Shown here piece after piece: positions 1-64,000 of a stretch of 64,000 nucleotides of DNA (the stretch's first letter is position 1; every line of letters starts with the position of its first letter). The notes beneath the pieces were generated by a model. It had not been told where the DNA came from, ran no database searches, and worked only from the letters and a program-made list of their open reading frames with translations. The translations under genes were made by a program, and so were the position numbers. The DNA comes from Natronomonas salina (GTDB taxonomy: Archaea > Halobacteriota > Halobacteria > Halobacteriales > Haloarculaceae), in NCBI RefSeq assembly GCF_013391105.1, contig NZ_CP058335.1:2356001-2420000 (forward strand). Direction: 5' to 3'.

Positions 1-1211
1 TCGACCGGGACGACCCCGGCGGCCTTCCCGGGGCGCTCGGTCTTGATCTGGGTCCCGGTCGCCAGGAAGTCGTCGATGAGGTGCATCGTCGCGGGGTGGA
101 CGCCCGCGGTCGCGAAGCCGTGGTTCCGGGAGCGGCCGTACCGGAGGCGGAAGCCGCCGTCTTCGGAGGGGTGGCCGAACACCGGCCGCCCGGCGATGAG
201 GTCACGGAGGAACTTCGTGGCGGGCTCCGGTCGCGGCGGGCCATCGGGTTCGGCGTTACCGTCGCCGTCGCCCGACTCCGGCGCCTCCACTTCGTCGTCC
301 TGGGCGTCGGCTTCGTCGCCGGCGTCGTCGTCCTCACCCTCCGCGTCGTCGCCGTTCTCCTTCTTCTTGTACGTCCCGTCGATGAGGTCCTGGAGCCACG
401 GCCAGTCGACCTCGTCGAGCTGGGAGGTGTACCGCTGGATCTTCGGGGCCTTCTGGGCGATCCCCTCCCCGAGGACGAGGCACATCCCGCCGCGGGCGTT
501 GTTGGTGTCGACGCGCTCGAGGTCGCGGAAGCCCGAGACCTCCTCGTCGCCCGTCGCCTCGCCGTCGAGCATGATGGGCATGTTCCGGGCGATGAACTTC
601 GTCTCGGCGTCCTTCGGCGCGTACTGCAGGCCCGTCTCGTTGTCGTACAGGCCCAGCTCCTCGGCGTAGCGCTCCACCTCGTCGTCCCGCGGGCGGTACT
701 CGTCGATACCGATGAGCGTTCGGGTGTAGTCGGCGACGAGGACGGACAGCGCCTGGGCGGTCCCGCCGGCCGAGCGGATCGGCCCGGCGTAGTAGATGTT
801 GATGAACTCGGAGCCGTCGTCGTTCTCCAGCAGTTCGACGCGGTCGATGCCCTCGATCGGCGCCGCGACGACGCCCTCGGTCAGCAGCGCGACCGCGGTG
901 CGGACGGCGCCCTCGACCTTCCCGGCGCGGGTGTCGTAGTCGCCGACCCGCCCTTCGGCGAAGTCCTCCGCGAGTTCGAGGGCGGCCTCCTCCCGGGAGA
1001 GGTCGGGGTCGTCCTCCATCTCGCGGACGCGCTCGGCGACGCCGTCGATGCCGAGGATGTTCTCGACGCGGTCGGCCATGTCCTTCGCGATGGGGATCTC
1101 GACGTCCTCGGTGGGGTCGCCGCCGCGCTCGCGGGCCTCGCTGGCGACGGCCATCGCCTCGTCGAGCCCGGATTCCAGCCGCTCGAAGTAGGCCTCGTCG
1201 TCGGGGCGCAT
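1..1211 (-). CDS. polD2: DNA polymerase D large subunit DP2, N-terminal part (cut by window edge)
   Basis: This is the catalytic subunit of the archaeal replicative family D DNA polymerase. Translated from the ATG at 1211, the frame stays open to the window edge (about 403 residues). It carries the DP2 signature [18 protein letters not shown] near residue 170 and the motif DDFLATGTQ near the edge. An acidic Asp/Glu linker lies around residues 285-330, an insert typical of halophiles. The gene begins immediately after the stop of the PPC-domain gene on the same strand, so the two are probably co-transcribed. The catalytic part lies outside the window, so inteins (common in this family) cannot be assessed. 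Confidence 0.95.
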
Positions 1212-1634
1212 CTACAGCGGCCAGAGGTCGAGGTCGGTCACGCCGTCGTGCTCGCGCGCCAGCGTCGCGTCGAACTCCCGGACGTACAGTTCGCCGGCGA
1301 AGGTGGTCGCCGAGTCGAGGTGGCCGCCGACCATCGAGCCGTCCTCGCGGGAGAGCGTGACGTGGGTGTGGGCGAACCGCTCGCCCTCGAGATGCGAGAC
1401 GTTCCCCAGCGCCGTCGTCACCTCGAAGGGTTCGTCGAACTCGACGGGGTAGTACTCCTGTTCGTCCTGGTCGTAGAAGTAGACGGTCGCGTCCTGCACC
1501 GCGCCGAGGCCGAGGAAGAAGGCGGCGTCGATGCCCTCCTCGTCGGCGAAGGCCTCGATCTGGCCGCGCCAGTCGCGACCGTGCTCCAGTCGGGCGACGT
1601 ACTCGCGGTCACCCTCGACGCGCTGGTAATCCAT
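1212..1634 (-). CDS. PPC/DUF296 domain DNA-binding protein
   Basis: A 140-residue protein consisting almost entirely of a PPC (DUF296) domain, the fold found in plant AT-hook proteins and in prokaryotic stand-alone proteins of poorly known function. Visible hallmarks are the GRDW stretch near the N-terminus, FFLGLGAVQDA near residue 45, and HTHVTLS followed by GGHL, a His-rich putative metal or ligand site. I chose the ATG at 1634 because family members begin close to this point; an ATG at 1658 and a TTG at 1661 are also in frame. The stop abuts the polD2 start with no gap, implying one operon. The function is not established. Confidence 0.85.
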   Translation of the reverse strand: MDYQRVEGDREYVARLEHGRDWRGQIEAFADEEGIDAAFFLGLGAVQDATVYFYDQDEQEYYPVEFDEPFEVTTALGNVSHLEGERFAHTHVTLSREDGSMVGGHLDSATTFAGELYVREFDATLAREHDGVTDLDLWPL

Positions 1635-1755
1635 GTACGGACCGTCTACGGCAGCCATCAAAAAGTTGTGCTCTTCCTGCCTCGCTGACCCGACCGCGGG
1701 GGTCGGGTCGCGCGGTCGCTACGCGGCTACGTCGGGTCCCCACCCGGCCGCCCGG

Positions 1756-1923
1756 TCAGCGCCAGTCGTCGACGTCGACCGTGACGTCAGTGGACACCGA
1801 GAGATAAGCCTCCTCGCTGCAGAGCTCCGCGATGATGAGCCGCTCGCCGTCGGAGCCGCTGTCGATGGACGCCATGACCTCGCACTCGGAAACCGTGACC
1901 GGGGTGGCCGTCTCCTGTGCCAT
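1756..1923 (-). CDS. Small acidic haloarchaeal protein (DUF7556-like)
   Basis: A 55-residue acidic protein starting MAQETATPVT. It has two cysteines (in SECEV and AELCSEE) and ends in a VDVDDW motif. The ATG at 1923 is supported by a TATA-like run around 1947-1954 read on this strand, which would place transcription start near the ATG. I recall a haloarchaea-only family of this length (DUF7556), but the family number is from memory. No function can be assigned. It stands alone between the PPC gene and polD1; the 215 bp upstream (1924-2138) holds no further gene that I can support. Confidence 0.65.
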   Translation of the reverse strand: MAQETATPVTVSECEVMASIDSGSDGERLIIAELCSEEAYLSVSTDVTVDVDDWR

Positions 1924-2138
1924 GCATGTGCATAGTTCACAGGGAGTACATAAGGGTAACGATGTGACACGGTACCATACTGCGATTCGAAACACTGATA
2001 CGGTGGGGTTTAACCGTCCGTCAGGGGTCAGAATACGACTGTTCCGCGCGAAACTCGGCAAATACCGGGCGAGCGGGAACCGAATCCGTCGACGCGGGCT
2101 TGCTCTGGACGACCCGGACGAGGAAGCGCCCGAGTAAC

Positions 2139-3827
2139 TTAGCTGAACTTGTGGACCGTCATCTCCAGGGTGTCGAGGTCCACGACGGGCGCGAAGCCGG
2201 CGTCGGGGTCGATGTTGACGCTCTTCTGGAAGTCGGTCTGGGCCTGCCAGCAGCCGGAGTTGACGGCCATCACCTTGCGGTACTTCCCCCAGCCGAGCTT
2301 GTGGACGTGGCCAGTGTGGAAGATGTCCGGGACCTCGTCCATGACGAGGTAGTCCTTCTCCTCGGGGGCGACCCGCGTGTGGCCACCGAACTGCGGGGCG
2401 ACGTGGCGCTTCTTCAGCAGCTGGTACATCGCCTTGTGGGGGTGGTCGTAGCTGGCGATATCTTCGGGCATCTCGGCGATGACCTCGTCCAGCGAGACCC
2501 CGTGGTACATCAGCACGGAGACGCCCTCGAGGTCGACCATCGCGGGGTTGCTGACGATGCGGGCGTCGTGGGCGGTCATGATCTCGCGGATCTCCTCGTC
2601 GAAGCCGGGCTGGGGTTCGGCCAGCCGGACGGCGTCGTGGTTGCCCGGGATCATGACGATCTCCATGTCGCCGGGGACCTCCTTGAGGTGCTCCGAGAAC
2701 TGCTCGTACTGGTCGAAGATGTCGACGATGTCGAGTTCCTCGTCCTGGTCGGGGTAGATGCCGACGCCCTCGACCATGTCGCCGGCGATGAGGAGGTACT
2801 CGATGTTCTCGGCCGCCTCGGTGTGGAGCCAGGAGGTGAACCGCTGCCAGGCGTCGACCATGAACTCCTGGCTGCCGACGTGGACGTCGCTGATGAGCGC
2901 GGCCTGGACGTGGCGGTCGGCAGTGGAGGGCTCGTAGGTCCGCGGGACGTCCGGGAAGTGGAGGTCGTCGACGAACAGGATGCCGCCGTCGTCTGAGAGC
3001 GTCCCGTCGACGGCGATCACCTCGTCGAAGAGGATCTCGTCGACGAGGTCGGCGATGTCCTTGTCCTTCATCACGAGGCAGGGGAAGACGCCGGTGGTGT
3101 CCTCCAGTTCGATGATCCAGTGGCCGGAGGCCGTCGAGCGGACGTCCGAGACCATCCCGACCATCCCGGCGTCGCCGCCGCCCGGACTCGCCTCCAGGGC
3201 GGAGGCGTTCCGGTGGTTCACGCGGCCCTTGAGCTTCCGGGAGAGCCGCTGGTAGCGGTCCCGGAACGTCGTGACGAAGTCCTCGTACTCGCCGGTCCCG
3301 GTCGACCGACCAGTCATGTCGTTGCCGATCTCGACGGACCGCAGTGACGGGTCGGTGTCGCGGCCCCCGGCCCCCGCCCGGGACCCCTCCGTTTCGACTG
3401 GAGATGCCGAGACGTTCTCCTTCGCATCGACGCCCCCCTCTCCAGTCGAAACGGAGGGGTCTTGCACGGCCGGTGAGTCGGCGACAGCGGCGGTCTCTGC
3501 CGCAGCTTCGTCTGGGACGTCACCTTTCGCAGACGCCGATTCAATCCCACCTGCGTCGGGATCGGCTCCGGCGTCTGCACTGGCGGTTCCGGTATCGCCG
3601 CCGTCCTCGGAGATCGGGTCCCGTCGGGCGCGCGGCGACCCGTCGAGGACCTCGCGGACGTCGTCGGCGGTGAGCTTCAGCGCGTCGTCCGGCGTCGCCT
3701 CGACGGCCAGGACGAGCGCCTGAGCGGGGTCGGCCGCCGCGGCGAGCAGCGTGATGGCCTCCCGGTCGGCGGCGTAGCCGTGGCTGGCGAGTTCGCGAGC
3801 GAGCCGCGCCGGCTCCTCGAGTGGCAC
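2139..3827 (-). CDS. polD1: DNA polymerase D small subunit DP1 (exonuclease subunit)
   Basis: This is the proofreading subunit of PolD, 562 residues. A short helical N-terminal region is followed by a low-complexity acidic linker (about 70-180), an OB-fold (about 195-290) and a calcineurin-like phosphoesterase domain (about 305-560). The metallo-phosphatase motifs are intact: SDVHVG, GDMVEGVG, PGNHD, YHGVS and TGHVHKLG. The start is a GTG at 3827, with a TATA-like CCTATTTGG about 27 bp upstream, which fits a leaderless transcript. The linker contains the inverted origin-box-like sequences described at 3382-3461. The gene is divergent from sec11 and about 2 kb from polD2. Confidence 0.95.
   Translation of the reverse strand: MPLEEPARLARELASHGYAADREAITLLAAAADPAQALVLAVEATPDDALKLTADDVREVLDGSPRARRDPISEDGGDTGTASADAGADPDAGGIESASAKGDVPDEAAAETAAVADSPAVQDPSVSTGEGGVDAKENVSASPVETEGSRAGAGGRDTDPSLRSVEIGNDMTGRSTGTGEYEDFVTTFRDRYQRLSRKLKGRVNHRNASALEASPGGGDAGMVGMVSDVRSTASGHWIIELEDTTGVFPCLVMKDKDIADLVDEILFDEVIAVDGTLSDDGGILFVDDLHFPDVPRTYEPSTADRHVQAALISDVHVGSQEFMVDAWQRFTSWLHTEAAENIEYLLIAGDMVEGVGIYPDQDEELDIVDIFDQYEQFSEHLKEVPGDMEIVMIPGNHDAVRLAEPQPGFDEEIREIMTAHDARIVSNPAMVDLEGVSVLMYHGVSLDEVIAEMPEDIASYDHPHKAMYQLLKKRHVAPQFGGHTRVAPEEKDYLVMDEVPDIFHTGHVHKLGWGKYRKVMAVNSGCWQAQTDFQKSVNIDPDAGFAPVVDLDTLEMTVHKFS
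3382..3461. repeat. Perfect 23-bp inverted repeat resembling paired origin recognition boxes
   Basis: The arms at 3382-3404 and 3439-3461 are exact reverse complements, with 34 bp between them. Each arm contains TCCA, then GAAAC, then a GGGG run three bases later, the general layout of haloarchaeal Orc1/Cdc6 binding boxes. The repeat lies inside polD1, where it encodes part of the poorly conserved linker. The spacer is G+C rich, so there is no obvious unwinding element, and no orc1/cdc6 gene is in the window. It could be a dispersed origin-box-like element or a protein-binding palindrome. Confidence 0.6.
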
Positions 3828-3905
3828 ACCGGGAGGTAGCCGTCGGCGGCCAAATAGGTAGCGGACCCAGAACGTTCAAACCACCCGCGGCGCTACCACG
3901 TGGCA

Positions 3906-4913
3906 ATGAGCGACCCAGAGGACGGCGCCGGACGCGACGGCCCGTCCGACGACGCCGCGGACGACGACCCTTTCCACTATCCGGTCGCCGACCCGTCCGA
4001 AAATGAGCCTGCGACCACCGCTGATTCGACCGACGACGAACCCGCGACCGACGACGAACCAGTAGCCGACGACCCGTCCAGAGAGCCCGTCAGGCGCGCA
4101 GAGAACGGCTTCACCGGCGAACCCCCGGGGCGTGACCGCCCCGCCGAGTCCGAACAGCGTGGCGGGCTGACGGGCTTCCTGACGGCGGACAGCGGCGCCG
4201 CAGTGTACCTCCGGGACGTCTTCACGAGCGTGGCCGCCGTGCTCCTCGTCGGCGCCCTCCTCTTCGGCGTCAGCGGTATCTGGCCGCCGATGGTCGCCGT
4301 CGAGTCCGGGAGCATGGAGCCGAACATGAACGTCGGCGACCTCGTCTTCGTCGTCGACAACGAGCGGTTCGTCCCCGACGACGCCGTCGCCCACGAGGGC
4401 GAGACGACGGGCGTGGTCCCGGCGGACGTGGCGGCGGAGGTCAACCACAAGGAGTTCGGCGAGCACGGCGACGTCATCGTCTTCATGCCGGACGGCAGCG
4501 AGCGGCAGACGCCGGTCATCCACCGGGCGATGCTGTTCGTCGAGGAGGGCGAGAACTGGTACGACCGCGCCGACCAGGGCGCCGTCGGGTCCGCCGACGA
4601 CTGCGACGAGCTCGATTACTGCCCGGCGCCCCACGCCGGCTTCATCACCAAGGGCGACAACGAGCAGTCGAACTCCAACTACGACCAGGTGAGCGGGCTC
4701 TCCGGGCCGGTCCACCCCGACTGGGTCGTCGGCACCGCCGAGGTGAAGATCCCCTACCTCGGCTACGTCCGGCTGATGTTCTCCAACCAGATGGTCGCCC
4801 CGATGGATTCGGGGCCGGTGACGCAGCCGACCGCCGCGGCGGCTGGACCGGGAGAAACGACCGCCGGAGCCGCGGCGGCACCCGGCGCGCGGAACGTCCG
4901 CCCGGTCGCCTGA
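3906..4913 (+). CDS. sec11: Signal peptidase I (archaeal Sec11 type)
   Basis: A membrane-bound protease that removes signal peptides from Sec substrates; 335 residues. A long acidic cytoplasmic extension (about 1-95) precedes one transmembrane helix (about 105-125). The catalytic box SGSMEPNM follows, with Ser136; VIHRAM carries His206, which replaces the bacterial Lys, and KGDN carries Asp251. A weaker hydrophobic stretch occurs near LGYVRLMFSN. The ATG at 3906 is preferred over the GTG at 3900 because a TATA-like element near 3873-3880 places transcription start at about 3903. It is divergent from polD1. From memory, polD1 and sec11 neighbour orc1 in Haloferax volcanii, but orc1 is absent here. 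Confidence 0.93.
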   Translation: MSDPEDGAGRDGPSDDAADDDPFHYPVADPSENEPATTADSTDDEPATDDEPVADDPSREPVRRAENGFTGEPPGRDRPAESEQRGGLTGFLTADSGAAVYLRDVFTSVAAVLLVGALLFGVSGIWPPMVAVESGSMEPNMNVGDLVFVVDNERFVPDDAVAHEGETTGVVPADVAAEVNHKEFGEHGDVIVFMPDGSERQTPVIHRAMLFVEEGENWYDRADQGAVGSADDCDELDYCPAPHAGFITKGDNEQSNSNYDQVSGLSGPVHPDWVVGTAEVKIPYLGYVRLMFSNQMVAPMDSGPVTQPTAAAAGPGETTAGAAAAPGARNVRPVA

Positions 4914-4937
4914 CCGGACCGACGTTTAAGATCCCTT

Positions 4938-6536
4938 CTAGTTCTGCGCCTGTTCGATCCAGTCGGCGGCGCGGGACTCGCCGACCTGTGCGGCCTCGGC
5001 GACGGTCTCGGGGTCGGCGTCCGCGAGGTCCGCAAGCGACGCGATGCCGCCCTCGCGGAGGCGGTCGGCGTAGGTCGGGCCGACGCCGTCGAGTTCCTCG
5101 AGGTCGGAGCCCTCGGTCTCGGCGGGGTCGACGTCCTCCTCGACCATCTCCTCGCTGGCCTCCTCGGCGACGGCCTCCTCGATGGCCTCAGCCTCGTCCT
5201 CGACGTCGGGTTCCTGCTCGTCGCCCTCGTCGACGACGTCGTCGACGATCTCCTCGTCGACGTTCATCTCGCCGGGTTCGGCCGGCTCCTCCTGGATGTC
5301 GGCCTCGCCGCGCTCCTCGATCTCCTCGTCGGAGACGTCGTCGGCGACGGCCTCGTCGTCGATCTCGACGTCGATCTCCTCGATGCCGATCTGGTCTGTG
5401 GCCGTCTCGACGGCCTCCTCGACCTCCGCTAGGTGTTCGGGGTCGTCGGTGGACTTCTCGATGTACCACTCCGCCACGCGCGGCCAGACGTCCCGGTGGC
5501 TGGAGCCGGAGACGGCCAGTCCGATGTGGCCGGTCGGGTACTCGATGGTTTCGACGTCGTCGCTGCCGACCACGTCGTTGAACGGCTTGCTGGAGTCGGC
5601 GGGGATGAGGTGGTCGTACTCGCCCATGATCTGCAGGATGGGCACCTCGATGGAGGTGACGTCGATGTGCTCGCCCCCGACGTACAGCTCGTTGTTGTGG
5701 AGCTTGTTCTGCTGGTAGATGTCCTCGAGGAACTGGACGTAGGTGTCGCCGGCGAGGTCGATGCCCTCGTCGAGCCACCGCTCCATCCGGGCGAAGTTCT
5801 CCACGAAGTCGTCGTTCTCCAGGTTGTCGTAGAGGCGGACGTACTTCGAGACGTAGTTGGCGATGGGGTCCATCAGCGCGAACCCGACGTCGAGCATCTC
5901 CGCCGGCATGTTGCCGTAGGCGTCGACGACGTCCTCGGGGTCGTAGTACTCGTCGTCGCCCCACTCCTCGAGGACGCCGCCGGTGTTGTCGAAGCACAGC
6001 CCCGCGGCCATCAGCCCGAGCGTCCGGACTTTCTCCTGGTGGAGGGCGGTGTACATGGCGGTCATCGTCCCGCCCATGCAGTACCCCAGGATGTTGATGC
6101 TGTCCTGGCCGGAGCGCTCCCGGACCACGTCGACGCAGTTGTCGATGTAGCGGTTGACGTAGTCGTCGAGCTTGAGGTGCTTGTCGAGCGTCGAGGGCTC
6201 GTTCCAGTCGATGAGGTAGACGTCGTGGCCGGCCTCGAGCAGCCGACGGACCACGGACCGGTCGGGCTGGAGGTCGAGGATGAACGGCTTGTTGATGAGG
6301 GCGTAGACGATGAGGATCGGCACCTCGTGTTGCTCCTCGGTCATCGACTCGTAGTGGAGCAACTCCAGCTTGTTCTCCGTGTAGACGACCTCGCTGGGGG
6401 TCTGCCCGACGTCGACCTCCTCGATCTTCTCGGCCTGCTCGCTGGCGACGGTGTTCTTCTGGGCGGCGTCGACCGTCGCGTCGAGCATCTCCCGCTGCAT
6501 GTTCACCGCGAAGGAGAAGGGGTTGTTCGCGCTCAT
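4938..6536 (-). CDS. phaC: Class III polyhydroxyalkanoate synthase subunit PhaC with C-terminal HhH-like extension
   Basis: Polymerises (R)-3-hydroxyacyl-CoA into PHA on granules; 532 residues. The alpha/beta-hydrolase core (about 1-370) has the lipase-like box GYCMGG with nucleophile Cys153, Asp308 in GEYDHL and His337 in GHIGL. A very acidic disordered stretch (about 375-475) and a compact C-terminal segment (about 480-532) follow. That segment contains [12 protein letters not shown], which reads as a helix-hairpin-helix. Haloarchaeal PhaC proteins are known to have extended C-termini. The start lies 1 bp after the phaE stop, so phaE-phaC is an operon. Confidence 0.95.
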
Positions 6537-6537
6537 G

Positions 6538-7095
6538 TCAGTCCAGGGCCTCGAGGACCTGGTCGAGCTTCTCCTCGACGCGGTGCTGGCGGCGCTCGAG
6601 TTCGATCAGGCGCTCGCCGATCTCCTCGACGTTCGACTGCGTGGGCATGCCGAGCTGCTGGAGGGTGTCCTCGCTCATCTCGTCGACCTGCTCGCGCATC
6701 TCCATCATCGCGTTGACCAGCTGGCCGTTGGCGGCGGCGAAGGCGGCGGTGCCCATGACCTCCTTGAACGCCTCGTTGGCGCTCTGCAGCCAGATGTCGC
6801 GGAACTCGGTGGCGGCGACGTCCTCGCCCTCGGCGGCGGCGACCGACCGCTCGAACATCTGGTCGGCGGCGTCCATCCAGACCTCGTAGGCGTCGTTGTA
6901 CCCCTCGACGCTCTCGGCGAACTCCTCGTCGTCGGGGATGGACTGCTCCATCGCGTCGGCCCACGATTCCATGAAGGCCGCGCTGGCCTCCATGTTCTGC
7001 TCCATCGACTGGGCCATCGCCTCGTTCATGTCCTCCGCGAGCTCGTTCCACTGCTCCATCATCTCCTCGTTGGCGTTGCTCATTGTAGCGTTCAC
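6538..7095 (-). CDS. phaE: Class III PHA synthase subunit PhaE
   Basis: A 185-residue partner subunit required for activity of class III PhaC. The protein is helical and Met/Glu-rich, with no enzymatic motif. A conserved core includes FRDIWLQS and the C-terminal coiled coil (about 150-183, [15 protein letters not shown]), as in other haloarchaeal PhaE proteins, which are much shorter than bacterial PhaE. A TATA-like CTTTTACCG lies about 25 bp upstream (7118-7128), consistent with a leaderless start at 7095. It is first in the phaE-phaC operon. Confidence 0.93.
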
Positions 7096-7214
7096 GTGGG
7101 TGTATCCAAGGCCGCCGGCGGTAAAAGCCGGTCGCTTGGAACTCCAAACGGTAAGTAAGTTAAAACGGCGCCTCGAGGTCCGAAACCCGGGGATGACGGG
7201 GGATCGACGGTGTG

Positions 7215-7547
7215 TCAGTCGTCGTCGCGGTTGCGTTTGACTGGCTTGACGACCGTCTGGACGATGTCGCCCTCCTCGATGTCGAGGGCCTCCCGCTCGG
7301 CGTCGGGGATGGAGATGCGTCCGCCGCTCTGGACGCGGGTCTTGAACGTCGCCAGCTGGCTCATCGTCTCGATCTGTTCGGACATGTCGCCGAGGTCCGG
7401 CGTCTCGGAGGCCGGTGAGTTACCCATCAGGAGCTGCTGGAGCGCCTCCTGCTGTCGCTTCGTCGCCTGCTCGGAGGTCTCCTGGACGGTCTTCAGGAGG
7501 TTCGGTGGCCACATTATCCCGTCGGCGCTGTCGTCCTCGTCGGTCAT
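7215..7547 (-). CDS. phaR: PhaR-like AbrB-family regulator of PHA synthesis
   Basis: A 110-residue protein. The N-terminal half is a Gln/Glu-rich amphipathic helix of phasin-like character (about 15-45). The C-terminal half (about 68-105) is a SpoVT/AbrB swapped-hairpin DNA-binding domain with GGRISIPDAEREAL and EEGDIV. In Haloferax mediterranei a protein of this type (PhaR) represses PHA genes and binds granules; assigning that role here is inference from domain and location. It sits upstream of phaEC on the same strand and is divergent from the MaoC gene. A palindrome upstream of its TATA box (7595-7609) is a candidate autoregulatory operator. Confidence 0.8.
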   Translation of the reverse strand: MTDEDDSADGIMWPPNLLKTVQETSEQATKRQQEALQQLLMGNSPASETPDLGDMSEQIETMSQLATFKTRVQSGGRISIPDAEREALDIEEGDIVQTVVKPVKRNRDDD

Positions 7548-7576
7548 CTGGTATCCCCCGGTAGCGCCTCCGAACA

Positions 7577-7609
7577 GATAAATATTCCGAGTTGTACCAT
7601 TCGATGGTA
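7577..7609 (-). promoter_or_regulatory. phaR promoter with palindromic operator candidate
   Basis: A strong TATA box (minus strand AATATTTAT, 7577-7587) lies about 30 bp before the phaR ATG. Just upstream is the perfect palindrome TACCAT-TCG-ATGGTA (7595-7609). The AbrB-type regulator encoded next door is the obvious candidate ligand, but this is inferred only from position and symmetry. Confidence 0.55.
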
Positions 7610-7686
7610 ACGCCTGGTGTTATGTGGCACTCACTCCCTGAGTAGGCACCACCCTTTAGTAGTGTAGGCACGTAATGTGAGGTGAA

Positions 7687-8307
7687 ATGGGCTACAACTC
7701 GTATCCGATGCTGTTCGATACGTGGTCGGAGACTTCCTCACGTATGTTCAACAGCATCATGGAGGCCAACCGGGCGGCCTTCTCGGCGTTCGGCGTCCCC
7801 GACGCCGACTCCGGGACGAAGACCGCCGGGAGCGAGGCCTCCCGCCTGGAGGACCGCCTGGAACCCGCCGAGGACCTTCCGGAGTGGACCACCGAGGTCG
7901 ACGCCGAGGCGGAACTCACCGTGGGCGATACGGTTCGGTTCAGCAAGTCGCTCTCGGAGGCGGACGTCGAGCGCTTCGCGGCCGCCTCGGGCGACACCAA
8001 CCCGATCCACCTCGACGACGACTGGGCGGAGGAGACCCGGTTCAACGGCCGCATCGTCCACGGGGTGCTCGCGGCCGGCCTCATCAGCGCCGCCCTCGCC
8101 CGGCTGCCGGGCGGCATCGTCTACCTCTCACAGGACCTGGAGTTCCGCGCGCCCGTCCGCCTCGGCGACCGCATCACCGCGGAGGTCGAGGTCGTCGAGG
8201 ACCTCGGCGGCGACCGCTACCGGCTCCGCACCACCGTCGAGAAGGACGACGAACTCGTCATCGACGGCGAGGCCGTCGTCCTCATCGACGACGTCCCCGA
8301 GAACTAG
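7687..8307 (+). CDS. phaJ: MaoC-like (R)-specific enoyl-CoA hydratase with phasin-like N-terminus (PhaJ)
   Basis: Hydrates trans-2-enoyl-CoA to (R)-3-hydroxyacyl-CoA, the PhaC substrate; 206 residues. The hotdog domain (about 80-200) carries the hydratase-2 motif with Asp in GDTNPIHLD and His in GRIVHG. The first 70 residues are an extra, partly helical segment not needed for the hotdog fold and could tether the enzyme to granules. A TATA-like CCCTTTAGTAG at 7651-7661 supports a leaderless start at 7687. It is divergent from phaR and its 3' end overlaps the next minus-strand gene by 4 bp. Confidence 0.88.
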   Translation: MGYNSYPMLFDTWSETSSRMFNSIMEANRAAFSAFGVPDADSGTKTAGSEASRLEDRLEPAEDLPEWTTEVDAEAELTVGDTVRFSKSLSEADVERFAAASGDTNPIHLDDDWAEETRFNGRIVHGVLAAGLISAALARLPGGIVYLSQDLEFRAPVRLGDRITAEVEVVEDLGGDRYRLRTTVEKDDELVIDGEAVVLIDDVPEN

Positions 8308-9161
8308 AGGAATCTCGCGACCCTCTCGTTGAACCGCTCCGGGCACTCCCGGGTCGGCCAGTGGCCGCACGCCTCGAACAGCGCCAGCTCGGCGCCGGTC
8401 CGCTCGGCCGCCCGCTCCGACCACGACGCCGGCAGCAGCGGGTCCCGCTCGCCGTGGACGAACAGCGTCGGCGCCCCGATCTCGTCCAGGCGGTCCAGGT
8501 AGCACGTCCGGAGCCCGCCGCAGCGGAACTCGCTGCGTTGCCAGCTCGCCACCGTCCGGCCGACCGCGCCGTCCTGGACCGCCTCGTAGACGTCGTCGAC
8601 GAGGTCCTTCCTCGGATGCCCGGCGGTGAGCTGCTGGAGGTGCGTCCGCACCGCGACCCGCGAGGACCCGATGGCCCGCCACCAGTTGCTGTAGGCGCCC
8701 GGAACCCGGAGCATCGCGCTCGCCGCGGGCCGCCACGGGGCGTCGCGGCCGAGCCCGTAGCTGTCGACGAGCACCAGCCGGTCGACGTCGTGCTCCAGGG
8801 CGTACCCCAGGGCGACGCCGCCGCCCATCGAGATGCCGACGAGCGGCGCGCCCGCCAGGTCCAGCTCCTCGAGGAACGCCGCCAGCACGTCGCGGAAGTA
8901 GTCGGTCGTGTAGCGAACGCGCGGCCGGCCGCTCTCGCCGTGGCCCGGGAAGTCCGGCGCGTACACGCGGTGGTCCTCCGCCAGCGCCGGGACGGCGTGC
9001 CGCCAGGAGACCGTTGCGGAGTCGAGGCCGATCCCGTGGAGTAGAACGACTGGCGGTCCCTCGCCCGCCACAAGGTACTGCACGTCGCTCTCGGTGCGTC
9101 GGCGGCGGCCGTCGGCCGAATCGAGTTCGACAGTCCGCGACTCGACGCCGGGTGCGTCCAT
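8304..9161 (-). CDS. Alpha/beta hydrolase
   Basis: A 285-residue soluble alpha/beta-hydrolase with a complete triad: nucleophile Ser in GISMGGG, Asp in HGERDPLLP and His in CGHWPTREC. The oxyanion-hole motif is LLHGIG. The sequence resembles haloalkane-dehalogenase/2-hydroxymuconate-semialdehyde-hydrolase-like and esterase relatives, and no substrate can be named. It lies tail-to-tail with phaJ (shared CTAG). Being next to a PHA locus invites the idea of a depolymerase or thioesterase, but nothing in the sequence supports that specifically. Confidence 0.85.
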   Translation of the reverse strand: MDAPGVESRTVELDSADGRRRRTESDVQYLVAGEGPPVVLLHGIGLDSATVSWRHAVPALAEDHRVYAPDFPGHGESGRPRVRYTTDYFRDVLAAFLEELDLAGAPLVGISMGGGVALGYALEHDVDRLVLVDSYGLGRDAPWRPAASAMLRVPGAYSNWWRAIGSSRVAVRTHLQQLTAGHPRKDLVDDVYEAVQDGAVGRTVASWQRSEFRCGGLRTCYLDRLDEIGAPTLFVHGERDPLLPASWSERAAERTGAELALFEACGHWPTRECPERFNERVARFL

Positions 9162-9225
9162 GTCACCGACGTGCGGCGCCGCGCAGGATAACGGTTCGCT
9201 CTCGGGCCGGAACTGCCGAGTCCGA

Positions 9226-10125
9226 TTACTCGTCGCCGTCGTCCGAGTCGGGGACGTTCCCCTCCCGGGTCACGTCGGCGTCCTCCTCTCGGGCGTCCGG
9301 CACCTGGCTACTCGCGGCTTCGCCCTCCTCGAGGTCCTCCTCGGCGGTCCCCTCGAGGGGTTCGCCGTCCTCGCCCTCGCGGCGCGCCCGCGAGGACGGC
9401 TCCGACGCGTCGGCCTCGTCGCGCGCGTCGGGCACCTCGCTTTCGCGGAGTTCGGGGTCGAGTTCCTCCTCCGACGGCTCCGCGGTCGGCTCTGCGGGGT
9501 CGCCGGGCTCGTCCTCGGCGGCCTCCCACGGGTCGCCGCGGTCGCTCGACCGTTCCGCGCTGGCCCGGCGGTCGCCCTCCCGGTCCCGGTCTTCGATGCT
9601 CTCCTGGGGAGCGAACTCGTCGGGCTCCGTCGAGTCCGGCGTCATCGCGTCGCCCGGCTCGGCGGCGTCGGCCTCGGGGCCGGCGGCCGCGTCGGCTGGC
9701 GTCCCCACGTCGCCGGCGCCGCCGGCGTCGTTGGGCGCGTCCTGCCTGGTGGCCTCGGCGACCTCCTCGGTCTCCAGGTCGTCGATCACCTCCTGTGGGG
9801 TCCCCCCGTGGTCGGACTCGACGGCCCGGCCGTCGCCGGCGTTCGGCGGCTCCGGGGACGCGTCGGAGGCCGCTCGAAGGACCTCCTCCTTGACCGCCAT
9901 CGGCGAGTCGTACTCCTGGTCGTCGAGGCGGTCGAACACCGAGCCCAGCGACTCCGTCTCGTTCGGGAGTTCGGCGTCGGTCGACCCGTAGCGCGCCGAC
10001 AGCTCCTCGGAGGACACGGGGTAGGAGTGCTCCTCGAGGTTCGGATCGACGCTGTCGAGGATCTCCTCGACCGCTTCGACCTGTTCGTGACGACGCTCGT
10101 TGGCGGACTCCTGTGGGTCTCCCAT
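9226..10125 (-). CDS. DUF5789-like protein with long acidic disordered tail
   Basis: A 299-residue protein. The N-terminal 90 residues form a compact domain with EHSYPVSSEELSARYG and PNETESLGSVFDRL, recognisable as the haloarchaeal DUF5789 type. The remaining 200 residues are extremely rich in Asp, Glu, Pro, Ala and Ser and look disordered. I used the ATG at 10125; a GTG at 10137 also has a plausible promoter (TATA-like run near 10160-10170). The DUF number is from memory. Function unknown. Confidence 0.7.
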   Translation of the reverse strand: MGDPQESANERRHEQVEAVEEILDSVDPNLEEHSYPVSSEELSARYGSTDAELPNETESLGSVFDRLDDQEYDSPMAVKEEVLRAASDASPEPPNAGDGRAVESDHGGTPQEVIDDLETEEVAEATRQDAPNDAGGAGDVGTPADAAAGPEADAAEPGDAMTPDSTEPDEFAPQESIEDRDREGDRRASAERSSDRGDPWEAAEDEPGDPAEPTAEPSEEELDPELRESEVPDARDEADASEPSSRARREGEDGEPLEGTAEEDLEEGEAASSQVPDAREEDADVTREGNVPDSDDGDE

Positions 10126-10190
10126 TTCGTCGTTCACCAGACGACGCTAGTCTTCGGAGCGGGAAAAGGGCGGGGCCAAACTGCCTCGGG

Positions 10191-10715
10191 TCAGCGCTCG
10201 ACGACCAGCAGCGCCACCCGCTCGAGGACGAGCGATTCGACCCCCGCGGTCGTCGCCGACAGCTCCCGGTCGCCGATGCCGTAGAACTCGCCGACCCGCT
10301 CCGCGTCGTAGTCGCCGAGCGTCTCGCCCGACTCGACGAACGCCCGGACGGCGTCGGCGGCCGCCCCTTCGTCGGGGTCGCCGTCGGTCCGGTCGGCACC
10401 GTCGACCAGGATCACCGCCGGCGTCTTCCCCTCGGCGACGCCCATCTCCAGCGCCCGGTCGATCTGGCGGCGGCCGGCCGCGTACAGCAGGATCTCGACG
10501 CCGCGGTCGCGGGCGATCCCGTCGCCGCGGGCGCGCTCCCGGTCCGCCAGTTCGACGGCCCGCTCGAGGTGCTGCCGCGAGACCACGTAGCGAGCGTCGA
10601 ACGCCTGGACAGTCACGCCGTGCTCGTCGCCGACGGCATCGAGGGCGTCGACGAACCTGCCGACCTCGGGGAACCGCTCGCCGCCGATGGTGACGGTGCC
10701 CTCGACCAGCTCCAT
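10191..10715 (-). CDS. cgi121: KEOPS complex subunit Cgi121
   Basis: A 174-residue Cgi121-family protein, the accessory subunit of the KEOPS complex that makes N6-threonylcarbamoyladenosine at position 37 of ANN-decoding tRNAs; it binds tRNA and the Bud32 kinase. The family core is visible as VSRQHLERAVELADRE, EILLYAAGRRQIDRALEMG and GKTPAVILV. The ATG overlaps the hel308 stop by one base (TGATG), indicating translational coupling. The hel308-cgi121 pairing is common in haloarchaea. Confidence 0.88.
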   Translation of the reverse strand: MELVEGTVTIGGERFPEVGRFVDALDAVGDEHGVTVQAFDARYVVSRQHLERAVELADRERARGDGIARDRGVEILLYAAGRRQIDRALEMGVAEGKTPAVILVDGADRTDGDPDEGAAADAVRAFVESGETLGDYDAERVGEFYGIGDRELSATTAGVESLVLERVALLVVER

Positions 10716-13120
10716 CAGAAATCACCGAGGCTGGACTGGTCCTCCCCGGCCGCCTCGTCCTCCCCGTCGCCGCGGTCCTCGACAGGCTGGGCGTCGGCGT
10801 CCGGCGTCACCCCCTCCATGGAGGCGTCCTGGTGGCCGGCGGCCTCGAGGACGTTCTCGGCGGTCTGCCGGCGCCCGCGGAGCGCCCCGAGGACGACCGA
10901 CTTGTCGGCGTTCCGGAGGTCCGCGCGGGTCTCGATGCCGGCGTCGAAGAGCCGGCGGGCTCGCTTGCGGCCGACGCCGCGGACGCCCGCGAGGTCGATG
11001 AGCTCCTCGCCGACGCCGTGCTGGACGCGCTTTCTGGCCTCCCGGACCTGGGTGACGGTCGTCAGGTCGAGTTCGCTTGCGAGCGACTCGGCGGCGCCGA
11101 GCAGCCACTCGGCGGTGTCGACCTTCCCGCGGATGTCGCCCGGCCCGACGCCGTACTTCTCGGCGATCTCGTCCTCGTCGGTCTCGTCGGCCCAGTCCTC
11201 CAGCATCAGGCCGGTCTTGACCGCCGCCAGCCAGTCGTCGAAGCGCTCCTCCTCGAACTCGCTGGGCATCGCGCCGCAGAACTCGACCTCCCGCTCGTAG
11301 GCGACCTGGGTGTACTCCTCGCGGTCCCCCGAGCGGAGGTACAGCTCGTACATGTCGGGCGTCCGCGAGACGAGGTGGTAGAGCCCGAACGCGGAGAGGT
11401 CGTCGCTGCCGTCCGAGGCCGTCTGTTGTTCCATCGCCACCCCCGCCTCATCGTCGGCGTCGAGTTCCGACGCCTGCTGGAACCCCGCGGGCTCCGGCTG
11501 CTCGCCGGCCGAGGCGTCCGCGTCGGGTTTCCGGCGGGTCGTTCGTCCGGCCGACGACTGCCCGGTGTGCTGCAGCCCGTCGATGATCTCCGCGGCGCTC
11601 ATCGGGTCGAGGTAGAGCCGCGAGACGGTGTGTCCGAGGTTCGTCGCCTCGATGCGGCCGTCCCGCTCGATGAAGTCGTTCCGTTCGAGGTACGCCAGGG
11701 TGGCGTCCACGACCTGGTCGAGCTGTCCGGACTCGCCGGACTGCGTCGCGTAGAGGGTCCCCTCGAGGAACTCGAGGAGGGCGTCGCGGGAGTCCGCGAA
11801 CCCGCTGGCGATGGTCGCCAGCAGGTGGGTCCGCATCGCCGGTTCGGCGGCGAGCTTCGAGTGGACCGGCTCGGGGTCGGCCCAGACGTAACGGTCCAGG
11901 AGTTCCTGGAGTTCGTCGTGGCTGTTCGCCAGCAGCAGCGCCTCGCCGTAGGGGTCCCGACCGGGGCGGCCGGCCCGGCCCATCATCTGGTGGACCTCCA
12001 GCACCGAGAGCGGCTTCATCCCGCCGGCCTCCCCCGAGTACCGCCGCCAGTCGCGGACGACGACCCTGCGGGAGGGCGTGTTGACGCCCGCCGCGAGCGT
12101 CGGCGTCGCGCAGACGCACTTGATGAGCCGGTCGCGGAAGGCGTCCTCGACGATGGAGCGGTGGTCGCTGGCACAGCCGGCGTGGTGGAAGGCGGCGCCC
12201 TTCTCGACGCAGTCCGCGAGGTCGTCGCTGGTCTCGGTGTCGGAGACGTCCCGGATCTCCTCGGCCAGCTCCGCGAGCTGCCGCTTCTCCTCGCCGTCGA
12301 GCCACCCCGCGGTCGTGTTCGCCAGCCGCTTGGCCGCGCCCTCGGCGTTCCGCCGGGAGTTGACGAACACGAGCGTCGACCCCTCCTCGCCGAGGGTGTG
12401 GCGGACGATGGCCTCCGTGGGCTTCTCGCTGGACTTCACGCGTAGCTCGGACTGCGAGCCGTCGCCGAAGTGCAGCGCCTGCCCGTAGTGGACGCCCTTC
12501 CGGAGCTCGATGGGCCGCCAGTCGGAGTCGACGAGTTCGGCGTCGAGCCACTCTGCCATCTCGTCGGCGTTCCCGACCGTCGCGGACAGCGCGACCACCT
12601 GCAGGTTCGGGTTGACGCGGCGGAGCTTCGCGAGCGTCACCTCCAGGGTCGGGCCGCGCTGGGCGTCGTCGACGAGGTGGACCTCGTCGCTGACGACGCA
12701 GTCGAGGTCGTCGATCCAGGGCGCGCCGTTCCGCACCAGCGAGTCGACCTTCTCGCTGGTCGCGACGATGATGTCCTTCTGGGAGAGCCACTCGCCCGAA
12801 TCCTCGTAGTTACCCGTCGAGACGCCGATCTCGACGCCGTACTCCTCGAAGGCCGAGAACTCCTCGCGCTTCTCCGAGGCCAGCGCCCGCAGCGGCACGA
12901 TGTAGAGGGCCTTCCCGCCGCGCTGCACCGCCGACAGCATCGCCAGCTGGGCGATCAGCGTCTTGCCGCTGGCGGTCGGGATGGAGGCGACGAGGCTGTC
13001 GCCCGTCGTCACGCCGGCCTCGACGGCCTCGGCCTGCGGCGGGTAGAGCGACTCGATCCCTCCCTCGCGGAGGTGGTCGGCGAACCAGGAGGGCACGCCG
13101 GGCACGTCGGCAACGTCCAT
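10715..13120 (-). CDS. hel308: Hel308 DNA helicase
   Basis: A superfamily 2 3'-5' helicase acting at stalled replication forks and in recombination; 801 residues. Walker A ASGKT lies near residue 50, followed by DEVH box [20 protein letters not shown] (motif III) and [11 protein letters not shown] (motif VI). The winged helix and ratchet domains follow, and a C-terminal HhH ([15 protein letters not shown], about 710-740) precedes a short acidic tail ending SSLGDF. An acidic insertion of about 60 residues (about 515-575) interrupts the region before [12 protein letters not shown], probably a halophilic surface loop. The start at 13120 (MDVADVPGV) matches the family N-terminus. Confidence 0.95.
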
Positions 13121-13215
13121 TACCGCCCCCTTGTGCGTCACCGGATTTAAACCCACTTTCCGCTCGGCGGCGGTGGAATCCGCCCCGCTGGCGTCGGAAC
13201 CGCGGCGGTCCGAAC

Positions 13216-13674
13216 TCAGACCGCGCCGCGCAGCAGCGACCCCCACGCGGGCGCGAGGAACGCGGCCGCGACCGCCACGTACACGGGCGGCGTCACCGAC
13301 AGGAACTCGGCGGCGCCCATGACCGGACTCGCTAGCACCGTTGCGACGAGCACGAGTGCGCCGAAGACCAGCCCGGCCAGCACGGCCCGCGGGAGCGTCT
13401 TGCTGACGAGCCCGACGAGCGCCCCCGCTGCGAACAGGCCGAGCCAGTGGACCCAGGCGAGCCCGAGGCCGACCGCCGCGGCGACGACGAGGGCGACGGC
13501 GCGCTTCCGCGGGTCGGATCGTATCGACGTCAGGACGGCGGGCGTCCACTTCGGGTCGGGTCCCAGCAGGCCGTTATCCTCCTCGTCTTTCTGCTCTTCC
13601 TCGACGTCCGTAGGTGCCGGCGACTCGCCGCCCGCCTCCGTTTCCGCTTCCGCCTCCACCGCGTCTCCGCTCAT
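13216..13674 (-). CDS. Small integral membrane protein
   Basis: A 152-residue protein: an acidic cytoplasmic N-terminus (about 1-45), then four hydrophobic segments (roughly 58-75, 78-95, 97-115, 122-148) rich in Ala, Val, Gly and Leu. No catalytic or binding motif is visible and I do not recognise the family. Its ATG overlaps the stop of the penicillin acylase gene by 4 bp (ATGA), so it is translated as the second gene of that operon and could assist export or anchoring of the acylase, which is inference only. Confidence 0.7.
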
Positions 13675-16052
13675 CCGTCCTCACCCCGGAACGAGACCGT
13701 CTCGCTGTCGTCGGGCGTCTCGAAGGCCATCGACTTGTACTCGCCGTCGGCCCACATCCGGAGCTGGTCGTCGTAGTGCGCCGAGAAGTACGAGCCGCTC
13801 TGGCCGCCCGGGATGACCGACAGCGAGGGGCCGTCCATCGGGGAGATCTGCCGCCAGCTGCTGCCCGCGCCCGCGTCGTCGTGGACGTTGAACACGGTGT
13901 AGGCGGTGCCACCGACCGGGTACCGGGGGTAGTTCAGTGCCGGGACCTGCCCGCCGAACTGGTGGTCGATCGTCGTCCGCTGGTAGTCGCCGTAGACGGA
14001 CCACCCCTCCTCCTCGACCTCCTCGACGGCGGCCTCGAACGCCTCGGCCAGGACGGCCGCGCGGTCGCCGCCGAAGAACGGGTCGTCCTCGGGGAGCGTC
14101 ACGAGGGGCCACTCCTGGGGCCACCACTCCTCGTCCAGATCGAGGGCCTCGAAGTCGTCGCGCCAGGTCGCCTCGCGGAACTGCTCGTAGAACCGGTGGA
14201 AGACGAGCGCGGCCTCCGAATCGCGGTCCATCCGGTAGTCCCACTCCTCGAGCGCACGGAACCACTGCTCGTTGTCGTCCGTCGGCTCGATTGCGTCGAG
14301 GAGGTCGGGGACGAGCATCCGCGCCCTGATATCGAGGGTGTCGTTCTGCAGCGACTGCATGAACTCGGCGTCGACGGGGTCGCCGCCCTCGATCCGGCTA
14401 TCGAGGCGCTCGTAGATTCGGGCGCCGCGGAAGCCGGAGGCGTACTCCTGGCCGATGGGGTAAGTCGGGTCGTCGACGGGCCGCTGGTTCGCGGTGCCGA
14501 CGTACCCGGGGTTCAGCACCCCCGGTTTCTCCTCGAAGGGGACGAACCCCGACCAGTCGCTCTGGCCGAACGGCTCGAAGCCGTCCCACTCGGCCTCGCC
14601 GGCGGAGCCGTCGAAGACCCGGTCGCCCCGGATCACCTCGCCGTCGTCTCGCCGGATCGGGGTCTTCCCGGTGACGTGGTAGTAGACGTTCTCGCCGTCG
14701 ACGTAGAGGGCGTTCTGGGTCGGCACGTCCATCTTCCGGATGGCCTCGCGGTAGTCGTCGACGCCGGTGGTCCGGCCGAACTCGTAGATGGCCTGGGACT
14801 CGCGGGTGCCGGACATGCCGGTCCAGGCGACGCCGACGTGTCTGGTCTCGCCGTCGACCTCGCGGTCGACGTAGGCGCCGTGGACGGTCTTCCGGACCTG
14901 AATCTCGCGGTCCTCGCCGCCCGAGACCTCGATGGTCCGGGGCTCGGCGTCGAACTCGCGCCACTCGCCGTCGTAGCGGTACTCGTCGCCGTCGACCTCG
15001 TAGGTGTAGTGGTCGACGACGTCGGCGCCGGTGTTGGTGAACCCCCAGGCGCCGTGGCGGTTCTCGCCGACGATGACGAACGGGATGCCGGGGAACGTCG
15101 CCCCGCGGACGTCGACGTCGCCGACGGTGACGCGCTGCTCGTACCAGACCGGCGGCGCCATCAGCGTCAGGTGGGGGTCGTACGCCAGGATGGGCGAGCC
15201 GCTGTCGGTGTGCTCGCCGGAGACCGCCCAGTGGTTCGACCCCCAGAGGCGCGGGGGCTCGTGGGTCGACAGCCAGTCGACGAACGACGGGTCGACGCCC
15301 CGGAGCGACCCGGCGGCGCCCGGCGACCCGCCGACGCCGGAGACCTCGCCGTCCGTCCCCTCCCGGAGGATCGGCGCCCCGTGGTCGAACGGCTCCTCGT
15401 AGAGCCGCCGGTAGTCGTCGGCGTCGAGCCGCTCGCGCAGGACGGCCCGCCGGAGCGGCGCGAAGCTCCCGGTCAGCCCCCAGGAGATCTGCGTCCCGAC
15501 GAGGAGCGTATCGACGACCGTCCACTTCCGGGCGTCGTAGCCGGCGAGGCCGAACTCCAGTGGCTCGGGCCCGGAGTCGATGTAGGCGTTCACGCCGTCG
15601 ACGTACGCCTCCGAGACGGTCTCGACGCGGCTGCCCGCCAGGGCCTCCCGGGACGCCTCGGCGGCTCCCCGGAAGTCCATCTTCGCGTGGAACACGTCCG
15701 ACTCGACGCCCCGCTCGCCGACCGCGGCCGCGAGTCGGCCGTCCATCAGCCGCCGGATGAGGTCCATCTCGAAGAGCCGGTCGGCCGCCTGCGCGTAGCC
15801 GACCGCGTAGTAGGCCGCCAGTTCGTCGTCGGCTTCCACGTGCGGGACGTGGTAGTCGTCGTACGTGACCGTCGCGTCCCCGTGCGGGCTGGAGACCTCC
15901 TCGGGGACCTCGCCCCGCGTCGTCCGCCACGCGCGACCGCTCGGCGGCGCGAACGAGTCCAGCAGGTCCCCGGCCGGCGACAGCGCCGCGCCGCCGACCC
16001 CCGCCCCGACGATGGCGCCGAGCAGCCCCCGGCGCGTCGTGTACCGATCCAT
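13671..16052 (-). CDS. Tat-exported penicillin acylase family protein
   Basis: An Ntn-hydrolase of the penicillin/cephalosporin/N-acyl-homoserine-lactone acylase family; 793 residues. A twin-arginine signal (TTRRGLLGAIVG, residues about 5-20) precedes an alpha-subunit region. The autocatalytic site LWGSNHWAVSG places the N-terminal nucleophile of the beta chain at Ser272. Later beta-chain motifs such as PGIPFVIVGENRHGAWGFTN and PTQNALYVD are intact. The start at 16052 is set by a TATA box at 16073-16081, about 25 bp upstream, giving a leaderless message. Substrate is unknown; members cleave amide bonds in aromatic or acyl amides. Confidence 0.9.
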   Translation of the reverse strand: MDRYTTRRGLLGAIVGAGVGGAALSPAGDLLDSFAPPSGRAWRTTRGEVPEEVSSPHGDATVTYDDYHVPHVEADDELAAYYAVGYAQAADRLFEMDLIRRLMDGRLAAAVGERGVESDVFHAKMDFRGAAEASREALAGSRVETVSEAYVDGVNAYIDSGPEPLEFGLAGYDARKWTVVDTLLVGTQISWGLTGSFAPLRRAVLRERLDADDYRRLYEEPFDHGAPILREGTDGEVSGVGGSPGAAGSLRGVDPSFVDWLSTHEPPRLWGSNHWAVSGEHTDSGSPILAYDPHLTLMAPPVWYEQRVTVGDVDVRGATFPGIPFVIVGENRHGAWGFTNTGADVVDHYTYEVDGDEYRYDGEWREFDAEPRTIEVSGGEDREIQVRKTVHGAYVDREVDGETRHVGVAWTGMSGTRESQAIYEFGRTTGVDDYREAIRKMDVPTQNALYVDGENVYYHVTGKTPIRRDDGEVIRGDRVFDGSAGEAEWDGFEPFGQSDWSGFVPFEEKPGVLNPGYVGTANQRPVDDPTYPIGQEYASGFRGARIYERLDSRIEGGDPVDAEFMQSLQNDTLDIRARMLVPDLLDAIEPTDDNEQWFRALEEWDYRMDRDSEAALVFHRFYEQFREATWRDDFEALDLDEEWWPQEWPLVTLPEDDPFFGGDRAAVLAEAFEAAVEEVEEEGWSVYGDYQRTTIDHQFGGQVPALNYPRYPVGGTAYTVFNVHDDAGAGSSWRQISPMDGPSLSVIPGGQSGSYFSAHYDDQLRMWADGEYKSMAFETPDDSETVSFRGEDG

Positions 16053-16072
16053 GAATTCTCCCAACACGGACC

Positions 16073-16081
16073 GTATAAAAA
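16073..16081 (-). promoter_or_regulatory. TATA box of the penicillin acylase operon
   Basis: Minus-strand TTTTTATAC, centred about 26 bp upstream of the ATG at 16052. It is one of the clearest promoters in the window and excludes the in-frame ATG 15 bp further upstream as the start. Confidence 0.65.
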
Positions 16082-16186
16082 TAGCTGTGGGACCGTCGAT
16101 GTCTGGGGGTTCACCCTCGACTGCCAGTGCGGCCGGGCGTCCGCGCCCCCGTCACGTCTTTGAGGGGGAGCCCCGAACGCCAGGGC

Positions 16187-16429
16187 ATGAAGGTCAGATT
16201 CAACCGGGACACCTGCATCGGGATGTTCCAGTGCGTCGCGGAGTGGGACGCCTTCCAGAAGGACGAGGACGCCGGCAAGGCGATTCTCGAGGGCAGCGAG
16301 GAGGTTGAGGAGGACATCTTCGAGCGGGAGGTCCCCGAGGACGCCGAGTTCGACGCGAAGTTCGCCGCGCGGGTCTGCCCCGTCGACGCCATCGAGATCT
16401 ACGACGACGACGGCGAACAGCTGGTCTGA
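16187..16429 (+). CDS. Ferredoxin, probably [3Fe-4S] type
   Basis: An 80-residue ferredoxin of the kind often serving P450s or other monooxygenases. The cluster ligands visible are CIGMFQC (Cys-X5-Cys, residues 9 and 15) and one Cys-Pro near residue 64 (RVCPVDAI). Only three cysteines are present, the count expected for a [3Fe-4S] cluster rather than [4Fe-4S]. A long acidic helix separates the two halves. The ATG at 16187 is chosen because the family starts MKVxF. No redox partner is adjacent; the neighbours are penicillin acylase (divergent) and malate dehydrogenase. Confidence 0.88.
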   Translation: MKVRFNRDTCIGMFQCVAEWDAFQKDEDAGKAILEGSEEVEEDIFEREVPEDAEFDAKFAARVCPVDAIEIYDDDGEQLV

Positions 16430-16510
16430 GGCCCTCGGACAACAAAACACAACGCCGTTCGCCCGAACGATTAATAGCGTCCGCGGCCACCTATTACGTG
16501 AGTGAATCCC

Positions 16511-16627
16511 ATGCAGACCCGTAGCGAGCAACGGGACGCCGACCGGCTCTGCGAGTGGGCGTCGCTGACGGGCGAGCGACTCCCGGAGGAGTACGGGCCC
16601 TGCGGCCCGGAGAACGAGCGCGACTAG
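16511..16627 (+). CDS. Possible 38-residue protein
   Basis: A short open frame beginning [16 protein letters not shown] and ending GPENERD. It has two cysteines and strong charge, like other haloarchaeal microproteins. Two TATA-like runs (GATTAATAG and CCTATTACG) sit 20-45 bp upstream. It overlaps the mdh stop on the other strand by 4 bp (CTAG). Nothing else is recognisable. It could be a genuine small protein or a chance frame in the mdh 3' region. Confidence 0.45.
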
Positions 16628-17538
16628 CTGATCTCGTCGTACTGCTCGGAGAGCTTGTCGGCGGCCTCGTCCATCAGCTCCGACTCGTAGTCGTCGAGGT
16701 CCCACTCGACGACCTCCTCGATGCCGTCCGAGCCGAGCCTGACGGGCACGCCGAAGGCGGTGTCCTCGTAGCCGTACTCGCCGTCGAGGACGAGCGACCC
16801 CGGCAGGACCTCGCCGGTGTCGCGGAGGACCGCCTCGACCATGTGGGCGACACCGGTGGCGGGCCCCCACTGGGTGGCGCCCTTCTTCTCGATGACGTCC
16901 ATCGCGGACTCCTGGAGGTTGCCGAGGATCTCCTCCTTCTCGTCGTCGTCGAACTCGGGGTCGGCGCCGTCGACGCGGACCTTCGAGAAGACCGGGACCT
17001 GCGCGTCGCCGTGCTCGCCGAGGATGGTCGCCTCGACGTTCCTGACGGGGACGTCGAAGCGCTCCGAGAGGACGTACCGGAACCGCGCGGAGTCCAGCCG
17101 GCCGCCGAAGCCGATGACCTTGTGGCGGTCGCGGTCGCCGGACTCGTAGAGGTGGCGGTTCAGGAGGTCGACCGGGTTCGAGGTCGTGATCGAGACGTAG
17201 TCGTCGTTGTGCTCGTCGAGCGACGAGCCGATGTCCTCCATGATCGGCGCGTTGTCGCCCGCGAGGTCGATGCGGGTCTGGCCGGGCTGCCGCGGGATGC
17301 CGGCCGTGATGACGACGACGTCCGAGCCGGCGGTGTCCTCGTACTCGCCCTGGACGACGCGCGTGTTCGAGTCGTAGGCGATGCCGTGGTTCGTGTCGGC
17401 GGCCTGCCCGACGGTGGTCTCGCGCTGGTCCGGGATGTCGACGAAGACCAGCTCGTCTACGACGTCGCGAAGCGCGAGGCTGTACCCCGCCGCGGCGCCG
17501 ACGGTCCCCGCCGCGCCGATGACGCTAACCTTTGCCAT
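16624..17538 (-). CDS. mdh: Malate dehydrogenase
   Basis: NAD-dependent interconversion of malate and oxaloacetate in the citric acid cycle; 304 residues of the LDH-like MDH type found in haloarchaea. GAAGTVG (8-14) is the nucleotide-binding loop, [11 protein letters not shown] the mobile substrate loop, TTSNPVD follows, and GEHGD (about 170) holds the catalytic His. The acidic surface is typical. A TATA-like AGTTAATCGG at 17564-17573 lies about 30 bp upstream, supporting the ATG at 17538 and a nearly leaderless transcript. It is monocistronic. Confidence 0.96.
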
Positions 17539-17766
17539 AATCGTCTCAAAACGCGGCTGGTAGCCGATTAACTCTTGTCCTTTCTGACGCCACGCTGGAC
17601 GCCCGAAACCGGTCGGCTCGGTTGTCCTGGAGCCGATATTAGCCCCGCGTCGAACCGCCCGACGACAACCCGCGTACGCCGTTCGGCCCTACTCGGCCGA
17701 CCCTCCAGCGGCGAGTCGGTGGCCGGGTTCGACACGCCTTTGGGCCGAACGGTCGGAGGTCGGGCC

Positions 17767-19068
17767 GTGACCTCCGGCCCCGTCCGGCGACTGTGGACCG
17801 ACCCGAAGCGCCGGCGCTGGCTGGCCTTCGGGGCGCTGGCGGCGACGTACGCGCTGGTGTCGGTCTACCGGCTCTCGACGGCCGTCCTCGCCGACCAGCT
17901 GACCGCCGCCTTCGACGTGACCGGGACGCAACTCGGCACGCTCCACGCCTCGTTCTTCTACGTCTACGCCGCGATGCAGCTGCCGGCGGGGGTGTTCGCC
18001 GACCGGCTCGGGTCGCGCCGCACCGTGGCGGTCGGCGCCGTCGTGATGAGCCTCGGCGGCTTCGTCTTCGCGGGCGCCGACGCCTACGCCGTCGCCTTCG
18101 TCGGGCGCGCCCTCGTCGGCTTCGGCGGCAGCGTCCTCTTCATCGCCATCCTGCGGTTCTGCGCCAACTGGTTCCGCCCGACCGAGTTCGCCCGGATGAG
18201 CGGGCTCACGCTCGCTGTCGCCGGCTTCGGCGGCGTCCTGGCGACCACACCGCTGGCGCTCGCGGTGGCCTTCGCGGGCTGGCGCACCACCGTCGCCGGC
18301 CTCTCCGTGGTCGGCCTCGCGCTCGCCGCGACCGCCTACCTCGTCGCCCGCGACTCGCCCGTCGACGCCGGGTTCGACCCCATCGGCGGCGTCGAGACGC
18401 CCGGTGCGCCGACGCTGCGGGCCGTCCTCTCGAACGCCCGAACCGTCCTCGGCGAGGTCGAGACGTGGCTCTGCGGGGCTATCCTCTTCGCCGGCACCGG
18501 CGTCAACATCACCGTCATCGGGCTGTGGGGCATCCCCTACCTCGTCCAGACGTACGGGCTCTCGGTGACGGCCGCCTCGACGTTCACGCTGCTCGGCAGC
18601 GCCGGCCTCCTGCTGGGCCCGCCCTCCATCGGCGCGGTCTCGGACCGCCTCGGCAGCCGGACCCGGCTGATCGTCCTCGGGATGGGGTCGTACGCCACTG
18701 CGCTCGCCGTCCTCGCGGCTACCGGCGACCCGCCGCTGCCGGTCGTCGCCGTCGTCCTCTTCGCGACGGGCGCCCTGGCGGGCGCGTACGCGCTCACCTA
18801 CGCCGTGGTGAAGGAGCGGCACGCGAACGCCGCCTCCGGCGTCTCGACGGGCACCGTCAACACGATGGCGTTCACGGGCGCGGCGGTCATGCCGACGCTG
18901 ATGGGGTACGTCCTCGACGCCTACTGGACCGGCGAGACCATCGGCGGCGCCCGCGTCTACACGGAGTTCGGCTACCGCGTCGCGTTCTCGCTGGCCGCGG
19001 CCGCCGGATTCGGCGCCTTCCTGGCGGCCGTCTGGCTGCACCTGCGGACGGACGACGCGATCGCGTAG
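17767..19068 (+). CDS. MFS transporter
   Basis: A 433-residue major facilitator protein with twelve predicted helices. The loop 2-3 motif appears as [13 protein letters not shown] and a second copy follows in the C-terminal half ([10 protein letters not shown]). The GTG at 17767 is taken as the start because it directly precedes the conserved [16 protein letters not shown]; the frame is open further upstream but that part looks non-coding. It is clearly paralogous to the gene at 39111-40394 (shared DPxxRRWLAFxALA, [18 protein letters not shown] and ILRFCANW). The substrate is unknown; nitrate/nitrite or organic-acid porters are possible. Confidence 0.88.
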
Positions 19069-19144
19069 CCGGGCCCCGACCGAGCAAGCGGCCAATCGGA
19101 CTCCGAGCGAGCGCCTCAAGTGTCCCGACCACTACTCTCGGACA

Positions 19145-21196
<2,052 letters not shown>

Positions 21197-21246
21197 CCCG
21201 CCCCGACGCCGTCCGCTTTTATTGCCGCCGCGAGTGACACCCACCT

Positions 21247-21978
21247 ATGGCCGTCCGCGCCTACCTGCGCTCGCCCGCCGCCATCGCCTGGACGCTGCTC
21301 GGCGCCGCCGCGGTCGGCGCCGTCTGCGGCCTGGGCTGGCTGGCCCTGGCGGCGGTCCGGTCGAGCAACCTCGGCGGGAACTCCCTGGCCACGGGCGGCA
21401 TCGCGGAGCTTCTCTACGTCGCCGTCCTCCTGGTGGTGCTCGCCGTCCTCGCGGTCGTCTGGCTCCCCTTCGACGCCGGCATCGCCCACGCCGTCGGTCG
21501 GCGGGCCCGCGGCGACCGCGTCTCCTTCCGCCGGTCGGTCGCCGCGGTGCGCACCAGCGGCCGGTCGCTCGCCCGCTGGCTGAAGACCCGCGCCGCCGTC
21601 GGCCCCCTCGCCGCGCGCGTCCTCACCGAGGACGACGTCGCCCCCAACGAGGTCGTCGTCGGCTGCCAGAAGTTCGTCGTCCCGGCGCTGCTGCTGGACG
21701 CGCCCGCCACGCTCCCGCGGGCGGTCGAGCGCGCCAATCGCGTGACGCCGCAGCCGGGGCACGAGCGCCTGCTCGTCGGCTGTCTCGGCGCGACGGGCCT
21801 CCTCGCCGCCGCGCTGGTCTTCGGCCCGGCAGGTTCGCCCGCCCCCATCGCCGCCGTCGCGTCGCCGCTGGCGGCCGGCGTCGTCGTCCTGGGCGCCGTC
21901 GTCACGGCCGCGCTGAGCGCCGCCTGGCGGGCGTCGGTGTACGCCTCGCAGGACCTCTCCGAGGGGTTCTCCCGGTAG
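21247..21978 (+). CDS. Membrane protein of unknown function
   Basis: A 243-residue protein with about four to five hydrophobic segments (roughly 13-36, 55-75, 155-165 weak, 178-198, 205-228). A long basic cytoplasmic region with two clusters of Arg lies between them. The sequence has the general look of the DUF6159/DUF4013 type of haloarchaeal membrane proteins, but I do not recognise a family with certainty. It sits 50 bp after uvrB and 72 bp before serB, on the same strand. Confidence 0.65.
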   Translation: MAVRAYLRSPAAIAWTLLGAAAVGAVCGLGWLALAAVRSSNLGGNSLATGGIAELLYVAVLLVVLAVLAVVWLPFDAGIAHAVGRRARGDRVSFRRSVAAVRTSGRSLARWLKTRAAVGPLAARVLTEDDVAPNEVVVGCQKFVVPALLLDAPATLPRAVERANRVTPQPGHERLLVGCLGATGLLAAALVFGPAGSPAPIAAVASPLAAGVVVLGAVVTAALSAAWRASVYASQDLSEGFSR

Positions 21979-22050
21979 CGGCTGCCGGGGGCGGCGGGCC
22001 GACCCGCACGGAACCGGACGTTTTGTGACCCCGGGCGACGCAGCTACGGT

Positions 22051-22683
22051 ATGCTCATCGCCTTCGACTTCGACGGGACGCTCTCCGACTCGGAGATGAC
22101 GGTCCTGCTGGGGGAGGAAGCCGGCGTCGCCGACGAGATCGACGAGATCACCGAGCGCGCGATGAACGACGAGATCTCCTACGCCGAGAGCCTCTACGAG
22201 CGCGCCGAGCTGCTCGACGGCCTCGAGGACGACGACGTCGAGGCGGCCTTCGACCGCGTGGAACTGCGCGAGGGCGCCGCCGACGTCATCCGGGCGCTCG
22301 ACGACGCGGGCAACCACGTCGCCATCCTCACCGGCGGCTTCGACCGCGGCGTCTCGATGGCCCTCGAGAAGGAGGACGTCTACGTCGACACCATCGTCGC
22401 CAACCGCCTGCCGATGCGCAACGGCAAGCTGACCGGCGAGGCCGAGGGCCCGCTCATCGAGGGCACGAAGGACGAGGCGCTGAAGGACCTCTCGGAGGAG
22501 GTCGGCATCGGGATGTCCGAGACCGTCGCCATCGGTGACGGCGCCAACGACCTCCCGATGCTCGAGGTCGCCGACCTCGCGATCGGCTACGAGCCGAAGC
22601 CGGCCGTCGAACCGCACTGCGACGTCGTCGTCACGTCGATGGCGGAACTGCAGGACCTCCTCGAGGAGCGGAACGTCGTATAA
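22051..22683 (+). CDS. serB: Phosphoserine phosphatase (HAD superfamily)
   Basis: Last step of serine synthesis: phosphoserine to serine; 210 residues. The HAD motifs are complete: DFDGTLSD (nucleophile and acid Asp near residues 6 and 8), LTGGF (motif II), Lys in EGTKDEAL (motif III) and GDGANDLPM (motif IV, about 162-170). Length and the helical cap region fit SerB. A phosphoglycolate or other HAD phosphatase cannot be fully excluded. The gene is 186 bp from the convergent metY. Confidence 0.85.
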   Translation: MLIAFDFDGTLSDSEMTVLLGEEAGVADEIDEITERAMNDEISYAESLYERAELLDGLEDDDVEAAFDRVELREGAADVIRALDDAGNHVAILTGGFDRGVSMALEKEDVYVDTIVANRLPMRNGKLTGEAEGPLIEGTKDEALKDLSEEVGIGMSETVAIGDGANDLPMLEVADLAIGYEPKPAVEPHCDVVVTSMAELQDLLEERNVV

Positions 22684-22726
22684 CGGCTCCAGAAGCCGAC
22701 CTCTTTCGGGTCCCCACCGGCCGAGC

Positions 22727-22737
22727 GTTTATATTCG
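22727..22737. promoter_or_regulatory. Orphan TATA-like element in the serB-metY gap
   Basis: GTTTATATTCG at 22727-22737 is a good archaeal TATA-like sequence on either strand, but it lies between two convergent genes (serB ends 22683, metY ends 22870). No coding frame follows at leaderless distance. It might drive a non-coding or antisense transcript, or simply be part of an AT-rich termination region. Confidence 0.3.
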
Positions 22738-22869
22738 AAGACGGGACGAGACGCCCCGTGACGTGAGACCCGTCCGGCGGCCGGTCGAGGTGGGTGTGCG
22801 GAGTGCCGCCGTCGGACAGCTATACGCTCCGCCTGTTCGCACGAACCGGCAGCCCCGTGGTCGCCGGCG

Positions 22870-24186
22870 TCAGGTCGCCTCGTCGATCGCCGCGTCCAGG
22901 TCGGCGATGATGCGGTCGGTGTCCTCCAGGCCGACCGAGAGGCGGACGAGGTCGTCGGTGACGCCGCTGGCCTGCTTCTCCTCGTCGGTGAGCTGCTGGT
23001 GGGTCGTCGACCCGGGGTGGATGATGAGCGTCTTCGCGTCCCCGACGTTCGCCAGCAGGCTGGCCAGCTCCGTCGACTCGACGGTCTTGCGGGCGGCGTC
23101 GTAGCCCGCCTCCAGTCCGAAGGTGATCATCCCGCCGTAGCCGCCGTCGAGGTACTGGCTTGCGGTGTCGTGCGTCTCGTGGCTGTCGAGGCCGGGGTAG
23201 GTGACCCAGGAGACCTCGGGGTGGTCGTCGAGGTACTCGGCGACGGCCTGGGCGTTCTCGCAGTGCCGCTCCATCCGCATCGGCAGCGTCTCCAGCCCCT
23301 GGACCGTGGTCCAGGCGTCGAACGGCGCCTGCTGGTTGCCGAGGTCGCGCAGCCCGCGGGTCCGGGCCGCGTAGGCGAAGGCGGCCTCGCCGAACGTCTC
23401 CTCGAAGTTGATCCCGTGGTAGGCGGGGTTCGGCTTGGCGACCTCCGGGAACCGGTCGGCGTGCTTCCCCCAGGGGAACGAGCCGCCGTCGATCAGGACG
23501 CCGCCGATGGTCGTCCCGGAGCCGTGGATCCACTTCGTCGTGGAGTTCCACACGAGGTCGGCGCCGTGCTCGAGCGGTCGGCAGAGCGCGGGCGTCGCGA
23601 ACGTGTTGTCGACGAACAGCGGGACGCCGTTGTCGTGGGCGATGTCGGCCAGGCGCTCGAGGTCCGGCGTCACGAGCGCCGGGTTGCCGATGGTCTCGCA
23701 GTGGACGAAGGCGGTGTCCTCGTCGATGGCCTCCTCGTAGGCGTCGTAGTCGAGGGTGTCGACGAACCGCGTCTCGACGCCGCGGCGCTCGACGGTGTGG
23801 GTGAGGTAGGTGTAGGTGCCGCCGTACAGCGACGACGCCGAGACGATGTTGTCGCCGGCGGAGGCGAGGATGAACGTCGCGAGGTCGAACGACGCCATCC
23901 CCGAGGACGTCGCCAGCGCCGCGACGCCGCCCTCGAGGGTCGCCATCCGCTGTTCGAGCACGGCGTTCGTCGGGTTCATGATCCGCGAGTAGATGTTGCC
24001 GGCCTCCTGCAGGCCGAAGAGGTCGGCGGCGTGCTCGGCGTCCTCGAACTCGTAGGACGTGGTCTGGTAGATCGGCGGTGCCCGGGCGCCGGTCGTCGGG
24101 TCGGCCTCCTGGCCGGCGTGCAGCGAGTCGGTGTACAGGTCGTCGCGGTCGAACATGCTGTGGTAAATCCCGTCGCTGAACCCCAT
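22870..24186 (-). CDS. metY: O-acetylhomoserine sulfhydrylase (first copy)
   Basis: A PLP enzyme of the Cys/Met metabolism family that converts O-acetylhomoserine and sulfide to homocysteine; 438 residues, longer than cystathionine synthases and typical of MetY. The PLP Lys is about residue 218 in [25 protein letters not shown] near the N-terminus and the large insert around AFAYAARTRGLRDLGNQQAP are MetY features. It lies 45 bp downstream of metX on the same strand and is the last gene of the methionine operon. It is clearly paralogous to the copy at 25431-26747. Confidence 0.92.
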   Translation of the reverse strand: MGFSDGIYHSMFDRDDLYTDSLHAGQEADPTTGARAPPIYQTTSYEFEDAEHAADLFGLQEAGNIYSRIMNPTNAVLEQRMATLEGGVAALATSSGMASFDLATFILASAGDNIVSASSLYGGTYTYLTHTVERRGVETRFVDTLDYDAYEEAIDEDTAFVHCETIGNPALVTPDLERLADIAHDNGVPLFVDNTFATPALCRPLEHGADLVWNSTTKWIHGSGTTIGGVLIDGGSFPWGKHADRFPEVAKPNPAYHGINFEETFGEAAFAYAARTRGLRDLGNQQAPFDAWTTVQGLETLPMRMERHCENAQAVAEYLDDHPEVSWVTYPGLDSHETHDTASQYLDGGYGGMITFGLEAGYDAARKTVESTELASLLANVGDAKTLIIHPGSTTHQQLTDEEKQASGVTDDLVRLSVGLEDTDRIIADLDAAIDEAT

Positions 24187-24231
24187 AAAACCACCCCCGA
24201 ACCGAAAAGCGCGTCCGGCGGCGGGCCGCCC

Positions 24232-25434
24232 TCAGTCCGAGAAGAGGCTCGTGTGGACGGGGGCGAACTCGTCGCCGGCGTCCTCGTCGGCTGCCGTGTC
24301 CGAGACGGCCTTGCCGGCGACGCCCGAGTCGAGGAAGTCCGCCAGCGGCGGCCCGACGCGGTCCGGCTCGACGAGGAACGCGTCGTGGCCGTGGTCGGAG
24401 TCGACGACGTGGTGGGCCGTCCGGGCGTCGGTCGCCCGGAACGCCTCGGCCAGCCGCTCTGACTGCGCGACGGTGAAGTGCCAGTCGCCGGTGAAGGAGA
24501 GGAGCAGCGCCTCGCCGTCGTAGGCCGCCAGCGCGTCCGCGTCGTCCTCGTAGCCCGACGCGAGGTCGTAGTTGTCCATCGCGCGCGTCAGGTAGAGGTA
24601 GGAGTTGGCGTCGAACCGCTCGGCGAACTTCTCGCCCTGGTAGTCGAGGTACGACTCGACCTCCCGGTAGGGGAAGAAGCCCGCTGCGGGGTCGGTCGGG
24701 AAGGCGTCCCGGCCGGCGTCCATCCCGGCCGAACGCCGCCCGAACTTGTCCTCCATCGACGACTTCGAGAGGTACATGACGTGGCCGATCTGGCGGGCCA
24801 GCGACAGCCCCTCCGTCGGGTGGTCGTCGCCGTAGTAGTCGCCGCCGTTCCAGTTCGGGTCGGTGGTGATCGAGCGGCGGGCGATGGCGTCCAGCGCGAG
24901 GCACTGCGGGTCGAGGCGGGCGGCCGCGGCGATGACGATGACGCGGTCGGCGTGGTCGGGGTGGCGCTTCGCCCAGTCGAGGACGTTCATCCCGCCGACG
25001 CTGCCGCCGACGACGGCGTGGAGGTGCGGGACGCCGAGTTCGTTGAGGAGGCGGCGCTGTGCGCGCGTCCAGTCGGCGACGGTCACCGCGGGGAAGTCGG
25101 TGCCCCAGGGCTCGCCGGTCTCGGGGTTCGTGGAGGCGGGCCCCGAGGAGCCGTAACAGGACCCCGGGATGTTCGCACAGATCACGTAGTACTCGGTGGT
25201 GTCGACGGCCTTCCCGGGGCCGACGATGTCGTCCCACCAGGCGTGGGCCTGCCCGGCGGTGTCGGCCCGTCGTCTACTGCCGGCGACGTGCTGGCTGCCG
25301 GTGAGAGCGTGGCAGACGAGCACGGCGTTGTCGCCGGTGAACTCGCCGTAGGTCTCGTAGGCGATCTCGAGGTCGGGGATCGACTCCCCGCACTCGAAGG
25401 TGAACTCGCCGAGCGAGACGGTCTCCTGCGTCAT
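24232..25434 (-). CDS. metX: Homoserine O-acetyltransferase
   Basis: Acetylates homoserine with acetyl-CoA, committing it to methionine; 400 residues, alpha/beta-hydrolase fold. Motifs: [14 protein letters not shown] (oxyanion region), [28 protein letters not shown], nucleophile Ser about residue 145 in GGSVGGM, and the C-terminal [12 protein letters not shown] with the catalytic His. The ATG at 25434 overlaps the stop of the upstream metY copy by 4 bp (ATGA). Its place between two sulfhydrylase genes supports the acetyl rather than succinyl route. Confidence 0.94.
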
Positions 25435-26747
25435 AGTACGTTGTCCAGGTCCGCGATCACGTCGTCGACGTCCTCGAGGCCCACCGAGAGGCGGACGAGG
25501 TCGGGCGTGACGCCGCTCTCGCGCTGCTGTGCTTCCGTGAGCTGTGCGTGCGTGGTCGAGGCCGGGTGGATGACCAGCGTCCGTGCGTCCCCGATGTTGG
25601 CCAGGAACTTCGCGATTTCGGTCTCCTCGCAGATTCGCTTCGCGGCCTCGAAGCCGCCCTCGGGGCCGAACGCGACCATCCCGCCGTAACCACCCTGGAG
25701 ATATCTGCTGGCCGCGTCGTGCGTCTCGTGGTCGTCGAGGCCGGGGTAGGTGACCCAGGCGACCTCGGGGTGGTCGTCGAGGTACTCGGCGACGGCCTGA
25801 GCGTTCTCGCAGTGCCGCTCCATCCGGAGCTGGAGGGTCTCGACGCCCTGGAGGGTCACCCAGGCGTCGAACGGGGACTGCTGGTCGCCGATGCTGCGGG
25901 AGGCGCGCTGCCGGGCGGCCATCGTCACGGCGCGGTCGCCGAACCGCTCGGCGAAGTTCACGCCGTCGAAGGCCGGGTTGGGGGCGGCGATCTCGGGGTA
26001 CTTCTCGGGGTGGTCGGCGAAGGGGAAGGAGCCGTCGGTGACGAGCACGCCGCCAAGGGTCGTCCCGGAGCCGTGGATCCACTTGGTGGTCGACTCCCAG
26101 ACGACATCGGCGCCGTGTTCGAGCGGTCGACACAGTGCGGGCGTCGCGAACGTGTTGTCGACCACGAGGGGGACGCCGTGCTCGTGGGCGACGTCGGCGA
26201 TGGCCTCCAGCGGCGGCGTCACCAGCGAGGGGTTGCCGATGGTCTCGCAGTGGACGTAGGCGGTGTCCTCGTCGATGGCCGCGGCGTAGGCCTCGGGGTC
26301 GAGGGTGTCGACGAACCGCGCCTCGATGCCGCGGCGACCGGCGGTGTGCGTGAGGTAGGCGTGGGTGCCGCCGTAGATGGACGAGGCGGAGACGACGTTG
26401 TCGCCGGCCTCGGCGAGGACGAGCGTCGCGGCGTCGAGGGCGCCCATCCCGGCCGCGGTGGCGAGGGCGTCGACGCCGCCCTCCAGCGACGCGAGCCGCT
26501 CCTCGAGGGCGCGGACGGTCGGGTTGGCGATGCGAGAGTAGACGTTCCCCTCGTCCTCCAGCGCGTAGCGGGAGGCGGCGATATCGGCGTCGGGGAACTC
26601 GTAGGAGGTCGTCTGGTAGATCGGCGGCGCCGCGGCGCCCGTCGACGGGTCTGGCCCCTGACCGACGTGGAGACACCGCGTGCCGAACCCCAGCTGCCCC
26701 CCGCCAGCCGAGGCCGACTCCGTTCCCTGCCGGTCCTCGTCGTTCAT
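25431..26747 (-). CDS. metY: O-acetylhomoserine sulfhydrylase (second copy)
   Basis: A 438-residue paralogue of the gene at 22870-24186, with the same PLP site (Lys about 222 in TTKWIHGSG) and the same insert ([16 protein letters not shown]). It is the first gene of the operon. The N-terminal 20 residues are a charged, Gly-rich extension. The ATG at 26747 is preferred over one 18 bp upstream because a TATA box at 26774-26782 sits about 30 bp away. The two copies may differ in sulfur donor or in acting on O-acetylserine, but I cannot tell from sequence. Confidence 0.92.
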
Positions 26748-26773
26748 GTATAGCGTGCATATCACTCCACACT

Positions 26774-26782
26774 TCTATAACT
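26774..26782 (-). promoter_or_regulatory. TATA box of the metY-metX-metY operon
   Basis: Minus-strand AGTTATAGA about 30 bp before the ATG at 26747. With 4-bp and 45-bp gene junctions downstream, it can serve all three genes. Confidence 0.6.
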
Positions 26783-27216
26783 ACCAGTTACGGCAAGGTT
26801 TGCCCGTCCCGACAGTCGCCTCGCCCGCTGGGGATTCTTCGGCGGAGCGGTCGTCTCGTCCCGGCGCCCCGCGGCGAACCCCCTCGTTGCACCTGGAACA
26901 TCGCAGACGGCGACGGGGTCGAGGCGCCGCTGACCACTTTCACTCCGGCGGGTTTCGTCCCCGGAAGCAGTGGTGCGGGGTGCCAGCCCGAAGACAGAGC
27001 CAACGGCTGTGGCCGTTAGCCACCCCCGAAGAGGGCCGCCGAACTAAACAACCCTCAGACCGGCTCAGTGTTCGATACACGAGCGGGCGGCGTGTCGTCC
27101 GTCATTCGAGGAAGCTGCGACCCGCCCGCTCGTCGGTCGACCGTCTGACATCTCCACGCGAAACAAAGGGGTAACCGAGCCGAAGGACATGGAAATCGCT
27201 TCCGTGGCGCGCGTCG
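26783..27216. other. Long intergenic region between the methionine operon and gnd
   Basis: About 430 bp without a supported gene. It contains the hairpin ACGAGCGGG...CCCGCTCGT (about 27078-27134), a small hairpin around GTGGCCGTTAGCCAC near 27010, and an origin-box-like sequence at 27151-27171. One 71-codon minus-strand frame (26788-27003) has Pro/Arg-rich composition unlike the neighbouring proteins and no promoter, so I did not call it. The region could hold a relic of a small mobile element or an unannotated RNA. Confidence 0.4.
27151..27171 (+). repeat. Single origin-box-like sequence
   Basis: A 21-bp stretch with TCTCCA, then CGAAAC, then AAAGGGG has the same block layout as the two arms inside polD1 (3382-3461). 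Only one copy is visible here and no inverted partner was found nearby. It lies 46 bp beyond the gnd stop codon. Confidence 0.4.
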
Positions 27217-28116
27217 CTACTGCCGTTCGACTTCGTGACGACCGAAGCCGTAGCGGAGCCGATTGGCGAGGCGGCGCGAGAACTTGCCGTCCTCGCCGAC
27301 CCGGGAGTCGAAGCGCTCGCCGAGCGCCTCGTAGATGAGCGGGACGGCGACCTCCTGTTCGAGCGCCTCCTGGACCGTCCAGGTGCCGGTCGACCCGCCG
27401 GCGACGTGGTCGGCGACGTCGCCGAGGTCCGACCCCTCCTCGCGGAACGCCTCCTCGCAGAGCTCCAGCAGCCACGACCGGATGACCGCGCCGTTGTTCC
27501 ACGTGCGCGCGACGGACTCCATGTCGAGGTCGTAGCGGCCCTCGTGGAGCAGTTCGAACCCCTCCCCGTAGGCCTGCATCAGCGCGTACTCGACGCCGTT
27601 GTGGACCATCTTCACGTAGTGGCCCGAGCCGAGCGCGCCCATGCGGTCGTGGCCGTCCGGCCCGGTGGCGACGGCGTCGAAGACGGGCGTCATCGCCTCG
27701 TAGGCCCACTCCGGGCCGCCGATCATCAGCGAAAAGCCGAGTTCCGCGCCGGCCGGGCCGCCGGAGGTGCCGCAGTCGAGGTAGGCGGCCTCGAGGGCCT
27801 CGCCGCGGTCGACCGACTTCTCGAAGTGGGAGTTGCCGCCGTCGACGACGACGTCGTCGGCGTCGAGGTGGGGTTCGAGTTCCTCGAGGGTCGCGTCGAC
27901 GGCGTCGCCAGCGGGTACCATCAGCCAGACGCGCTTCTCGTCGGGGAGCCGGTCGACGAGGTCCGCGACGGAGTCTGCGGGTTCGGAACCCGCGTCGGCG
28001 GCCGCCGCGACGGCCTCGTCGTCGAGGTCGAACGCCACGACGTCGTGGCCCGCGTCCTGCACCCGGTCGACGACGATGCGGCCCATCCGGCCGAGACCGA
28101 TAACACCCAGTTGCAT
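27217..28116 (-). CDS. gnd: 6-phosphogluconate dehydrogenase, decarboxylating (short type)
   Basis: Oxidative decarboxylation of 6-phosphogluconate to ribulose 5-phosphate; 299 residues, the short GndA-like form rather than the 470-residue bacterial form. The Rossmann motif is GLGRMG (7-12). Substrate motifs DGGNSHFEKS, DCGTSGGPAGAE and HYVKMVHNGVEYALMQ (catalytic Lys) are complete, and the C-terminus ends in RLANRLRYGFGRHE. The ATG at 28116 starts MQLGVIGLG. A TATA-like TTATATCA lies about 70 bp upstream, so a short leader is likely. In haloarchaea this enzyme belongs to the oxidative pentose phosphate branch. Confidence 0.94.
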   Translation of the reverse strand: MQLGVIGLGRMGRIVVDRVQDAGHDVVAFDLDDEAVAAAADAGSEPADSVADLVDRLPDEKRVWLMVPAGDAVDATLEELEPHLDADDVVVDGGNSHFEKSVDRGEALEAAYLDCGTSGGPAGAELGFSLMIGGPEWAYEAMTPVFDAVATGPDGHDRMGALGSGHYVKMVHNGVEYALMQAYGEGFELLHEGRYDLDMESVARTWNNGAVIRSWLLELCEEAFREEGSDLGDVADHVAGGSTGTWTVQEALEQEVAVPLIYEALGERFDSRVGEDGKFSRRLANRLRYGFGRHEVERQ

Positions 28117-28249
28117 ACCCGGTCGTCGTCGGCCCGACAGGTGAGGATTGTGATTCGGGGCGGCTCGCCCGCTGGAAACTGATATAAATGGCCGGCTAGA
28201 GGCGCCGATAACCCTTTTTGAATAGTTGCAGTTGTCTCGATCCGAAACG

Positions 28250-29722
28250 ATGCGTGGCCAGTTCACCCGGCGAGGGCTCCTCCGCCTCGCCGCCGCAGCC
28301 GGGATCGCCCCCAGCGTCGCGGGGGGCGCCTCGGCCGCGCTCCCGTCGGACCCGGAGGGGCTCGACGGGGTCGACGGCGACTGGTACGAACGCGAGTTCC
28401 GCAACTACGCGAAGACCCAGGAGGCCCCCGCAGAGCAGGCCTCCGACCCGGACTTCATGGTCCGCTGGCAGCGCCGCAGCCAGCGCAACGCCGCCAGCTA
28501 CGCCGAGCGCGTCGCCGCCGAACCCGGCTGGCGGAGCCACGCGAACCTCTGTGCGACGTGGGGCGAGCAGTGCACCGGCGACCCCGCCCTCTACCGCGAC
28601 GTCGACTCCCGCGACTTCTACGGCACCACCGGCGAGCGCCGCCGCGTCGCCTTCTTCGACCGCCAGGGCGCCCGTCTCTCCGGCCACCTCTGGACGCCCG
28701 TCGACGCCGACCCGGGCGACGACCTGCCGGGGGTCGTGATCACCAACGGCTCCGTCCAGGCGCCCGAACCGCTCTACTGGTGGGCCGCCCAGGCGCTCGT
28801 CGAGGCCGGCTACGTCGTCCTCACGTACGACCCGCGGGGCCAGGGCCGCTCCGACAGCGTCACGCCCGACGGCGCTCCCGGCGGCAACGCCAACGGCTCG
28901 GTGTTCGTCTCCAACCAGGTCGACGCCGTCGACTTCTTCCGGTCGACGCCGGAGTCGCCGTACGGTCCCAACGCCGAGTACGACCGCGGCGACGGCGCGC
29001 CCGTCGAACCGCACAACCCGGCGTTCGACCTGCTCGACCCCGACGTCCGCGAGTCCGGTGGCGACCGCCTCGGCATCGCCGGCCACTCGGCGGGCGCCAT
29101 GGGCGCCAGCATCGTCCAGGGGTTCGCGGACGACGACTGGCCTGGCGTTCACGACGGCAACCCGGTCGACGCGGTCGTCGCCTGGGACAACCTCGGGGAC
29201 GGCGACGACGTCGGCGGCGGACCCGCCGGCGCCGTCACCGACGCGACGGAGTTCGCCGAGACGGTCCCCGAGGGCGACGTCGAACCCCGCGTCCCGGCGA
29301 TGGGCCAGTCCGGCGACTACTTCCTGACGCCGACGCCCCACGAGCGGCCGCCCGACCCCGACGCGAAGGCCACGGGGTTCGAGCGGTGGCGCGACGCGGA
29401 CGTCCCCGCCTGCCAGTTGGTCGTCCGCGGCGGCACCCACTACGAGTGGTCGCTGCTCCCGACGTTCCCCGCGACGTCGTGGGACTTCGGCAACGCACTC
29501 GCCGAGCACTACACCGTCGCCTGGTTCGACCGCTGGCTGAAGGACCCTGACGAAGACGGCTACCACGACGCCGACGACCGGCTGCTGGCGGACGACGCCT
29601 GGGCCGACCACTTCAGCTTCCACTACCGGTCGAAGCGGGCCTTCCCGGGCCGCGACCGGCAGTACCACGAGTGCGACGACATCCGGGCCGGCTGCGACGC
29701 GCCGTCGCCGCCCGGGCAGTAG
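28250..29722 (+). CDS. Tat-exported alpha/beta hydrolase family protein
   Basis: A 490-residue protein. Twin-arginine signal TRRGLLRLAAAAG (about 5-25) followed by an Ala-rich cleavage region predicts export in folded form. The hydrolase domain has the nucleophile Ser280 in GHSAGAMG, the motif TYDPRGQGRSD, and His397 in GGTHYEW. A two-cysteine C-terminal tail (ECDDIRAGCDA) may form a disulfide. The ATG at 28250 is preferred over a TTG at 28226 because CCTTTTTGAATAG at 28213-28225 gives a leaderless start. Substrate unknown; an extracellular esterase or peptidase is plausible. Confidence 0.82.
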   Translation: MRGQFTRRGLLRLAAAAGIAPSVAGGASAALPSDPEGLDGVDGDWYEREFRNYAKTQEAPAEQASDPDFMVRWQRRSQRNAASYAERVAAEPGWRSHANLCATWGEQCTGDPALYRDVDSRDFYGTTGERRRVAFFDRQGARLSGHLWTPVDADPGDDLPGVVITNGSVQAPEPLYWWAAQALVEAGYVVLTYDPRGQGRSDSVTPDGAPGGNANGSVFVSNQVDAVDFFRSTPESPYGPNAEYDRGDGAPVEPHNPAFDLLDPDVRESGGDRLGIAGHSAGAMGASIVQGFADDDWPGVHDGNPVDAVVAWDNLGDGDDVGGGPAGAVTDATEFAETVPEGDVEPRVPAMGQSGDYFLTPTPHERPPDPDAKATGFERWRDADVPACQLVVRGGTHYEWSLLPTFPATSWDFGNALAEHYTVAWFDRWLKDPDEDGYHDADDRLLADDAWADHFSFHYRSKRAFPGRDRQYHECDDIRAGCDAPSPPGQ

Positions 29723-29786
29723 CCGCAGTGCAGAAGCGAGGTGGGAACCCGAATCGGAGAGCGCCGCCGGAACCGTCGTAAGCGAA

Positions 29787-29899
29787 CCTTTTTACCGGGA
29801 AGGACCCACCGAACGGGTATGCGCGCGACCCAGTCGGTAGTACGTGGGCTGTAATCGCGCCTTCTCCGGGGGCGCACGTTCGAATCGCCTACCGACTGG
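29787..29899 (+). promoter_or_regulatory. valS promoter and strongly structured 5' leader
   Basis: A TATA-like CCTTTTTACCG at 29787-29797 predicts transcription start near 29818, giving an unusually long leader of about 100 nt before valS. The leader holds CCAGTCGGTAG (29830-29840), perfectly complementary to CTACCGACTGG (29889-29899). An inner ACGTG/CACGT stem and a GCGCC/GGCGC hairpin lie between them, and GTTCGAATC, the consensus of a tRNA T-loop, lies in the 3' half. It cannot be folded into a canonical tRNA. A role in feedback control by ValRS or tRNA is conjecture. Confidence 0.5.
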
Positions 29900-29917
29900 T
29901 CTACGCGACACCCAATC

Positions 29918-32536
29918 ATGAGCGAGGTTCCAGACGACTACGATCCCGACGAGGCAGAACAGCAGTGGCGCCGGCAGTGGCAGGAGTCGGATGTCTACGG
30001 CTACGACGACGACCCCGAGCGCCCCGACTACGTCATCGACACGCCGCCGCCGTACCCGACCGGCAACCTCCACATCGGGAACGCGCTGGGCTGGTGCTAC
30101 ATGGACTTCGCGGCCCGCTACCACCGGCTGCGTGGCGACGACGTCCTGTTCCCGCAGGGGTGGGACTGCCACGGCCTGCCCACCGAGGTGAAGGTCGAGG
30201 AGAACCGCGACGTCCACCGCTCCGAGGTCTCCCGCGAGCAGTTCCGCGAGTGGTGCATCGAGCACACCGAAGAGCAGATCGAGGCGATGAAGGAGACGAT
30301 GCACACCCTCGGGTTCTCTCAGGACTGGGCCCACGAGTACAAGACGATGGACCCGGAGTACTGGGGGGAGACCCAGCGGTCCTTCGTCGAGATGGCCGAC
30401 GACGACTACGTCTACCAGGACGAGCACCCGGTCAACTGGTGTCCGCGCTGCGAGACGGCCATCGCCGACGCGGAGGTCGAGAACGAGGACCACGAGGGCA
30501 CGCTGTACTACGTCTCCTTCGACGGCGTCGACAACGACGACATCGAGATCGCGACGACGCGACCGGAACTGCTGGCGGCCTGCGTCGGGATGGCGGTCGA
30601 CCCCGACGACGAGCGGTACGCCGACCGCATCGGCGACACCTTCGAGGTGCCGCTGTTCGAGCAGGAGGTCGAGCTCATCGCCGACGCGGACGTCGACTCC
30701 GACTTCGGCACCGGCGCCGTCATGATCTGCACCTTCGGCGACAAGCAGGACGTCGACTGGTGGGCCGAGCACGACCTCGACCTCCGGCCGGTGTTCACCG
30801 AGGACGGCCACCTGAACGACCTGGCCGGCGAGTTCGAGGGCCTGGCCATCGACGAGGCGAAGGAGGAGATCGCGACCGCCCTCCAGAAGTCCGGCCACCT
30901 GAACGACGAGGAGACCACCGAGCAGTCGGTCGGGCAGTGCTGGCGCTGCGACACCCCCATCGAGATCCTCTCGAAGGAGCAGTGGTTCGTCACCGTCGAC
31001 CAGGGGGAGATCCTCGAGACAGCCCAGGAGGTCGAGTGGTTCCCCGAGCACATGTACGACCGCCTCGAGGACTGGGCCGAGGGGATGGAGTGGGACTGGG
31101 TCATCTCCCGGCAGCGCGTCTTCGCGACGCCCATCCCGGCCTGGGAGTGCGACGACTGCGATCACGTCGAGATCGCCGGCGCGGGCGAGGTCCCGGTCGA
31201 CCCGACGACCGAGGCCCCCGCCGTCGGCGATTGCCCGCAGTGCGGCGGGCACGCCTGGACCGGCGAGACCGACGTGATGGACACGTGGATGGACTCCTCG
31301 ATCTCGCCGATGTTCGTCGCCGGCTGGCCGGACGACGAGTTCGAGCCCGTCCAGCTGCGCGAGCAGGGCCACGACATCATCCGGACGTGGGCGTTCTACA
31401 CCATCCTCCGGACCGCCGCCGTCACCGACGAGCACCCCTGGGAGGAGGCGCTCATCAACGGGATGGTCTTCGGCGAGGACGGCAACAAGATGTCGAAGTC
31501 CCGCGGCAACTTCGTCCAGCCCGAGGAGGTCGTCGAGGAGTACGGCGCCGACGCCTTCCGGCAGGCGATGGCGCTGGGCGGCCAGCCCGGCACCGACATC
31601 CAGTTCCAGTGGAAGGAGGTCACCTCCGCGAGCCGCTTCCAGACGAAGGTCTGGAACATCACGAAGTTCGCGTCGGGCCACCTCGACGAGGACACCCCCG
31701 CGATCAGCGACCCGGCGTACCGCGACGCCGACGAGTGGATCCTCTCGAAGTGCGCCCGCATCGCCGAGTCGGTCGCCGACGACATGGACGAGTACCGCTT
31801 CGACAGTGCGCTCCGGCAGGTCCGGGACTTCGTCTGGCACGACCTCGCCGACGACTACCTCGAACTCGTGAAGGGCCGCCTCTACGAGGGCCGCCCCGGC
31901 GAACGGAAGGCCGCCGAGCACGCACTCTACACCGCGCTCACCGCATCGCTGCGGATGCTCGCGCCGTTCGCGCCGTTCATCACCGAGGAGGCCTGGAGCC
32001 ACCTGCCGACCGAGGGTAGCGTCCACGAGGCCGACTGGCCGGACCTCCCCGACTGCGACCCCGAGGCCGAGGAGCGCGGCGAGCTCGTCGCCGAGGTCGC
32101 GGCGACGGTCCGCGGCTGGAAGTCCGACGAGGGCAAGCCGCTGAACGCCGACCTCGACCGCGTCGAGGTCTACCTCGACGAGGAGCGCCCGCTCGACACC
32201 TACGACCTCGCCGACACGGTCAACGGCCCGGTCTACGTCGAGGAGGGCCGCCCGAACGTCGAGCTGGTGCCCGTCGACGTCGACGTCGAGCACAGCGAGC
32301 TCGGCCCGGTGTTCCGCGACCAGGCCGGCGACGTCGTGGCGGCCCTGGAGGCCGCCGACCCCGCGGAGCTGCAGGCCGAACTGACCACGAAGGGCCACGT
32401 CGAACTCGACCTCGACGGCGAGACGGTCACGGTCGAGGACGAGATGTTCGACGTCGTCGAGGAGCAGCGCGCCGAGAGCGGCGAGGAGGTCGTCGTGCTG
32501 GAGGCGGGCGAGGCGACCGTGCTGGTGTTCGAGTAG
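29918..32536 (+). CDS. valS: Valyl-tRNA synthetase
   Basis: Class I aminoacyl-tRNA synthetase charging tRNA-Val; 872 residues. The HIGN signature is at residues 52-55 and KMSKS near 524-528. The editing (CP1) domain has [12 protein letters not shown], two zinc knuckles occur (CPRCET; CDDCDH...CPQCGG), and [14 protein letters not shown] is typical of archaeal ValRS. Total length fits ValRS; IleRS would be nearly 200 residues longer. The C-terminal acidic coiled region (about 800-872) is halophilic in character. It is preceded by the structured leader at 29830-29899. Confidence 0.93.
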
Positions 32537-32666
32537 GGAGGGAACGAAGGTCTCTCGAACGAACGGGGAGCGGAGCGACCCTCGAGTAGGGCGACTCCCA
32601 GTGCAGGGAGGCGTCCCTCGAATCCCGAACGTCACGCTTACCCCGTCGTCGCCCCATCCCTCGGAC

Positions 32667-32948
32667 ATGGCAGACCGGATCATGAAGGTCAACGCGTTCA
32701 CGACGCTGGACCTCGTCGAGGGCGAGGCCGAGGGCCACGGTTTCGACGAGGACGCCTACGCGGTCCTGAACGTCACGAGCCCCCGGGAGGACCCCGACCA
32801 CGTCTCGCTGCAGCTGGAGCTCGACAACACGGAACTCGAGCACCTGCAGCCCCACGCGGATAGGGTCACACTCACCGCCGAGGAGGCGCGGACGCTCGCC
32901 GAGGACCTCGAGAAGCACGCCGCGAAGGTCGAGGACGCCGGGAACTGA
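32667..32948 (+). CDS. Small conserved haloarchaeal protein (DUF6360-like)
   Basis: A 93-residue acidic protein starting MADRIMKVNAFTTLDL, with NVTSPREDPDHVSLQLELDN in the middle and a C-terminal helix (TAEEARTLAEDLEKHA). I recognise the pattern as DUF6360, known from haloarchaea, with no assigned function. The ATG at 32667 is chosen because the conserved block begins there. It follows valS by 130 bp and is convergent with the aldo/keto reductase gene. Confidence 0.8.
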   Translation: MADRIMKVNAFTTLDLVEGEAEGHGFDEDAYAVLNVTSPREDPDHVSLQLELDNTELEHLQPHADRVTLTAEEARTLAEDLEKHAAKVEDAGN

Positions 32949-32957
32949 GCGGCGCGG

Positions 32958-33776
32958 TCAGGCCAGCTTGCCGAACTCCGCGGGCGTCAGCTCGATGTCG
33001 GCGGCGGCGACGTTCTGTTCGAGGTGCTCGACGCTCGAGGTGCCGGGGATGGGGAGCATCACCTCGGAGCGCTCCAGCAGCCACGCGAGCGCGATCTGCT
33101 GGGGCGTCGCGTCGTGGGACTCCGCGACGTCCTCGATCCCCTCGACGTCGTCGAGGTCGCCGGCGGCCAGCGGGAAGTACGGGATGAAGCCGATGCCGTA
33201 CTCCTCGCAGGCCTCGAGGACGTCGCCCTCGTCGCGGTCGCCGACGTTGTAGCGGTTCTGGACGGTCGCCACCTCGACGTGGTCGCGGGCCGTCTCCAGC
33301 TGGTCGACGCTGACGTTCGAGACGCCGAGGTGGTGGATGATGCCGTCGTCCTTCAGCTCCGCCAGCGCCGTGATGGAGTCCTCGAAGTCGACGTCCGGGT
33401 CGGGGCGGTGGAGCTGGTAGAGCCCGAAGGAGTGGAGGCCGAGCCGGTCGAGGCTCTTGAGCGCGGCGTCCCGGAGGTAGTCGGGGTCGCCGCAGGGCAG
33501 CCAGTCGCCGTCGCGGTTCCGCAGCAACCCGCCCTTCGTCGCGACGACGACGTCGTCGTAGGGCGCGAGCGTCTCGCCGATGAGCCGCTCGCTGACGCCC
33601 GGGCCGTAGGAGTCGGCGGTGTCGACCAGGTCGACCAGCTCGGCCGCCCGCCGGAGGACCCGCCGCGCCTCGTCGACGTCGTCGGGCTCGCCGATGATGT
33701 CCTCGCCCGTGATGCGCATGGCGCCGAAGCCGAGTCGACCGACCGTCAGGTCTCCGCCGATGTCGAAGGTGTCCAT
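32958..33776 (-). CDS. Aldo/keto reductase
   Basis: A 272-residue NADPH-dependent oxidoreductase with the TIM-barrel AKR fold. The tetrad is visible: Asp in DTADSYG with the following Tyr, Lys in VVATKGG, and His in LYQLHRPD. The C-terminal cofactor motif is IPGTSSVEHLEQN. The start MDTFDIGG fits the family, which often opens with a short beta-hairpin. The physiological carbonyl substrate cannot be named. It ends 9 bp from the DUF6360 gene on the opposite strand. Confidence 0.88.
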   Translation of the reverse strand: MDTFDIGGDLTVGRLGFGAMRITGEDIIGEPDDVDEARRVLRRAAELVDLVDTADSYGPGVSERLIGETLAPYDDVVVATKGGLLRNRDGDWLPCGDPDYLRDAALKSLDRLGLHSFGLYQLHRPDPDVDFEDSITALAELKDDGIIHHLGVSNVSVDQLETARDHVEVATVQNRYNVGDRDEGDVLEACEEYGIGFIPYFPLAAGDLDDVEGIEDVAESHDATPQQIALAWLLERSEVMLPIPGTSSVEHLEQNVAAADIELTPAEFGKLA

Positions 33777-33836
33777 ACCCTAGGTTGGGGCGCGCGCTGG
33801 AAAAGGGTGGAGGTCGCGGTGCTCGTCGGCCGACGC

Positions 33837-34403
33837 TCAGAGCAGCAGGTCCACGACGTCGTCCCAGCAGTCGACGACGTGGGCGCCGTCGCAGACCGAT
33901 GGGTCGCTGTAGGGCTGCCGCATCAGGAACCCGGCCATGCCGGCCTCCAGCGCGTTCGCGACGTTGCCGTGGTAGTCGTCGACGAGCGCGTCGCCCGTCA
34001 CCTCGCCCTTGTTCGGCGGCACGTCGTGGTGGAACTCGTCGTAGGGGACGCCGTGGTCGTCGAGCCAGGCCTTCGAGACGTCGTGGGTCTCGGGGACGCG
34101 GTGGGTGGCGATCTCGACGCGGAACTCCTCGCGGAGCGCCTCGAGGGCGTCGGCGACGCCCGGCATGGGGTCCATCCCGCCGAAGTACCACTCCGGCCGC
34201 TCGACCATCAGGTCCGTGATTATTGTGCCGATGTGGTCGTCAGCGCCCGGCACCTCGTAGGACCACTCGTCGATGGCGTGCGGTTCGACGTCGTGGTCGT
34301 AGGTCTCCCGGAGGTGCGTACAGAGCCGCGGGAGCTGGTCGGCGACCACGCCGTCGAGGTCGACCAGCAGCGTCGACCCCGGCGCGAGCGGACGGTCGGT
34401 CAT
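33837..34403 (-). CDS. HAD-superfamily 5'-nucleotidase-like protein
   Basis: A 188-residue protein with HAD motif I LLVDLDGVVADQ and a later acidic segment VDDYHGNV at the motif IV position. The overall organisation resembles the 5'(3')-deoxyribonucleotidase (NT5C) group, with MDPMPGVADALEALREEF leading into motif II (IATHRVP). The enzyme probably dephosphorylates a nucleotide or another small phosphate ester. It lies 60 bp upstream of the aldo/keto reductase on the same strand. Confidence 0.78.
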   Translation of the reverse strand: MTDRPLAPGSTLLVDLDGVVADQLPRLCTHLRETYDHDVEPHAIDEWSYEVPGADDHIGTIITDLMVERPEWYFGGMDPMPGVADALEALREEFRVEIATHRVPETHDVSKAWLDDHGVPYDEFHHDVPPNKGEVTGDALVDDYHGNVANALEAGMAGFLMRQPYSDPSVCDGAHVVDCWDDVVDLLL

Positions 34404-34467
34404 CGACGGTACTCGACGCTACAGCGGCATAAGCGACACTACCGAGGGCCGGCCGCGGTGCGTCCCG

Positions 34468-34893
34468 TTACTCGGGGTCCCCGTCGTACTCTTCCTCGTC
34501 GGTGACGACCCCACAGTCCTGCTCGGGCGAGGCCCGGAGGTGGCAGTCGAAGCCGACGGTGGCGTTCTGCTCGGCGACGCCGACGGTGACGACGTCGCCC
34601 CCGCCGCCCTGCAGTTCGGTCGGCGCCGCCCAGTTGTCGCCGAAGTAGTCGACCGACACCGGCCCGGCGTCGACCTGCGCGTCCTTGTCGCAGTGGTGGC
34701 GGAAGGTCACGTCGCCGACGCAGTCGTACGTCCCGTTGCCCGCCGCCTGCGATGAGTCGACGCCGCCCTCGAGGTCCAGGTCGGCGCCGTAGTCGCCGTC
34801 GTCGTGTCCCGCGGCCGCGAGGCCGACGCCGCCGAGCGCGAAGGCCGCGCAGACGACGGCAGCCAGGAGGATACGTCCGGTTGCTGTGGGCAT
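34468..34893 (-). CDS. Secreted protein of unknown function
   Basis: A 141-residue protein with a clear Sec signal peptide (about 1-28, ending AAAGH). The mature part is acidic, with four to five cysteines (YDCVGD, HHCDKD, FDCHLR, QDCGVV) that could form two disulfides. Two NxT sequons allow N-glycosylation. No domain is recognised. It is divergent from the ROK kinase and shows no operon partner. Confidence 0.68.
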   Translation of the reverse strand: MPTATGRILLAAVVCAAFALGGVGLAAAGHDDGDYGADLDLEGGVDSSQAAGNGTYDCVGDVTFRHHCDKDAQVDAGPVSVDYFGDNWAAPTELQGGGGDVVTVGVAEQNATVGFDCHLRASPEQDCGVVTDEEEYDGDPE

Positions 34894-35029
34894 GTGAGGA
34901 CGTGACGCGGCTCCACGTATCGACCTTGCCCCGGCAGCACACGGTCGATTAAATGTTGACCGCGTTTCCCGTTTTCATCCCCGCCGACGCGACAGACATA
35001 GGTTCCCGGCGCGACACCGGGTCGGTACG

Positions 35030-35995
35030 ATGGCGCGCTACCTCGGGTTCGACGTCGGGGCGACGAACACGCGGGCGGCGGTCGCCGACGGCGACGGCGC
35101 CGTCCTCGGTCGCGAGGATCGCCCCACGCCGACCGAGGGCGACGGGGCCGCGATCGCCGACGCAGTCCGGGCGGCAGGCGTCGACGCCTGCCGGGACGCC
35201 GGCGTCGACCCCGCCGACATCGAGCGGGCGGCCGTCGCGACCGTCGCCGAGATCGACCGCGACCGCGGCGGGGTCGTCGACCCCGCGAACTTCCCCGAGG
35301 ACGTCGACTTCGTGCCGCTCGCCGGGGCGCTGTCCGACCTCGCCGACGAGGTACTGCTACTCAACGACGCCGCGGCGGGGGCGCTCGGGGAGCGCGAGGG
35401 TCGGCGCGGAGCGAACTCCTCGACCGCCGACGCCGCGCCGGACGACCTGGTCTACCTCTCGATGTCGACCGGTATCGGCGCCGGCGTGATCTCCGACGGC
35501 CGGCTCCTGGAAGGCCACCGCGGCAACGCTGCGGAGGTCGGCCACCTGACGCTCGACCCCGAGGGTCGGATGCCCTGCGGCTGCGGCGGCGACGGCCACT
35601 GGGAGGCGTACTGCTCCGGCGACAACCTCCCCGACTACGCTCGCTTCCTCGCCGAAGCGGAGGGGATCGACACCGACCTCGCGCTCGACGAGGCCGACGC
35701 CGCCGACGTCTTCGCCGGGGTCGGCGACGACCCGCTGGCCGACCGGCTCGTCGAGCGACTGGCGGACTGGAACGCCCAGGGCGTCGCGGCGGTCGTCCAC
35801 GCCTACGACCCCGAGGTCGTCGCGGTCGGCGGCGCCGTCGCCCTGGAGAACCCCGAGCGCGTCGTCGAGCCGGTCCGGGAGCGGCTGGCCGACCGGCTCC
35901 ACCTCGGGTCCGTGCCGGAGTTCCGACTCACGTCGGTCGGCGCCGACGTGGTGCTGCGCGGCGCCATCCACCGGGCCATCGAGGGGCCGCCCTGA
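35030..35995 (+). CDS. ROK-family sugar kinase (glucokinase-like)
   Basis: A 321-residue ROK kinase that phosphorylates glucose or a related hexose with ATP. GFDVGATNTRAAV (5-17) is the phosphate-binding loop, LLNDAAAGALGE holds the catalytic Asp, and STGIGAGV follows. The ROK zinc site appears as CGCGGDGHWEAYCSG, although the usual His/Cys spacing is shortened. VVAVGGAV is the adenosine motif. A start ATG at 35030 gives the normal N-terminus. Glucokinase is the likeliest role, with N-acetylmannosamine or fructose kinase as alternatives. Confidence 0.85.
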   Translation: MARYLGFDVGATNTRAAVADGDGAVLGREDRPTPTEGDGAAIADAVRAAGVDACRDAGVDPADIERAAVATVAEIDRDRGGVVDPANFPEDVDFVPLAGALSDLADEVLLLNDAAAGALGEREGRRGANSSTADAAPDDLVYLSMSTGIGAGVISDGRLLEGHRGNAAEVGHLTLDPEGRMPCGCGGDGHWEAYCSGDNLPDYARFLAEAEGIDTDLALDEADAADVFAGVGDDPLADRLVERLADWNAQGVAAVVHAYDPEVVAVGGAVALENPERVVEPVRERLADRLHLGSVPEFRLTSVGADVVLRGAIHRAIEGPP

Positions 35996-35996
35996 G

Positions 35997-37244
35997 TCAG
36001 ACCTCGACGGTCTCGCCCAGTTCGGGCGCCCGCGCGTCGTGGCCCGCCGCCTCCAGCTCCCCGGCGAACCACTCGCAGGAGTCGCCGTGGTCGACGAGTA
36101 TCGGCGTGTCCTCGTACGCCCCGAGGAACGACCGGAGGCCGGTGCTGTCGGCGTGCGCCGAGAAGTCATAGCTCTCCACCTGCGCGCTCACCCGCAGGTG
36201 CCGGCCGCCGATCTCCGCGCTGCCGGTCTTCAGCAGCTGCCGGCCTGGCGTGCCCTCGACCTGGTAGCCGGAGAAGCAGATCTTGTTAACGGGGTTGGCG
36301 TGGATCTCCGGGAGGTACGTCATCGCCGGTCCGCCCGAGAGCATCCCGGCGGTGGTGATGATCACCGTCGACTGGTCGGCGATGCGCTTCCGCTGGCCGT
36401 CCCGCCCCGTCACGAACCGGGCGTTCGACTTCGCCCGGCGCATGGCCTCCGGGTCGCGGAGGAACTCGGGGTGCCGGCGGACGATGTCGGTGACCTCCTG
36501 GCCCATCCCGTCGACGTAACAGTCGAGGTCGTGGGCCTCGCAGACGAGCATCAGCTCCTGGGTCCGGCCGATGGCGAAGGCCGGCACGACGACGGTGCCG
36601 CCCTCCCACAGCGTCGTGCGGACGCTGTCGACGAACCGCTCTTCGACCGCGGCGCGCGGCTCGTGCTCGACGTCGGCGTAGGTGGACTCGCAGACGACGA
36701 CGTCGGCGTCGGGCCGGTCGGCGGTCGGCGAGACCAGCCGCTGGGCGTCGGTGTGGAAGTCGCCGGTGTACAGCAGCCGCGTCTCGCCGTCGTCGACGAG
36801 GACGTGGGCGCTGCCGGGGACGTGGCCCGCGTCGAGGAACTCCACGCGGTGGCCCGCCGCCTCGAACGGCTCCCGGTAGCCGTGGGTCTCGGAGACCTCG
36901 GTGACGCGGCTGACCTCCTCGCCGGTGAAGGGACACTGCGGCGTCCCGCCGTGCAGCTTCAGGGTGTCGCGGGCCAGCACCTGCGCCAGTTCGTCCGTCG
37001 GCGGCGTCCAGTGGATCGGCGGCCGGCTGTCCCCCGAGAGCAGCGCCGGGATGGCCCCGACGTGGTCGAGGTGGCCGTGGCTGGCGACGACGGCCTCGGG
37101 GTCGACGCCGCGACCCCGCGCCGACCCGACGGGATACTGCGGCGGCGAGTCGGTCTTCACGCCGAAGTCCAGCAGCAGCGACCCGTTGACGAGGATGGCG
37201 CTGCGACCGACCTCCCGCGCGCCGCCGAGGAACCGTAACTCCAT
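35997..37244 (-). CDS. Metallo-beta-lactamase/beta-CASP ribonuclease (CPSF-like)
   Basis: A 415-residue nuclease of the CPSF/beta-CASP group that processes or degrades RNA in archaea. Motifs: ASHGHLDHVGA (motif 2), DAGHVPGSAHVLV (motif 3), YTGDFHTD (motif 4), and the beta-CASP A-C motifs with CESTYAD, TTAGMLSGGP and SAHADSTGL. It lacks the N-terminal KH domains of aCPSF1, so it is aCPSF2-like or a related exonuclease. The ATG at 37244 (MELRFLGGAREVG) is the family start. It ends 2 bp from the convergent ROK kinase gene. Confidence 0.9.
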   Translation of the reverse strand: MELRFLGGAREVGRSAILVNGSLLLDFGVKTDSPPQYPVGSARGRGVDPEAVVASHGHLDHVGAIPALLSGDSRPPIHWTPPTDELAQVLARDTLKLHGGTPQCPFTGEEVSRVTEVSETHGYREPFEAAGHRVEFLDAGHVPGSAHVLVDDGETRLLYTGDFHTDAQRLVSPTADRPDADVVVCESTYADVEHEPRAAVEERFVDSVRTTLWEGGTVVVPAFAIGRTQELMLVCEAHDLDCYVDGMGQEVTDIVRRHPEFLRDPEAMRRAKSNARFVTGRDGQRKRIADQSTVIITTAGMLSGGPAMTYLPEIHANPVNKICFSGYQVEGTPGRQLLKTGSAEIGGRHLRVSAQVESYDFSAHADSTGLRSFLGAYEDTPILVDHGDSCEWFAGELEAAGHDARAPELGETVEV

Positions 37245-37318
37245 CACCGGCGGTTCGGGGCCCGCGGGTTTGGGTCCGTCGGAACGAGGGCCTCGTGCTG
37301 GGCGGTTCTCGTCTCGGG

Positions 37319-37386
37319 CCGCGCTGCTCGCGGGCCGCAGGCCCGCTCCGAACCGCGCTGCTCGCGGGCCGAGGGCCCGCTCGCAA
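37319..37386. repeat. Two tandem 34-bp repeats with internal hairpins
   Basis: Units at 37319-37352 and 37353-37386 both begin CCGCGCTGCTCGCGGGCC and differ at only a few positions. Each contains a GCGGGCC/GGCCCGC hairpin. A partial third match (TGCGCTGCCC) lies just before the msrB promoter. The remainder of this 278-bp gap also holds the hairpin GGAAGAC/GTCTTCC. It may act as bidirectional termination. Confidence 0.6.
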
Positions 37387-37492
37387 TCCGCAGTTCTCAC
37401 TCCCTCAGGAAGACTCACTCCGTTCGTCTTCCACGGCTCCCGCTCGCTGTGCTCGCGGGACCTTCGGTCGCTCCGAACTGCGCTGCCCAGAA

Positions 37493-37500
37493 GATTTAAC
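37493..37500 (+). promoter_or_regulatory. TATA box of msrB
   Basis: GATTTAAC ends 23 bp before the msrB ATG, the spacing expected for a leaderless haloarchaeal message. Confidence 0.55.
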
Positions 37501-37522
37501 GCCAGCACCCCTACGAACGGGT

Positions 37523-37936
37523 ATGACCGACCAGGTATCCGAATCCGAACTCCCGGAGAGCGACGAGGAGTGGCGGGAACGGCTCGACGACGAGGAGTAC
37601 AAGATCCTGCGGGAGGCCGGCACGGAGCCACGCGGCTCCTCGGAACTGCTGAAGGTCGACGACGACGGCGTCTTCCGGTGTGCGGGCTGCGGCCAGGAGC
37701 TGTTCCGCAGCGACGAGAAGTTCGGCTCCGGCTCCGGGTGGCCGAGCTTCTACGACCCGGCCGACACCGACGCCGTAGAGACGCGCCCCGACCACAGCCA
37801 CGGGATGGAGCGCACCGAGGTCGTCTGCAGCAACTGCGGCGGTCACCTCGGCCACGTCTTCGACGACGGCCCGGAGCCGACCGGGAAGCGCTACTGCATC
37901 AACGGCGCCGCGCTCGACTTCGACGACGAGGAGTGA
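37523..37936 (+). CDS. msrB: Peptide-methionine (R)-S-oxide reductase
   Basis: Repairs the R epimer of methionine sulfoxide in oxidised proteins; 137 residues. It has the two zinc-binding CxxC pairs (CAGCGQELF and CSNCGGHLGHVF), the substrate box GSGWPSFYDP and the catalytic Cys in KRYCINGAAL. A glutamate-rich N-terminal extension of about 20 residues precedes the domain. Promoter placement supports the ATG at 37523. msrA is not nearby. Confidence 0.95.
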   Translation: MTDQVSESELPESDEEWRERLDDEEYKILREAGTEPRGSSELLKVDDDGVFRCAGCGQELFRSDEKFGSGSGWPSFYDPADTDAVETRPDHSHGMERTEVVCSNCGGHLGHVFDDGPEPTGKRYCINGAALDFDDEE

Positions 37937-38030
37937 CTACCGGGCGGTAGGCGCCGCCAACGGGCGTCGAGAAATACGAAAACAGTTCGAACTCCAGCGA
38001 CCGGCGTCGCCCGACCGGCGAACGGTCCCG

Positions 38031-38216
38031 TTACTCCGCGGATTCGTCGCCGCCCTTCATCTCCTGCAGACGGTCGACGAGCGACTCGCGGTTCTCGTCG
38101 AACTCGAACTCCACGCTGCCCTTGTGGTCGTTCTCGTGGACGTTAACCGCCGCGTCGTCGTCGGTATCCACGTCCTGGTCTTGCTGCTCGGATTCATCGT
38201 AGCTGCCGAAGCCCAT
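38031..38216 (-). CDS. Small haloarchaeal protein (DUF5786)
   Basis: A 61-residue highly acidic protein beginning MGFGSYDESEQQ and containing ETDHKG-like HENDHKGSVEFEF followed by a C-terminal helix with LVDRLQEMK. This is the recognisable DUF5786 pattern of haloarchaea. The ATG at 38216 corresponds to the conserved MGFGSYDES start. Function unknown. Confidence 0.85.
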   Translation of the reverse strand: MGFGSYDESEQQDQDVDTDDDAAVNVHENDHKGSVEFEFDENRESLVDRLQEMKGGDESAE

Positions 38217-38281
38217 ACGTTCGTGTCCTGTATCTCCGGACGGAAAAGGGTCGGGGTGGACTACGCTGCTGTACTCGCCGC

Positions 38282-38581
38282 CTACTCGCGCAGCTGCCGG
38301 ACCTGGAACTCGGCGTAGCCGCCGTAAGCGAACTCTAACGCGCCGACCCACCAGTTCCAGCGCTCGGCGGGGTCGCCCTCCGGCGCGTCGGCCAGCTGGA
38401 CGACGACGTGCTCGGGCGTGAACTCGACGTCGGCGTCCGCCTCGTAGCGGCCGCTGTCCGCGAGGTCGCGGGCGTGGCGGGCGACGGCGCGCCGCTCGTC
38501 CTCCGTTCCCCCGAAGGTCTCCAGCCCCGCCGCGAGCGCTTCGGCGTCGAAGTGCTCGTTCACTTTGTTCACACACCCCAT
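38282..38581 (-). CDS. Conserved haloarchaeal hypothetical protein
   Basis: A 99-residue protein: an N-terminal helical region (FDAEALAAGLETFGGTEDERRAVARHARDL, in two helices) and a beta-rich C-terminal half with three Trp (ERWNWWVGALEFAYGGYAEFQV). I used the ATG at 38581 (MGCVNKVNEHF); an internal start is possible because the first residues are atypical. I do not recognise a family. It lies 65 bp upstream of the DUF5786 gene on the same strand and is divergent from the thioesterase gene. Confidence 0.65.
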   Translation of the reverse strand: MGCVNKVNEHFDAEALAAGLETFGGTEDERRAVARHARDLADSGRYEADADVEFTPEHVVVQLADAPEGDPAERWNWWVGALEFAYGGYAEFQVRQLRE

Positions 38582-38655
38582 AGTAGGTGCGGGGACTTGA
38601 GCGTCGGGGGTGAACGACCGGAGGCTACAAGCGACAGCCGGCGCCACGCTACCCC

Positions 38656-39114
38656 ATGACCGACGTCGAGCCGCACGACATCCCCGACGAGGCCGTCGCG
38701 ATGCTGCAGGAGTACCTCGAGACCGAACACGACTTCCTCTCGTGGCTCGGCTTCACCGTCGACGAGTTCGAGACCGGCCGGATGGTCGGCACCATCCCCT
38801 TCGACGGCAAGCTCACGAACCCGACGGAGCCGCCGACGGTCCAGGGCGGCGTCGCCTCGACGCTCATCGACGTCGTCGGCGGGATCGCGCTGCGGCCGTA
38901 CCTCGACGACCCCATCGACGACGACGTCGCGACGATCAACCTCAACGTCAACTACCTGCGGCCGGCGACGTCGGACCTGACCGCGACCGCGGAGGTCATC
39001 CGCGCGGGCAGCAGCGTCGGCGTCTCCTACGTCGAGGTCGAAAGCGAGACCCCCGACGGCGAGGAGAAACCGGTCGCCGTCGGCCAGGGCGCCTACCGGC
39101 TGTTCAACGGCTAG
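38656..39114 (+). CDS. PaaI-family hotdog thioesterase
   Basis: A 152-residue hotdog-fold protein likely to hydrolyse acyl- or aryl-CoA thioesters. The core pattern is PTVQGGVASTLIDVVGG (the position of the helix nucleophile/Asp), INLNVNYLRPAT and a C-terminal strand GQGAYRLF. Length and motif spacing fit the PaaI/YdiI group. It overlaps the convergent MFS gene by 4 bp (CTAG). Confidence 0.85.
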   Translation: MTDVEPHDIPDEAVAMLQEYLETEHDFLSWLGFTVDEFETGRMVGTIPFDGKLTNPTEPPTVQGGVASTLIDVVGGIALRPYLDDPIDDDVATINLNVNYLRPATSDLTATAEVIRAGSSVGVSYVEVESETPDGEEKPVAVGQGAYRLFNG

Positions 39115-40394
39115 GGCGTCCGCCGGCGCTTCCGGAGGGCCAGCCACAGCGAGCAGAGGAACCCGAAGGCGACGACGGCGGTGATGATGCCGAAGGCGAC
39201 CCGGTAGCCGAACTCCGTGTAGGCGGTCGTGCCGGCGACGGTCTCGCTGGTGCTGTAGGCGTCCAGCGCCGCGCCCATCACCGTCGGGAACAGCGCACCG
39301 CCGACGAAGCCCGCGGTGTTGACCACGGCCGTCGCGACGCCGCTGGCGCCGGGCGGGTAGCGCTCCTTCACGATCGTGAACCCGAGCATCGCGCCCCCGA
39401 AGAGGAAGCCGCAGAGGAAGTACGACGCCGCGACCGCCGCCAGCGGCGGCCGGCCGAAGATCGGCACGACGGCCAGCGCGAGCGCGAAGCACCCCAGCGA
39501 GACGACCATCGGCAGGACGCGCCGCCCGATCGCGTCGGAGAAGCGACCGACCGCGGGCGTCCCGACGAGGATGCCGACGCTGCCCAGCATCGTGTAGTAC
39601 GAGGCGGCGGTCACGTCCATGCCGTAGACGACCACGAGGTACGGGACGCCCCACAGTCCGATGAGCGTCAGCAGCGTCCCCATCGTCGCGAAGAAGGTGA
39701 TCGAGACGAGCCACTGGTCGAGGTCGCCGAGCAGCTCCCGGAGGTACGCGCCCGTCTCCCGGAGCGTGACGGTCGGCTGCTCGGGGACGTTCTCGATGGG
39801 CTCGAGGCCGGCGTCCGCGGGGGACCGCCGCGCGAGGAGGAAGACCGCCGCGCCGGCGACCAGGCCGACGACCGCGAGGCCGAGGAGGGTCGGCCGCCAG
39901 CCGACGGCCTCGACGGTCAGCGCCAGCGGCGTCGTCGCCAGGATCGCGCCGAGCCCCGCCATTGCGCCGGTGAACCCCGTCATCGTCGCGAACTCGTCCT
40001 CGCGGTACCAGTTCGCGCAGAACCGCAGGATGGAGACGAAGACGACGCCACTCCCGGTCCCGATGAGCGCCCGGGCCAGCAGCGCCATCGGATAGCTCCC
40101 GGCGAGGGCGAACCCGGCGGCCCCGACGCTCAGCACCGCGGCCCCGCCGCTGCCGACGTACCGGGGGCCGTACCGGTCGGCCATCACGCCCGTCGGGACC
40201 TGGATGGCGGCGTAGATGTAGAAGAACGAGGCGTGGAGCGTGCCGAGCTGGGCGGCCGAGGTCCGGAACTCGGCGGCCAGCCGCTCCGAGAGGACCGCCG
40301 TCGAGAGGCGGTGGAGGTTGACGAGCAGGAACACCGTCGCCAGCGCGGCGAAGGCGAGCCACCGACGCTTCGTGGGGTCCCTCAGGACGCTCAC
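39111..40394 (-). CDS. MFS transporter (paralogue of the one at 17767)
   Basis: A 427-residue, twelve-helix transporter. Shared blocks with the other MFS gene include [46 protein letters not shown] and [10 protein letters not shown]. The loop motif is GVMADRYGPRYV. The GTG at 40394 (VSVLRDPTKRR) is preferred to an ATG 96 bp upstream, because a TTACC-type promoter element near 40421-40430 lies about 30 bp before it. The substrate is not evident. Confidence 0.87.
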   Translation of the reverse strand: MSVLRDPTKRRWLAFAALATVFLLVNLHRLSTAVLSERLAAEFRTSAAQLGTLHASFFYIYAAIQVPTGVMADRYGPRYVGSGGAAVLSVGAAGFALAGSYPMALLARALIGTGSGVVFVSILRFCANWYREDEFATMTGFTGAMAGLGAILATTPLALTVEAVGWRPTLLGLAVVGLVAGAAVFLLARRSPADAGLEPIENVPEQPTVTLRETGAYLRELLGDLDQWLVSITFFATMGTLLTLIGLWGVPYLVVVYGMDVTAASYYTMLGSVGILVGTPAVGRFSDAIGRRVLPMVVSLGCFALALAVVPIFGRPPLAAVAASYFLCGFLFGGAMLGFTIVKERYPPGASGVATAVVNTAGFVGGALFPTVMGAALDAYSTSETVAGTTAYTEFGYRVAFGIITAVVAFGFLCSLWLALRKRRRTP

Positions 40395-40517
40395 TCCGGC
40401 TAGGTTCGGCGCAACCGGTGGTAAGCGTTTGGGGGAGATTGACACTCCTGCCGTCGTCGCCGGCTCGCGGGCGTCTCGACCGCCCTCCACGAACCGGGGC
40501 TCTCCCGACGACCGGCG

Positions 40518-40958
40518 CTACTTCAGGTCGATCGAGTCGTCGCCGGGCTGGTCCTCGATCTCCCAGGAGAGGTGGAACTCGACCTCCTGGTTGACGCCGG
40601 ACTTCAGCAGCGGCGAGCGCGACTCGACCTCGACGTCGAACTCCAGGGTCTCGGGGACGGTGACGGTGGCCGACTCGCCGCCCACCACGAACGTGATCCG
40701 GCTGGCGTCGCTCGGGACGGTCCCCTCGCGCTCCTCGATGGTGCGGTCGTCGGGGTCGGTGCGGCCGGCGTCCTCGCGCCGCCGCCCGCCGCCCGTCGCG
40801 TCGGTGCGCTGGCTCCCGGCGGCGTCGGTGCGCCGGTCGTCGGGCTCGGCGGTCGTGGTGACGTTCGTCGACCCCTCCTCCAGCTCCTCGACGAACTCCC
40901 GGAGGAACGCGGCCACTTCGTCGCGGGACATGCGACCGCCGGACTCGAGTTCGACCAT
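40518..40958 (-). CDS. Amphi-Trp domain protein
   Basis: A 146-residue protein. The N-terminal helix (MSRDEVAAFLREFVEELEEG) and C-terminal strands (ESATVTVPETLEFDVEVESRS, VEFHLSWEIED) form an amphi-Trp domain, a small haloarchaeal/bacterial domain with alternating hydrophobics and a Trp near the end. A 45-residue Asp/Arg/Thr-rich linker splits the two parts. No function is established. It is alone between the MFS transporter and the cysteine hydrolase gene. Confidence 0.75.
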   Translation of the reverse strand: MVELESGGRMSRDEVAAFLREFVEELEEGSTNVTTTAEPDDRRTDAAGSQRTDATGGGRRREDAGRTDPDDRTIEEREGTVPSDASRITFVVGGESATVTVPETLEFDVEVESRSPLLKSGVNQEVEFHLSWEIEDQPGDDSIDLK

Positions 40959-41038
40959 GCGCTACCTACGGCCCTGTCCCAAGAGGGCGACCTGCCTGCA
41001 ATTGCAGGCAAGTACCGCTCCTCGCCGCGGGTCGGCCA

Positions 41039-41620
41039 TCAGGCGAACGCGATGTCCTCGCGCGGGTACACCTCGCCGAACAGCCAGTTTGCGTGCTCGA
41101 GGGCGTACTCGCGGTGGTCGTCCTCGATGGCCCCCACGGCGTCCTCGAGCAGGATCGGGCGGTAGTCCCGGAGCCCCGCGCTGCCGGCGGTGTGGAGGAC
41201 GCAGACGTTCGCGAGCGTCCCGCAGATGACGAGGTCGTCGATACCGTGGGCGTCGAGCCACCCCTCTAGCTCCGTCCGGTGGAAGGCGTCGTAGGTGTGC
41301 TTGACGACGACGTGCTCCGTCTCCTCGTCCGACCGGGGCTCCAGCTCCTCGACGAGTTCGGCCTCCCAGGAGCCCTCCACGACGTGCTCGCCCCAGCGGT
41401 CGAACTCGTCGTAGTAGTGGTTGCCGTCGAACTGTTCCGGCGGGTGGACGTCCCGGGTGAAGACGACCGCGGCGCCGGCCTCGCGGGCGGCGTCGACCAC
41501 CTCGACGCAGGGCTCGACGGCCGCCTCGCTGCCCGGCGCGTACAGCGACCCGTCGGGGTGGCAGAAGCCGTTCTGCATGTCCACGACCACGACCGCGGTG
41601 CTGTCTGCCTCGAGGTCCAT
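41039..41620 (-). CDS. Isochorismatase-like cysteine hydrolase, probable nicotinamidase
   Basis: A 193-residue cysteine hydrolase. The triad is visible as Asp in VVDMQNGF, Lys in VVKHTYDAF and Cys in CGTLANVCVLHT, with the metal-site residues in TRDVHPPEQF. These features fit nicotinamidase (nicotinamide to nicotinate), although isochorismatases and ureidoacrylate hydrolases share them. A nicotinate phosphoribosyltransferase gene 1.6 kb away strengthens the nicotinamidase reading. The ATG at 41620 begins MDLEADSTAVVVVDMQ. Confidence 0.82.
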   Translation of the reverse strand: MDLEADSTAVVVVDMQNGFCHPDGSLYAPGSEAAVEPCVEVVDAAREAGAAVVFTRDVHPPEQFDGNHYYDEFDRWGEHVVEGSWEAELVEELEPRSDEETEHVVVKHTYDAFHRTELEGWLDAHGIDDLVICGTLANVCVLHTAGSAGLRDYRPILLEDAVGAIEDDHREYALEHANWLFGEVYPREDIAFA

Positions 41621-41729
41621 GTGCGGTAGTTCGAACGGGGCGGCAAAACGGTTACCCCGGCGAGGCGCCGCCCGGCGCGGCTGGCCGACTACCGTGGGTT
41701 TTTGCACCCGCCCACCCTCCGTCCGGGTG

Positions 41730-43169
41730 ATGAGACGGCGCCCGATGGCGGCGATCGCGCTCGCCGCCCTGCTGTTGCTCGCCGGCTGCAACGTCGGGTT
41801 CGCGCCCGGCGGGTCCGACGCCGAGCCGACCGAAGGACCGAACGCCGGGGAGCTGGGCCAGTACAACGGCTACCAGTACGACCAGACGCTGGCCGTCGAC
41901 GCCGCCGACGGCCTGAACGAGACCGAACAGGAGGCGGTGTTCTCCCGGGCGATGGCGCGCGTCCAGCTGCTGCGCGGCCTCGAGTTCGAGGAGGACGTCG
42001 AGATCGAACTGGTCACCCGCGAGACGTTCCGCGAGCAGTACGGCAACGCGACCACGGCCGAACCCACCGCGGACGCCCGGGCGATCGACAACGCCCAGCA
42101 CGAGGCGCTGTTCCTCGTCCCCGGCGACCGCGACGTCGTCGAGGTGCGACGGGGCAACCGCGGCGACCTCGTCCTCGGCTTCTACCAGCCGAGCACCGGG
42201 AACATCACCCTCGTCAGCGAGAACGACCCGGCGACGATCCCGAACGAGCGCACGCTCGCCCACGAACTGGTCCACGCGCTGCAGGACCAGCGGTTCGACC
42301 TCGCCGCCGCGAACGGCGGGACGCTCGACCAGGTCAACGCCCGCAGCGGCCTCATCGAGGGCAGCGCCGGCGTCGTCGAGCGGGAGTACGAGCGGAACTG
42401 CGAGACCGGCGAGTGGCAGTGCGCCGGCGTCGGCGCCGACGGCGACCGGGCGGCCCCGCAGCCGGGGTTCCACTTCGGCGTCTACTTCGTGGACTTCTTC
42501 CCGTACGCCGAGGGGCCGACGTTCGTCGAGCACCACCGCGACCGCGGCGGCTGGGACGCGATCGACACGATGTACGACGACCTGCCGAACGCGAGCGCGG
42601 AGGTCATCCACCCGGCGACGTACGACACGGGCGCCTACGGGCCGGCGACCCTCTCCGACCGCAGCGGCGCCGGCTGGGAGCGCGTCGAGTCCGACCGCGG
42701 CAGCTACGCGACGGTCGGGCAGGCCGGGCTGGCCGCGATGTTCGCCTACACGGCCTACGCCGACGGCGGCAGCGGCTCCGGCGTCGTCGACATCGACGAC
42801 TTCGAGAACACCAGCGAGGACGGTCGCCTCGACGACCGCCGGCCGTTCACCTACGACATATCCTACGCCGAGGGGTGGTACGGCGACCGCCTGCACGCCT
42901 ACCGCGACGGCGGCGAGATCTCCTTCGTCTGGAACGTGACGTTCCAGGACGAGGCGAACGCCACGGAGTTCGTCGACGGCTACGAGCAGGTCCTCGAGTA
43001 CTGGGGCGGCGAGGCGGGCGAGACCCGCAACGGCGGCACCGTCTGGACGCTCTCCGGCGACGAGTTCGACGGCGCCGTCTGGATCAAGCGCGACGGCAAC
43101 AGCGTCACCGTCGTGAAGGCCCCCGGGCCGGACGAACTCGGGGACGTCCACTGGCCGGCCCGCGGATAG
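41730..43169 (+). CDS. Surface lipoprotein metalloprotease-like protein (Hvo_1808 type)
   Basis: A 479-residue exported lipoprotein. The signal peptide ends in the lipobox LLLAGC (about residue 20), so it is anchored by a lipid on the outer face. The zinc motif is HELVHALQDQRF (HELVH at 178-182) followed by EGSAGVVEREYE with a plausible third ligand Glu. A C-terminal beta-rich region follows. The pattern matches a haloarchaeal family named after Hvo_1808. A TATA-like GTTTTTGC at 41698-41705 supports the ATG at 41730. Confidence 0.85.
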   Translation: MRRRPMAAIALAALLLLAGCNVGFAPGGSDAEPTEGPNAGELGQYNGYQYDQTLAVDAADGLNETEQEAVFSRAMARVQLLRGLEFEEDVEIELVTRETFREQYGNATTAEPTADARAIDNAQHEALFLVPGDRDVVEVRRGNRGDLVLGFYQPSTGNITLVSENDPATIPNERTLAHELVHALQDQRFDLAAANGGTLDQVNARSGLIEGSAGVVEREYERNCETGEWQCAGVGADGDRAAPQPGFHFGVYFVDFFPYAEGPTFVEHHRDRGGWDAIDTMYDDLPNASAEVIHPATYDTGAYGPATLSDRSGAGWERVESDRGSYATVGQAGLAAMFAYTAYADGGSGSGVVDIDDFENTSEDGRLDDRRPFTYDISYAEGWYGDRLHAYRDGGEISFVWNVTFQDEANATEFVDGYEQVLEYWGGEAGETRNGGTVWTLSGDEFDGAVWIKRDGNSVTVVKAPGPDELGDVHWPARG

Positions 43170-43243
43170 GCCCGGGCGGGACCCCCGTGCCGCTCGGGCC
43201 GGGAACGCGTAGCTTTTTCGAGCCCGCACGCGACAGTGGGGAC

Positions 43244-44383
43244 ATGTTCGACATCGTCCCGGAGTCCGCCATCGCCGAGGGGCGGGCGACGGACGCGTAC
43301 TTCCTGCGGACCGAGGAGGCCCTGGAGCACGCCGGGCGGAACCCGGACGTGGTCGCGGAGGTGACCGCCGACCAGTTCCCCACCGGCGAGTTCGAACTGC
43401 TCGCCGGCCTCAAGGACGCCGCGAACCTGCTGGCCGGCTACGACGTCGACGTCGACGCGATCCCCGAGGGCCGGCTGTTCGACGGCGGGCCCGTCATGCG
43501 CATCGAGGGGCCCTACCTGGAGTTCTGCCGGCTCGAGACCGCGCTGCTGGGCTTCCTGTCGCACCCGACGGGGATGGCGACCGCCGCGCTGGAGGCCCGG
43601 CGGGCCGCCCCCGAGACGTCGATGCTGAGCTTCGGCGCCCGGCACGTCCACCCCTCCATCGGCGCCATCGTCGACCGGAGCGCGCTGCTGGCGGGCCTGG
43701 ACGGCTTCTCCCACGTCGCCGCCGGCGACGTCCTCGACCGCGAGCCCTCGGGGACGATGCCGCACGCGCTGATGCTCTGCTTCGGCCGCGGCGAGCAGGA
43801 GGCCGCCTGGCTGGCCTTCGACGAGGCCGTCGACGAGTCGGTCCCGCGGGTCGCGCTCTGCGACACCTTCGACGACGAGACCGACGAGTCCCTCCGGGCC
43901 GCCGAACTGGGCTTCGACAGCGTCCGCCTCGACACGACGAGCTCCCGCCGCGGCGACTTCCGGCACATCATCATGGAGACGCGCTGGCAGCTCGAGTCGA
44001 AGGGCCACGGCGACGTCGACGTCTTCGTCAGCGGTGGCCTCGGCCCCGAACAGATCCGCGAGCTGCGCGACGTGGCGGACGGCTTCGGCGTCGGCAGCCA
44101 CGTCTCCAACGCCGACCCGGTGGACTTCGCGCTGGACATCGTCGAGGTCGACGGCGAACCGATCTCCAAGAAGGGCAAGCTCCCGGGCGTCAAGGAGGTC
44201 TACCGGACGCCCGACGGCGGCCACCACGTCGCGCTGGCCGACGAGGACGGCCCCGAGGACGGCGAGGCGCTCCTGGAGCCGCTCGTCCGCGACGGCGAGA
44301 TCGTCGCGGAGTTCGATCTCGACGCTTCGGCCGAACGCGCCGTCGCCGACGCCGACCGCGTCGGGTTCCGCGAGGACGACTAG
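43244..44383 (+). CDS. pncB: Nicotinate phosphoribosyltransferase
   Basis: Makes nicotinate mononucleotide from nicotinate and PRPP (Preiss-Handler NAD salvage); 379 residues. The quinolinate/nicotinate PRTase barrel is recognisable by FCRLETALLGFLSHPTG (substrate pocket), FGARHVHPSI, SGTMPHALML, DSVRLDTTSSRRGD and VFVSGGLGPEQI near the phosphate site. The start at 43244 (MFDIVPESAIAEGRATDAYF) matches family members. It overlaps the next minus-strand gene by 4 bp at its 3' end. Confidence 0.9.
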   Translation: MFDIVPESAIAEGRATDAYFLRTEEALEHAGRNPDVVAEVTADQFPTGEFELLAGLKDAANLLAGYDVDVDAIPEGRLFDGGPVMRIEGPYLEFCRLETALLGFLSHPTGMATAALEARRAAPETSMLSFGARHVHPSIGAIVDRSALLAGLDGFSHVAAGDVLDREPSGTMPHALMLCFGRGEQEAAWLAFDEAVDESVPRVALCDTFDDETDESLRAAELGFDSVRLDTTSSRRGDFRHIIMETRWQLESKGHGDVDVFVSGGLGPEQIRELRDVADGFGVGSHVSNADPVDFALDIVEVDGEPISKKGKLPGVKEVYRTPDGGHHVALADEDGPEDGEALLEPLVRDGEIVAEFDLDASAERAVADADRVGFREDD

Positions 44384-45354
44384 GTCGCGGCCGGTCCGGT
44401 GAGCCCTCGGTCCCGCGCCGCCAGCAGCAGCCTGGCGACGACGCTCAGCAGCGGCACCTCCACGAGCGGCCCGACGACGAGCGCCAGCGCCACCAGCGGC
44501 CGGTGAGGGAACGTCGCGACGGCGATGGCCAGCGCCGTCGGCGAGTTCCGCGAGAGCGTCGTGCAGGCCAGACAGACCGTCTCGCCGTGGTCGAACCCGA
44601 GGAGCCGGCCCAGCAGCAGCGCGAGCGCGAGGTTGACGGCGTAGAAGGCGACCACCGGGACGGCGACGAGCGCCAGCACGCCCGGGCGGGCGACCACGAG
44701 GTCGGCCTGGGAGGCGACCATCGCCGCCACGGCGGCGGTCAGCGCCAGCACCTGCACGTCGGACAGCGACGGTTCGACGCGGCGGTATGCCCGCCGGGCG
44801 CGACCGCTCCGCTCGACGGCGAGCCAGCCGACGGCGACGACCGCCAGCGGCACGCCCAGGACGAGTCCGAGCCCCTCTGCGAACACCTGGAGGTCGACGC
44901 CGGCGACGGTGCCGGCGAACAGCAGGATGTAGACGGGCAGCAGGACGAGCTGGAAGAGGAGGTTGTAGGGCAGCAGCGTCGCCGCCAGCTCGACGTCGCC
45001 GTCGGCGACCCGGGTGAAGAAGAGGTACCAGTCGGTGCAGGGCGTGACGAACAGCATCAGGAGGCCGAGCCGGAGGTCCGGTTCCCCCGCGAGGAAGACG
45101 GCGCCGAGGCCGACCGCCAGCAGCGGGCTCCACAGGAAGTTGACGCCGAGGCTCGTCGCGACCATCCGGCGGTTACGGAGGCCGCGGCGGACGCCGGCGA
45201 CCCTGAGCCCGCCGAACAGCGCGACCAGCATGCCGACGAGGAACGGCAGGACCAGCGCCTCTCCGGCGGCCGCGACCGGCGGCGACTGCCCGGCGACGAG
45301 GCCGACCGCGACGGCCACCGCGATGAGCTTCGTCTGGTGCCGTTCGAGGTCCAC
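44380..45354 (-). CDS. ACR3/bile acid:sodium symporter family transporter
   Basis: A 324-residue membrane protein with about ten hydrophobic segments. LFVTPCTDWYLFFTRVADGD (conserved Cys in PCT) and CLACTTLSRNSPTALAIAVA recall ACR3 arsenite and BASS-family porters. I chose the GTG at 45354 (VDLERHQTKL); the frame is open back to a GTG at 45423, which would overlap the repeated element at 45431. Substrate could be arsenite, pantothenate-like acids or other anions, and no arsR or arsenate reductase gene is adjacent. Confidence 0.8.
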   Translation of the reverse strand: MDLERHQTKLIAVAVAVGLVAGQSPPVAAAGEALVLPFLVGMLVALFGGLRVAGVRRGLRNRRMVATSLGVNFLWSPLLAVGLGAVFLAGEPDLRLGLLMLFVTPCTDWYLFFTRVADGDVELAATLLPYNLLFQLVLLPVYILLFAGTVAGVDLQVFAEGLGLVLGVPLAVVAVGWLAVERSGRARRAYRRVEPSLSDVQVLALTAAVAAMVASQADLVVARPGVLALVAVPVVAFYAVNLALALLLGRLLGFDHGETVCLACTTLSRNSPTALAIAVATFPHRPLVALALVVGPLVEVPLLSVVARLLLAARDRGLTGPAAT

Positions 45355-45430
45355 GTCGGCGAGTCGGCCGCTCGCCGCTTCAGGGTTGGTGTCACGGCGA
45401 GCGCGATGAAGGAGAGAAACCACGACACGA

Positions 45431-45607
45431 GCATCCGCGCGAGCGTAGCGAGCGCGGTTCCCCCGCGGGCGGCCGGAGGCCGGCCGCGGGTAGCGAGCGC
45501 CGACTAACGCGGCCGGGAGGGCCGCGGCTGGAGGCGCTCGCGCATATTTTCCCCACGTTTTTGCCGCGAGGCGCGGTGGAGCCGCGCCGAGCGTGCAAAA
45601 AGTGGTG
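45431..45607 (-). repeat. Dispersed structured element, copy A (downstream of the NmrA-like gene)
   Basis: Read on the minus strand it begins 3 bp after the stop of the gene at 45608. Constant blocks shared with copy B (50086-50329) are CCACTTTTTGCAC, GGCAAAnACGTGGGGAAA followed by ATATGCGC, CCTCCAGCCG, GCGTTAGTCG, CGGCCTCCGGCC and GGGAACCGCG. Between them lie hairpins whose stem sequences differ from copy B but remain complementary, for example GCGGCC/GGCCGC here. TTTTTGC and GCAAAAA also pair with each other. It is probably a structured 3' RNA or a small non-autonomous mobile element. Confidence 0.7.
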
Positions 45608-46510
45608 TTACTGCATCGCCTTGACCCAGCCGGGGACGGCGGCCATCCCCTCCTTGTCCGCCCAGCCGTGCTCGCGGAGGTAGGTCTCGAGGTCGGTGAA
45701 CTCGAAGCCGAAGGTGTCCTCGAGCGCGTCGATGTCGGCGTCGTAGCCCACCTCGTTGAACCACTCGCACATGACGGTGAACTCCTCGCCGAAGCTGTCG
45801 TAGGCGTCCTCGATGGGGACGTGGACGGGTTCGACGTCGATGCCGGCGACCTCGGCGATGGTCTCGGCGGTCTCGGCGAGGGTGCGGTCGTCGCCGGCGA
45901 GTTCGTAGCGCTCGCCGACGAACGACTCGGGGTCCGCGAGGGCGACGGCGGCGGCGCGGCCGACGTCGTCGACGTCCACCATCTGGAGGGAGACGCCCTC
46001 CTCCAGCGGCAGCGCGAGCGTGCCGTCGTCGACGACGTCGTCGACGAACGCCTCGAAGTTCTGGAAGAAGAACACCGGCGCGAGCGTGGTCAGCGGGAGG
46101 TCGAGGTCCCGGGCGTACCGTTCGATCTCCCAGGCGGAGTCGAAGTGCGGGACGCCGGTGTCCTTCCAGTGGCTACCGACGCCGCTGAAGACGAACTGGT
46201 CGACGCCCTCCTCGGCGGCGACGTCGGCGAGGTGCTTCCCCTGCTGGACCTGGCCGTCGTACCCCTGGGTCCAGAAGTTCGTCACCGCGAAGACGGCGTC
46301 GGCGCGGTCGACGTGGGGCCGCAGCGAGTCGGGGTCGTCGAGGTCGCCCTCGACCATCTCGACGCCGCGGTCGGCCAGTTCCCGGGCGGCCTCGCCGGAA
46401 GCGTCGCGCGTGAGGCCCAGCACCTCGAAGTCGGTCTCCGAGGCCAGCAGGTGGTCGACGACCGACCCGCCCTGGTTGCCGGTGGCGCCGGTGACGAGGA
46501 CGGTCGTCAT
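45608..46510 (-). CDS. NmrA-like NAD(P)-binding protein
   Basis: A 300-residue Rossmann-fold protein. The nucleotide loop is TGATGNQGGSV (6-16). LGLTRD with EMVEGDLDDPDSL follows, then FVFSGVGSHWKD. It lacks the YxxxK catalytic pair of classical reductases, as in NmrA/HSCARG redox sensors, which respond to the NADPH/NADP ratio. It could alternatively be a quinone or isoflavone reductase relative. Its stop is followed almost immediately by repeat copy A. Confidence 0.85.
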   Translation of the reverse strand: MTTVLVTGATGNQGGSVVDHLLASETDFEVLGLTRDASGEAARELADRGVEMVEGDLDDPDSLRPHVDRADAVFAVTNFWTQGYDGQVQQGKHLADVAAEEGVDQFVFSGVGSHWKDTGVPHFDSAWEIERYARDLDLPLTTLAPVFFFQNFEAFVDDVVDDGTLALPLEEGVSLQMVDVDDVGRAAAVALADPESFVGERYELAGDDRTLAETAETIAEVAGIDVEPVHVPIEDAYDSFGEEFTVMCEWFNEVGYDADIDALEDTFGFEFTDLETYLREHGWADKEGMAAVPGWVKAMQ

Positions 46511-46614
46511 CGGCCGTTCACCTCCGTCGGGGTGGTCGTTCCGTTCGACGTTGCGCTCGTCGTCGTGTCGACAGGGGGTATCATCTCGTCACCGGCTACG
46601 GCGCTGGCGCCCAT
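46507..46614 (-). CDS. Possible 35-residue upstream ORF
   Basis: A short frame, MGASAVAGDEMIPP then a Thr-rich stretch ending TPTEVNGR. Its TGA overlaps the ATG of the NmrA-like gene by 4 bp, the junction seen between real translationally coupled genes in this window. No TATA element is evident and the composition is low-complexity, so it may be a leader peptide or simply untranslated leader. Confidence 0.3.
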   Translation of the reverse strand: MGASAVAGDEMIPPVDTTTSATSNGTTTPTEVNGR

Positions 46615-46678
46615 ATCCCTTCGGCGAGACCGATGCAACCACGTGACGGCGGTGTTACCGGCGCAGTCGCGCCACCGA

Positions 46679-46688
46679 ACACTTATCT
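46679..46688 (+). promoter_or_regulatory. TATA box of the RNase P RNA gene
   Basis: CACTTATCT-type element centred about 27 bp before the predicted 5' end of the RNA at 46711. Confidence 0.5.
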
Positions 46689-46710
46689 CCGGGAGTCGCC
46701 TAGCCGGACA

Positions 46711-47099
46711 CGGAAGAGGAAGCCCGGTCCCCGTGGGCTCTCCCGGCGTCCGCGCCGGGGCGGCCCATGAGGAAAGTCCCCCCACCCTCCGGGCAGGTGA
46801 CCGGGCGCAAGCCCGGAGCGGGAGACCGCTGGCGCTGGAACAGAAACGAGACCGCTTCCGTCGAGTGATGAGGCGCGCGGGCCCACCGGCCCGTGGCGCT
46901 CGCGGCCCCGCCGCGAGCGCGCGAACCGACCCGCGAGGGGAGGGAGTTGACCCGCCGAACGTCGACGCGGAAGGACGGGTGGAACGGCGAATCCTCACCG
47001 GTGCAAGCCCGCCGCGCATGGTAGCCCGGAGACGCGGCGGGCGCTCAGCCGAATGCCGGGTCGAAACAGAAGGGGGCTTACTATCCTCAGCCGATTCCG
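46711..47099 (+). ncRNA. rnpB: RNase P RNA
   Basis: The catalytic RNA that trims the 5' leader of tRNA precursors. The universally conserved regions are readable: ATGAGGAAAGTCC near 46778 (CR I with P4), an internal CAGAAACGAGACC near 46841, and the 3' hallmark AAACAGAAGGGGGCTTAC at 47064-47081 (CR V with P4). Pairing of CGGAA-GAGGA (46711-46720) with TCCTC and TTCCG at the 3' end gives a plausible P1, and CCCGGT with GCCGGG gives P2. The resulting length of about 389 nt suits an A-type archaeal RNA. Exact ends are uncertain by perhaps 10-15 nt. Confidence 0.92.
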
Positions 47100-47174
47100 A
47101 GACCGCCGAACCGCCGGTTTCACTCGCTGAATCACTCCGAGGGGTCTTTCTCGAGCAGGGAGTCCACCGTATCG

Positions 47175-48176
47175 ATGGTTCGACCGGCGGTCGCGGTGGC
47201 GGTGACAGTCGTCCTCGTCCTCTCGGGGTGCGTGGGAGCGGCGGAACCCGGCGCGATCGGGCAGGGGTTCAGCGGCGACCCCGACAACCACTGGCAGGAG
47301 TCGGTCCTGACGGTGAGCTACGAGGCGCCCGCCGGCGACGACCGCGACTACCGGCCGCTGGTCCACGAGGCGCTGGTCTACTGGACCGAGCACAGCGAGC
47401 GACACGCCGGTTACGACGTAAGCTTCCGGCACGCCGAACCCGGCGAGACGGCGGACGTCCACGTCGAGTTCGTCGACTCCGTCGGCGACTGCGGCGCGGC
47501 CGCGGGCGCACGGACCGCCGGCTGCGCGCCGGTCATCACGAAGAGCCGCCAGGTCAGCCGCCCGGTGGGCCTGGAGGTCCAGACGAACCTCTCCGACGAG
47601 TCGACCGTGGCGGTGCTGAAGCACGAACTCGGCCACACGCTCGGGCTCACGCACGACGACGGCCCGGCGGGCGTCATGAACGCGACGATCGACCTGGAGA
47701 CGCTCCCCCGGACGGACGCCGGCGACCGGGCGACGCCGTGGCGGAGCGACGACCTCGACGTCTACGTTGACGTCGGCGCGGCCCCGGACCCCGCCGCCGC
47801 GGAACGGCAGGTCGGCGCCGCGCTGCGCTACTACATAGACGGCGCCAGCGGCACCGTCCCGGAAGACGTCACGTTCTACCGCACAGACTCGCCCGAGAAC
47901 GCGGACGTCGTCGTCAGGTACGCCGGATCCGACGCCTGTCGCGACGCCGCCGGCTCCTGCGGTACCGTCTCCGGCGACGACGTGGACGGCGACGACGCCC
48001 TGGAGTACCACGACCGCCTGGAGATCGTCCTCGTCGACCTCGAGACGGACGCGGTCGCCTGGCACGTCGGCCGCTGGCTCGGCACCGGGTTCGGCCAGGA
48101 CGACGCCTCGGAGTACCCCGACCCGCTCCGCCCGGACAAGGGCTACGCCGAGCGGCGGAGTACCTGGTGGGAGTAA
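47175..48176 (+). CDS. Matrixin-like metalloprotease lipoprotein with degenerate second repeat
   Basis: A 333-residue exported lipoprotein (lipobox VLSGC near residue 19). The metzincin site HELGHTLGLTH has zinc ligands His150, His154 and His160, followed by the Met-turn GVMN. The second half looks like a copy of the first: LDVYVDV... mirrors LTVSYEA..., ADVVVRY mirrors ADVHVEF, and AVAWHVGRWLGTGFG stands where VAVLKHELGHTLGLTH would be. The copy has lost the catalytic Glu and two of the three ligands, so it is probably a non-enzymatic domain. It follows rnpB by 75 bp. Confidence 0.85.
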   Translation: MVRPAVAVAVTVVLVLSGCVGAAEPGAIGQGFSGDPDNHWQESVLTVSYEAPAGDDRDYRPLVHEALVYWTEHSERHAGYDVSFRHAEPGETADVHVEFVDSVGDCGAAAGARTAGCAPVITKSRQVSRPVGLEVQTNLSDESTVAVLKHELGHTLGLTHDDGPAGVMNATIDLETLPRTDAGDRATPWRSDDLDVYVDVGAAPDPAAAERQVGAALRYYIDGASGTVPEDVTFYRTDSPENADVVVRYAGSDACRDAAGSCGTVSGDDVDGDDALEYHDRLEIVLVDLETDAVAWHVGRWLGTGFGQDDASEYPDPLRPDKGYAERRSTWWE

Positions 48177-48189
48177 CGGCAGAAGGCGG

Positions 48190-48558
48190 TCAGTTCGCGC
48201 CGTCCTCGAGCGGACAGACGCGCTCGAGGGAGTCGTCGACGAACTCCGCGTAGTCGGCGGTCCGGTGGCTGGTCGTCAGCATCGCGCTGAGGAAGCGGTC
48301 CTCGGCGCGGTCGGAGGCGTCCTGCGTGGCGTCGAAGCCGTCGTCGACGCGGGCGCGGACGCCGGAGACGTCGGCGCCGGTCGTCCGCTCGACGGCGTTC
48401 AGGGGCAGGTGACTCGCGGTGCGGGCGGCGGTCAGGCTCTCCCGCTGGATCGTCGATCCGGTCGAGATCACCTCGAACAGGGTCCGGCTGGCTCGTCGCT
48501 GGGTCTCCAGTACGCTCGGCAGCGGTGATCGGGCACCGCCTGGTAGGAATCCTCGCAT
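48190..48558 (-). CDS. Haloarchaeal hypothetical protein
   Basis: A 122-residue helical protein. Amphipathic helices are predicted across SVLETQRRASRTLFEVISTGSTIQ and DRAEDRFLSAMLTTSHRTADYAEF; one Cys lies near the C-terminus. No domain is recognised. A TATA-like GGTTTATCC (minus strand, about 48600-48609) lies upstream of the ATG at 48558 with a leader of about 20 nt. It is convergent with the matrixin-like gene. Confidence 0.65.
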   Translation of the reverse strand: MRGFLPGGARSPLPSVLETQRRASRTLFEVISTGSTIQRESLTAARTASHLPLNAVERTTGADVSGVRARVDDGFDATQDASDRAEDRFLSAMLTTSHRTADYAEFVDDSLERVCPLEDGAN

Positions 48559-48881
48559 GGTAATCGCTCGCGCGTGCTACCAAAGGACACACGAGATACG
48601 GATAAACCTTGTGCACGATTCAGCGGGTAACCGGCTCGAGACTGTCGTGTTCGGCCATATCGGTGGCAGCGAACGCGAGTAACAGTCGCCTTCGGCGGCG
48701 GCCTCTGGTGTCAACGAAACGACGACAGTGCCGTCGCCTTCTCCGTGATTAGCCGGGCTGTAATCGGCCGGCCGGCGACTCGAGGGTCTCGCTCCCGACC
48801 GTCGCTCCGGCCCTCGCTACTCACGGGTCGCTTCGCTCCCCGTTCGCATTTCCGAGACTCCTCGCTGCGCTCGGAGTCTCG
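48559..48881. other. Intergenic region with promoter and terminator hairpin
   Basis: About 320 bp between two minus-strand genes. The left end holds the promoter of the hypothetical gene at 48190; the right end holds the hairpin directly after the M29 aminopeptidase stop. In between are G+C-rich inverted repeats such as GGCCGGCC and GAACGGGGAGCG/CGCTCCCCGTTC-type stretches. I see no gene here. Confidence 0.5.
48853..48881 (-). terminator. Hairpin directly after the M29 aminopeptidase stop
   Basis: CGAGACTCC (48853-48861) and GGAGTCTCG (48873-48881) form a perfect 9-bp stem with an 11-nt loop. It touches the stop codon at 48882-48884. Haloarchaeal termination signals are poorly defined, so a role in transcript stability is also possible. 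Confidence 0.45.
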
Positions 48882-49991
48882 CTACTCCTCGAACCCCTCT
48901 TCGAACACGAACGTCCCGTCCCGCTGGACGACCTCGCCGTCGACGGCCATGTACGAGTCCTCGGAGACGTTGGTGATCATGTCGACGTGGACCGCCGACT
49001 GGTTGCCGGTCTCGCCCTCCGGGAGGTTCGAGTCGTAGGCGCGGCCGACCGCGAGGTGGACGGTGTCGCCCATCTTCTCGTCGAAGAGGATGTTGTCCGT
49101 GAAGCGGTCGATGCCGCGGTTCATCCCGATGCCGAGTTCGCCGAGGCGGCGGGCGCCCTCGTCGGTGTCGAGGATCGACGCCAGTTCGCGCTCGCCCTGC
49201 TCGGCGGCGAAGTCGACGACCTCGCCGCCTTCGAACGTCAGGTGGACGTCCTTGACTCGCTGGGCGTTGATGGTCATCGGGACGTCGAAGAACACCTCGC
49301 CCTCGGTGGCGTACGGCGCGGTGAACACCTCGCCGGAGGGGAGGTTGTGGGAGTCGTAGGCCACCGAGGCCGCGGAGTTGACCGCCGTGCGGCCCTCGAT
49401 GGACATCGTGACGTCGGTCGGGGGCTGGTCGTCGCGCTCCTTGACGATGCGGACCTCGCTGCCCTCGTCGAGGATGGCCTTCATCTCCGCCATCGTCTCG
49501 GCGAGGGTCTCCCAGTCCCGGAGGACGGCGTCGTAGACGAACGCCTGGTACTCCTCGTAGGCCATGCCGGCCTGCTGGGCGAGGCTCCGCGTCGGGTGGA
49601 CGGTCGAGACCCAGTCGGTGTCCATCCGCGCCTCGCGGGCCTCGCTGTTGGCCTTCGAGTAGGCCTGCCGGAGGTCGCTGGAGACGTCGGCCGTCGCGGT
49701 CGTGTTCCGACCACCGCCGAGCCGGAGGTACGCGTCGGCGTTCTCGATCAGCGCGAGCTGGTGGTCGCCGGCCCCGAAGTCGCCGTCGTGGCCCTTGAGG
49801 TACGCCCGCAGCACCTCGTCGGAGCCGTAGGTCGTGACGACGTTGGCGCCGGCCTCGCCGAGCTTCTCGGCGACGGCGACGGCGAGTTCGTGGGCGTCCT
49901 CGGCGACGTCGACGACGACGTCGTCGCCGGACTCGATCCGCGCGCTCCAGTCGACCAGCACCTCGGCGTGCTCGCGTACGCGTTCGTCCAT
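48882..49991 (-). CDS. M29-family aminopeptidase
   Basis: A 369-residue cytosolic metallo-aminopeptidase of the thermophilic (M29) type. Metal ligands are expected in EGGEVVDFAAEQGE (Glu), LGELGIGMNRGI (Glu), and TVHLAVGRAYDSN with HVDMITN (His, Asp), all of which are present at the usual positions. A TATA box at 50013-50021 (minus strand GTATAAACC) lies about 26 bp before the ATG at 49991, so the message is leaderless. Confidence 0.9.
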   Translation of the reverse strand: MDERVREHAEVLVDWSARIESGDDVVVDVAEDAHELAVAVAEKLGEAGANVVTTYGSDEVLRAYLKGHDGDFGAGDHQLALIENADAYLRLGGGRNTTATADVSSDLRQAYSKANSEAREARMDTDWVSTVHPTRSLAQQAGMAYEEYQAFVYDAVLRDWETLAETMAEMKAILDEGSEVRIVKERDDQPPTDVTMSIEGRTAVNSAASVAYDSHNLPSGEVFTAPYATEGEVFFDVPMTINAQRVKDVHLTFEGGEVVDFAAEQGERELASILDTDEGARRLGELGIGMNRGIDRFTDNILFDEKMGDTVHLAVGRAYDSNLPEGETGNQSAVHVDMITNVSEDSYMAVDGEVVQRDGTFVFEEGFEE

Positions 49992-50012
49992 GGCGTCGCT
50001 TCGTCGCCCGGC

Positions 50013-50021
50013 GGTTTATAC
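50013..50021 (-). promoter_or_regulatory. TATA box of the M29 aminopeptidase gene
   Basis: GTATAAACC read on the minus strand, centred 26 bp upstream of the ATG at 49991. Confidence 0.6.
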
Positions 50022-50085
50022 GTTCGACACGGCGCTCCGAACAAGAGGCGCAGCTTCGACTGGCCGAGCAAGCATTTGGGGGTCA

Positions 50086-50329
50086 GCATCCGCGGGAGCG
50101 GAGCGACCGCGGTTCCCGGCGACGAGGCCGGAGGCCGAGTCGCCGTAGCGTTCGGAAATCGCCAAGGCGATTTCCGCAGCCCATCAGAAGTGCTTCGCAC
50201 TTCTGAGGACGCCCGACGACTAACGCTGGCCCGAACGCAGTGAGGGCCAGCGGCTGGAGGAGGGCGCGCATATTTTCCCCACGTATTTGCCGGGCCGGCT
50301 TCGCCGGCCCGTGCAAAAAGTGGGTGTCC
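50086..50329 (-). repeat. Dispersed structured element, copy B (downstream of nirA)
   Basis: It shares the constant blocks listed for copy A in the same order and orientation, and begins directly after the nirA stop. The variable hairpins differ: GGGCCGG-CTTCG-CCGGCCC replaces the copy A stem next to the T-run, and GCTGGCCC/GGGCCAGC replaces GCGGCC/GGCCGC. About 65 bp of extra hairpin sequence (GAAATCGCC/GGCGATTTC and CAGAAGTGC/GCACTTCTG, 50153-50207) is inserted between GGCCGGAGGCCG and CGACTAACG. With the short stretch 49992-50085 it fills the gap before the M29 gene, and no gene is visible there. Confidence 0.7.
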
Positions 50330-52084
50330 CTAGTCGTCGCTGGCGGCCGGCGCCGGCGAGTCGGCCATCTCGGACTCCTCGGCGTAGGGGTACCACGTCA
50401 TCTTCGTGTTGCCGAGGTAGGGGTCCTCGTAGGAGGTCTCCTCGGGTTCGGCGAGGCCGTTGAGGTCGTCTTCCTCGTGGCGGGCGATGAACTCGCGGAA
50501 GGACTCGCCGTCCTGCCGGCGCTCCTCGTAGATCGAGAGGAGGTTCTGGACGTAGCCGGGCACCTCGTCGGCGGCGACGCGCATCTCGACCCACTCCGCG
50601 AAGTGCGGGTTCTCGCCGAGGCCGCCGCCGAGGCCGATGTCGAAGGCCTCGACGGGCTCGCCGTCCTTGCGGGTCTTCATGCCGCGCAGTGAGATGTCGG
50701 CGATCTGCGGCTGGGCGCAGGAGGCGGTGCAGCCGGAGAGGTGGATGTGGAAGTCCTCGACGCCCTCGGGGACGTCGACGTTGTCCTTCAGCCAGCGGGC
50801 GTAGCGGACCATCCGGTTCTTCGTCTCGACGATGGACAGCGAGCAGTACTCGGTGCCGGTGCAGGCGATGGAGCCGCGCATGAACGGGTGCGGGTCCGGC
50901 GAGTAGGTCTCCAGCAGCGGCTCGGCGAGGAAGTCGTCGAGGTCATCCTCGGCGATGTCGGCGACGATGACGTTCTGCCGCTGGGTGAGGCCGACCATCT
51001 CGGAGCCGTATTCCTCGGCGAGGTCGGCGAGTTCGACGACGTCTTCGGCGCCCATCCGCCCCGTGAGGACGGAGAGGCCGACGAAGTACTGGCCGTCGGT
51101 CTGCTCGTGGACGCCGACGTAGTCGCCGGTCTCGTCGTTGCGGCCGGCGTTGTAGGTGTACTGCTCGCGCAGGTCCTCGCCGGCGGACTTCAGCTCGAAG
51201 TCGACGTAGTCCTCCTGGAGGACGCGGCGGACCTTCTCGGGCCCCCACTCGTCGACGAGGAACTTGATGCGGGCGTTGAAGCGGTCCTCGCGGTCGCCGT
51301 GGTCGCGGAACAGCGCCGAGAGGCCGCCGGCGACGTCGGCGACCTCGTCCGGGGTGACGAAGACGTCGATGTTGCGGGCGAATCGGGGCTCCTTCCGCGA
51401 GAGGCCGCCGCCGACGGTGACGTTGAATCCCTTCACGTCCTCGCCGTCGATCTCCTTCGTCGCGGGCTCGAAGCCGAGGTCGTTGATCTCGGCCTGCCCG
51501 GAGCCGCGGGTGTCGCCGGTGACGGCGACCTTCCACTTCCGCGGGAGGTTCGAGTGGTCGTCGTTGCCCTTGAACGTCTCGTTGAGCTCCTGGATGACCG
51601 GCCAGGCGTTGACGTGCTCGTCGGCGTCGCGGCCCGCGACGGGGGAGCCGACGATGTTCCGCCAGGAGTCACCGCAGGCCTGCTGCGTCGAGAGCCCGTT
51701 CGCCTCCAGCTTCTCGAAGATGGCCGGGACGTCCTGCAGCTGGATCCAGTGCATCTGGATCGACTGGCGGGTCGTCCAGTCGCAGTAGGCGCCCCCGAAC
51801 TCGGGGTTGTCGACGGGGCCGCGGGCGTACTCGTCGGCGATCTCGCCGACGACCCGCAGCTGGTCGGGCGTCATGCGGCCGTTCGGCGTCCCGATGCGCA
51901 TCATGAAGTACGACTCCTGGCCCTTCCGCTGGTGGTACAGACCCCACCACTTGAACCGCTCGAACCAGGCGTCGCGCTCGTCCTCTGGGATGGAGCTCCA
52001 TCCCTCCTCCGCGAACTGGAAGAGGTGGTCACGGATCTCGTTCCCGTAGACCTCGTCCTTCCAGCCCTCGACCTTGCTCGGCAT
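50330..52084 (-). CDS. nirA: Ferredoxin-dependent nitrite/sulfite reductase
   Basis: Six-electron reduction of nitrite to ammonia (assimilatory) or of sulfite to sulfide; 584 residues. Two ferredoxin-like half domains are present, and the siroheme-[4Fe-4S] ligands appear as CTGTEYC (Cys-X5-Cys, near residue 395) and CTASC (Cys-X3-Cys, near 435, in HLSGCTASCAQP). Haloarchaeal NirA has this length; sulfite reductase cannot be excluded because no nitrate reductase gene is nearby. A TATA box (GTATAAGTACC, near 52105-52114) supports a leaderless ATG at 52084. Confidence 0.88.
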   Translation of the reverse strand: MPSKVEGWKDEVYGNEIRDHLFQFAEEGWSSIPEDERDAWFERFKWWGLYHQRKGQESYFMMRIGTPNGRMTPDQLRVVGEIADEYARGPVDNPEFGGAYCDWTTRQSIQMHWIQLQDVPAIFEKLEANGLSTQQACGDSWRNIVGSPVAGRDADEHVNAWPVIQELNETFKGNDDHSNLPRKWKVAVTGDTRGSGQAEINDLGFEPATKEIDGEDVKGFNVTVGGGLSRKEPRFARNIDVFVTPDEVADVAGGLSALFRDHGDREDRFNARIKFLVDEWGPEKVRRVLQEDYVDFELKSAGEDLREQYTYNAGRNDETGDYVGVHEQTDGQYFVGLSVLTGRMGAEDVVELADLAEEYGSEMVGLTQRQNVIVADIAEDDLDDFLAEPLLETYSPDPHPFMRGSIACTGTEYCSLSIVETKNRMVRYARWLKDNVDVPEGVEDFHIHLSGCTASCAQPQIADISLRGMKTRKDGEPVEAFDIGLGGGLGENPHFAEWVEMRVAADEVPGYVQNLLSIYEERRQDGESFREFIARHEEDDLNGLAEPEETSYEDPYLGNTKMTWYPYAEESEMADSPAPAASDD

Positions 52085-52170
52085 GTGCGTACCCTACACT
52101 CCGGTACTTATACGCTCGTCCCTCCAGTCAAGCCTCCCCTCGTCTCACCTTTCGCGGAGATATTCTCCGG

Positions 52171-52521
52171 TTAATCGGAACCGTCGGCCGGCGAGGCCAG
52201 TCGCGTCCGCCGCCGGGGGACGTGGACGCTCGCCGGGTCGACGCCGTAGAACTCGCCCTCGTGGGGGTCGACGACGCGGCCGAGCGTCAGCCAGTCGGTG
52301 ACGCCGCTCTCGCCGCAGGTGATACAGCGGCCGGCGATGCGGCCCTCGATGTCGGGGTGGTCGACGCCGATCTCGACGAACCCCTCCGCGAGGAAGTCGG
52401 CCATCTCGCAGTCGCAGAAGTCGTGGCGTGCGAGCCACCAGAGGTCGCTGACGTTCACCTCGCGGGCGTCGTTGACGCTCAGCCACGCGCCGTCGTCGAG
52501 CTGGTGGACCGAGGTGGGCAT
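52171..52521 (-). CDS. Small cysteine-containing haloarchaeal protein
   Basis: A 116-residue protein with likely metal-binding cysteines in DFCDCEM and GRCITCGESG, resembling a split zinc ribbon. WLSVNDAREVNVSDLWWLARH near the start is distinctive. I recall a haloarchaeal family of this kind (perhaps DUF8134) but am not certain of the number. It lies 86 bp upstream of nirA on the same strand, although nirA has its own promoter. No function is known. Confidence 0.72.
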   Translation of the reverse strand: MPTSVHQLDDGAWLSVNDAREVNVSDLWWLARHDFCDCEMADFLAEGFVEIGVDHPDIEGRIAGRCITCGESGVTDWLTLGRVVDPHEGEFYGVDPASVHVPRRRTRLASPADGSD

Positions 52522-52716
52522 ACCCGGTGGGAGACGTCCCGGCGGGGTAAGGGCGTCGACCCGGACACTGGTTGCCGGGCGTCACGAGATCCGGTGACGC
52601 CTCGAGGAGTCGAAACCCGGTACCCTCTTGCGGTTCTCTCCACTACCGCCGTCGCAGAAAGGGGCAGTACCCTCCGGAAGGCGGGAGCAAGGGTAGACGT
52701 TACAGCGGCAGCGTCC

Positions 52717-52723
52717 CTTAAGG
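52717..52723 (+). promoter_or_regulatory. TATA-like element before the small-protein pair
   Basis: CCTTAAGG-type sequence about 28 bp before the ATG at 52748. It is the main reason to regard the following 27-codon frame as transcribed from its first base. Confidence 0.45.
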
Positions 52724-52747
52724 TGCGGGACGGATTACGGGGGAGTG

Positions 52748-52831
52748 ATGACAGATCGACAGCGGGAGGGAACGCGACAGCATACCTCTGCGGACGTCGC
52801 TCCCGAGCTGTACGAGGAGGATTCACGATGA
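52748..52831 (+). CDS. Possible 27-residue leader or microprotein
   Basis: The frame reads MTDRQREGTRQHTSADVAPE and ends YEEDSR before a TGA that overlaps the ATG of the next small gene by 4 bp. The upstream TATA-like element fits a leaderless message. The acidic end resembles haloarchaeal proteins. It may be a microprotein or a peptide that couples translation of the downstream gene. Confidence 0.5.
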   Translation: MTDRQREGTRQHTSADVAPELYEEDSR

Positions 52832-52962
52832 CACAGACACTGGAGGACGAGGCCGACGGCGAAGAGATCGACACCAGCCACCTCGACGACGTCGAGGACG
52901 GGTGCGGCTGCACCGAGATCTGGGAACACATGTCGGACGAGCGCGACGAGTCCGACGAGTAG
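52828..52962 (+). CDS. 44-residue acidic CxC microprotein
   Basis: The frame begins MTQTLEDEADGEEIDTSHLD and contains GCGCTEIWEHMS, a CxC pair next to a Trp motif that I recognise from other haloarchaeal small proteins. The second half is almost all Asp, Glu, Ser and Arg. The coupled ATGA junction with the preceding 27-codon frame and high Asp/Glu content support it as real. Metal binding is plausible and function is unknown. Confidence 0.68.
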   Translation: MTQTLEDEADGEEIDTSHLDDVEDGCGCTEIWEHMSDERDESDE

Positions 52963-53040
52963 TCGCGTTCCCGCGCGGCTGCGACTGCGGACCTGTGCGC
53001 GGCGAGACGTTTTTCACCCCCGTCTTCGTACCCCGACGAA

Positions 53041-53694
53041 ATGAGTCGAGAGCCGGACGACGAGCCCCCCGCGGACCGGGAGTCGCCGGTCGGCCAGCCG
53101 GTCATCCGCGGGGACCCGCGGGTCGCCGGCGAGAGCGCCGTCGAGTTCGACCCCGACGACCCCGACAGCCTCGCGGAGGCCGCCGACACCGTCCGGCGGT
53201 TCGCCTCCAACACCGTCGGCAGCGAGGACAACGTCTACATGCTCCGCGGCGCGGCCGCCTGCGCGGCGCTCGTCCGCGGCACCGGCTCCTACAAGGCCGC
53301 CGCAGAGCGGGCCGGCGGCGAGGCCACCGTCTCCTTCATCCGGAAGTGGGCCCGCGTCCACGACCTCCCGCGGTCGATCCGCCGGCACGTCGCGCTGGGC
53401 GAGATCGCCCCCACCGCCGCCAAGCACGTCGCCCGCGTCTCCGGCGAGTCGCGCTTCCTGCTCGCGTGGGCGGCGCTCGACCACGACCTCACCGTCCGGG
53501 AGGTCCGCTCGATCGCCTCCAGCGTCAACGAGGGGATGACGGTCGACGAGGCGCTGGCAGCCGAGGGCGTCGACCTCGGCTCGCTGTCGCTGTCGCTGCC
53601 GCCCGACATCTACCGGGAGCTGCGGCGGCGGGCCGCGCTGGACGACGTCGACCCCGAGGCCGTCGTCACCGAGGCGCTCGAGGAGTACCTCTGA
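53041..53694 (+). CDS. Conserved haloarchaeal protein with helical DNA-binding-like core (DUF7119-like)
   Basis: A 217-residue protein. A disordered acidic N-terminus (about 1-45) precedes a helical region: YKAAAERAGGEATVSFIRKWARVHDLP looks like a helix-turn-helix, and LGEIAPTAAKHVARVSGESRFLLAWAALDHDLTVREV resembles ParB/KorB-type helical repeats. The C-terminal segment (LPPDIYRELRRRAALDDVDPEAVVTEALEEYL) is a ribbon-helix-helix-like end. I recall it as DUF7119, from memory. A TATA-like GTTTTTCAC at 53010-53018 supports the ATG at 53041. Confidence 0.75.
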   Translation: MSREPDDEPPADRESPVGQPVIRGDPRVAGESAVEFDPDDPDSLAEAADTVRRFASNTVGSEDNVYMLRGAAACAALVRGTGSYKAAAERAGGEATVSFIRKWARVHDLPRSIRRHVALGEIAPTAAKHVARVSGESRFLLAWAALDHDLTVREVRSIASSVNEGMTVDEALAAEGVDLGSLSLSLPPDIYRELRRRAALDDVDPEAVVTEALEEYL

Positions 53695-53707
53695 GTACGC
53701 GGCAAGG

Positions 53708-54484
53708 TCAGCCAACCCGGGACTCGAGGACCTCCTTCGCCGTATCACCAAGTCGTCGCATGTCCGCCTCCGTCAGGTGGAACTTCGGCTCCCACTCGGA
53801 GGGACCGAGGTAGTCGCTCGCCACGAACATCGCCCCCGCCTCGACCCCGTGGTAGGTGGCGACCGCGAACACGGCGGACGCCTCCATCTCGACGGTGAGC
53901 ACGCCCTCGTCGGCGTACCGTTCGACCTCCGGTACCGTCTCACGATAGACCGCGTCGGTCGTCCACGATGGCCCCAGCTGGAAGGGTTCGTCACGTACCT
54001 CCAGCAGCCGCGTCGTCTCCTCGACGAGCGACTCGTCGGGGTGGGCGTACCGCTCGGGTTCGAGGTAGTGGTGTGAGGTCCCCTCGTCGCGGATCGCCTT
54101 CTCGCAGACGATGAACTCTCCCATCTCGACGGACTCGTCGAGACAGCCCGCGAACCCGATCGAGAGGAACGTCTCGACGCCGTCTGCGACGAGTTCGCCC
54201 ACCAGTTTCGCCGTCGTGGGCGCCCCGATGCCGAAGTTCCCCATGACGCCGACGGCGCCGTCGCTGTCGTCGAAGGCGTAGAGGTCCCCGTAGTAGTCGC
54301 CGATCTCCCGTCCATCGTAGGCCTCGGTGAAGTACTCCATCAGGCTGCGACTGTAGCAGAGGACGACTGATCGCGGTGGCTCGGTGACGTCCCCGTCGAC
54401 GATCGAGCGCCTGTACTCCGCGAACCGCTCGGGAGTGAGGACGGCCTCTGCCCGGTGTTTGTCAGGGTGGTTCGGGAACGGCAT
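53708..54484 (-). CDS. Nucleoside phosphorylase (PNP/UDP family)
   Basis: A 258-residue phosphorylase that splits nucleosides to base and ribose 1-phosphate. The family signature is GNFGIGAPTTAKLVGEL with SIGFAGCLDESVEMG, and VLTVEMEASAVFAVA is the purine/uridine-binding segment. Length and the VEMEAS motif fit uridine or purine phosphorylase; the base specificity is not readable. The ATG at 54484 (MPFPNHPDKHR) is the conserved start; in-frame codons upstream lie in promoter sequence. Confidence 0.88.
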   Translation of the reverse strand: MPFPNHPDKHRAEAVLTPERFAEYRRSIVDGDVTEPPRSVVLCYSRSLMEYFTEAYDGREIGDYYGDLYAFDDSDGAVGVMGNFGIGAPTTAKLVGELVADGVETFLSIGFAGCLDESVEMGEFIVCEKAIRDEGTSHHYLEPERYAHPDESLVEETTRLLEVRDEPFQLGPSWTTDAVYRETVPEVERYADEGVLTVEMEASAVFAVATYHGVEAGAMFVASDYLGPSEWEPKFHLTEADMRRLGDTAKEVLESRVG

Positions 54485-54636
54485 CGGATGCGTCGAGTAT
54501 AGATGCGACCGAAAAGTAGGTTTCGCACGCGTGTAGGTGCGTGACACGCATCAGTCCCGACTCGCGGCTCCGAACGGCCCCTGATGATTCGTCCAATCGA
54601 AAGGATTTACCGCCGACCGCGGTAATTCGACCGTGT

Positions 54637-54710
54637 GGGCCGATAGCTCAGCCCGGCAGAGCGTCTGGCTTTTAACCAGATGGTCGGGGGTTCAAATCCC
54701 TCTCGGCCCG
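54637..54710 (+). tRNA. tRNA-Lys (anticodon TTT)
   Basis: Full cloverleaf: acceptor GGGCCGA pairs with TCGGCCC, D-arm GCTC...GAGC, anticodon stem TCTGG/CCAGA with loop CTTTTAA (anticodon TTT), and T-loop TTCAAAT. Length 74 nt with discriminator G. A TATA-like GATTTACCG about 25 bp upstream is consistent with its own promoter. Its 3' end is duplicated downstream at 54882-54904. Confidence 0.97.
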
Positions 54711-54904
54711 TGGAGCAAGCCGACGAGCGGTGCGTGGCGCGAACGCGGTGAGCGCCACGGGATGCGAGCGGCGAAGCCGCGAGCCGCGAGTCGGCGCCCC
54801 GAACCGGCAGCGGAGGATTCGAACCCGGGGAGTCGCAGCCCGCGCAACGAGCGAAGCGAGTGAGCAGGAACGTCTCCACTCGGTTCAAATCCCTCTCGGC
54901 CCGT
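54689..54904. mobile_element. Att-like duplication of the tRNA-Lys 3' end with short intervening remnant
   Basis: The 23-bp string GGTTCAAATCCCTCTCGGCC plus CGT occurs at the tRNA 3' end (54689-54711) and again at 54882-54904. Duplication of a tRNA 3' end is the classic footprint of tyrosine-recombinase integration. Only about 170 bp lie between the copies and no integrase gene remains, so this is a deletion scar or a minimal element. The spacer has short hairpins (GCGGCGAAGCCGC). A 12-bp direct repeat TGATTCGTCCAA also flanks the tRNA region (54585 and 54939). Confidence 0.65.
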
Positions 54905-55154
54905 TTCACTTTCGTCTCTGTACTCCGTCACCCCCAGCTGATTCGTCCAAGCCCCCGTCGCTCCGAACCGGTCGCGGGAGAAAACCTATTACACCCGAGT
55001 CTAACCCCCCGTCTGTCGCTCCCTCCGATGGGGATCGCGACCAGCCCGTGGGTGGGAGGGGGCAGGCGGACCCCCCCGGACTACCTCTCTATCTCGACAC
55101 CCGGCGGCTCGGACCCACGAGCAGAGCTAAGGCGCTCCCGCTGCCACGTCGCCC
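54711..55154. other. Gap between tRNA-Lys and the ABC transporter
   Basis: About 440 bp. The first half is the att-like remnant; the second half (54905-55154) is G+C rich with CCTATTACACC (about 54987-54997) as the only promoter-like run. No coding frame here has the acidic composition of real genes in this window, so I call none. Confidence 0.5.
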
Positions 55155-56093
55155 ATGCCAGTCGTGGACGTACAGGACCTCACCAAGCGCTACGGCGAGG
55201 TCACCGGCGTCGAATCGCTCTCCTTCGACGTGGAGGCCGGCGAGATATTCGGGTTCCTGGGACCCAACGGGGCGGGGAAGACGACGACCATCCGGACGCT
55301 GATGGGGGCGCTGTCGCCGACTGAGGGGACGGCGACCGTGCTGGGTGCGGACGTCCGCGAGGAGGCCGAACTCGTGGAGGCGAAGCGCCGGATCGGCTAC
55401 CTGCCGGCGACCCTGGGGTTCGACGAGGACCGCACCGGCGAGCGGATCCTCGACTACCACGCCTCGCTGAAGGGCGACGAGCGCCGCGCGGAGCTCCTGG
55501 AGATCTTCACGCCGCCGCTGGAGCGGGCGGTCCGCGAGTACTCCTCGGGGAACGCGCAGATGCTGGGGCTCGTCCAGGCGTTCATGCACGACCCCGACCT
55601 CGTGGTGATGGACGAGCCGACGGCGGGACTGGACCCGCTGAAGCAGGAGCGGTTCAACGAGTTCCTGCGCGCCGAGCGCGACCGCGGGACGACGGTCCTG
55701 TTCTCCTCGCACGTGCTGAGCGAGGTCCGGCGGGTCTGCGACCGCGTGGGCATCCTCCGCGGCGGGTCGCTGGTCGCCCTGGAGGACGTCGGGACGCTGC
55801 TGGCCCGCGGCGGCAAGCGTGTCCGGGTGCAGTTCGCCGACCCGCCGGCCGCGTCGGCGTTCGCCGGCGACGGCGTCGTCGACGTCGAGCGGGCGGGCGA
55901 GGCGCTGCAGTTCACCTTCACCGGCGACTACAACGACCTGCTCGACCGTCTCGCCGCCTACGACGTCGTCGACGTGGAGATCGCGGAGCCGCCGCTGGAG
56001 GACGTCTTCATGCACTTCTACGGCGCCGACGAGGCGTCCGAGGGTGTGAACGACGAGTCCCACGAGAGGAGAGAGGGGGCGACCGATGCTTGA
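55155..56093 (+). CDS. ABC transporter ATP-binding protein
   Basis: A 312-residue ABC ATPase of the ABC-2/DRA export group. Walker A is GPNGAGKTTT (about 36-45), the Q-loop region follows as GYLPATLG, the signature is written YSSGNAQML instead of LSGGQ, Walker B is LVVMDEPTAGLDPLK and the switch His is in SSHVLSE. A C-terminal 80-residue accessory domain ends in an acidic tail. It overlaps the permease gene by 8 bp, so the pair forms one exporter. The substrate is unknown. Confidence 0.9.
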   Translation: MPVVDVQDLTKRYGEVTGVESLSFDVEAGEIFGFLGPNGAGKTTTIRTLMGALSPTEGTATVLGADVREEAELVEAKRRIGYLPATLGFDEDRTGERILDYHASLKGDERRAELLEIFTPPLERAVREYSSGNAQMLGLVQAFMHDPDLVVMDEPTAGLDPLKQERFNEFLRAERDRGTTVLFSSHVLSEVRRVCDRVGILRGGSLVALEDVGTLLARGGKRVRVQFADPPAASAFAGDGVVDVERAGEALQFTFTGDYNDLLDRLAAYDVVDVEIAEPPLEDVFMHFYGADEASEGVNDESHERREGATDA

Positions 56094-56877
56094 GACCGCC
56101 CGCTACGAGGTCGAGGGGCGGCTGCGCGGGAGCGTCGTCCTCTCGGTCGGCATCGCGCTCCTCGGCGCGTTCTACGTCGCGATGTGGCCGTCGTTCGCCG
56201 ACGTGGACCTCGACCAGTTCCTCGAGGCGTGGCCGCCGGCGCTCCGGGAGCTCTTCGGCGTCGAGTCCCTCGCCAGCATCGAGGGGTTCCTCGCGACGGA
56301 GCTCTACCAGTTCGTCTGGGTGCTCCTGCTGGGGCTGTACGTCGCCTACAGCGCCGCCGGGCTGATCGCCGGCGACGTCGAGCGCCACCGGATGGACCTC
56401 CTGCTGTCGCTGCCAGTCACGCGGACGCGGCTCCTCTTCGAGAAGTTCGCGTCGCTGCTCGCGCCGATCCTCCTGGCCAACGTCGTCGTCCCGGTCGTCG
56501 TCCTCGGGAGCGTCCTCGCGATCGGCGAGACGATCGACGTCCCGGCGCTCGTCGCCGTCCACGTGCTGTCGGTCCCGTACCTGCTGGCCTGCGGCGCCAT
56601 CGGGCTCGTGCTGTCGGTGGTCTTCGACCGCGCGGACGTCGCCAACCGGCTCGCGCTCGGCGTCGTCTTCGGCCTCTTCCTCGTCCGGTCGGTGACCGCG
56701 GTCGCCGACGGCTACGAGTGGATCGGTCGGCTCAGCCCCACGGCGTACTACGACCCCACCGAGATCCTCGTCCACAACGAGTACGATCTGGTCGGTGCGG
56801 GCGTGCTGCTCGCCGCGACGGCCGTCCTGCTGCTGGTCGCGCGGTGGCAGTTCCGGCGGACGGACCTCGACGGGTGA
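56086..56877 (+). CDS. ABC-2 type permease
   Basis: A 263-residue membrane protein with about six hydrophobic helices (first at about 18-38, last at about 240-258). SAAGLIAGDVERHRMDLLLSLPVTRTRLLFEKF is a typical ABC-2 permease loop (GxxR/LLLSLPVTR type). It pairs with the upstream ATPase as the membrane half of an exporter. It is convergent with the SDR gene 10 bp away. Confidence 0.87.
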   Translation: MLETARYEVEGRLRGSVVLSVGIALLGAFYVAMWPSFADVDLDQFLEAWPPALRELFGVESLASIEGFLATELYQFVWVLLLGLYVAYSAAGLIAGDVERHRMDLLLSLPVTRTRLLFEKFASLLAPILLANVVVPVVVLGSVLAIGETIDVPALVAVHVLSVPYLLACGAIGLVLSVVFDRADVANRLALGVVFGLFLVRSVTAVADGYEWIGRLSPTAYYDPTEILVHNEYDLVGAGVLLAATAVLLLVARWQFRRTDLDG

Positions 56878-56887
56878 GGGACGGGGG

Positions 56888-57589
56888 CTACATCAGGTCG
56901 GCGCGGAACCGGTCGGGGAGGACGGCGAGGAACTTGGAGACGAGCCACCAGCGGCGGGTGACGTAGGCGACGTCCTTCTCCTTCTCGATGGCGCTGGCGA
57001 TCTGCCGGGCGGCCGTCTCCGGCGAGCACTCCCAGAAGCGGTCCGTCTCCGGGGACATCGGCGTGTCGACGAATCCCGGGCGGACGTCGGTCACGCTGAC
57101 GTCGACGGCGGACCGGTAGCGCAGCCCCTCGAGGTAGCGTGCGACGAAGGCCTTCGAGGCGCTGTAGGCGGGGAGCGTGGGACTGCCGACCTCGCCGGCG
57201 ACCGAGGAGATGCCGACGAGGTGGCCGCCGTCGGTCGCCTCGAAGTGCTCGACGGCGGCGGTCGCCAGCGCCGCGAACCCGCGGACGTTCACCTCGATTG
57301 TGTCCCGCTCCGCCGGCCACGAGAGGTCGGGATTGTACCGGCCGATGCCGGCCGAGAGGACGACGAGGTCGACGCCGCCCAGCGAGTCCACGAGGTCGTC
57401 GAACCGCTCGCGGGCGTCGTCCTCTGTGACGTCGATGGAGGCGACGTGGGCGCCGCCGACGTCCTCGCCGACGGCCTTCAGTCGCTCCGTCCGGCGGGCC
57501 GCCAGCCCGAGGTCGTAGTCGCGGGAGAGCTCCTTCGCCAGCGCGCGGCCGATACCCGAGGAGGCGCCGACGATGATGGCGTTCGGCAT
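56888..57589 (-). CDS. Short-chain dehydrogenase/reductase
   Basis: A 233-residue SDR. The cofactor motif is GASSGIGRAL (7-16). VLSAGIGRYN occupies the NNAG position in altered form; the catalytic Ser and Tyr-x-x-x-Lys (YSASKAFVARY) are present. The C-terminal hydrophobic tail (TRRWWLVSKFLAVLPDRF) suggests membrane association. Substrate is unknown. Confidence 0.87.
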   Translation of the reverse strand: MPNAIIVGASSGIGRALAKELSRDYDLGLAARRTERLKAVGEDVGGAHVASIDVTEDDARERFDDLVDSLGGVDLVVLSAGIGRYNPDLSWPAERDTIEVNVRGFAALATAAVEHFEATDGGHLVGISSVAGEVGSPTLPAYSASKAFVARYLEGLRYRSAVDVSVTDVRPGFVDTPMSPETDRFWECSPETAARQIASAIEKEKDVAYVTRRWWLVSKFLAVLPDRFRADLM

Positions 57590-57634
57590 ATACGACGGGG
57601 TGGCGGCGCGGTAGCATAAATCGGGCGACTGCGG

Positions 57635-58510
57635 CTACACGGTGATGGTGAGCCCGTCGTAGGCGAACCGGACGTCGTCGTACTCGGCCTCCAGGTCGCG
57701 GTAGTCGTCGTGGGTGCGCGCGTAGAGGTGCTCGATCTCGGTCAGGAGCGTCCGGTCGGGGTCGACGCGGTCGATCCGCGCCATCACCTCTGCGTGGGTG
57801 AGCTCGTCGCCCATGATGGTCTCGTCGACCGCGGTGAGGATGGACGTCCCGTCGGGCGTCTCCGGGAAGTAGCCGCACTCGAAGACCGCGAGGTCGACGT
57901 CGGCCGGGAGGCGGTCCTCGTCGAGGTAGCGGGCGTCGTCGACGGCCAGCAGGACCGTGGTCTCGCCCTGCCGCAGGACGAACGCCGTCGCGTCCGCGTC
58001 GCCGTCGCCGGACAGCGAGTAGGGGATGGCCTCGACGCGGGTGTCGCCGACCTCGAGGGGCTCCTCGTCGAGGAAGTGGGTGGCCGCGAAGCCGACGTCC
58101 TCGACGAAGTGCCGGAGCCCGGCGTAGACCTCGCAGGTGCGCTCGTAGACGCGGCGGGTCGTCACGAGCGTCGGCCGGTCGCTGCGGGCCGTCTCGACGA
58201 GGCCGTGGTCGGGGTCGTCGAACATCCGCGCCATCGACCGGGACTGGACCACCCGCAGCCCGGCGGAGTGGTCCGGGTGCCAGTGGGTGAGGAAGATGTA
58301 CTCGAGGTCCTCGATGGCCTCCCGCTCGAGGTTCTCGAAGACGAACTCGGGGGCGTCCACCATCGCCGACAGCTCCTCGACGTACAGCGAGTTGCCGTGG
58401 CGGGCGTGGGGGACTCCCACATCGCGGGCGCGCTCGCAGACCCGGCACCCGCAGGTCGGCGTCGGGATGGGGGAGTTGCCCCCGCTGCCGAGCACCGTGA
58501 ACGTGAGCAT
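57635..58510 (-). CDS. MBL-fold phosphodiesterase (PhnP/RNase Z-like)
   Basis: A 291-residue metallo-beta-lactamase protein. The zinc site is FLTHWHPDHSAG, with VLLAVDDARYL near the later ligand positions. The N-terminal CGCRVCERAR cysteine motif is the zinc-binding element seen in PhnP-type cyclic phosphate phosphodiesterases, which supports this subgroup rather than tRNase Z. No other phosphonate gene is nearby. The ATG at 58510 begins MLTFTVLGSGG; an ATG 15 bp upstream is less likely. Confidence 0.83.
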   Translation of the reverse strand: MLTFTVLGSGGNSPIPTPTCGCRVCERARDVGVPHARHGNSLYVEELSAMVDAPEFVFENLEREAIEDLEYIFLTHWHPDHSAGLRVVQSRSMARMFDDPDHGLVETARSDRPTLVTTRRVYERTCEVYAGLRHFVEDVGFAATHFLDEEPLEVGDTRVEAIPYSLSGDGDADATAFVLRQGETTVLLAVDDARYLDEDRLPADVDLAVFECGYFPETPDGTSILTAVDETIMGDELTHAEVMARIDRVDPDRTLLTEIEHLYARTHDDYRDLEAEYDDVRFAYDGLTITV

Positions 58511-58575
58511 GGGGGAGCGTCGCACCGCGCGTTCAAAAAGCCGCGCCCGGGGCCGACCGCGACCGCCGGCTACAC

Positions 58576-60447
58576 CTACTGCGGGACGACGGTGATCGTC
58601 TTCCCGCGGTCGATGGCCTGCTCGAGCTCCTCGGCGATGGCGGAGCCGCGGGAGACCTGGATCTCGCCGCCGCGGGAGACCGTCGCGGTGAAGAGGTAGT
58701 CGCCGTCGGCGCGGATCTCGACGGTGTCGCCGTGGTGGTCGCCGAGCGGGATGACGACGTGGCGGTTCGTCACCTCGGGCGTGACGACTTCACCGGGCTG
58801 TCCGCCGCCACCCGCAGCGCCTCCGCCGGCGTGCTGGCCGCCACCGCCGCTCCCCGACTTCCCGCCGGGCCGGTCGGAGAACGTCCGGACGTCGATCTCG
58901 ATGCCGAGGCGGTCCTCGATCTGGTTGATGCGGCCACCGTTCTTGCCGATGACGTAGGAGATGTCGTCGTCCTCGACCCAGACGACGGCGGTGTTGCCGC
59001 CCTTCAGGTCGACCTCGACGTGGCCGCGGGCCACCTGCCGGATCTCGCGTTCGATCTCCTGCTTGGCGACGCGCTCGATGCCGGAGTCGCCGCCGCCGTC
59101 CTCGGCGCCGTCGAGCGGCACCGTGACGACCTGGCGGTTGAACGTGTAGATCTCGTAGGCCGGCGTGCCGGTCTCGAAGTCCTCGATGACGATGACCGGG
59201 CGGGCGAGGTCCTCCTCGACGAGCCCGTGGGGGACCTTCACCTCCGTGGAGACGTCGTAGACGGTGTGGACCTCGCCGGCCTCGATGTAGACGACGGTGT
59301 CGACGACCTGCGGGATCATCCCGAGTTCGACGCGACCGACCAGCCGCTGGAGGGCGTCGATGGCGCGGGTGGCGTGGACGACGCCGATCATGCCGACGCC
59401 GGCCATCCGCATGTCCGCGAACGTCTCGAAGTCCGAGGTCTTCCGGACCTCGTCGTAGATGGTGTAGTCGGGCCGGACCATCAGCAGCGAGTCGGCGGTG
59501 TTCTCCATCGAGCCGCCGAGTTCGGTGTACTGGGTGATCTCCGGGCCGACCTGGAGGTCGCGGGGCTTCTCCATCGTCTTGACGGCGTAGCCGGAGTCGT
59601 TGAGGAACTCGGCGACGGCCTGGGCGAACGTCGACTTCCCGGCGCCCGGCGCCCCCGAGATGAGGACGCCGCGCTGGTGCTCGGTGAACCGCTCGCGGAG
59701 GGCGTCGGCGTTCTCGTAGTCGTCCAGCGTCGTCTTGACGATGGGCCGGACGGCGGTGACCTCGATGCCGTCGGAGAACGGCGGCTGGGCGATGGCGATC
59801 CGCATGTCGCGGAACTGGACGATGTCCATCCCGGGGTGTGAGAGCTCGACGAAGCCCTCCGAGGAGCCGCGGGCCGACTCGAGGACGTCGTTGGCGTACT
59901 CGCGCATCTCGGTCTCCGAGAGCGCGTCCTCGCCGATGTGCTCGTAGCGCATCTCGCCGATCTGTCCGCGCTTGGCCATCGGGGGGACCCCGGTCTTGAG
60001 GTGGACCGACATCGTCTCGCTGTCGAGGAACTCCTCGAGGGCCAGCGAGTCGACGTCGCGCTCCTTCGGCTCGATGTACTCGACGTCGAGGCCCTTCGCC
60101 TGCGCGACCTCGCTCTGGACGACGTCGCTGGTCAGCAGCGTCGCGCCGTACTCGTCGGCGAGGTCGCGGATGAGGGCGTCGATCTGGCCCTCGCCGGCCT
60201 CGCGCTTCTCGATGGCGTCGGGGCGGCGGCCGACGTACTCGACGGTGACCCGTCCATCGTCGGCGAGGTCGGCGAGGCGCTGGAGCTCCTCGAGGCCCTC
60301 CCAGCCGCTGTCGCGGCCGTCGTTGGCCTGGGCCTCCAGTTCGCCGACGACCGCCTCCGGAACGTACACCGTGCCGTCGAAGCCGCCGTCGACGCGCTCC
60401 GACACGCGGCCGTCGATGACCGCGCTCGTGTCCGGCAGAATCTCCAT
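58576..60447 (-). CDS. PIN domain - PilT-like ATPase - KH domain protein
   Basis: A 623-residue three-part protein. Residues about 1-130 form a PIN nuclease domain (LPDTSAVIDGRVSE, EGQIDALIRDLADEYGA, TSDVVQSEVA). Residues about 200-465 form a type II/IV secretion-like ATPase with Walker A SGAPGAGKST and Walker B-type TIYDEVR. A KH RNA-binding domain with GKNGGRINQIEDRLG follows, then a Gly-rich linker and a C-terminal beta domain. It is conserved across archaea and thought to act on RNA. The ATG at 60447 is set by the TATA box at 60471-60480. Confidence 0.9.
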   Translation of the reverse strand: MEILPDTSAVIDGRVSERVDGGFDGTVYVPEAVVGELEAQANDGRDSGWEGLEELQRLADLADDGRVTVEYVGRRPDAIEKREAGEGQIDALIRDLADEYGATLLTSDVVQSEVAQAKGLDVEYIEPKERDVDSLALEEFLDSETMSVHLKTGVPPMAKRGQIGEMRYEHIGEDALSETEMREYANDVLESARGSSEGFVELSHPGMDIVQFRDMRIAIAQPPFSDGIEVTAVRPIVKTTLDDYENADALRERFTEHQRGVLISGAPGAGKSTFAQAVAEFLNDSGYAVKTMEKPRDLQVGPEITQYTELGGSMENTADSLLMVRPDYTIYDEVRKTSDFETFADMRMAGVGMIGVVHATRAIDALQRLVGRVELGMIPQVVDTVVYIEAGEVHTVYDVSTEVKVPHGLVEEDLARPVIVIEDFETGTPAYEIYTFNRQVVTVPLDGAEDGGGDSGIERVAKQEIEREIRQVARGHVEVDLKGGNTAVVWVEDDDISYVIGKNGGRINQIEDRLGIEIDVRTFSDRPGGKSGSGGGGQHAGGGAAGGGGQPGEVVTPEVTNRHVVIPLGDHHGDTVEIRADGDYLFTATVSRGGEIQVSRGSAIAEELEQAIDRGKTITVVPQ

Positions 60448-60470
60448 ACCCGGATTTCGGCGCCGAGGCG

Positions 60471-60480
60471 TATAAATACC
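60471..60480 (-). promoter_or_regulatory. TATA box of the PIN-ATPase-KH gene
   Basis: GGTATTTATA on the minus strand, about 27 bp upstream of the ATG at 60447, which argues against any of the further-upstream in-frame starts. Confidence 0.6.
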
Positions 60481-60510
60481 GTGAAGGGCGCCTCCAGTCG
60501 GCATCGAGGC

Positions 60511-60540
60511 CGGCGGCGCCCGGCGGCGCCCGGCGGCGCC
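60511..60540. repeat. Three perfect tandem copies of a 10-bp unit
   Basis: CGGCGGCGCC is repeated exactly three times between two divergent genes, between the PIN-ATPase-KH TATA box and the M20 start. It probably reflects replication slippage in G+C-rich DNA. Confidence 0.7.
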
Positions 60541-60584
60541 CGACCGCCCCGGACGCTCAAGCCGCCGGCCCCCCAAGGCACGCC

Positions 60585-61670
60585 ATGAGCGTCACCGACC
60601 TCGCCCGGGAGCTCGTCGCCGTCCCGAGCCACGAGGACGAATCGGCCGCCGGCGACCTCGTCGAGGACTGGCTCGCCGACGAGACCGACGGCAGCGTCGA
60701 ACGGGACGGCGCCGGGAACGTCGTCGCCCGCCGGAACGCCGGCGCGGACCGGTCGCTGGCCCTCGTCGGCCACCACGACGTCGTCCCGCCGGACGACGAC
60801 CAGATCGAGGACGGCGACTACGTCGTGGCGGAGCGCGACGGTCGCCTCTACGGCCGCGGGACGGCCGACATGAAGGGCAGCGTCGCGGCCGCGATGGTCG
60901 CGTTCCGCGACGCCGACGTCCACCCCGGGACCGAACTGGTCTTCGTCTCCTTCGCCGGCGAGGAGTCCGGCGGCGTCGGCTGCCGGGCCGCCATCGACGA
61001 CGGCTTCGCGCCCGACTACGCGGTCGTCGGCGAGGGGTCGACGAGCTACTCGGCCGAGGGCGTCACGGACGTCGCCGTCGCCCACAAGGGCCGCCGCGGC
61101 TCGACGGTCCTCGCCGAGGGGGCGTCCTCGCATGCCAGCGAACCCGAAGCCGGCGAGAACGCCATCTACCGCGCCGCGGACGCCGTCGACGTGGTCCGGG
61201 ACCTCGACGCGCCGGAGACCGAGGTCCTCGGCCACCACCTGGGGGGCAGCGTCGTCGTCACGGAAATCGACGGCGGCAGCGCCTGGAACGTCGTCCCGGA
61301 GCGCTGCGAGTTCACCGTCGACGAGCGGACCGTCCCCGGCGAGCGCGCCGCCCTCGAGCGGGCGGAATCCGTCGAGGGCGTGACCTGGGAGGTCGACCAG
61401 GACCTGCCGCCGATGGCCTGCGACGATCCCGACTTCGCCGAGGCGGTGGTCGACGCCGCCGCGGCGTCCCAGGACGGCGACCCCCGGCAGGTCGTCAAAC
61501 CCCACGCCACCGACGCCGGGTGGCTGGCCGACCGCGCCGGCACGACGTGCGTCGTCTGCGGCGCCGCAGAACCGGGCGAGGCCCACACCGCTGACGAGAG
61601 CGTCTCGCTCGAGGTGATCGAGCGCTGCGCGGCGCTCTACCGCCGGGTGGCGGAGGCGGACCTCGACTGA
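60585..61670 (+). CDS. M20-family amidohydrolase, possibly amino-acid biosynthetic deacylase
   Basis: A 361-residue M20 metallopeptidase. Metal and catalytic residues: His and Asp in VGHHDVVP, Asp in GRGTADMKGSVAAAM, the Glu pair in SFAGEESGGVG, and the conserved HASEPEAGENAIYRAADAV dimerisation-side motif. HATDAGWLADRAG follows. Sequence and size fit LysK/ArgE/DapE-type enzymes, such as an N2-acyl-ornithine or -lysine hydrolase. No lysW or arg cluster is nearby, so a precise role cannot be given. Confidence 0.87.
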   Translation: MSVTDLARELVAVPSHEDESAAGDLVEDWLADETDGSVERDGAGNVVARRNAGADRSLALVGHHDVVPPDDDQIEDGDYVVAERDGRLYGRGTADMKGSVAAAMVAFRDADVHPGTELVFVSFAGEESGGVGCRAAIDDGFAPDYAVVGEGSTSYSAEGVTDVAVAHKGRRGSTVLAEGASSHASEPEAGENAIYRAADAVDVVRDLDAPETEVLGHHLGGSVVVTEIDGGSAWNVVPERCEFTVDERTVPGERAALERAESVEGVTWEVDQDLPPMACDDPDFAEAVVDAAAASQDGDPRQVVKPHATDAGWLADRAGTTCVVCGAAEPGEAHTADESVSLEVIERCAALYRRVAEADLD

Positions 61671-61724
61671 CCGAACCGGCCCCTATCCGTGGGTTCTTGT
61701 CCCCCCGGTCCCGCAATATCTGCC

Positions 61725-63227
61725 ATGGCAACCGAGCAATCGTCGGTCCCCGACGCCTACGACGACCTGCTGGAGCAGTACCGACGAGCCACGTACCTCG
61801 GCGACGCGAACATGGTCCTCTCGTGGGACCAGGAAGTGATGATGCCCGAGGGCGGCACGCCCGCCCGGTCGAAACAGCGCGGCGCGATCTCCGCGGTGCA
61901 GCACGACCTGCTCGTCGACGACGACGTCGGCGACTGGCTCGACGAACTCGCCGGCGCCGACCTCCCCGACGACGAGTCGGCCGTCGTCCGCGAGATCCGC
62001 CGGCAGTACGAGCGGAAGACCCGCGTCCCGACTGACCTCGTCGAGGAGATCAGCGAGGCCACCTCGGACGCCCACCCCGTCTGGCAGGAGGCCCGCGAGA
62101 ACGACGACTGGGAGACCTTCGCCCCGACCGTCGAGCGCCTGCTCGACCTCAAGCGGGAGTACGCCGAGCACATCGACCCCGACGCCGACCCCTACGCGGT
62201 CCTCTTCGCGGACTACGAGCCCTACATCGACCTCGAGACCGCCGAGCGCGTCCTCGAGCGCCTCCGCGAGGGGCTCGTCCCGCTCATCGACGCCATCCGC
62301 GAGTCCGACGCCGACCTCTACGAGGTCGACGGCACCTTCCCCGAGGACCGGCAGCTCGAGCTCTCCCGGGAGGCCCTCGAGACGCTGGGCTACGACTTCG
62401 AGCACGGGCGCCTCGACACCGCGCCGCACCCCTTCTCCTCGGGCACGCAATTCGACGCCCGGGTGACGACCCGCTTCGACGAGTCCGACCCCCTCGACTC
62501 GCTGGGGTCGACGATCCACGAGTTCGGCCACGCGACCTACACCCAGGGGCTCCGGCAGGACGAGTACGGCACGCCCCTCGGCGAGCACCGCGGCCTGACG
62601 GTCCACGAGTCCCAGTCGCGGCTCTGGGAGAACCACGTCGGCCGCACCCGCGCCTTCTGGGACCTGTTCGTCCCCCGGTTCAACGAGCAGCACGGCACCG
62701 ACCTCACCCCGGAGCAGGCCTACGAGGCCGCCAACCAGGTGTACGAGGACAACCTCATCCGCGTCGAGGCGGACGAGCTCACCTACCACCTCCACATCAT
62801 CCTCCGGTTCGAGATCGAGCGCGACCTCCTGGCCGGCGACCTCGACGTCGAGGAGGTGCCGGCGGTCTGGAACGACAAGATGGAGGAGTACCTCGGCGTC
62901 CGTCCCGACACCGACGCCAACGGCTGCCTGCAGGACATCCACTGGAGCCACGGCTCCTTCGGCTACTTCCCGACCTACTCGCTGGGAAGCGTCCTCGCCG
63001 CCCAGCTCGACGCCGCCGCGCGCGAGGACCTCTCGCTCGACGAGCAGGTCCGCGACGGCGAGTTCGACCCGCTCCACGAGTGGCTCACCGAGAACGTCCA
63101 CCGCCACGGCCAGCGCTACACCACCGACGAACTCGTCGAGGAGGCCACCGGGGAGTCCTACACCGCCGACTACTTCCTGGAGTACGCCAAGTCGAAGTTC
63201 GGCGACCTGTACGACCTCGACGTGTAG
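61725..63227 (+). CDS. M32-family metallocarboxypeptidase (Taq type)
   Basis: A 500-residue zinc carboxypeptidase removing C-terminal amino acids from peptides. The HEFGH zinc motif lies at 265-269 (IHEFGHATYTQGL), with GLTVHESQSRLWENHVGR as the third-ligand segment (Glu). WSHGSFGYFPTYSLG and the N-terminal GDANMVLSWDQEVMMPEGG are family blocks. The ATG at 61725 (MATEQSSVPD) was chosen; an upstream in-frame start would add 12 Pro-rich residues. It shares direction with the M20 gene 54 bp earlier. Confidence 0.93.
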   Translation: MATEQSSVPDAYDDLLEQYRRATYLGDANMVLSWDQEVMMPEGGTPARSKQRGAISAVQHDLLVDDDVGDWLDELAGADLPDDESAVVREIRRQYERKTRVPTDLVEEISEATSDAHPVWQEARENDDWETFAPTVERLLDLKREYAEHIDPDADPYAVLFADYEPYIDLETAERVLERLREGLVPLIDAIRESDADLYEVDGTFPEDRQLELSREALETLGYDFEHGRLDTAPHPFSSGTQFDARVTTRFDESDPLDSLGSTIHEFGHATYTQGLRQDEYGTPLGEHRGLTVHESQSRLWENHVGRTRAFWDLFVPRFNEQHGTDLTPEQAYEAANQVYEDNLIRVEADELTYHLHIILRFEIERDLLAGDLDVEEVPAVWNDKMEEYLGVRPDTDANGCLQDIHWSHGSFGYFPTYSLGSVLAAQLDAAAREDLSLDEQVRDGEFDPLHEWLTENVHRHGQRYTTDELVEEATGESYTADYFLEYAKSKFGDLYDLDV

Positions 63228-63337
63228 GTCCTTCGTGGTATTCGCGGTCGAGGCCGTCGACACGCTCGGCCGACTGGCCGAGTGTTATAGTCGACACGGA
63301 CACTGCATTTATCGCCGCGGCGGCCCAGGGTACGGCC

Positions 63338-63718
63338 ATGGAACCCGAACCGGACCCTGCGCGGTTCCGGAATCTGATGCTGGACTCGGAGCCGGGCTGT
63401 GAGGAGGTGCTGCGGTGCGTCTTCGGCATCCAGGAGCACGAAGCACGGCTCTACATGGAGCTGCTGGAGGCGCCGGACAGCACGGTCGCCGAACTCGCCG
63501 AGGTCGTCGACCGCGACCGGAGCAACGTCAACCGGGGGCTGACGACGCTGCTGGAGAAGGACCTGGTGAATCGCCGCCGCCGGCTGCTCGACAGCGGCGG
63601 GCACGTCTACCAGTACCGGGCGACGCCAGAGGAGGAGGCCCGCGAGATGATGCACGCGACGCTCGACGAGTGGACGGCGTTCGTCCACGAGCGGATCGAC
63701 GAGTTCCCGCAGCGGTAG
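63338..63718 (+). CDS. TrmB-type winged helix transcriptional regulator
   Basis: A 126-residue DNA-binding protein. The winged helix (about 25-95) includes ARLYMELLEAPDSTVAELAEVV and the recognition helix DRSNVNRGLTTLLEKDLV, the spacing of the archaeal TrmB/MarR-like group. It lacks the sugar-binding domain of full-length TrmB. A C-terminal helix completes the dimerisation face. A TATA-like CATTTATCG near 63306 supports the ATG at 63338. It abuts the small gene on the opposite strand. Targets are unknown. Confidence 0.85.
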   Translation: MEPEPDPARFRNLMLDSEPGCEEVLRCVFGIQEHEARLYMELLEAPDSTVAELAEVVDRDRSNVNRGLTTLLEKDLVNRRRRLLDSGGHVYQYRATPEEEAREMMHATLDEWTAFVHERIDEFPQR

Positions 63719-63892
63719 TCACTCCAGCGCGTCGACGCCGACGGCCCCGTCGGACTGGAGCCAGGCGTTGTGGTTCTCGACGTCGTAGATGACGACCTCG
63801 CCGTTCGCGAGGTCGAGGTCCGCACACCGGCGCTTCCGGGCCGGGAGGCTGTCGTCGGCATCGTCGGAGCGGTCTTCGAGTGGCGCTGGCAT
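63719..63892 (-). CDS. 57-residue haloarchaeal protein (DUF7331-like)
   Basis: The protein starts MPAPLEDRSDDADDS and ends in a conserved block GEVVIYDVENHNAWLQSDGAV. That VIYD-ENxxAWxQSD pattern is familiar from a haloarchaeal small-protein family (DUF7331, from memory). It has one Cys. A strong TATA box (GTTTAACAATACC, minus strand, about 63938-63951) supports the ATG at 63892. Its stop touches the stop of the HTH gene. Function unknown. Confidence 0.78.
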   Translation of the reverse strand: MPAPLEDRSDDADDSLPARKRRCADLDLANGEVVIYDVENHNAWLQSDGAVGVDALE

Positions 63893-64000
63893 GTGTTGTC
63901 AGAGAGCGGTTTCGCCCTACGAGAGGCCGTTGGCGTCGGGTATTGTTAAACGTTATCACGTGTCATACGCGCGTCGGACAGATTTGCCAGCCGTGAAGTG

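Follow-up and report, generated by a model that had tools for sequence, protein, structure and literature searches.

Two intergenic blocks in the 64-kb window (the whole stretch of Natronomonas salina DNA analysed here, 64,000 nt) raise the question of what kind of element combines a fixed layout with changing hairpins and a start directly behind a stop codon. The initial annotation had described two copies sharing blocks in one order and orientation, with hairpins exchanged yet complementary between them and a start directly behind the stop of a minus-strand gene. All of this was borne out. Both copies are on the minus strand, the exchanged hairpins remain paired in each, and the elements start 2 nt past the TAA of an NmrA-like gene (copy 1, stop 45608–45610) and 6 nt past the TAG of a nitrite/sulfite reductase gene (copy 2, stop 50330–50332). 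The difference in length between them is due to an extra two-hairpin insert in copy 2 (Table 1). Measured against shuffled sequences, the fold z of the strand opposite to the abutted gene is −5.7 for copy 1 and −9.6 for copy 2.

Table 1. Positions of the two elements and of their parts in the 64-kb window.
Feature	Position	Strand	Description	Basis
Copy 1, type A long	45431–45607	−	Adjoins stop of NmrA-like gene 45608–46510
Copy 1, P1 5′ arm CCACTTTTTGC	45595–45605	−	T5 as read in upstream-gene sense, 2 nt past stop
Copy 1, opposite-strand T-runs	45547–45563	+	TTTTC 45547–45551, TTTTTG 45558–45563; directly after P2 stem
Copy 1, P2	45493–45541	+	Outer stem 45493–45501 / 45533–45541	Covariation, fold
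Copy 1, P2 interior		+	hp2 45508–45526 plus GACTAA / CTGGAG motifs
Copy 1, hp4 and hp3	45435–45490	+	hp4 45435–45457, hp3 45462–45490
Copy 1, hp4 GA/GNA motif CGAGCGTAGCGAG	45440–45452	+
Copy 2, type A long with insert	50085–50329	−	Adjoins stop of nitrite/sulfite reductase gene 50330–52084
Copy 2, P1 5′ arm CCACTTTTTGC, T5 run	50313–50323	−	6 nt past stop
Copy 2, opposite-strand TTTTC	50273–50277	+	After P2 stem
Copy 2, P2 outer stem	50210–50266	+	Arms 50210–50214 / 50262–50266	Covariation, fold
Copy 2, hp2	50224–50252	+	CGAACGCAGTGAG motif at 50232–50244
Copy 2, nested two-hairpin module TCCTCAG-hp-TGATGGGCTGCG-hp-CGAACG	about 50152–50209	−	Missing from copy 1

In the sense of the abutted gene, CTTTTTGC lies directly behind the stop codon, and the layout comprises a stem, P1, of the form CCACTTTTTGC-A-C-hp1-GGCAAAAAC-K-TGG, the 5′ arm of which (CCACTTTTTGC) is near-invariant across 26 aligned copies of the same genome. 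P1 is followed by GGAAAATATGC and by an outer stem, P2, built around CTCC..hp2..TAGTC, and then by CTAC, hp3, GAACC and hp4, with the end GCGGATGCT. Full elements contain several hairpins and have a median length of 183 nt, the outer 3′ border being set by the conserved GCGGATGCT, so that they may reach a few bases beyond it. Besides type A there is a short subtype, which is without P2 (CCCACTTTTTACT...GGGGAAAAAC), and a type B, with CGAC/GTCG or CGAA/TTCG as the basal pairs of P1 in exchange for CCAC/GTGG. P2 occurs in three exchanged versions, each still complementary, and all subtypes retain P1 with T5/A5 and a stem beside an A-run.

The two copies belong to a large family. A blastn search with copy 1 against its own genome returned 53 pieces at roughly 40 places, and a covariance model built from 26 copies found 39 places in this Natronomonas genome. 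Counts across the genus, in species-level genomes, are very uneven (75, 39, 34, 34, 28, 23, 20, down to 0–2, the lowest values coming from several nearly complete genomes), and these totals are lower bounds; R1 largely misses type B and short elements. Among named genomes, the diagnostic pattern matched only Natronomonas and unclassified Halobacteriales MAGs, and 24 of 293 genomes in an order-wide sample, mostly from the same family, contained a match under stricter filters. Plasmid and phage collections gave no match. An Rfam scan of the window brought only an RNase P RNA and a tRNA to threshold and left the element without a match, and a permissive scan of 45000–50700 gave one weak hit inside an element (Cupriavidus-1, 29.6 bits against a cut-off of 45.5). 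No paper on the family was found in a literature search that covered few subscription journals.

The genome-wide search with a covariance model that had been suggested as a check thus yielded dozens of matches, the stems of which covary strongly. In 94 distinct copies, with an alignment fitted to the covariance model, 91.9% of the modelled cells are paired (79.9% in shuffles) and 207 cells carry a double change (48 in shuffles). The covariation score is 0.215, versus 0.056 in shuffles, and is lost when the partner is slid by one column; 18 of the 28 modelled pairs have changed on both sides. Selection on paired structure, one part of the claim of selection on RNA structure, is therefore upheld by the covariation, but it is the strand antisense to the abutted gene that folds better (see below). 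The idea of a new RNA family had to be modified: the copies form a family of repeats, amplified in particular lineages and exchanging their hairpins, and not a conventional conserved non-coding RNA.

The position of the element relative to genes is non-random, as the check proposed at the outset had sought to establish. A same-strand stop codon lies 0–20 nt upstream in 79 of the 94 model hits and 0–6 nt upstream in 73; among random positions in the same loci, 0.36% are within 10 nt of a stop. When the three subtypes are taken together, 109 of 142 copies follow a native stop codon, 105 of these at 0–7 nt, and 27 others begin on the upstream side of a start codon on the opposite strand, mostly 39–49 nt from it. 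We read the latter position as the edge of a promoter, immediately beyond the BRE/TATA region that leaderless haloarchaeal genes should have. The remaining six copies fit neither class, at least two of them being gene-caller failures. The proposed tie to gene 3′ ends consequently holds for most copies, but about a fifth adjoin a promoter instead. One copy (L027) follows a tRNA-like 3′ end, as read from the sequence. Regarding gene context, 58 of 113 elements are in convergent gaps, 33 + 17 in codirectional and five in divergent ones, as compared with 11 convergent, 25 codirectional and 12 divergent pairs in the window, which corresponds to an enrichment in convergent gaps (p = 9e-4) and a depletion in divergent gaps (p = 3e-4) against a small baseline (48 pairs) and with genes called by a codon-position GC heuristic. 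Within the same genome, TGA is rarer at the stops that adjoin an element than elsewhere (4/27 versus 22/48, p = 0.01). The possibility that the element supplies its own stop codon was rejected, given that SiR orthologues retain the native stop position. Elsewhere in the window, genes lack a run of four or more T within about 15 nt of the stop. The T-run therefore seems to come with the element and not to have been there before; on this ground insertion into pre-existing terminators was rejected, and the suggestion of a MITE that targets terminators finds no support.

The two strands of the element are markedly different. The core CTC-N-CTNCG-N′-TCG occurs 92 times in the sense of the gene and once reversed, with N and N′ complementary in 89 of the 92 cores. 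On the opposite strand it reads CGA-N-CGNAG-N′-GAG, which combines a GNA triloop and tandem sheared G-A pairs. Both are motifs of high stability. In 84 of 89 copies the strand antisense to the abutted gene folds better; wobble (G-U) content is equal on both strands and is uninformative in this respect. The opposite strand also carries a run of four to six T followed by C (T4-6-C) in 131 of 135 copies, across three subtypes that are distinct in sequence, and among the type A and short copies the gap between stem and T-run is 0–5 nt in 110 of 112. Terminal stems of at least 5 bp lie within 5 nt of T4-6-C in 81% of cases, versus 33% in shuffles and 36% at other TTTTC sites. The opposite strand thus presents a stable stem with a T-run within a few nucleotides, the arrangement of an intrinsic-type terminator. 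A bacterial-style scan, which required 5 T in the 8 bases past the stem and a loop of 3–8, a rule that T4C copies fall short of, returned no terminator for the proposed strand in the two window copies. The suggestion of a modular 3′ UTR or terminator element was supported as to the modular build, the link with gene 3′ ends and the terminator-like content, but not as to a folded 3′ UTR, which is not the obvious product of the abutted gene because the hyperstable features sit on the opposite strand.

In Haloferax volcanii, a T stretch with a conserved TC is seen at intergenic termination sites, T5C gave 95% termination in vivo, and some of the sites have a hairpin upstream (PMC7237163). The element resembles these sites in its T-run followed by C and in its upstream hairpins. 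It differs in that the H. volcanii terminators belong to single genes, whereas the element is a dispersed family with a common architecture, and in that its stem and T4-6-C follow each other on the strand antisense to the abutted gene (PMC7237163).

Orthologous sites were compared in three sister genomes, the coding flanks of which share about 96% identity. At 15 sites the element is at the same position, but the subtype changed at no fewer than six of them and hairpins were exchanged at most others. The hp1 of L104 is the exact reverse complement of that of L110, in another species. A 56-nt two-hairpin module is present in L249 and empty in L243, and the pair L245/L237 shows the same; the module family of L249/L243 is also found inside copy 2. 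No clean empty site for a whole element was seen at orthologous sites of the three sister species, and where whole elements are absent (the L106 and L109 groups and L240) the neighbouring gene has changed too. The element is lacking from the corresponding gene ends of many sister genomes. As for the marks of a MITE, the ends CCCACTTTTTG and GCGGATGCT are not mutual inverted repeats and the flanks show no consistent target-site duplication. Integron attC sites and group IIC introns seem disfavoured by the scattered chromosomal copies and by different end motifs.

Outside the genus, model hits occur at the end of a gene ending in GGMGGMM, by position the thermosome gene (PF00118), in seven genomes of genus g23 and in genomes of the genera g25 and g27. 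Inspection of 27 thermosome 3′ ends revealed class I (P1 with its T-run) behind the stop in five and a second type of hairpin string, class II, with the GA motif in the gene sense and without a T-run, in four. Among 30 g23 genomes, class I is at the thermosome end in about a dozen, and some have neither class. Class II has replaced P1, with the 3′ half of class I retained, in G174 and G256, and also in G218, G149 and G110 as compared with G194, and it lies between the stop and class I in G246 and G314. Because class I, class II and the lack of either vary across g23, this gene border is a site of repeated replacement.

The explanation that we favour, giving it about an even chance, is that of a bidirectional transcription terminator/insulator with a modular build and a conserved structure. 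It is the best reading on account of the abutment, the terminator order on the opposite strand, the sense T5, the avoidance of divergent gaps and the retention of the layout, and the occupation of the thermosome-gene position in other genera too is a supporting point. The 5′ end lies flush with the boundary of a functional unit, which is either a stop codon or a promoter's outer edge. A polymerase leaving the abutted gene would encounter CTTTTTGC directly behind the stop, and one arriving from the other side, from a convergent or upstream tandem gene or from antisense transcription, would transcribe the hyperstable hairpins, then T4-6-C and then T5, and would halt before entering the abutted gene or promoter. 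Any hairpin that folds would suffice, which would allow the hairpins to be swapped, inverted, nested or replaced by those of another subtype while position and architecture stay. What the sequences themselves show is the copy number, the covariation, the placement, the strand asymmetry, the order of stem and T4-6-C and the turnover at orthologous sites; from these we infer that the element terminates transcription, that it is kept for that reason and that it moves. Its amplification in some Natronomonas lineages also gives it the behaviour of a dispersed repeat. The chief argument against a strict need for a terminator is the displacement of P1 by the T-run-less class II in the five genomes named above. 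In addition, the hairpin side of codirectional type A copies faces antisense transcription alone, which makes the need for a hairpin terminator there less obvious, and the function would be dispensable in many sister genomes, because the element is missing at their corresponding gene ends.

The repeat-like behaviour can also be explained without any such function, by a selfish, non-autonomous repeat of the REP/BIME or PATE/SMR kind, folded as single-stranded DNA and moved by a transposase acting in trans, which we regard as possible though not probable. The strand-specific hairpins with GNA loops and tandem G-A pairs would be the structures recognised in single-stranded DNA, in agreement with the 92:1 asymmetry, and stop codons and promoter edges would be the sole sites tolerated or targeted. 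Copy numbers of 0–75 in one genus, the nested modules in clean filled/empty pairs and the exact hairpin inversion between species speak for it. So do the precedents. Bacterial REP/BIME repeats (GTAG and CGTC REPs) are likewise palindromes scattered through intergenic DNA, for the most part downstream of genes where the gap is convergent or codirectional (PMC3733652), a distribution that the element shares with its rarity in divergent gaps (5/113, against 58/113 in convergent ones); they are also mosaic in composition, and a share of them is close to stop codons (PMC3733652, PMC12306157). The available part of the account of the Haloquadratum walsbyi PATEs and SMRs describes haloarchaeal, palindrome-bearing repeats without transposase or target duplication, small repeats that insert into the palindromes of other repeats, PATEs included, and near-terminal PATE palindromes related to the ends of IS605-type transposons; that part mentions no placement at stop codons or promoter edges such as the element has (PMC3119063). 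In the favoured reading, too, the terminator/insulator would disperse in the manner of REP/BIME or PATE/SMR repeats. Unlike REP/BIME, the element is a median 183-nt string of hairpins, and not a single 20–40 bp hairpin with GTAG at one end as in GTAG REPs, with an invariant T5 stem, an opposite-strand T4-6-C and a 5′ end flush with a stop or promoter edge. An association of the RAYT kind does not show in the counts: genus-wide, counts of Y1 (IS200-type, PF01797) transposase genes are unlinked to element counts (75 copies and one gene in G002, no copies and five genes in G008), and on this ground the transposase was rejected as the driver. Nor does a selfish repeat account well for the lack of clean whole-element empty sites and of a consistent target duplication, for nearly all tested sites being common to sister species, or, short as convergent gaps are, for codirectional copies that also start 0–7 nt from the stop despite the space downstream. 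The terminator/insulator and the dispersed repeat can both be true.

A structured RNA within the abutted gene's 3′ UTR, acting on mRNA stability or translation termination or processed into a small RNA, would fit the tight placement behind stops, which recalls the E. coli REPs that stall ribosomes when within 15 nt of a stop (PMC12306157), as well as the strong covariation, including a gene-sense U-G pair kept at one P2 position in 33 copies. It is nevertheless improbable, since the gene-sense strand is the worse-folding one in nearly all copies and would carry tandem U-C mismatches in place of the tandem G-A, the T5 directly behind the stop is expected to end the transcript ahead of the structure, and the 27 promoter-side copies do not follow a same-strand stop. 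Least probable of all is neutral debris, that is, hairpin strings left by template switching during replication and by ectopic gene conversion with no selected role: hairpin inversion, wholesale exchange at orthologous sites and the presence of other related hairpin strings in haloarchaeal intergenic DNA, class II modules among them, are what it would produce, but the conserved P1, T4-6-C and CTCC/AGTC motifs, the exact 5′ abutment of most copies and the strand bias would be unexpected.

Little is understood about archaeal 3′ ends, and fewer than 25 bases often separate the convergent genes of this compact genome. A bidirectional terminator/insulator family would constitute a natural mutagenesis series for archaeal termination and insulation, with the layout kept, nearly all of the sequence replaced and turnover between sister species. 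A bolder version, which we consider doubtful, is that of a mobile, hairpin-swapping insulator that spreads by itself, integrates precisely at transcription-unit borders and installs a two-way terminator there; if true, it would remodel the positions at which transcription stops genome-wide. The terminator/insulator family would also illustrate how dispersed repeats come to be domesticated as terminators, or spread for the very reason that they terminate.

The stop codon of the M29 peptidase gene (48882) is directly adjoined on its downstream side by a further hairpin string, in which CGAGACTCCGAGCGCAGCGAGGAGTCTCG is followed by CGGGGAGCGAAGCGACCCG. This string is of the class II kind, which lacks a T-run, as found 3' of thermosome genes.

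Further features of the window
Feature	Position	Strand	Context
Archaeal RNase P RNA gene	46712-47092	+	between both window element copies	
Further hairpin string	48779-48881		GA motif in the sense of the M29 peptidase gene

Tail-to-tail pairs of elements sharing one intergenic region were often seen (loci L101, L103, L106, L110, L111, L114 (genomes G010/G001/G016) and L017 (G000)), in many cases made of one long and one short subtype. Three matches to the pattern of type B, the subtype with exchanged basal P1 pairs, lie in genome G003 (G003:C1:2763332-2763632), and their shared spacing of exactly 142 bp suggests a tandem array of elements. Another type B element (L219 / L230, G010:C1:1077356-1077700) sits between the copies of a diverged direct repeat, each some 57 bp long, which includes the end of the convergent gene and is possibly a long target duplication. 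Finally, at loci L015, L016, L018, L036, L042 and L100 the 5' end of a full element is preceded by a partial second copy of that end (CCCACTTTT..GCA), as if an older element had been replaced by a new one at the same place.
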